Below the pieces are notes generated by a model, which was given only the letters and a program-made list of their open reading frames with translations, searched no databases and had not been told where the DNA came from. A stretch of 20,120 bases of DNA. It comes from Oribacterium sp. GTDB lineage: Bacteria; Bacillota_A; Clostridia; Lachnospirales; Lachnospiraceae. Both the position numbers and the translations under genes were made by a program. Below are positions 1 through 20,120 of this stretch, piece by piece. The stretch is taken from the NCBI GenBank assembly GCA_017940955.1, contig JAGAXP010000128.1, positions 1 through 20,120 on the forward strand, in the 5' to 3' direction. Each line of letters starts with the position of its first letter. Position 1 is the first letter of the stretch.

Positions 1-399
1 AAGCTGTCTCGAAAGAATGTCTGCCATTGGACGGTTTCCTCCGTGACATATAAGGAAAACAAGCTTTTTAAAACCGTGATTTTGTATGGATTCTGCAATG
101 TCATAAAGCATGTGGTAGTAGGTATCCGGCTTAAAGGAAACAGAGCCTGCGAAATTCAGATGCTCTATGGAAAGCCCCACCGGGATCACGGGAAAAATCA
201 GCATGGGAAAATCAGGATCGGTTTTCTCAAGTTCTTCCTTAACGTACCTTGGCATGGCTTCCGCTATCATGGAATCGGTTCCGAGAGGTGCCTGGGAACC
301 GTGCTGCTCCAGGGCGCCGAGAGGTATAAGGACTATGGTGTTGTCCTTGTCGATAGTTTCCATTTCTTTTCTTGTTAAATCTCTGTAATTCTGAATCAT
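1..399 (-). CDS. Creatininase-family (creatinine amidohydrolase-like) protein, N-terminal 133 residues, cut by the left window edge
   Basis: I translated this from the reverse strand; it is open from the ATG at 399 to the edge, so the C-terminus is missing. Two family signatures are visible: PLGALEQHGSQAPLGTD at residues 27-43, where the Glu and His of EQHG and the Asp of GTD match metal ligands of creatininases, and CHGGNRP near residue 121, the HGGN motif. The family holds metal-dependent amidohydrolases acting on creatinine and related cyclic amides, and also members of cofactor pathways (MftE, FAPy deformylase), so the substrate cannot be named. A ribosome binding site (AGAGGAG, 6 bases before ATG) supports the start. 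The second His usual in the first motif (HGxHxPLGTD) is Gln here. A pair of related 24-bp repeats lies upstream at 440-530. The family call is firm, the function open. Confidence 0.85.
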   Translation of the reverse strand, partial: MIQNYRDLTRKEMETIDKDNTIVLIPLGALEQHGSQAPLGTDSMIAEAMPRYVKEELEKTDPDFPMLIFPVIPVGLSIEHLNFAGSVSFKPDTYYHMLYDIAESIQNHGFKKLVFLICHGGNRPMADILSRQL

Positions 400-439
400 G
401 ATGTTCTCCTCTGTAAATGCAGGTTTTCCATCGTTTATT

Positions 440-530
440 TCTGACACACGGATGTCAATCTAACCGGCTCCTCTCATCTATTAACGCTGTTTTGGGAGCC
501 TTAATATCTGACACACAGATGCAGATCTAA
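440..530 (-). repeat. Two direct copies of a 24-bp motif upstream of the creatininase gene
   Basis: Copies at 440-463 and 507-530 share TCTGACACAC, then one variable base, GATG, three variable bases and ATCTAA (plus strand). They lie 41 and 108 bases upstream of the start at 399. Read toward the gene (minus strand), they end in TGTGTCAGA, which is also in the 44-bp repeats at 9360-9464 upstream of the response regulator gene. The first copy contains TGACA and TGTCA with an 11-base period on the minus strand, like tandem half-sites of OmpR-type regulators. Protein binding is inference. Confidence 0.6.
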
Positions 531-622
531 TTAGCTTCTGTTTAAAAGGAAAAAAAGTTACTGATTAAGGGTCCGGGATTCGCGGAAACTATGGTACCCG
601 GTCTTCATATATATAAAGAAAG

Positions 623-653
623 GGCGAATGCCTCCGAACCGGAAACATTCGCC
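623..653 (-). terminator. Probable terminator downstream of ribU
   Basis: GGCGAATG at 623-630 pairs with CATTCGCC at 646-653 (8 bp); the loop can form an inner TCCG/CGGA pair. On the minus strand the stem is followed by a T-rich but interrupted tract (CCTTTCTTTATATATA). It lies about 60 bases past the ribU stop. The broken U-tract keeps confidence moderate. Confidence 0.45.
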
Positions 654-712
654 AACTGATGAGCAAATATATATGGAAAGCTGATCTGTCAATGTCTCCA
701 TAGTACTAAAGA

Positions 713-1339
713 TCATACCCGGGCTGTGCTGTTCATGGAGCGAAACCCGGGAACAGCAGCCCTCACTCTGCTGAAGATCACATATGAAAGTGTGTAAACC
801 AAAGTGAGCTTAATCAAGTTAAACGGAATTGTTGCAAGGATGATGAAGGTCGGAAGATTCTTGATCATAGGATTTACCGAAGATACCATAACCACAACAT
901 CGTCGATGCTTACGCCCATAGCTGAGGCATACATGGGAAGGGTGATGAAAGCATTGCAGAAGCACATCCAGGCTGTACGGATGAAAACATTGGCAATAAG
1001 TAAGATGGCAATGCTCTTGATGGACTTATCGGATCTCTTGTACATTAACCACATAGGAACGATGAAAATAAATGCTCCGAGAAGGTTTGAAACCTCACCT
1101 ACATACATGCTGTTTGTTCCGACGGTGAAAAGCTTGATCAGAAGCTTTGAAACTTCAACAAAGAATGCGGAAAATGGTCCCAGAGTAAAAAGCGCGATAA
1201 CGCTTGGCATATCACTGAAGTCTATCTTATAGAAAGGCGGGAAGAAGGGAATGCTGAATTCAAGTGACATGAGCACTCCCGCAAGGGCTGCGAGAAGTCC
1301 TGTATAAACCAGTTTCTGAATGTTTGATCTGTTTGTCAT
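713..1339 (-). CDS. ribU: ECF transporter S component for riboflavin (RibU), 208 aa
   Basis: This is the substrate-binding membrane subunit of an energy-coupling-factor transporter, which takes up riboflavin together with a shared EcfA/A'/T module encoded elsewhere. The protein is strongly hydrophobic with about five to six membrane segments and carries the RibU-like stretch KIDFSDMPSVIALFTLGP near residues 38-55. Its length matches the family (about 200 aa). I chose the ATG at 1339 rather than the longer frame from 1381 because GGAGG (minus strand of 1348-1352) sits 8 bases before it and the extra residues show no membrane character. The upstream FMN riboswitch strongly supports riboflavin as the substrate. 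Expression is probably shut off when FMN is plentiful, through the terminator at 1440-1475. It appears to be a single-gene unit. Confidence 0.93.
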   Translation of the reverse strand: MTNRSNIQKLVYTGLLAALAGVLMSLEFSIPFFPPFYKIDFSDMPSVIALFTLGPFSAFFVEVSKLLIKLFTVGTNSMYVGEVSNLLGAFIFIVPMWLMYKRSDKSIKSIAILLIANVFIRTAWMCFCNAFITLPMYASAMGVSIDDVVVMVSSVNPMIKNLPTFIILATIPFNLIKLTLVYTLSYVIFSRVRAAVPGFRSMNSTARV

Positions 1340-1439
1340 AGTGTTGTCCTCCAAAATCATAATAAATATTTGAGGAAACAAGCTCTTTGAGATGGTTGAA
1401 ATTTCGATATATCATCGAATCGGGATACTCCCGATAACG

Positions 1440-1475
1440 AAAAAATCTCAGTACCTTTGATTCGGGCACTGAGAT
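1440..1475 (-). terminator. Intrinsic terminator serving as the expression platform of the FMN riboswitch
   Basis: On the minus strand ATCTCAGTGCC pairs with GGTACTGAGAT (11 bp, one G-U pair) around a 9-base loop, followed directly by six T (1445-1440). It starts about 20 bases after the aptamer closes and lies about 100 bases before the ribU start, where a transcription-control platform is expected. Stem 1445-1455 with 1465-1475. Confidence 0.88.
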
Positions 1476-1495
1476 AAATCATCGCTAACTTCACG

Positions 1496-1606
1496 TTTTC
1501 TTCTCTCATCCAGACTATACTGTCGGTACCGGAATCACACCGGTTCATGCACAAAGGCTCGCGGACTATACCGCCGGTAGGGAATCACACCCTGCCCCGA
1601 AGAACT
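1496..1606 (-). ncRNA. FMN riboswitch (RFN element) in the ribU leader
   Basis: The minus strand carries the conserved core in order: TTCTTCGGGGCAGGGTG, GATTCCCTACCGGCGGT, ATAGTCCGCGAGC, a variable arm, CCGGTACCGACAGTATAGTC and TGGATGAGAGAAGAA. P1 closes as TTCTTC with GAAGAA. These are the known signature blocks of the FMN aptamer. Both GGTGNNATTCC blocks read GTGTGATTCC, a small departure from the usual GTGAAATTCC. With ribU downstream and a U-tract hairpin between, FMN binding most likely promotes termination. Confidence 0.96.
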
Positions 1607-1624
1607 TATTTCAATTTCACCTAA

Positions 1625-1653
1625 AGACTATCATCTGAAGGCATGGCTGTCAA
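1625..1653 (-). promoter_or_regulatory. Promoter of ribU (sigma-A type)
   Basis: On the minus strand a perfect TTGACA (1653-1648) is followed after 17 bases by TAGTCT (1630-1625), preceded by TGA in the extended -10 position. The predicted start near 1618 is about a dozen bases before the riboswitch, a good fit. Confidence 0.7.
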
Positions 1654-1689
1654 CAGGTAATTATAAAGCCGGAAAAATAAAATTACAGG

Positions 1690-1713
1690 GGGATAATAAT
1701 GTAGCCTTATCCC
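1690..1713 (-). terminator. Possible weak terminator of the AAA-ATPase-like gene
   Basis: On the minus strand GGGATAA (containing the stop codon) pairs with TTATCCC, 7 bp with a 10-base loop. The T-rich tract (ATTTTATTTTT) begins only 6-7 bases after the stem, so it is a weak candidate. Confidence 0.4.
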
Positions 1714-3398
1714 TTTTTGATGAGGCAGGTCTCACCTTCAAAGGCAAAGCCGTACTTGTATATGCGTTCCGCAGGGATGCCTCTGGAAATAAGGTCTGCA
1801 TCATATTTTCTGTCTTCTATCTGTGATAATGCATTATCAGCAGTATCGGAAAGGGTCTTCTCTCCGCGTCTTTCATCCCGGACCTTGAATTCCATGATCA
1901 CCGCAACATCTGAAGTGTTCTTTGGTTCCATCACCACATCATATCTTCCGTAGCCGCTTTCACGGTTTGATTTTATGATGTAGTCTCTTGATTTATCTAC
2001 CATGAGGCCGAGAACAAAGCCATGATAGAATCTTTCAGGATGCTTTTCGCCGGAAGGAGATGTTCCGGTATCAAAGGAACTGAAGGTGTTTACTGCTACC
2101 TGATTCATGTATCTTTCCATCTCGTACTCGTCACCTCGCATCATGGCGGAAATGAAATCACCAAAGTCGTCAGTCTGTGAAAACCAGCCTTCAATCATGG
2201 ATTCAAACATACACTTTACTTCATAGTTAGTCAGAGCCAGCTGATAATATGGTTTCCCTGCACTGCTAAATACGGCTCTTGTAACCTTTAGATATCCGGA
2301 GGCCAAAAGCAAACTCCAGACAGCATTTTTACTTCCAGACAGCTGATCAAATACTATCTGCTCATCTATCCTTGCTTCAATACTCTTTCCCTCTAAAAGT
2401 TTCTCAAACTCTATCTTGATTCCTCTGTCAGATTCTTTGAGAAGCCTGCCAACCAGACCGTTTCCACTTGTGTTTGCCCAATATGTATCAAATTTTCTCT
2501 TATCGAGATAGGATGTTACTGACCATGGATTATAAATATCAGTAATGCTTCCAAATGTAAAGCCGTCATACCATGTCTTAACCTTTTCCTTTTCTGACGG
2601 ATCGATGCCCTGTGTATCCATTGCCTCGAACACTTCTTTTTCGGTAAATCCAAAGCAATCCGCATACTCATCTGATGTGGTGGTGATGACATTCAGGTTG
2701 TTAAGATCAGAGAATATAGACTCCTTGCTCACTCTCGTGATGCCTGTCATGAGTCCCCTCTCAAGGTATGGATTCGTCTTGAAGGTGTTGTTGAAAAGCC
2801 CTCGCATATATGCCGTGAGCTCGTCCCAGTAACCGTTTATCCATGCCTCCTGCATAGGCGTGTCATACTCATCGATGATCACTATACATTTCCTGCCGTA
2901 GTACAGTTCAAGGTATTTGCACAGTTGGTTTACTGACGTATATACAGTACTGTCAGACATATCCATAGAGATTTCATCAAAAATTCTCCTATCTTTCTTA
3001 TCAAATCTGTCATCTTCAAGAATATACTTATAATCATCATACAAATTTACTATAAGCTTATTGATAGACTCTCTGGTTGTCTCATAATTTACCGCCTTCA
3101 CACCCGCAAAGGACAGAAATATAACCGGATACGTTCCCTGAAGTGCTCTGTACCTTTCATCCTCCCATATGGACAGACCTTCAAAAAGATCTCCTCTGCC
3201 TTTGTACTTTATGGAAAAGAAGCATTCCGTCATGCTCATGTTGAGTGTCTTTCCAAAACGGCGCGGACGGGTTATGAGAGTAACTATGTCCTTCTTCTCC
3301 CACCATTCCTTGATAAAATATGTTTTATCTACATAAAAACAGTCCTTTTCTCTTAAATCAGAGAAATACTGTGCTCCGATGGAGATAACCTTTGACAT
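1707..3398 (-). CDS. AAA-ATPase-like protein with C-terminal PD-(D/E)XK nuclease-type domain (PF09820/PF08011 type), 563 aa
   Basis: The N-terminus shows the conserved YFSDLREKDCFYVDKT and a P-loop RPRRFGKT at residues 44-51; IIDEYDTP at 174-181 is the Walker B region. The C-terminal part has a PD-(D/E)XK-like pattern: Asp487 in RYDVV, Glu503 and Lys505 in MEFKV, and a downstream Gln in ALSQIED. Length (about 520-600 aa) and layout match the AAA-ATPase-like family that is present in many copies in gut Firmicutes and Bacteroidetes. The biological role of this family is not established; defence, DNA repair or selfish behaviour have not been shown. The start has GGGAGG 6 bases upstream. The gene stands alone, with its own extended -10 promoter and a divergent secreted-protein gene behind it. 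Family call firm, function unknown. Confidence 0.9.
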   Translation of the reverse strand: MSKVISIGAQYFSDLREKDCFYVDKTYFIKEWWEKKDIVTLITRPRRFGKTLNMSMTECFFSIKYKGRGDLFEGLSIWEDERYRALQGTYPVIFLSFAGVKAVNYETTRESINKLIVNLYDDYKYILEDDRFDKKDRRIFDEISMDMSDSTVYTSVNQLCKYLELYYGRKCIVIIDEYDTPMQEAWINGYWDELTAYMRGLFNNTFKTNPYLERGLMTGITRVSKESIFSDLNNLNVITTTSDEYADCFGFTEKEVFEAMDTQGIDPSEKEKVKTWYDGFTFGSITDIYNPWSVTSYLDKRKFDTYWANTSGNGLVGRLLKESDRGIKIEFEKLLEGKSIEARIDEQIVFDQLSGSKNAVWSLLLASGYLKVTRAVFSSAGKPYYQLALTNYEVKCMFESMIEGWFSQTDDFGDFISAMMRGDEYEMERYMNQVAVNTFSSFDTGTSPSGEKHPERFYHGFVLGLMVDKSRDYIIKSNRESGYGRYDVVMEPKNTSDVAVIMEFKVRDERRGEKTLSDTADNALSQIEDRKYDADLISRGIPAERIYKYGFAFEGETCLIKKG

Positions 3399-3448
3399 CC
3401 TGAACCTCCCATATATCTTCTACGCATATATTAGCATAATCTTCCATC

Positions 3449-3457
3449 ATTATAACA
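3449..3457 (-). promoter_or_regulatory. Extended -10 element for the AAA-ATPase-like gene
   Basis: The minus strand reads TGTTATAAT, a perfect TATAAT with the TGn extension, about 50 bases upstream of the start codon. No good -35 box is seen, which extended -10 promoters can tolerate. Confidence 0.5.
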
Positions 3458-3638
3458 TATCCCGTAGCATCCCCCTTTCCTCCGGCGATATCTTAACGGG
3501 TCAAAGTAGATCATCGTCTAAGGGTATCGAATCATAATTTCGGTAACAGTTGAGCCGCACTATTACCGAGTTAGTACTGATTTTGTACGCTTTTTGTAAA
3601 AATATTGAAAAAATTATGGAAATCTTAATTTTTTGCTG

Positions 3639-3644
3639 TATAAT
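3639..3644 (+). promoter_or_regulatory. -10 element for the Ala-rich secreted protein gene
   Basis: A perfect TATAAT lies about 60 bases before the ATG at 3704, in a very A/T-rich stretch resembling an UP element. No clear -35 at 17 bases. The predicted leader contains a small TATCA/TGATA hairpin (3661-3677) and an AGAGG ribosome binding site. Confidence 0.5.
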
Positions 3645-3703
3645 AGGCGAAGAAATTATGTATCACTAAAAATGATAACAAAAAGTAAAAGAGGTATATT
3701 GAG

Positions 3704-4117
3704 ATGAAAACTTCTAAGACAATGTTGGCTGTTGTTATGTCAGGTGTTATTGCAGCTTCTATGGCTGTTCCTGCATTTGCATCATCATCACACGTTCACA
3801 GCTTAAATCCATACTCAGGATCAGCTCTTGCTGCTAATGATGCTAACGCAAAACGTGAAGCTTACTGGAATGCATTTGTTCAGGCAAATGGCGGAGAGGA
3901 AGCAGTTTATGCAGCTCTTACAGCTCAGGGAATCAAGCTTGCTCCTAACACACACGCATCAAGAGTTGCAAATTCACAGGCAGCAGCAGCTCAGGCTAAC
4001 GCTACTGTTGAGCTTGCAAAGGAAGCGTTAGCAGGTAGTCAGGTAGTTTTAGCACCTGTTCTTTCTTCAGCTGATGCAGCAGCTCTTGCTAATGCAGCTT
4101 ACGAGGCAACTCACTAA
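3704..4117 (+). CDS. Small secreted Ala-rich protein, 137 aa, unknown function
   Basis: A clear Sec signal peptide covers residues 1-26: Lys-rich start, hydrophobic core, and AFA before Ser27 as the cleavage site. The mature part, about 111 residues, is 30% Ala, has no Cys, starts with a His-containing segment (SSSHVHSLNPYSG) and then looks largely helical, with Asn/Gln/Ala-rich stretches. No lipobox, sorting signal or membrane anchor is visible, so it should be released or loosely attached. AGAGG lies 9 bases before the ATG. A single-gene unit is likely: a TATAAT promoter upstream and a very strong terminator at 4145-4195. The tidy expression signals suggest a well-expressed product. I recognise no family. 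The plus strand is opposite to nearly all neighbours. Confidence 0.8.
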   Translation: MKTSKTMLAVVMSGVIAASMAVPAFASSSHVHSLNPYSGSALAANDANAKREAYWNAFVQANGGEEAVYAALTAQGIKLAPNTHASRVANSQAAAAQANATVELAKEALAGSQVVLAPVLSSADAAALANAAYEATH

Positions 4118-4144
4118 TCTGAATACAGAACTGATTTAAAAATA

Positions 4145-4195
4145 GAGCCCATATCAATGATTGTATAGAGGTCATTGATATGGGTTCTTTGTTTT
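4145..4195 (+). terminator. Strong intrinsic terminator of the Ala-rich secreted protein gene
   Basis: A 16-bp stem (4145-4160 with 4172-4187, one G-U pair) with an 11-base loop is followed by TTTGTTTT. It begins 27 bases after the stop codon. Confidence 0.9.
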
Positions 4196-4208
4196 CATGG
4201 AAATTTCT

Positions 4209-4244
4209 CCGGGGACTGTTCTCATCGAAGAGAACCGTCCCCGG
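4209..4244. repeat. GGGGAC-type inverted repeat
   Basis: CCGGGGACTGTTCTC (4209-4223) faces GAGAACCGTCCCCGG (4230-4244) around a 6-base loop, with one mismatch in 15 positions. No U-tract follows on either strand. A shorter hairpin with GGGACTG arms lies at 16690-16707. Similar GGGAC(C/T)GT hairpins are scattered in intergenic DNA of many Clostridia; the family link is from memory and not tested. Confidence 0.6.
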
Positions 4245-4332
4245 TGGATTTATGTAAGGCAGGATTATCCCCATACCTGTTTTGATTGAAAAACGTAGAA
4301 TAAATGTAACATTTTGCAAGGAGCATTTGGAT

Positions 4333-4338
4333 TATAAT
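4333..4338 (+). promoter_or_regulatory. -10 element of the second secreted-protein gene
   Basis: A perfect TATAAT about 100 bases before the ATG at 4441; no convincing -35 at 16-18 bases. If used, transcription would start near 4345, directly before a sequence able to pair with the end of the leader. Confidence 0.42.
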
Positions 4339-4440
4339 GAATTCAGGGATTGGTGCACGAATCTGGCTTACCATAAACTTAGTGCCCGGTCATTTGAGCT
4401 TTGATAATGGCCTGTATCCCGAAAGTAAGGGGTTAGAGTT

Positions 4441-4977
4441 ATGAATAAAATATGGAACAGGGTTCTGGCATCAGCGATGATGTGCGGGGTTATGACATTG
4501 AGCCCGGCAACACCGGCGTTGGCTGACAATGTGGTGACGGTTTCATCATTGCCCTCTTCTGCATCTCAATATACAACATCAAACAATCAGAATAAATCTT
4601 CTGTAACCACCGCTGTTGAGCCCGGGGATGAAGTTACATTAAATAATGCTGCAACACCGATCATTTCTGCGGCTGTTAATGTTCAGACCGCGAATACTGT
4701 CACAGCACAAAGCGTATCGACAGTTTCAACATCTGAGTCCGGAAAGGTTACAATACCGGTTATCAATGCGGCTGACACGATTGAAGCGTCAAATGCAAAA
4801 AAAGCGGCTGCGAGTGAACAGAAAACGGCATCTGCTTCAACAGAAAAAATCGGAATTATAGATACCACTTTGGAAAATATCAGTCTGAGTGCTCAGGCTA
4901 TAGCAGCTACTGAAGAAGGCTTTTGCGTTATCCTGTCATCTTCACCGACGGGACTTTTAACAGACATGAAAAAGTGA
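4441..4977 (+). CDS. Secreted Ser/Thr/Ala-rich low-complexity protein, 178 aa, unknown function
   Basis: A Sec signal peptide covers residues 1-28, with ALA before Asp29 as the likely cleavage site. The mature part is low in complexity and rich in Ser, Thr, Ala, Val and Asn, like the linker regions of Firmicute wall proteins, with no recognisable catalytic or wall-binding domain. The last 20 residues (EEGFCVILSSSPTGLLTDMK) differ in character and hold the only Cys of the mature part. There is no LPXTG signal. AAGGGG lies 8 bases before the ATG. A hairpin at 4988-5027 follows the stop. It could be a complete small secreted protein or the N-terminal remnant of a longer surface protein; no coding continuation was seen after the stop. 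I recognise no family. Confidence 0.7.
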   Translation: MNKIWNRVLASAMMCGVMTLSPATPALADNVVTVSSLPSSASQYTTSNNQNKSSVTTAVEPGDEVTLNNAATPIISAAVNVQTANTVTAQSVSTVSTSESGKVTIPVINAADTIEASNAKKAAASEQKTASASTEKIGIIDTTLENISLSAQAIAATEEGFCVILSSSPTGLLTDMKK

Positions 4978-4987
4978 AATTTTAAAG

Positions 4988-5027
4988 AAGCTCCGGGGAT
5001 CACTATAGCAAGTGGTTTCCGGAGCTT
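4988..5027. terminator. Bidirectional terminator between converging genes
   Basis: A 17-bp stem with three G-U pairs (4988-5004 with 5011-5027) and a 6-base loop. On the plus strand it is followed by TCGGTATT, a weak tract; on the minus strand by CTTTAAAATTT. It lies between the plus-strand gene ending at 4977 and the minus-strand gene ending at 5121. Confidence 0.6.
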
Positions 5028-5036
5028 TCGGTATTA

Positions 5037-5102
5037 TCCGCGATTTTGATTGCGTGAGCCATGCGGCTTTAAGCGGTTCAGGAGAATCCGTAGGGATCCT
5101 TT
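5037..5102 (-). repeat. Three-hairpin dispersed repeat, copy 1
   Basis: Positions 5056-5102 match the reverse complement of 13786-13832 at 39 of 47 bases without gaps; the shared core reads GCGGCTTT, then one base and AGCGGTTCA on the plus strand. The minus strand can form GGATCC/GGATTC (one G-U), AGCC/GGCT, and a third CGC..GCG hairpin at 5041-5054. These are the same three positions as in the copy at 13784-13863. It sits just past the stop of the minus-strand gene ending at 5121. No coding potential was seen. Confidence 0.65.
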
Positions 5103-5120
5103 CTGTGGCTGCCCGCTATT

Positions 5121-6581
5121 TTAATCGTGGATTTTGGTTATATATAATGTGTATCCTTCAGATACACTGTTTTCAAATGCGTCTGATGAGTCGGTTTCAG
5201 ACAAATGATATTTTGAACCGTACTCTTCGTCTGTCCAGATCAGGACATCATCCTTTGCTTCGGGTTCGCCGAAAAGATTTTTTAAAATCTGTGTCATTTC
5301 CTCTTTTGATCGGGAAAGATCCTTTGTGTTTACAGTGATCCTTTTGAGGCCTTCATCATTAATATGAAGGAAAACCTCTGAAGGTGAATCAAAGGTAAGA
5401 AGGTAAAGGTTTCCGCTGTAGATATCTGTACCATCCTGAGCTTTCATTCCGGTTTCTGTCATCTTTACTCCCAGCTCCTCTGATATCTTCATCACGGATA
5501 CGGATTTCGGGTATGCTTTCTTTACGAAAGAGCCGGAACCGATGTTGCTCTTATCTATAGATCTGATGGAAGTTGTAAAGGCTGTGCTGTTTTTTGAACA
5601 GGCATCTGAAAGTATATTTCCTATTATGGCGGCTGTGTCGGAAAGCTGTTCCGCATCCGGTACTTGAGGAGCGTTCTTTGTACTGCTATCTTCCGGTAAA
5701 TTACGGATCAGTAAAACCGATGGAATATCATTTACATGGTAAACAATATACTCTGTTTCTGTGGATCTTTTGAGTTCGGTCTTCTGCCCTGTCATTTTTC
5801 TGATGGAGCTTATCAAAGCTTCGGAAAGGGGCGTTGCTTTACCGTTAGCGGTGGCTGCTTCGAACCCCGGGTATTCATCGGATTTCCTAAGGTCAAGGCT
5901 TAATTCAAAAAGTATACGGTTCTTTTCGTCGGAAGAAAGGTTCGATAAATATTCTTCTGCCGCATTCTGCCCCTTATATAGGTCACGGGATATGAGAAAA
6001 CGGATCTCTGCTGATGTGTCCATGGCGGACAGCCTTTTTGCTGCCGACTCAAGGATTGCTATTTTTGATGTGTTTAAAAAGACGGCATCGGCATCGGAAG
6101 AATCGAGATATGCGGAAATCAGAATGATGTCTGCATCATCAGAATCCGATGATGCGGCTTTTACAGCACTGAGCATTTGAACCCCGGTTTCGGAATTACT
6201 GCTTAAGCTTCCGTTTAAGACATCGGTGCGATATCCGGCTGCCGATAACCTTTCTGCCAATGCCTCCAATTGCCGTTCTTCGAGCTGCTCATCATAAGAG
6301 GCGGAAGAATCATTAATGAGGCCGGTGGCATTAACTGAAGTCTTTATAAGCTTCAGATAATCGGATCCGTCAACTCTGACTCTCTGGTAAATAAGCCTGG
6401 GAGCCAGCAGTAGCACAGCCAGAAGGAAGGTTTTTATTCCGTGGATCAGAGCCTTTTTTTCTTTGTAGATAGCGCCATGGACAAACTGCATGGCGCAGTA
6501 TACCATGACCAGAACTCCCGTAACATATACGAGGAGAAAGGGAATATCTACAGGGTCTTTTAACAAATTGGAAAGGTTCAT
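5121..6581 (-). CDS. Membrane protein with a degenerate M28 peptidase-like extracytoplasmic domain, 486 aa
   Basis: Two membrane segments lie near residues 13-33 and 48-64; the rest is probably outside. Residues about 100-330 follow the layout of M28 zinc aminopeptidases: an ADIILISAYLDS strand where AHxD is expected (157-160), then FLNTSKIAILESAAKRLS where DNxSGxxxLLExAR is expected (168-185), EIRFLISRD where the Glu-Glu pair is expected (192-200), LSLDL at 227-231, and NDIPSVLLI. Most metal ligands are replaced (His by Tyr, Asp by Leu, Glu-Glu by Arg-Asp), so a catalytic role is unlikely; binding or scaffolding is inferred. Residues 350-486 form a further domain that I do not recognise. It starts 4 bases after the 76-residue gene with no good ribosome binding site, so translational coupling is likely. 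Confidence 0.75.
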   Translation of the reverse strand: MNLSNLLKDPVDIPFLLVYVTGVLVMVYCAMQFVHGAIYKEKKALIHGIKTFLLAVLLLAPRLIYQRVRVDGSDYLKLIKTSVNATGLINDSSASYDEQLEERQLEALAERLSAAGYRTDVLNGSLSSNSETGVQMLSAVKAASSDSDDADIILISAYLDSSDADAVFLNTSKIAILESAAKRLSAMDTSAEIRFLISRDLYKGQNAAEEYLSNLSSDEKNRILFELSLDLRKSDEYPGFEAATANGKATPLSEALISSIRKMTGQKTELKRSTETEYIVYHVNDIPSVLLIRNLPEDSSTKNAPQVPDAEQLSDTAAIIGNILSDACSKNSTAFTTSIRSIDKSNIGSGSFVKKAYPKSVSVMKISEELGVKMTETGMKAQDGTDIYSGNLYLLTFDSPSEVFLHINDEGLKRITVNTKDLSRSKEEMTQILKNLFGEPEAKDDVLIWTDEEYGSKYHLSETDSSDAFENSVSEGYTLYITKIHD

Positions 6582-6585
6582 GGTA

Positions 6586-6816
6586 TCACTTGTGCATCTG
6601 CTTTAAGGTTTCAACCATTTCCACGTCATCCTCCAGAACCTTGAAGTTGGTAGTCACAGGGTCCTGTCCCGGTTTTGTGATGGTTAATTCTATAACCGAA
6701 CCTACGGGAATGCTGTTTGAGAAGGTGTGCTGCATAAATGCCACTACCTTTGGGTGATTGCTTTGAAATTTCTTCATTATGCCTGCAATCTTCATCATTT
6801 CTGCGGGATTTATCAT
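6586..6816 (-). CDS. Small soluble protein, 76 aa, unknown function
   Basis: The frame stays open further upstream to 6873, but GGAGG lies 8 bases before the ATG at 6816 and the extra upstream codons overlap a terminator stem, so I chose 6816. The protein has an N-terminal Met/Lys-rich helix (NPAEMMKIAGIMKKFQSNHP) and then alternating strands (GSVIELTITKPG, TTNFKVLEDDV). It has no Cys, signal peptide or membrane segment. The fold looks like a compact alpha+beta protein, but I do not recognise the family. It is followed after 4 bases by the M28-like membrane protein, suggesting linked roles. Reaching it from the kinase promoter would require readthrough of the strong terminator at 6837-6873; no good promoter of its own is obvious. 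Confidence 0.75.
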   Translation of the reverse strand: MINPAEMMKIAGIMKKFQSNHPKVVAFMQHTFSNSIPVGSVIELTITKPGQDPVTTNFKVLEDDVEMVETLKQMHK

Positions 6817-6836
6817 TTGTGTTACCTCCAAAATTT

Positions 6837-6873
6837 CAAAAATAAAGTGGGGGCGAATTAAATCGCTCCCCAC
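6837..6873 (-). terminator. Intrinsic terminator after the sensor kinase gene
   Basis: On the minus strand GTGGGGAGCGA pairs with TCGCCCCCAC (10 bp with one bulged base) and is followed by TTTATTTTT. It lies between the kinase stop at 6954 and the 76-residue gene start at 6816, with only about 20 bases from its U-tract to that start. Confidence 0.85.
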
Positions 6874-6953
6874 ATCTTAATCTAAAACGGGATATATTGA
6901 AAGAGAAAAAATATAAAGAAATGGTGAACAAATCAAAAGTTTGTAACAACTTG

Positions 6954-8516
6954 TCAGCGTTTGCGCTTATCTTCTCTTTCCAGTGTAAACCAGAAATCCA
7001 CTCCGGTCCTGGTGTTCTTTGCTCCGCACTTCTGGTGGTGGGCATCAACTATGGCCTTTACAATGCTTAGCCCCAGTCCGCTTCCGCCGTAGCTTCTGGT
7101 ATGTGCTTTATCCACCTTGAAAAACTTCTCCCAGATTTTTGCCAGATCTTCTTCGGGAATGGGATTTCCTGTATTTGATACATGAATGGACAGAGTTCCG
7201 TCCCGTTCTTTTTCGGAGAAGATGCTTATGTTATTGGGCTCCTTCAGATGATGGAGTGCATTGTTCAGGTAGTTCGTTATGATCTGCTCCACCTTGAATT
7301 CGTCTGCCCACACCATGGTGCCGTCGGGAATGTCTACCTCTACATGGGCCGAAGCCTGCTTTATAAGAATCTCTGACTTGGTAATGACACCGTTTACAAC
7401 CTTTGAGATATCAAAAAGTGCAAAGTCGGGAAGATCCTTACCCTGTTCGATCGAGCTGAGACTCATCAGCTCATGAACCAAAGTATTCATCCTTTTTGCT
7501 TCATCCACTATGACTCCGCAATAGTAGCTTCTGGTTTCGGGATCCTCCGCCAGCCCTTCATTCAGCCCCTCCGCATAGCCCTGGATAAGAGCTATAGGGG
7601 TTTTAAGCTCGTGGGAGACATTGGCAACAAATTCTTGCTGACGCTCGGCATACTTTATCTTGTTTTCTACGTCGGACTGGAGTTCATTATTGGCGGTTTT
7701 CAGCTCCGCGATGGTTTTCTGAAGACTTTCGGAAAGGGTGTTCATGGAGTTTCCCAGAACGCCTATCTCATCCTGGGACGTACCTTCATACCTTGCGCTG
7801 TAATCCTGAGCGGAAATCTTTTCACTGAGCCGGGCCAGCTGATTTATGGGTTTGGTGATCTCGCGGCTCATGAAATAAACAATGACAGAGCCAAAGATCA
7901 TGGCTATTATACCGATAAAAAGCAGGAATCGGTTAAAAAATCCCACGGATTCCTTTAAACTTGAAACCGGCATGGACATGATGAAGCAGGTGGTATTATC
8001 GGAAAAATACCCCCAGCTTTCAAGGTAAGTGTTCTTTGACAGGTTATCAACATTTCTTTCGATTGAATAGTTGTCGAATTTTCTGACCACTTCAGCCGTA
8101 ATACCGGATCTGTTTCCGAGAATGTACTGATTAAGCTTCCGAAGCTGGAAATTAAGGTCTCCGAAGGTGGAGAATATCCGGTCGGTTTTTGTGTCCATGA
8201 TGATAACATTGACATTGTTAGTCTCAGAAAGCTCTTTGAGATATTTAGTGGCGGTTGTTTCGGTTTCGGGATCTGAACTGTCGTAGTCTGAGGGGAAAAG
8301 CTTTGAGGCAATGTTGTCATCGTTATTGCTGCTCAGCATATTGTTCAGATTTTCATAGGCTGTCTCAAGGGTGGTGATCTTCTCTTTGGTATAAAGCCTT
8401 TCCAGAAGGAAGGTGTTGGTCAAAAGAATGGCAGCCAGTATGGCGGCGATAATGCAGATAAAAATGCAGGTGTACCGCCATTTTATGCTTTTTTTCAGGA
8501 TAGAGTTTTTGTTCAT
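6954..8516 (-). CDS. Sensor histidine kinase with HAMP domain (VanS/PhoR-like), 520 aa
   Basis: Membrane segments lie near residues 16-38 and 195-216 and frame an outer sensor domain of about 155 residues. HAMP follows at about 216-270. The phosphoacceptor region ANVSHELKTP has His302. The ATPase domain shows the N box NYLNNALHH (415-423), SNTGNPIPEE (447-456) and GGSGLGLS (477-484). Asn replaces the usual Asp in the G1 box (DxGxG), a variation seen in many VanS-like kinases, so activity is still expected. The partner regulator lies directly upstream in the same direction. GGAG lies 6 bases before the ATG. The signal is unknown; the outer domain resembles a PAS/Cache-like sensor only in length. 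Confidence 0.93.
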   Translation of the reverse strand: MNKNSILKKSIKWRYTCIFICIIAAILAAILLTNTFLLERLYTKEKITTLETAYENLNNMLSSNNDDNIASKLFPSDYDSSDPETETTATKYLKELSETNNVNVIIMDTKTDRIFSTFGDLNFQLRKLNQYILGNRSGITAEVVRKFDNYSIERNVDNLSKNTYLESWGYFSDNTTCFIMSMPVSSLKESVGFFNRFLLFIGIIAMIFGSVIVYFMSREITKPINQLARLSEKISAQDYSARYEGTSQDEIGVLGNSMNTLSESLQKTIAELKTANNELQSDVENKIKYAERQQEFVANVSHELKTPIALIQGYAEGLNEGLAEDPETRSYYCGVIVDEAKRMNTLVHELMSLSSIEQGKDLPDFALFDISKVVNGVITKSEILIKQASAHVEVDIPDGTMVWADEFKVEQIITNYLNNALHHLKEPNNISIFSEKERDGTLSIHVSNTGNPIPEEDLAKIWEKFFKVDKAHTRSYGGSGLGLSIVKAIVDAHHQKCGAKNTRTGVDFWFTLEREDKRKR

Positions 8517-8540
8517 CTAAATCTCCATTCCGGGTTTTTC

Positions 8541-8642
8541 TCAGAACCGAAGTCTTGTCATAAAGCATTTTCCGGATATTTCATAACGGATTATCGATGC
8601 TCCGGATGTGATAGTCTGTCTGAGAGAACTGATTTTACTCAT
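8541..8642 (-). CDS. Possible 33-aa ORF between response regulator and kinase
   Basis: An ATG overlaps the stop of the response regulator gene as TAATG, with GAGG 4 bases before it, and runs 33 codons to TGA at 8541, ending 24 bases before the kinase start. The product is polar and basic (begins MSKISSLRQT, ends MTRLRF) with no signal peptide or membrane segment. The overlap would allow translational coupling. It could equally be chance, or decayed sequence filling an unusual 125-base gap in a two-component operon. Confidence 0.3.
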   Translation of the reverse strand: MSKISSLRQTITSGASIIRYEISGKCFMTRLRF

Positions 8643-9313
8643 TACGCCTCAAACTTGTAGCCCATGCCCCACACGGTTTTAATGTAGTCGCCTTTATCTC
8701 CCATCTTGGCACGGAGCTTCTTTACATGAGTATCGATGGTTCTGGCATCTCCGAAATAGTCGTAGTTCCATACGTTATTGAGGATTTTTTCTCTGGAAAG
8801 AGCTATGCCCTTGTTTTCTATGAAATAAACTAGGAGTTCATATTCTTTGAAGCTAAGCTCAATCTCCTTGCCGTCTATCTTTACGGAGTGGGCGGATTTG
8901 TCAATGATTATGCCTCCTATATCTATCACATCGTCCTGATTCATGCCGGATCTTCGCAGTATTGCTTCGACTCTGGCCACAAGTATCTTTGGCGAGAAGG
9001 GTTTCGAGATGTATTCATCCGCACCGTATTCAAAGCCTTTAAGCTCATCCGACTCTTCAGAACGGGCCGTAAGCATTATCACAGGAACCTTGCTGTGTTC
9101 TCTCACTGTTTTAAGTACATCCCAGCCGTTCATTTTCGGCATCATAACGTCAAGAATGATAAGTGCTATATCCTTTATGGAGAAAAATTTATCGATGGCT
9201 TCCTCCCCATCAGCGGCTTCGATTACTTCAAAATCCTTTATTTTGAGAAAGTCCGAAAGCAGCTTTCTCATTCTGTCTTCATCATCTACAACAAGTATTT
9301 TTAAACGATCCAT
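8642..9313 (-). CDS. OmpR/PhoB-family response regulator, 223 aa
   Basis: The receiver domain spans residues 1-115 with the acidic pocket DDE at 10-12, phosphoacceptor Asp55 in LIILDVMMP, Thr82 in LTARS and Lys104 in SKPFSP. The winged-helix DNA-binding domain covers about 128-223 and ends with the typical RTIDTHVKKLRAKMGD and WGMGYKFE stretches. The length is standard. The ribosome binding site GGGGAGGA, 6 bases before the ATG, is very strong. It is the first gene of a pair with the kinase that ends at 6954. Two 44-bp repeats lie 47-151 bases upstream of the start and may be operator sites, which would allow autoregulation (inference). Target genes are unknown. Confidence 0.95.
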   Translation of the reverse strand: MDRLKILVVDDEDRMRKLLSDFLKIKDFEVIEAADGEEAIDKFFSIKDIALIILDVMMPKMNGWDVLKTVREHSKVPVIMLTARSEESDELKGFEYGADEYISKPFSPKILVARVEAILRRSGMNQDDVIDIGGIIIDKSAHSVKIDGKEIELSFKEYELLVYFIENKGIALSREKILNNVWNYDYFGDARTIDTHVKKLRAKMGDKGDYIKTVWGMGYKFEA

Positions 9314-9359
9314 AGCTAATCCTCCCCAAAATCAGTTTTTCCTTTATATCTATCATGCT

Positions 9360-9464
9360 GATGTCCATCTGATGTGTCAGACCTAGAAATCAGGCTTATC
9401 AGGATGTGTATTTTTCATACAGATGTCCATCTGATGTGTTAGACCTAAAATCAGGCTTATCAGG
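9360..9464 (+). repeat. Two 44-bp direct repeats upstream of the response regulator gene
   Basis: Copies at 9360-9403 and 9422-9464 start with GATGTCCATCTGATGTGTCA and end with ATCAGGCTTATCAGG; they differ by one substitution and one indel, with a 62-base period. The first 22 bases read as two 11-bp half-sites (GATGTCCATCT, GATGTGTCAGA), as expected for an OmpR-type operator. The TGTGTCAGA part also occurs in the repeats at 440-530. Confidence 0.75.
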
Positions 9465-9534
9465 CTTTGTGATTAAAAAATGTCAGAAACCTGATTCAAG
9501 GTACAGAACACATAATGTTGTATAGTACTTAAGT

Positions 9535-11358
9535 TTATTTCATTGCTTCCAGCAGAAATCTGCTTGGACTGCAGTTTTTACTATATCTTTGATCTGTGAA
9601 ATAAATGTGAAGCTCTTTTCTCGCTCTGGTGATGGCTACATAAAAACCGCGGCGCTCCTCCTCGATATCTTCTTTTGAAACTGCCTTTCGGTAGGGGACA
9701 ATGGTCTCATTTATATCCACCAGATGAACGATGTCAAACTCCAGTCCTTTGCTGCCGTGGAAGGTCATGAGATGGATGCCCTTGTCGGATCCGTCCTGCT
9801 TTTTCGCAAGCTCTTCCCCGTAATTTTCAACGAAATCAAGCCATTCTTTTTTGTCGGAAATGTGCCGGGAGGAAGTTTCTATCTCATCCATTATAGCATT
9901 TACGTTTTCAGGATTAAGATGATTCTCTCTTGCATTATCCTCTATAAACCGGTCATAACCGATTTTTTTCCGGATATAGATAATGGCCGCTACCGTAGGG
10001 AGTCTCCTTATAGACGTAAGATCTCTCATGAGCAGGTCAATCTTATAGAGCATTTCGGAGGATGAAGAGTAATACCGCTTCAGCTTGTCAAAGCTCATGT
10101 CCCGGCGGTCAAGGGCCTTTCTCGAGATATAGCGGAGCGGCTTATTCATTATCCTGAGAAAATCTGCCCGGGAGCCCATATTCAGGGACAGTTTTATATA
10201 GGAGATAATATCCCGGGCGGTGCTGCTGTCATAGATATTTTTAACCTTGTTCTTTAATGTATAAGGAATCTGAAGCTTGGAAAGCTCGGTCAATAGCGGA
10301 TGCACCAGAAGCTCTGTTCTGAAAAGAACTGCAATTTCTTCAGGCGGAACTCCGGTTCCAAGCTCCTTTTTAATATTTTCAAGTACCTGCAGGTATTCGT
10401 TAAGCGGGTCCTTTGTCCTGTAGCATAATGTTACTCCTCCGGGTCCGTTCACCGCCCGGATATCTTTTGAAAAGCGCTGTTTATTGTGGCTGATGACTTT
10501 CTTCGCAAAATTTACGATTTCCTGCCTTGAACGGTAATTGTTTGAGAGAAAGATCTGTTTTGCGTCGGGATAATCCTTACCGAAGCCCAGCATGATGGAG
10601 GGTTCGGCACCCCTGAAGCGATAGATGGACTGGTCATCGTCTCCCACTATGAAAAGGTTATTTTCGGGAGCCGCCAGCATTTTAACTATCTCATATTGTA
10701 CGGGGCTGATGTCCTGAAACTCGTCAACGAGAATGAAGCGGTATTTTTTCTGCCATTTTCTGAGTTCTCCGGGTTCCCTCAGAAACAGTTCGTGGCATAA
10801 AAGCAGCATATCGTCGAAATCTACCAGCCGCTGTGTCCGGAGCTCCTGTCGGTACTGCTCTATGATGCGGAGGAATTTGTCCGTATCAATGAGTTTTGAG
10901 GTGAAGCCTGAGGTATTCTTCCCCAGGGATTTGAATTTGGAGATTTCGGACAGAAGCAGTCTGAAAAAATCCATATCATAGGAGCTGTCAATGTGCTCCT
11001 GCATGGTAAGTTCACGAAGGATCATTACCTTTGTTCTGTCGCTTATTATGTTTTTGAAGGACAGGTTGTACCTGAGCCGCAGAATAAAGAAAAATACCGA
11101 ATGGAAGGTTCCGAAGGTGATACGGTGTCCTTCGTGGCCCTTCTCTTTTGCCAGTTTATTGAATCTCGTTTCCATTTCCTGAGCGGCATCCTTTGTGAAG
11201 GTGATCACCAGAATGTCTTCTGAGGGAATGTCTAAGGATAAGAGGTTCAGGAGTCTTTGAGTGATGACTGTGGTTTTTCCGGAGCCGGGACCCGCAAGCA
11301 CCATGGCGGGCCCGTTTATGTGATTGATTGCCTGAATTTGTTCATTAGAAAAGCTCAT
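9535..11358 (-). CDS. Superfamily 1 DNA helicase of the UvrD/Rep/PcrA type, 607 aa
   Basis: An ATP-driven 3'-5' DNA-unwinding enzyme. Visible motifs are the Q-motif region SNEQIQAINH, Walker A GPGSGKT (23-29), TFTKDAAQEM (Ia), VDEFQDISP (211-219, Walker B), GDDDQSIYRFRGA (III), HGSKGLEFD (V) and FYVAITRARKEL (VI). All catalytic motifs are present, but at 607 aa it is shorter than UvrD/PcrA (about 720-750), mainly through a shorter C-terminal part, so repair or recombination is likely but the exact role is open. The start is weakly supported: AGGAGA is about 30 bases upstream and no nearer site is seen. Just upstream lies a 232-bp palindrome that separates it from hflC. Downstream the gene ends 71 bases from the 44-bp repeats. 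Confidence 0.92.
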   Translation of the reverse strand: MSFSNEQIQAINHINGPAMVLAGPGSGKTTVITQRLLNLLSLDIPSEDILVITFTKDAAQEMETRFNKLAKEKGHEGHRITFGTFHSVFFFILRLRYNLSFKNIISDRTKVMILRELTMQEHIDSSYDMDFFRLLLSEISKFKSLGKNTSGFTSKLIDTDKFLRIIEQYRQELRTQRLVDFDDMLLLCHELFLREPGELRKWQKKYRFILVDEFQDISPVQYEIVKMLAAPENNLFIVGDDDQSIYRFRGAEPSIMLGFGKDYPDAKQIFLSNNYRSRQEIVNFAKKVISHNKQRFSKDIRAVNGPGGVTLCYRTKDPLNEYLQVLENIKKELGTGVPPEEIAVLFRTELLVHPLLTELSKLQIPYTLKNKVKNIYDSSTARDIISYIKLSLNMGSRADFLRIMNKPLRYISRKALDRRDMSFDKLKRYYSSSSEMLYKIDLLMRDLTSIRRLPTVAAIIYIRKKIGYDRFIEDNARENHLNPENVNAIMDEIETSSRHISDKKEWLDFVENYGEELAKKQDGSDKGIHLMTFHGSKGLEFDIVHLVDINETIVPYRKAVSKEDIEEERRGFYVAITRARKELHIYFTDQRYSKNCSPSRFLLEAMK

Positions 11359-11415
11359 GGCACATAGTGTACCACGAGCTTCGGAAATCTCCTATGGTCT
11401 GAATTTCGACCATAC

Positions 11416-11647
11416 GGGTTAGCCCCGGCGGGCATCCCTTTTAAAACGGGTCGCTGCGGCGGAAAAATCTAAAATCTGGTCCCTAAGAGGCTCTAGACCC
11501 TCGCCAATGTCAGAGATTTTCTTTGATGACAACTCTGACTTGGCGAGGGGGCTAAGGAAAAGGGATCAAGAGCCTCTAAGGGACCAGATTTTGATTTTTC
11601 ACGTCCTCGCTCAACGTTTTAAAAGGGATGCCCGCCGGGGCTAACCC
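11416..11647. mobile_element. 232-bp near-perfect palindromic element (MITE-like), full copy
   Basis: The outer arms 11416-11448 and 11615-11647 are perfect 33-bp inverted repeats beginning GGGTTAGCCCCGGCGGGC. After an unmatched stretch of about 14 bases, inner arms at about 11463-11494 and 11569-11597 pair again with small indels, and central arms 11498-11515 and 11533-11549 pair with one bulge around a 17-base loop. Pairing stops exactly at the outer GGG/CCC. No ORF and no obvious target duplication. It lies 4 bases past the hflC stop. A related truncated copy at 13701-13917 shows it is a repeated unit. It may act as a terminator or RNA-processing site for the SPFH operon; mobility is inference. 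Confidence 0.75.
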
Positions 11648-11651
11648 TGGT

Positions 11652-12542
11652 TTATCGAAGGTCTGTACCGTATAGGATTTTTGCGAGTTCAGAATCTTTA
11701 TCGAGGATTATGGTTTTGTCGCCGCGACCTTTGAGGGAAGTCTTGAGGGCGTCGAGGGAGCGGATGTAGTTGTAGAATTCCGCCTTCTCAGTGGTGTTGT
11801 AGGCTTCGGCGAGGGTTTTCATGTACTCTGCTTCACCCTCTGCTTCGATGATGGCAGCCTGCTTCTTTGCCTCTGCTTCCATGATGGTTACCTGACGGTT
11901 GGTGTCGTTTCGGATCTTCTGGGCCTGGCTGTCACCCTGTGCTTTGTAGGAGGCAGCGATATTCTGGCGCTCGGAGATCATTCGCTCGTAAACGGCTTCC
12001 TTGTTGTCATCGGGGAGGTCGAGTGCCTTTATCTTAGCCTCGGTGATGGTAATGCCGTAGCCGCCGATGTCGGAATTGGAATCCTCTGTTATTAGCTTCG
12101 TAAGCTGCTCGCCTCTTGCAGCAATGACTTCGTCCTGAGACATTGAGGAAATTGTGTTCTTTGTGGCATTGTAAACTGCTACACCGACACGATCCTCTGC
12201 TGCTCTGGTGGAGGCATTGAGAGTCTGGGTGAACTTTACGGGATCTGTGACCTTCCATAAGATGAAGTCATCCGCAATCATGGACTTTTTGTCCTTTGTG
12301 ATGACATCTGAAGGCTGGATATCGTAAATCTGAAGGTCCTTTGGGATGTAACGGACGCTCTCCAGGAAAGGAAGCTTGGTGTAAAGACCGGCTTCGGTGC
12401 TTACCTTTGTGATCTTTCCAAGATGGGTTACAACACCGTATTCATTGGGATTTACAGTATAAAAGGCTGTACCGGACAGGAATAAAAAGCAAAGCAGTAT
12501 GACCACAAGGACAGCTCTTATTATGTTAAAGGTTTTCTTCAT
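11652..12542 (-). CDS. hflC: HflC-like SPFH/prohibitin-domain membrane protein, 296 aa
   Basis: HflC and HflK form a ring-shaped membrane complex that in other bacteria binds and modulates the FtsH protease. Here a single N-terminal membrane segment (residues 8-28) is followed by the SPFH domain, starting at VNPNEYGVVTHLGKI (30-44). The HflC-typical helical region RMISERQNIAASYKAQGDSQ follows, then an Ala/Glu-rich coiled coil (IMEAEAKKQAAIIEAEGEAE), the FYNYIRSLDALK motif and a short tail. The length fits HflC (about 300-330). The ATG overlaps the hflK stop by four bases (ATGA), a classic coupled pair. FtsH is not in the window. The palindrome at 11416-11647 follows the stop directly. Confidence 0.92.
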   Translation of the reverse strand: MKKTFNIIRAVLVVILLCFLFLSGTAFYTVNPNEYGVVTHLGKITKVSTEAGLYTKLPFLESVRYIPKDLQIYDIQPSDVITKDKKSMIADDFILWKVTDPVKFTQTLNASTRAAEDRVGVAVYNATKNTISSMSQDEVIAARGEQLTKLITEDSNSDIGGYGITITEAKIKALDLPDDNKEAVYERMISERQNIAASYKAQGDSQAQKIRNDTNRQVTIMEAEAKKQAAIIEAEGEAEYMKTLAEAYNTTEKAEFYNYIRSLDALKTSLKGRGDKTIILDKDSELAKILYGTDLR

Positions 12543-13657
12543 GAGTTGCTCTCCTCTCCGGTCAGGTTTTCTTCTGCTGAAGCTGCATTTGTATCTGTAT
12601 CCGCAGCTGCAGCTGTGTTTTCAGAATAGTTTACGACATTAGTGCGGCTTTCTGATGTGAAGCTTTCGAGAGGAAGCATGGTCTGGGTGCCCCCGTCATC
12701 GATTATGACCTTTAGACCCGGAAGAACATCCTCCATTGTCTCATAGAATAAACGCTGCTTGGTGATGAGGGGGTTAAGCTTGTACTGATCGTACATGGCA
12801 TTAAATCTGGCAACCTGTCCCTGAGCCTCCGCTATTCTGGATTCCTTCTTTGCCTCTGCCTGTTTTTCGATCTTGTCGGCATTGGCCTCGGCTGCGGGAA
12901 GCTGTTCTGACTTATACTTATTTGCATTGTTAATGGAAGTCTCAGAGCCCTGCTTTGCGTTTTCAACAGCCTTGAAGGCAGACATAACCTGCTGGTTTGG
13001 CGGTTCCACGTCCTGGATGGAGACATTAACAACCTCAAGACCGATGTTTGATTTTGAAAGAGCGCTTACCAGAGAATCCCGGACATCTGACTGTACCTTG
13101 TTTTTGCTGGTAGTCATGACATCATCAACGTTATAGTTGGAAACGATGGTACGGATGGCAGCCTGGGCAAGGTTCTCAAGGATTGCCTTGGGATTGCTCG
13201 AGTTATAAAGGTAACTCACCGGATCAGACACGCGATACTCGATATAGAAATCGGTGTTTACAAAGTTGAAATCCGAGGTGATCATGAGAGACTGCTCGGT
13301 AAGTGATTCGGCTCTTCCGTCTTCTCCGGTGTTTTCGTCGTACACCCTGTAACCAATCGGAATTCCGTAGGTAGTTGTGCGAACCAGATGAACCGTATCG
13401 ACGAATGGAATTTTGAAATACATTCCTGCGGTTTTAACGTCCTGAACCTTACCGAATCTTGTAACAACTGCCTGTTCCTGTTCGGAAACTCTGTAAAGAC
13501 CCGAGGAAACAAAGCTTATGGCCAGAAAAACTACGATAATCAGAGCCAGAACCTTAAAGATCTTTCCTGCCGTTTCCTTTGCCTTCTTTGGATCCGGCAT
13601 ATCGATGTGCGGCATACCGGGACCATTTCCCGGACCGCTGTTGTTGAAATTTTTCAT
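12539..13657 (-). CDS. hflK: HflK-like SPFH/prohibitin-domain membrane protein, 372 aa
   Basis: This is the partner of HflC in the same membrane complex. It has a Gly/Pro-rich cytoplasmic N-terminus (residues 1-30) typical of HflK, a membrane segment at about 35-54, then the SPFH domain (YRVSEQEQAVVTRFGKV from 55) and the HflK-like VNVSIQDVEPPNQQVMSAF stretch. A long coiled coil rich in Ala, Glu and Lys follows. The tail after about residue 345 is acidic and low in complexity. AAGGAG lies 8 bases before the ATG. A truncated copy of the palindromic element, with a second repeat inserted in it, fills the gap to the upstream SPFH gene. No clear promoter is visible there, so transcription may come from the upstream gene. 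Confidence 0.92.
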   Translation of the reverse strand: MKNFNNSGPGNGPGMPHIDMPDPKKAKETAGKIFKVLALIIVVFLAISFVSSGLYRVSEQEQAVVTRFGKVQDVKTAGMYFKIPFVDTVHLVRTTTYGIPIGYRVYDENTGEDGRAESLTEQSLMITSDFNFVNTDFYIEYRVSDPVSYLYNSSNPKAILENLAQAAIRTIVSNYNVDDVMTTSKNKVQSDVRDSLVSALSKSNIGLEVVNVSIQDVEPPNQQVMSAFKAVENAKQGSETSINNANKYKSEQLPAAEANADKIEKQAEAKKESRIAEAQGQVARFNAMYDQYKLNPLITKQRLFYETMEDVLPGLKVIIDDGGTQTMLPLESFTSESRTNVVNYSENTAAAADTDTNAASAEENLTGEESNS

Positions 13658-13700
13658 TTACTATGCTCCTTATAGGAATTTTAAAACTGTCCAGCCAGAG

Positions 13701-13917
13701 CCTGAGGGCATCCGTTTAGAAACGGGTCGCTCCGGCGGAAAAATCTATAACAGAACCCCTAAGAGGCTCTAGGCCCTCGCCAAAGAAAGAATCCTGACGG
13801 ATTCTTTTGAACCGCTCAAAGCCGCGCGGCTCCCAAGATTAAAAAACAAATCTTGGGCAGCAATGTCAGAGTTTTCTTTATGACAACTCTGACTTGGCGA
13901 GGGGGGCTAAGGAAAAT
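13701..13917. mobile_element. Truncated and interrupted second copy of the palindromic element
   Basis: The left part (13706-13783) matches 11431-11507: shared runs include AACGGGTCGCT, CGGCGGAAAAATCTA, CCCTAAGAGGCTCTA and CCCTCGCCAA. The centre (13864-13917) matches 11509-11562, including ACAACTCTGACTTGGCGAGG and GGCTAAGGAAAA. The right arm is missing: the homology stops one base before the stop codon of the stomatin-like gene. About 80 bases are inserted at 13784-13863. Confidence 0.75.
13784..13863 (+). repeat. Three-hairpin dispersed repeat, copy 2, nested in the palindromic element
   Basis: Compared with the full palindrome this is extra sequence, bounded by CAA on both sides (13781-13783 and 13861-13863), a possible 3-bp target duplication. 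It forms three hairpins: 13786-13794 with 13799-13807 (9 bp), the perfect palindrome AGCCGCGCGGCT at 13820-13831, and 13832-13840 with 13849-13857 (CCCAAGATT/AATCTTGGG). The relative at 5037-5102 shows this is an independent repeat. Confidence 0.7.
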
Positions 13918-13918
13918 A

Positions 13919-14962
13919 TTATTGTCTATGCTCAATGTCGTCTGCAATCTGGTTTGACTTTCCGGCAGCCTCCAGAGTGATCGGAGTGCTGTTTTCATTC
14001 AGACATGGATCAACCGGACGCTGTGCTGCCTCCTTTGGGGTTCTGTCGATCTTTGTGTAATCACCGATTCCAACAGCCTCTGTAAGAGCACCAAGAGAAG
14101 AAACTGTTGCAGAAATATCTGTCGGAAGGAAAATCTTTGTTGCGCGACCGTCAGCCACAGTCTTAAGTGCCTCAAGACCGCGAAGCTTCAGAACTGTGTC
14201 ATTAACATTGGCAGACTTAAGCATCTCAAGACCCTCTGCCTCAGCCTTGTAGACAAGCTTTACAGACTCAGCCTTACCCTGAGCGATGGCGATCTGGGCA
14301 TCTCTCTCAGCTTCTGCCGCAAGAACCTTAGCCCTTTTGTCACCTTCTGCTCTCTTAACGATAGACTCCTGATGAGCCTCTGCCTGAAGGACAGTCTCAC
14401 GTCTCTCACGCTCAGCTCTCATCTGCTTGGTCATAACCTCCTCAATCTCACGAGGTGGCTGAATGTTCTTAACCTCAACTCTTGTGACCTTGATACCCCA
14501 TGGATCGGTAGCCGTATCAAGAGCCATCTGCATCTTGCTGTTGATGATGTCTCTGCCTGAAAGAGTCATATCAAGCTCCATCTCACCAACGATGGAACGA
14601 AGGTTTGTGGCGGTAAGATTAGCAAGACCACTCATGGCATTTTCGATACCATACTGATAAGCTTTGGGATCAAAAACTGTCATGTAAACAACAGAATCAA
14701 TAGAAATGGTAACATTATCCTTTGTGATAACCGGCTGAGGATCAAAATCACAAACCTGCTCCTTCAGAGAAATCTTACGGAAAACCCTGTCAATGACAGG
14801 CATCTTGAAGTGAAGCCCCGCGTGCCAGGTATCATGATATTTTCCGAGACGCTCAACATTAACAGCATACCCCTGCGGCACAACCTTGATGCAGCTACTC
14901 AAAATAAGAAAAAGAATAACTAAAAAAGGAAATAATAAAAAGAATCCCATACATACTCCCAT
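13919..14962 (-). CDS. Stomatin/QmcA-like SPFH-domain membrane protein, 347 aa
   Basis: An N-terminal membrane segment (residues 6-24) leads into the SPFH domain: CIKVVPQGYAVNVERLGKYH at 24-43, with DFDPQPVITKDNVTISIDSVV and the stomatin-type VKNIQPPREIEEVM. A coiled coil rich in Ala, Glu and Arg follows (about 180-250), then LKLRGLEALKTVADG and a polar C-terminal tail. Stomatin-like proteins form membrane-bound rings or microdomains, often with a protease; no NfeD partner is seen nearby. There are two possible starts: ATG at 14962 (GGAGGG only 3 bases away) and ATG at 14950 (GGGAG 5 bases away); the second would give 343 aa. It is separated from gltX by two terminators, so it probably opens the SPFH unit. 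Confidence 0.9.
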   Translation of the reverse strand: MGVCMGFFLLFPFLVILFLILSSCIKVVPQGYAVNVERLGKYHDTWHAGLHFKMPVIDRVFRKISLKEQVCDFDPQPVITKDNVTISIDSVVYMTVFDPKAYQYGIENAMSGLANLTATNLRSIVGEMELDMTLSGRDIINSKMQMALDTATDPWGIKVTRVEVKNIQPPREIEEVMTKQMRAERERRETVLQAEAHQESIVKRAEGDKRAKVLAAEAERDAQIAIAQGKAESVKLVYKAEAEGLEMLKSANVNDTVLKLRGLEALKTVADGRATKIFLPTDISATVSSLGALTEAVGIGDYTKIDRTPKEAAQRPVDPCLNENSTPITLEAAGKSNQIADDIEHRQ

Positions 14963-15087
14963 CTGCCCTCCGAATATTGGAAGGACTTAAAAAATATACG
15001 AGACTATAATAGCATATAAGACAAAGATAAAATATTAACGATTATATACGAAAAAAGAAATTTGTGAGAAGACGATTAACACCAATT

Positions 15088-15120
15088 AAAAAAGATAATC
15101 TGTGATGAAAATAGATTATC
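15088..15120 (-). terminator. Second terminator downstream of gltX
   Basis: On the minus strand GATAATCT pairs with AGATTATC (8 bp, 11-base loop) and is followed by six T (15093-15088). It comes about 30 bases after the hairpin at 15147-15187, so gltX has two stacked stops. Confidence 0.75.
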
Positions 15121-15146
15121 CTTTTGTGAATTAAGAGAAAATGTGA

Positions 15147-15187
15147 AAGAAAATGCAAGGGCCGTCACACGTCCCTTGCATTTTCTT
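15147..15187 (-). terminator. First terminator downstream of gltX
   Basis: A perfect 15-bp stem (15147-15161 with 15173-15187, AAGAAAATGCAAGGG and its complement) with an 11-base loop. On the minus strand the stem ends in TTTTCTT and continues TCACATTTTC, a T-rich but interrupted tract. It lies about 30 bases past the gltX stop. Confidence 0.75.
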
Positions 15188-15217
15188 GACCCATTTCAAA
15201 ACCCTGCGGTAAAAACA

Positions 15218-16666
15218 TTACCCCTCAAGCTTAGCGATTCCGGCTTCGAGTCTCCTGATAGACTCGTCCTTTCCGAGAACCTCCATGATTTCGGTAGCAC
15301 CCGCAGGAGTCATCTGCTTACCTGAAAGAGCGATACGGATAGGCCACATAACAAAACCAGTCTTAAGTTCCTTCTCCTTGCCGTACTCAGAAAGAAGTGC
15401 GAAAAGCGCATCATTGGAGTAATCCTCCTGAGCTTTAAGAAGAGGAAGCACATCCTTAAGAAGCTGAAGTGAGTTCTCAAGATTTGTCTTAGACTTCTTA
15501 TTTACATAAAGATCATTCTCGTACTCAGGAACCTCCTCAAAGAAAGATATCATTTCAGGGATATCCGGGAAGATCTCGATACGGGTCTTAACCATGGTAG
15601 CGATATGCCTGAAGTCAAGAGGCCTCTTAATGGTTTCCTGAATGAAAGGAAGTGCTCTCTCATAGTACTTATCGAAATCCATAGCCTTGATATACTCGCC
15701 GTTCATCCAGCGAAGCTTGCCCATGTCGAAAACCGCCGGACTCTTGGAGATACGGGTGTAATCAAACTTACGGATGAGATCCTGAAGAGACATGATCTCC
15801 TCATTGTCATCCGGTGACCAGCCGAGAAGAGCTACGAAGTTAACAACTGCCTCTGCAACAAAGCCCTGGTCGATGAGGTCCTCAAAGGAAGAATGTCCTG
15901 AACGCTTTGAAAGCTTCTTGTGATTCTCATCTGTAATGAGCGGACAGTGAACATACTTGGGAATCTCCCATCCGTATGCATCATAAAGACGGTTGTACTT
16001 AGGGCTTGAGCTCAGATACTCATTGCCGCGGACAACGTGAGTGATACCCATAAGATGATCGTCGATAACATTGGCAAAATTGTAAGTAGGGAATCCGTCG
16101 GACTTGATAAGTACCATGTCATCAAGCTCAGAGTTGTCTACTGTGACATCTCCGTAAAGCTCGTCATGGAAAGAGGTTGTTCCCTCTGTTGGGTTATTCT
16201 GACGGATAACATAAGGCTTTCCTGCCTTGAGGTTCTCTTCAATCTCTTCCTTTGAAAGGCTGAGACAATGCTTATCATAGTGCATGATCTCTTCGCCGTT
16301 AACGGTTGTCTTCAGAGTCTCAAGACGCTCCTTTGTACAGAAGCAGTAGTAAGCCTTGCCCTCGTTTACGAGCTGCTTTGCGTAATCCATGTAGATGCCG
16401 GACTTAACACGGTCTGACTGAACATAAGGTCCGCAATTACCCGGCTTATCAGGTGACTCATCAGGAATGAGTCCTGTGTCGGCAAGGGTTCTGTTAATGA
16501 GGTCTACCGCACCTTCAACAAGACGCTCCTGGTCTGTATCTTCTATTCTGAGAAGGAAATCGCCGTCCTCGTGCTTTGAAATGAGGTAAGCATACAGTGC
16601 AGTTCTTAAATTACCAACATGCATTCTTCCGGTTGGTGACGGAGCGTATCGTGTTCTGATCTTCAT
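15218..16666 (-). CDS. gltX: Glutamyl-tRNA synthetase (GluRS), 482 aa
   Basis: A class I aminoacyl-tRNA synthetase that charges tRNA-Glu and, in many Firmicutes, also tRNA-Gln for later amidation. The start [12 protein letters not shown] carries the HIGH motif (HVGN at 16-19), with [10 protein letters not shown] at 39-48 and the KMSKS motif as KLSKR at 252-256. The C-terminal alpha-helical anticodon-binding part is complete, and the length of 482 is normal. A zinc-type cluster is partly kept: Cys108, Cys110 and Cys134, but Ser136 where the E. coli enzyme has His. AGGAGA lies 5 bases before the ATG. It lies 166 bases downstream of pnp, with a small hairpin at 16690-16707 just before its start. 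Two terminators end the unit. Confidence 0.97.
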
Positions 16667-16689
16667 TTTGTTCTCCTAAATGTAAAGAA

Positions 16690-16707
16690 GGGACTGTCGC
16701 CAGTCCC
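16690..16707 (-). terminator. Hairpin just before the gltX start, possible weak terminator or attenuator
   Basis: GGGACTG and CAGTCCC form a 7-bp stem with a 4-base loop; on the minus strand TTCTTTACATTT follows. It lies 24 bases upstream of the gltX start codon. The arms resemble the GGGGAC hairpin at 4209-4244. Confidence 0.4.
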
Positions 16708-16778
16708 CGCTCTTAGATTTAAAATTTGATATTTACAGAGAGTCATATGCTTAAAAAGCATGTCCCCTATGTGTTAAT

Positions 16779-16814
16779 GCATCGGGAGCTGCATTTTCAT
16801 GAAACTCCCGATGC
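16779..16814 (-). terminator. Hairpin downstream of pnp without a U-tract
   Basis: GCATCGGGAG (16779-16788) pairs perfectly with CTCCCGATGC (16805-16814), 16-base loop. It lies about 20 bases after the pnp stop. No U-run follows on either strand, so it may protect the mRNA end rather than terminate. Confidence 0.35.
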
Positions 16815-16832
16815 CAAGGTATTCTGATTATA

Positions 16833-18926
16833 TCAATCTTTAAGATCCTGTGGTCTCATGGTGAGATTGATTCTGCCCATCTTGTCGATTTCCTGTACCT
16901 TTACGGTAACCTCATCGCCGATGTTTACAACATCCTCAACCTTATCAACTCTTCCATCAGCAAGCTTTGAGATGTGAACCATACCGTCCTTGTTAGGGCT
17001 TAACTGTACGAATGCACCGAAGTTCATGATACGCACAACCTTACCTTCAAGGATCTGACCCGGCTCGATGTCATTAACGATGGACTCAACGATCTTCTTG
17101 GCCTTTTCAAGAGCTGCAAGGTCGATGCCGGAGATGGAAACCATACCGTTATCGTCGATGTCGATCTTGGCACCTGTCTCGTCAATGATCCCATTGATGG
17201 TCTTGCCCTGCTTACCGATAACATCACCTATCTTCTCGGGATCGATCTGGAGAGTGATTATCTTAGGTGCATATGGTGAAAGCTCCTTACGAGGCTCCGG
17301 GATAGCATCCTTCATAACGCCGTCCATGATGAAAAGACGTGCCTCATGTGCTCTCTTTATAGCTTCTGTTACGATATCCCTTGTAAGACCGTGGATCTTG
17401 ATATCCATCTGGATAGCTGTGATACCTTCATGAGTACCCGTTACCTTGAAGTCCATGTCACCGAAGAAATCCTCGAGACCCTGGATATCTGTAAGAACCA
17501 GATAATCATCATCTGTATCACCGGTTACAAGACCGCAGCTGATACCTGCTACAGGCTCCTTGATAGGAACACCGGCTGCCATAAGTGACAGGCAGGATGC
17601 ACAGGTTGAACCCATTGATGTAGAACCGTTAGACTCCATTGTCTCTGAAACCGCGCGGATAGCATATGGGAAATCTTCTACTGAAGGAAGTACAGGAAGG
17701 AGTGCTCTCTCAGCAAGTGCTCCGTGACCGATCTCACGACGTCCCGGACCGCGGCTTGCCTTAGCCTCACCTACTGAGTAACCCGGGAAGTTGTACTGGT
17801 GAAGGTAACGCTTCTCTGTGATGTACTCGTTAAGTTCCTCAACCTTCTGAACCTCTGAAAGAGGAGCAAGGGTTACGATATCAAGGATCTGAGTCTGTCC
17901 ACGCTTGAACATAGCAGAACCGTGTACTCTTGGAATAAGGTCTACCTCAGCCTCAAGAGGTCTGATCTCGTCGATTCTACGACCATCCGGTCTCTTGTGA
18001 TCCTTGAGGATCATCTTACGAACGGTCTTCTTCTCATACTGATAGATGGCATCAGGAAGGATAGCAAGAGCTTCCTCGTCTTCTGCAAGAGCCTCTTCAA
18101 GCTTCTTTGTAACCTCAGCCATGTTGAGATCTCTCTGCTGCTTGTCATCAGTGAATACTGCTGTTTCCATTTCCTCAGGAGGAACGATGGACTTGATCTT
18201 CTCAAATACCTCTTCAGGTACTGCAGCACTGACATATTCCATCTTCTTCTTTCCGCACTCTGCGATGATGGAATCGAAGAATCCGATAATCTGCTTGTTG
18301 ATCTCGTCAGCCTTGTAGATAGCCTCGATCATCTTGTCATCGGAAATGCAGTTTGCACCTGCTTCGATCATGATAACCTTGTCGCGGGTTGAAGCAACTG
18401 TAAGAGCAAGGTCTGAAACAGCCTTTTCTGCATTGGTAGGATTGATGATGAATTCACCGTTGATCATACCAACCTGTGTTGATGCACATGGACCGTCCCA
18501 AGGTACATCTGAGATAGCTGTTGCAAGGGATGAACCAAGCATTGCAAGAAGCTCAGGTGAGCAATCCTGATCAACTGACATAACCAGGTTGTCAACGAGA
18601 CAGTCATTTCTGAAATCCTTAGGGAAAAGAGGTCTCATAGGACGGTCAATAACACGTGATGTAAGGATAGCATTATCACCTGCACGGCCTTCTCTTTTCT
18701 TGAATCCACCCGGGAATTTACCAACTGAATACATCTTTTCCTCATACTCGATCTGAAGAGGGAAGAAGTCAATGCCGTCTCTTGGAGCGGCTGAAGCGGT
18801 ACATGTTGAAAGAACGGTTGTATCGCCATAGTGCATAAGTGCTGCACCGTTTGCCTGTGCACAAACACGACCGATATCAACGGTAAGTGTTCTGCCGGCG
18901 AGTTCCATGGAATAACTCTTGTACAT
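16833..18926 (-). CDS. pnp: Polyribonucleotide nucleotidyltransferase (PNPase), 697 aa
   Basis: A phosphate-dependent 3'-5' exoribonuclease, a trimer in the cytoplasm that degrades and tails RNA. It has two RNase PH domains, a helical linker, a KH domain (ITLQIDPEKIGDVIGKQGKT) and a C-terminal S1 domain (GQILEGKVVRIMNFGAFVQL). The second RNase PH domain carries GRREIGHGALAERAL and DFFGDMDFKVTGT, matching the catalytic Asp, Asp and Lys of the E. coli enzyme. I chose the ATG at 18926 (MYKSYSMELAGRTL) rather than 18965 because GGAGG lies 5 bases before it and PNPases begin at this point; the length of 697 is typical. The leader from a likely promoter near 19320 is almost 400 bases and holds tandem hairpin repeats, which may serve RNA-based autoregulation as known for pnp of E. 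coli. Confidence 0.97.
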   Translation of the reverse strand: MYKSYSMELAGRTLTVDIGRVCAQANGAALMHYGDTTVLSTCTASAAPRDGIDFFPLQIEYEEKMYSVGKFPGGFKKREGRAGDNAILTSRVIDRPMRPLFPKDFRNDCLVDNLVMSVDQDCSPELLAMLGSSLATAISDVPWDGPCASTQVGMINGEFIINPTNAEKAVSDLALTVASTRDKVIMIEAGANCISDDKMIEAIYKADEINKQIIGFFDSIIAECGKKKMEYVSAAVPEEVFEKIKSIVPPEEMETAVFTDDKQQRDLNMAEVTKKLEEALAEDEEALAILPDAIYQYEKKTVRKMILKDHKRPDGRRIDEIRPLEAEVDLIPRVHGSAMFKRGQTQILDIVTLAPLSEVQKVEELNEYITEKRYLHQYNFPGYSVGEAKASRGPGRREIGHGALAERALLPVLPSVEDFPYAIRAVSETMESNGSTSMGSTCASCLSLMAAGVPIKEPVAGISCGLVTGDTDDDYLVLTDIQGLEDFFGDMDFKVTGTHEGITAIQMDIKIHGLTRDIVTEAIKRAHEARLFIMDGVMKDAIPEPRKELSPYAPKIITLQIDPEKIGDVIGKQGKTINGIIDETGAKIDIDDNGMVSISGIDLAALEKAKKIVESIVNDIEPGQILEGKVVRIMNFGAFVQLSPNKDGMVHISKLADGRVDKVEDVVNIGDEVTVKVQEIDKMGRINLTMRPQDLKD

Positions 18927-18974
18927 TTTTACCTCCATTATTTTGACAGGGAGGTCCAAAAACACTGATAAGGC

Positions 18975-19175
18975 TCTGCTTTAAAGACGTCCGGTATACC
19001 TTCGGAATCGAAAGAAACCTTCGAAGGAAACAGGATACACGTTCTGTTTTAAAGATATTCATTACACCTCCGGCTTCGAAAGGATTTTCGAAGGAAGCAG
19101 GATCTATCAGTTCTGCTATAAAAAAATTGGTACACTTCCCGATAGGAAATGAAACCTGAAGGAAGCAGGCTTATG
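18975..19175 (-). repeat. Three degenerate tandem repeats of 68-69 bp in the pnp leader
   Basis: Units start at 18975, 19043 and 19112, each opening with TCTG(C/T)T(T/A)(T/A)AAA and closing with GAAGGAA(A/G)CAGG (plus strand). Each holds an inverted repeat with the same placement: CCTTCG/CGAAGG (18999-19004, 19022-19027), CTTCGAAA/TTTCGAAG (19074-19081, 19086-19093) and CTTCC/GGAAG (19135-19139, 19161-19165). The arms differ between units while pairing is kept, which suggests RNA structure matters. Confidence 0.65.
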
Positions 19176-19319
19176 TGCTGCATCCGGATTCAGGCTGATG
19201 TTTGTCCTTTGAACCGGAACCTTGTCAGTGATCTCGGATAGCTCTCCTGTCAATGTTTGATTGTTGATCTGACCCGTTCATAAAAAAATCTGAATCCTTA
19301 TAAGGTACATCTGCGGATC

Positions 19320-19325
19320 ATTATA
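19320..19325 (-). promoter_or_regulatory. -10 element for pnp
   Basis: A perfect TATAAT on the minus strand, after the rpsO terminator. No good -35 at 17 bases. If real, the pnp leader is close to 390 bases. Confidence 0.42.
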
Positions 19326-19380
19326 CAGATTTTATCAGATTCTTTAGTAACGGTCGACCGGTTTTTGAGTTATGACTCTG

Positions 19381-19417
19381 AAAAAAATAAAAGAGCAGAG
19401 AATCATTTCTCCGCTCT
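19381..19417 (-). terminator. Intrinsic terminator of rpsO
   Basis: On the minus strand AGAGCGGAGAA pairs with TTCTCTGCTCT (11 bp with one G-U pair, loop ATGA), then TTTATTTTTTT. It lies 13 bases past the rpsO stop. Confidence 0.9.
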
Positions 19418-19429
19418 CCTTTATCAAAA

Positions 19430-19696
19430 TTACTTTCTGATACCGAGCTTCTCGATGAGTGATCTGTAACCCTCAAGGTCTGTCTTAGCAAGGTACTGAA
19501 GAAGTCCTCTTCTCTGACCAACCATCATAAGAAGTCCTCTTCTTGAGTGGTGATCCTTAGGGTTCTTCTTAAGGTGCTCAGTAAGCTCGTTGATTCTTGT
19601 TGTGAGAATAGCAACCTGAACCTCAGGTGAACCTGTGTCTCCGGGCTTGCGTCCGTACTGTGCGATAAGCTCAGCTTTCTTTTCCTTAGAAATCAT
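19430..19696 (-). CDS. rpsO: 30S ribosomal protein S15, 88 aa
   Basis: A primary 16S rRNA-binding protein of the small-subunit platform. The sequence is full length (88 aa) with the conserved [36 protein letters not shown] and [10 protein letters not shown] stretches that form the rRNA-binding helices. AGGAGG lies 8 bases before the ATG. A hairpin at 19722-19737 just upstream of the ribosome binding site could be the S15 autoregulatory site; S15 represses its own mRNA in several bacteria through unrelated leader structures. The promoter at 19805-19833 and the terminator at 19381-19417 frame it as a single-gene unit, with pnp next, as in many bacteria. Confidence 0.98.
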
Positions 19697-19721
19697 TTTT
19701 AATTCCTCCTAAAATAACTTT

Positions 19722-19737
19722 TCACGAACTTTCGTGA
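19722..19737 (-). promoter_or_regulatory. Leader hairpin of rpsO, possible S15 binding site
   Basis: TCACGAA and TTCGTGA form a 6-7-bp hairpin 14 bases upstream of the rpsO ribosome binding site. Placement suits translational feedback by S15; there is no direct evidence. Confidence 0.35.
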
Positions 19738-19804
19738 TCAAACTTACGTTAACAGAGTTCCCGAAAGGAGTTCCGCAGAACCATGCCAACGCGCATACTC
19801 ATAT

Positions 19805-19833
19805 ACTTTAACAGAAGCTATGGGAGTTGTCAA
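19805..19833 (-). promoter_or_regulatory. Promoter of rpsO
   Basis: On the minus strand a perfect TTGACA (19833-19828), a 17-base spacer and TAAAGT (19810-19805) with TG one base before it (extended -10). The predicted start is about 100 bases from the ATG. Confidence 0.75.
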
Positions 19834-19937
19834 CTGTAACACATGATATTATTGAAAAATGTATGTTATCCATGCCTTTTTCAGCAGCTTCCTTTGGATA
19901 TCAAACAGCTCCGTAAAGTCTGTATTCCGTAAGCGTA

Positions 19938-20120
19938 TCAGACGATCTCAAAAATATCCATGAAGCCTGTGGTTTCCAGGATCTCCCTGACACCGGGGGT
20001 TACTCCTTTAAGCATCAGTCCTGAATCCGGAAGAGCCTTTCTTATGATCATCATTACCCGGAGCCCCGCTGACGAAATATACTGCAGGTCCGTACAATCA
20101 ATGGTAACCGACGAAATCCC
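19938..20120 (-). CDS. STAS-domain anti-sigma factor antagonist, C-terminal 60 residues, cut by the right window edge
   Basis: I translated this from the reverse strand; the frame is open from the edge to TGA at 19938. The segment VTIDCTDLQYISSAGLRVMM matches the core of SpoIIAA/RsbV-like STAS domains, with the conserved Ser in SSAGLR that partner kinases phosphorylate. It continues LKGVTPGVREILETTGFMDIFEIV, the usual last strand and helix of the domain. Such proteins bind and neutralise an anti-sigma factor kinase. The N-terminus is outside the window, so it could be a single-domain protein of about 100 aa or the end of a longer protein. No partner kinase or sigma factor is visible. No clear terminator follows before the rpsO promoter. 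Confidence 0.88.
   Translation of the reverse strand, partial: GISSVTIDCTDLQYISSAGLRVMMIIRKALPDSGLMLKGVTPGVREILETTGFMDIFEIV

What the first reader, a model, noticed from the sequence alone, without database searches (positions are those of the whole stretch)
11416..11647. A 232-bp near-perfect palindrome with perfect 33-bp ends between hflC and a helicase gene
The two outer 33-base arms match without error, pairing resumes through inner and central arms, and the boundary is sharp at GGGTTAG/CTAACCC. It has no ORF, no clear target duplication, and lies 4 bases after the hflC stop. As DNA it could be a non-autonomous mobile element; as RNA it would be a hairpin of more than 100 bases able to end or shape the SPFH transcript. 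The second copy in this window makes chance unlikely.
Basis: partly seen in the sequence, partly recalled or inferred. Interest (0 to 1): 0.7.

Follow-up and report, generated by a model that had tools for sequence, protein, structure and literature searches.

The report
Nested hairpin repeats in Oribacterium
The long DNA palindrome after the hflC gene is one of many related foldback repeats of about 220 bases scattered behind genes in Oribacterium bacteria; its two arms change sequence together while a fixed pattern of unpaired bases is kept, so the folded hairpin itself seems to matter.

Summary
In detail: perfect 33-bp arms (chance maximum 14 bp in 200 simulated windows) and extreme folding (z -18). 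It is one copy of a dispersed Oribacterium family: 21 match rows at E<=0.001 in the nearest genome; matches in 10 of 17 congeners and 0 of 24 other genomes. Copies lie behind genes in either orientation and avoid divergent promoters (28 convergent, 7 divergent of 97 loci). The site is not conserved: all 8 readable hflC-helicase junctions of relatives lack the element, three keeping 11- or 23-nt end pieces. In 65 aligned copies, 66 of 77 stem pairs covary, almost always Watson-Crick (4,688 of 4,989 cells; G-U 108, A-C 69), so arm-to-arm DNA copying is likely. But the asymmetric core also shows a non-Watson-Crick switch, G.A to A.C or A.U (p 4e-17), which copying cannot make: a folded strand is probably selected. 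Relatives often carry other hairpins at such sites, and palindromes nest in one another. No transposase was found. Best reading: a new family of non-autonomous, REP/ERIC-like palindromic repeats that supply gene-end hairpins; mobility and termination are inferred.

The parts
11416..11647 (-). Large foldback repeat, copy W1 (minus strand taken as the reference strand)
11615..11647 (-). 5' outer arm, perfect 33 bp; its outermost 9 bases fall outside most family matches
11416..11448 (-). 3' outer arm, perfect 33 bp
11611..11614 (-). 5' side of conserved 4x4 internal loop (UUGA)
   Evidence: column 34 G/A covaries with column 211 A/C/U
11449..11452 (-). 3' side of the 4x4 internal loop (GACC)
11462..11600 (-). 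Core: A-tract, GC-rich stem, bulge, apical hairpin, GC-rich stem, U-tract (range of model R1)
11552..11566 (-). Conserved one-strand bulge AUCCCUUUUCCUUAG
   Evidence: the UUUUCCUU columns are 94-100% identical in 65 copies
11509..11539 (-). Apical hairpin
13693..13917 (-). Second copy W2, damaged: most of one half lost, foreign module inserted
   Evidence: intact ortholog in G012 (L090)
13779..13862 (-). 84-bp module of a second palindromic repeat family inserted in W2 (limits as used for the search)
   Evidence: matches in 10 of 17 Oribacterium genomes
5044..5109 (+). Degenerate stand-alone copy of the 84-bp module
   Evidence: (pair I2)
11652..12542 (-). hflC-like gene (SPFH/Band 7), upstream of W1
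   Evidence: PF01145
9535..11358 (-). UvrD-type helicase, downstream of W1
   Evidence: PF00580, PF13361

Best explanation
The palindrome is a copy of a genus-level family of non-autonomous foldback repeats (about 220 bp; about 280 bp in the few copies with a further outer arm). SHOWN: dispersed homologous copies; position behind genes; presence/absence between close relatives; end remnants; arms that change together; a conserved asymmetric core; nesting with two other palindromic repeat families. INFERRED: copies spread by an enzyme supplied in trans, probably acting on the folded single strand; hairpins are cut down or lost by deletion; arm symmetry is renewed by template switching or by replacement from another copy; in the cell the hairpin serves as a 3'-end structure or bidirectional terminator for hflC (and for genes on either strand elsewhere), the A-tract/GC stem/U-tract core giving a terminator-like upper hairpin on both strands.
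For: Copies: 21 rows at E<=0.001 in G001 (23 at E<=1, about 19 distinct places by my count); 10 of 41 genomes, all congeners, one of them (G009) by a 26-base match only. 65 full copies aligned. Covariation: 66 of 77 pairs; 612 both-sides cells against 129 in shuffles; 96.1% of cells paired against 32-50% when slid. DNA-level copying: Watson-Crick 4,688 of 4,989 cells, G-U 108 only somewhat above A-C 69; copies at the same site L008/L074 differ at 10 pairs on both sides and 0 on one side. Folded strand selected: column pair 34-211 is G.A in 39, A.C in 18, A.U in 5 of 65 copies. Gene context: 33 --, 29 ++, 28 convergent, 7 divergent of 97 loci (28 against 7, binomial p 0.0005). Turnover: hflC-helicase and 27 orthologous stretches with both flanks found, at 16 other sites, among them an A-tract/T-tract terminator in G014 where G001 has the element (L004 site).
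Against: No transposase, no target-site duplication, no clean pair proving insertion rather than deletion (the G001, G012 and G014 hflC remnants look like deletions of an older copy). L003/L070 are far more alike (3 of 77 pairs differ, 0 of 67 unpaired columns) than their flanks (88-93%), which selection or transfer could also give. The closer pairs L003/L070 and L006/L094 show only one-sided changes. The terminator scan does not flag the core and the U-tract is interrupted (UUUUAGAUUUUU). Some occupied sites keep an ordinary terminator next to the element (L005, L007).
Confidence: 0.67

Rival explanations
1. A functional structured RNA (cis-acting 3' UTR element or small RNA) that is not mobile as such; copies arose by duplication and are kept for the RNA's function, with the 4x4 tandem G.A-like loop and the UUUUCCUU bulge binding a protein.
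For: Conserved unpaired bases on one strand and non-Watson-Crick covariation, location after genes, slight G-U excess on that strand (108 against 69, p 0.004 without correction for relatedness).
Against: G-U pairs are only 2.2% of cells; no orientation bias to neighbouring co-directional genes (33 against 29); no relevant Rfam match; absent at the same site in close relatives.
Confidence: 0.25
2. A classical MITE derived from an insertion sequence whose DDE transposase recognises the ends.
For: Inverted ends, dispersed copies, presence/absence.
Against: Among the copies read, none was a longer element with the same ends and an ORF; no target duplication seen; the whole length, not only the ends, is palindromic; the G008 rows match only within positions 34-196, so there the ends have diverged more than the core.
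Confidence: 0.2
3. A REPIN mobilised by a REP-associated tyrosine transposase (RAYT, Y1).
For: Palindromic, behind genes, compensatory arms as described for REPINs (PMC3116915, passages); a different palindrome family (GGGGACGGTTCTC...) does flank a Y1 gene here (L228).
Against: Large element not found in the 30 of 46 Y1 matches held as loci; G011, G016 and G017 carry the element with 0 Y1_Tnp matches; no GTAG/CGTC tag seen by eye.
Confidence: 0.1
4. A fixed local terminator of the hflKC operon.
For: Position 4 bases after the hflC stop.
Against: Absent from the same junction in all 8 readable relatives, while about 19 places elsewhere in G001 hold relatives of it.
Confidence: 0.02

Closest known systems
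REP / BIME / REPIN
   Same: Intergenic palindromes, mostly between unidirectional and convergent genes (abstract of PMC3733652); compensatory changes in the hairpin and insertion of one into or next to another (PMC3116915 passages).
   Different: About 220 bp instead of 20-40 bp units; no RAYT association found; conserved asymmetric loops; no GTAG/CGTC tag seen.
ERIC and similar long imperfect palindromes
   Same: Long hairpin repeat, mostly intergenic, copy number varying by taxon, also found at gene 3' ends (PMC10969869 passages; hairpin nature recalled).
   Different: Sequence homology not tested; ERIC is about 127 bp (recalled) and found in Enterobacteriaceae and Vibrionaceae.
BOX / RUP / SPRITE of Streptococcus pneumoniae
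   Same: Repeats that insert into one another; SPRITE is terminator-like (PMC10969869 passages).
   Different: Sequence not compared; nesting here is palindrome within palindrome.
Template-switch maintained hairpins
   Same: Perfect stems and multibase compensatory changes made in one event (PMC8794818, abstract and opening text).
   Different: Described there for RNA genes; here a dispersed repeat.
IS elements targeting REP palindromes (e.g. ISRm22)
   Same: Insertion point at the palindromy axis (PMC1525189 passages).
   Different: The guest here is itself a palindrome without a gene.

Membership tests
REP/REPIN (RAYT-mobilised) | Dispersed extragenic palindrome | tested here: met
REP/REPIN (RAYT-mobilised) | Copies flank a Y1 transposase gene | tested here: not met
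   no match in 30 of 46 Y1 loci (the other 16 not read), one W1-derived query; 0 Y1 matches in G011, G016, G017
REP/REPIN (RAYT-mobilised) | GTAG or CGTC tag next to a 20-40 bp palindrome | tested here: not met
   size about 220 bp; no such conserved tag in alignment A1, read by eye
MITE | Short, non-coding, inverted ends, multicopy | tested here: met
MITE | Target-site duplication | tested here: inconclusive
   none noticed at W1 or the orthologous stretches, read by eye; flanks often replaced
MITE | Parent transposon with the same ends | tested here: inconclusive
   none among the copies read; genomes not searched exhaustively
Intrinsic terminator | GC-rich hairpin followed at once by a U-run | tested here: inconclusive
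   core has GC stem then UUUUAGAUUUUU; strict scan negative
Intrinsic terminator | Ends transcripts | not testable with these tools
   no RNA data
Known RNA family | Match to an Rfam model | tested here: not met
   gathering cut-offs, whole window; two matches on W1, mir-237 and SNORD38 at E 0.4, far below cut-off
ERIC | Sequence homology to ERIC | not tested
   resemblance recalled only

The most novel reading that the evidence does not exclude
A hairpin-tip element: a conserved asymmetric core that moves as a folded single strand into the tips of existing palindromes, so that its outer arms belong to the host palindrome or are copied onto both sides. Evidence not excluding it: one site with shared arms holds a short loop in G001 (L252), the core in G014 (L083) and, with only part of the arms, a RAYT-type palindrome in G012 (L251); large elements nested in shortened large elements (L002/L021, L003, L070, L095); a second genus (G181, G331) with a similar nested hairpin whose outer arms differ between copies yet stay palindromic.
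Probability: 0.2. Interest if true: 0.8.

Novelty: new variant of a known kind. Interest (0 to 1): 0.52.

Why it matters
It is a natural case in which massive base-pair covariation seems largely due to DNA-level arm copying, a warning for covariation-based RNA discovery, while a non-Watson-Crick pair separates selection on the fold from copying. If hairpin tips are landing sites, gene-end hairpins become a shared habitat for several mobile palindromes, and terminators could turn over by swapping tips.

Tried and rejected
Rfam: no relevant match. Phage records: no match. Y1 transposase link: found for another palindrome family, not for this one. Breadth with covariance model R1: 2 of 299 family genomes and 1 of 392 order genomes, but only the top 11 or 8 candidates per genome were scored, with stricter filters, so weak relatives may be missed. 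Exact 16-base pattern in genome contigs: 10 stretches, 7 from Oribacterium records, 3 from other MAGs not followed. Literature: 0 papers held Oribacterium with palindromic, repeat and intergenic; the 10 titles listed by each (of 4,461 and 1,739 papers) included none on such repeats in Lachnospiraceae. Fixed operon terminator: rejected.

Limits. The 65 full copies are what remained after 140 hits were reduced to 112 non-overlapping, non-identical ones; by genome 16 G014, 16 G012, 16 G017, 13 G001 and one each of window, G010, G015, G016. Partial hits and identical copies (for example L012, identical to L101) are not in A1. Not all matches were fetched (for example 12 of 19 G008 rows). Gene calls are longest-ORF guesses; some of the 97 loci are orthologs of each other or hold partial copies. 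The sites were chosen because no shared copy had been seen in my fetched set, so they over-represent sites lacking the element. The Fisher p value is not corrected for relatedness and counts one gap as not-A; the pattern occurs in G001, G012, G014 and G017 separately. In one search the pair L021/L071 (8 both-sided, 4 one-sided changes) is set aside because L021 is an inner, nested element and L071 probably matches the outer one; L006/L082 agree in one flank only. In one search L232 and L256 matched by one flank only; the palindrome in L232 lies upstream of the element's place, not at it, and is not counted. L178 and L180 are also not counted (contig end; one flank).

Full report
WHAT IS THERE. 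The window comes from an Oribacterium. Its own assembly is not held; the nearest genome, G001, shares 41% of sampled 31-mers and two of its contigs have the lengths of Oribacterium sp. NK2B42 records. The genes around the finding are three SPFH proteins and a UvrD-type helicase. The palindrome 11416-11647 is as described, with perfect 33-bp arms where simulated windows give at most 14, and it folds at -167.5 kcal/mol.

A FAMILY. BLASTN gives 23 match rows in G001 at E<=1, 21 at E<=0.001; leaving out second-strand, split and chance rows I count about 19 places. Among 41 genomes, 10 have matches, all in the same genus (10 of 17 congeners, G009 by 26 bases only; 0 of the other 24). 65 full copies were aligned. 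Covariance model R1 found the family in G001 and one match in another genus, G181, among 299 genomes of the family, and only in G001 among 392 of the order. G181 and one congener, G331, carry a similar nested hairpin of about 320 nt; its copies share a core while the outer arms differ from copy to copy and yet pair. Whether it is homologous or only alike is open: the model match is weak (E 3e-6).

ANATOMY. From outside in (minus strand of the window, family consensus): outer arm GAGCCGGAGGGCATCC...; a 4x4 loop UUGA/GACU; a short stem; A-tract GAAAAAUCAAAAUC opposite GAUUUUAGAUUUUUC; a GC-rich stem CCCCUUAG/CUUAGGGG; a one-sided bulge with UUUUCCUU (columns 94-100% identical); a stem CCCUCGCC/GGCGAGGG; and an apical hairpin. 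Some copies have a further outer arm like GTAACAGTTCAGCCGGGGC (L001, L009, L084, L085, L093, L099).

HOW THE ARMS EVOLVE. 66 of 77 pairs show changes on both sides, far above shuffled and slid controls. A normal reading would be selected RNA structure. Two facts argue that much of it is made at DNA level. G-U cells (108) only modestly exceed A-C cells (69) out of 4,989, whereas an RNA helix should tolerate G-U much better (general knowledge). And copies at the same site in two species differ mostly by whole pairs: L008/L074 10 pairs on both sides and none on one side; L006/L082 8 and 1; L080/L097 7 and 3; L010/L078 4 and 2. Against this, the two closest pairs, L003/L070 and L006/L094, show only one-sided changes (3 and 2). 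One-step template switching (PMC8794818, abstract and opening text seen) or replacement by another copy explains the whole-pair changes best. Yet the strongest covariation among unpaired columns is 34-211: G.A in 39 copies, A.C in 18, A.U in 5, and A.A, A.G and A-gap once each. These bases face each other in the 4x4 loop. Arm copying would turn such a mismatch into a complement, so this pair points to selection on a folded strand, RNA or single-stranded DNA.

WHERE COPIES LIE AND WHAT REPLACES THEM. Of 97 loci, 33 and 29 have co-directional neighbours in the two orientations, 28 convergent and 7 divergent ones. At hflC-helicase, of 11 genomes with an hflC match 8 have the helicase next to it: G001 keeps only the last 11 nt of the element (GGGGCTAACCC), G014 and, with one change, G012 keep the first 23 nt, and G017, G016, G011, G015 and G010 show nothing. 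At the W2 site G012 is intact, G014 and G001 lack the interior to different extents, the window copy has lost most of one half and gained an 84-bp module, and G017 has none. At 16 other occupied sites (one of them, L017, itself a partial copy) I read 27 orthologous stretches with both flanks found. The core is present in 2: L241, and L239 with the small module inside. By eye 12 carry another or a shortened hairpin: an A-tract/T-tract terminator (L179), hairpins of other sequence (L240, L242, L243, L247, L248, L251, L255), or outer arms only (L191, L245, L252, L253). L190, L244, L246 and L254 show end remnants; the other nine are not clear or show nothing (for example L234, L238, L249).

NESTING. 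Large elements sit inside shortened large elements (L002/L021, L003, L070, L095). The 84-bp module sits inside large elements, in the examples read at one place (window W2, L019, L088, L104, L105, L239) or close to a second (L087, L108, L135); orthologs of three lack it (L073, L098, L131). A RAYT-type palindrome that flanks a Y1 gene in L228 stands at the tip of palindromic arms in L251.

MECHANISM, SHOWN AND INFERRED. Shown: dispersal, turnover, nesting, concerted arms, conserved asymmetric core. Inferred: movement by an unknown enzyme, with hairpin tips as favoured sites; deletion as the usual end; use by the host as a gene-end hairpin, possibly a terminator in both directions. Insertion and internal deletion cannot be told apart at most sites.

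KNOWN KINDS. It works like REP/REPIN, ERIC or BOX-type repeats: extragenic, behind genes, palindromic, mutually inserting (PMC3733652 abstract; PMC3116915, PMC10969869 and PMC1525189 passages). It fails the RAYT criteria that could be tested. I file it as a new variant of the extragenic palindromic repeat kind, not as a member of a named family. Changes made on checking: remnant lengths, copy counts, the Y1 denominator, the number of orthologous stretches and one wrongly placed palindrome (L232) were corrected; confidence in the best explanation was lowered from 0.68 to 0.67.

Noticed in passing
window 13779-13862; also 5044-5109: 84-bp palindromic module, a second high-copy repeat family with matches in 10 of 17 Oribacterium genomes, found inside several large elements.
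   Followed up: partly
window 4209-4244; L228 508-543, 1279-1314, 2230-2265: RAYT-type palindrome GGGGACGGTTCTC...GAGAACCGTCCCC; in L228 three copies surround a Y1_Tnp gene. The window copy is 86% alike.
   Followed up: partly
window 15159-15186; L001 1362-1414; L232 151-241: Another roughly 45-base high-copy repeat (GAAAATGCAAGGGACGTG..GGCCCACGAGATTGAAA) that gave dozens of matches in G001, G012 and G014; nature unknown.
   Followed up: no
L232 250-306 (G014): 57-nt near-perfect palindrome AATAGGCGTGTCCG... beside that 45-base repeat.
   Followed up: no
L271, L274, L276, L277, L278, L279 (G181) and L272 (G331): Similar nested hairpins of about 320 nt in another genus, with copy-specific but pairing outer arms and a two-hairpin top.
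   Followed up: partly
L255 227-306 (G001): About 80-bp near-perfect palindrome GGTGGACCAGGGGGACGGGG... at the site where G014 has the large element.
   Followed up: no
window 1494-1608: FMN riboswitch (RF00050) on the minus strand.
   Followed up: no
L003/L070: Composite elements at the same site nearly identical although their flanks are only 88-93% alike: conversion, transfer or strong constraint.
   Followed up: no
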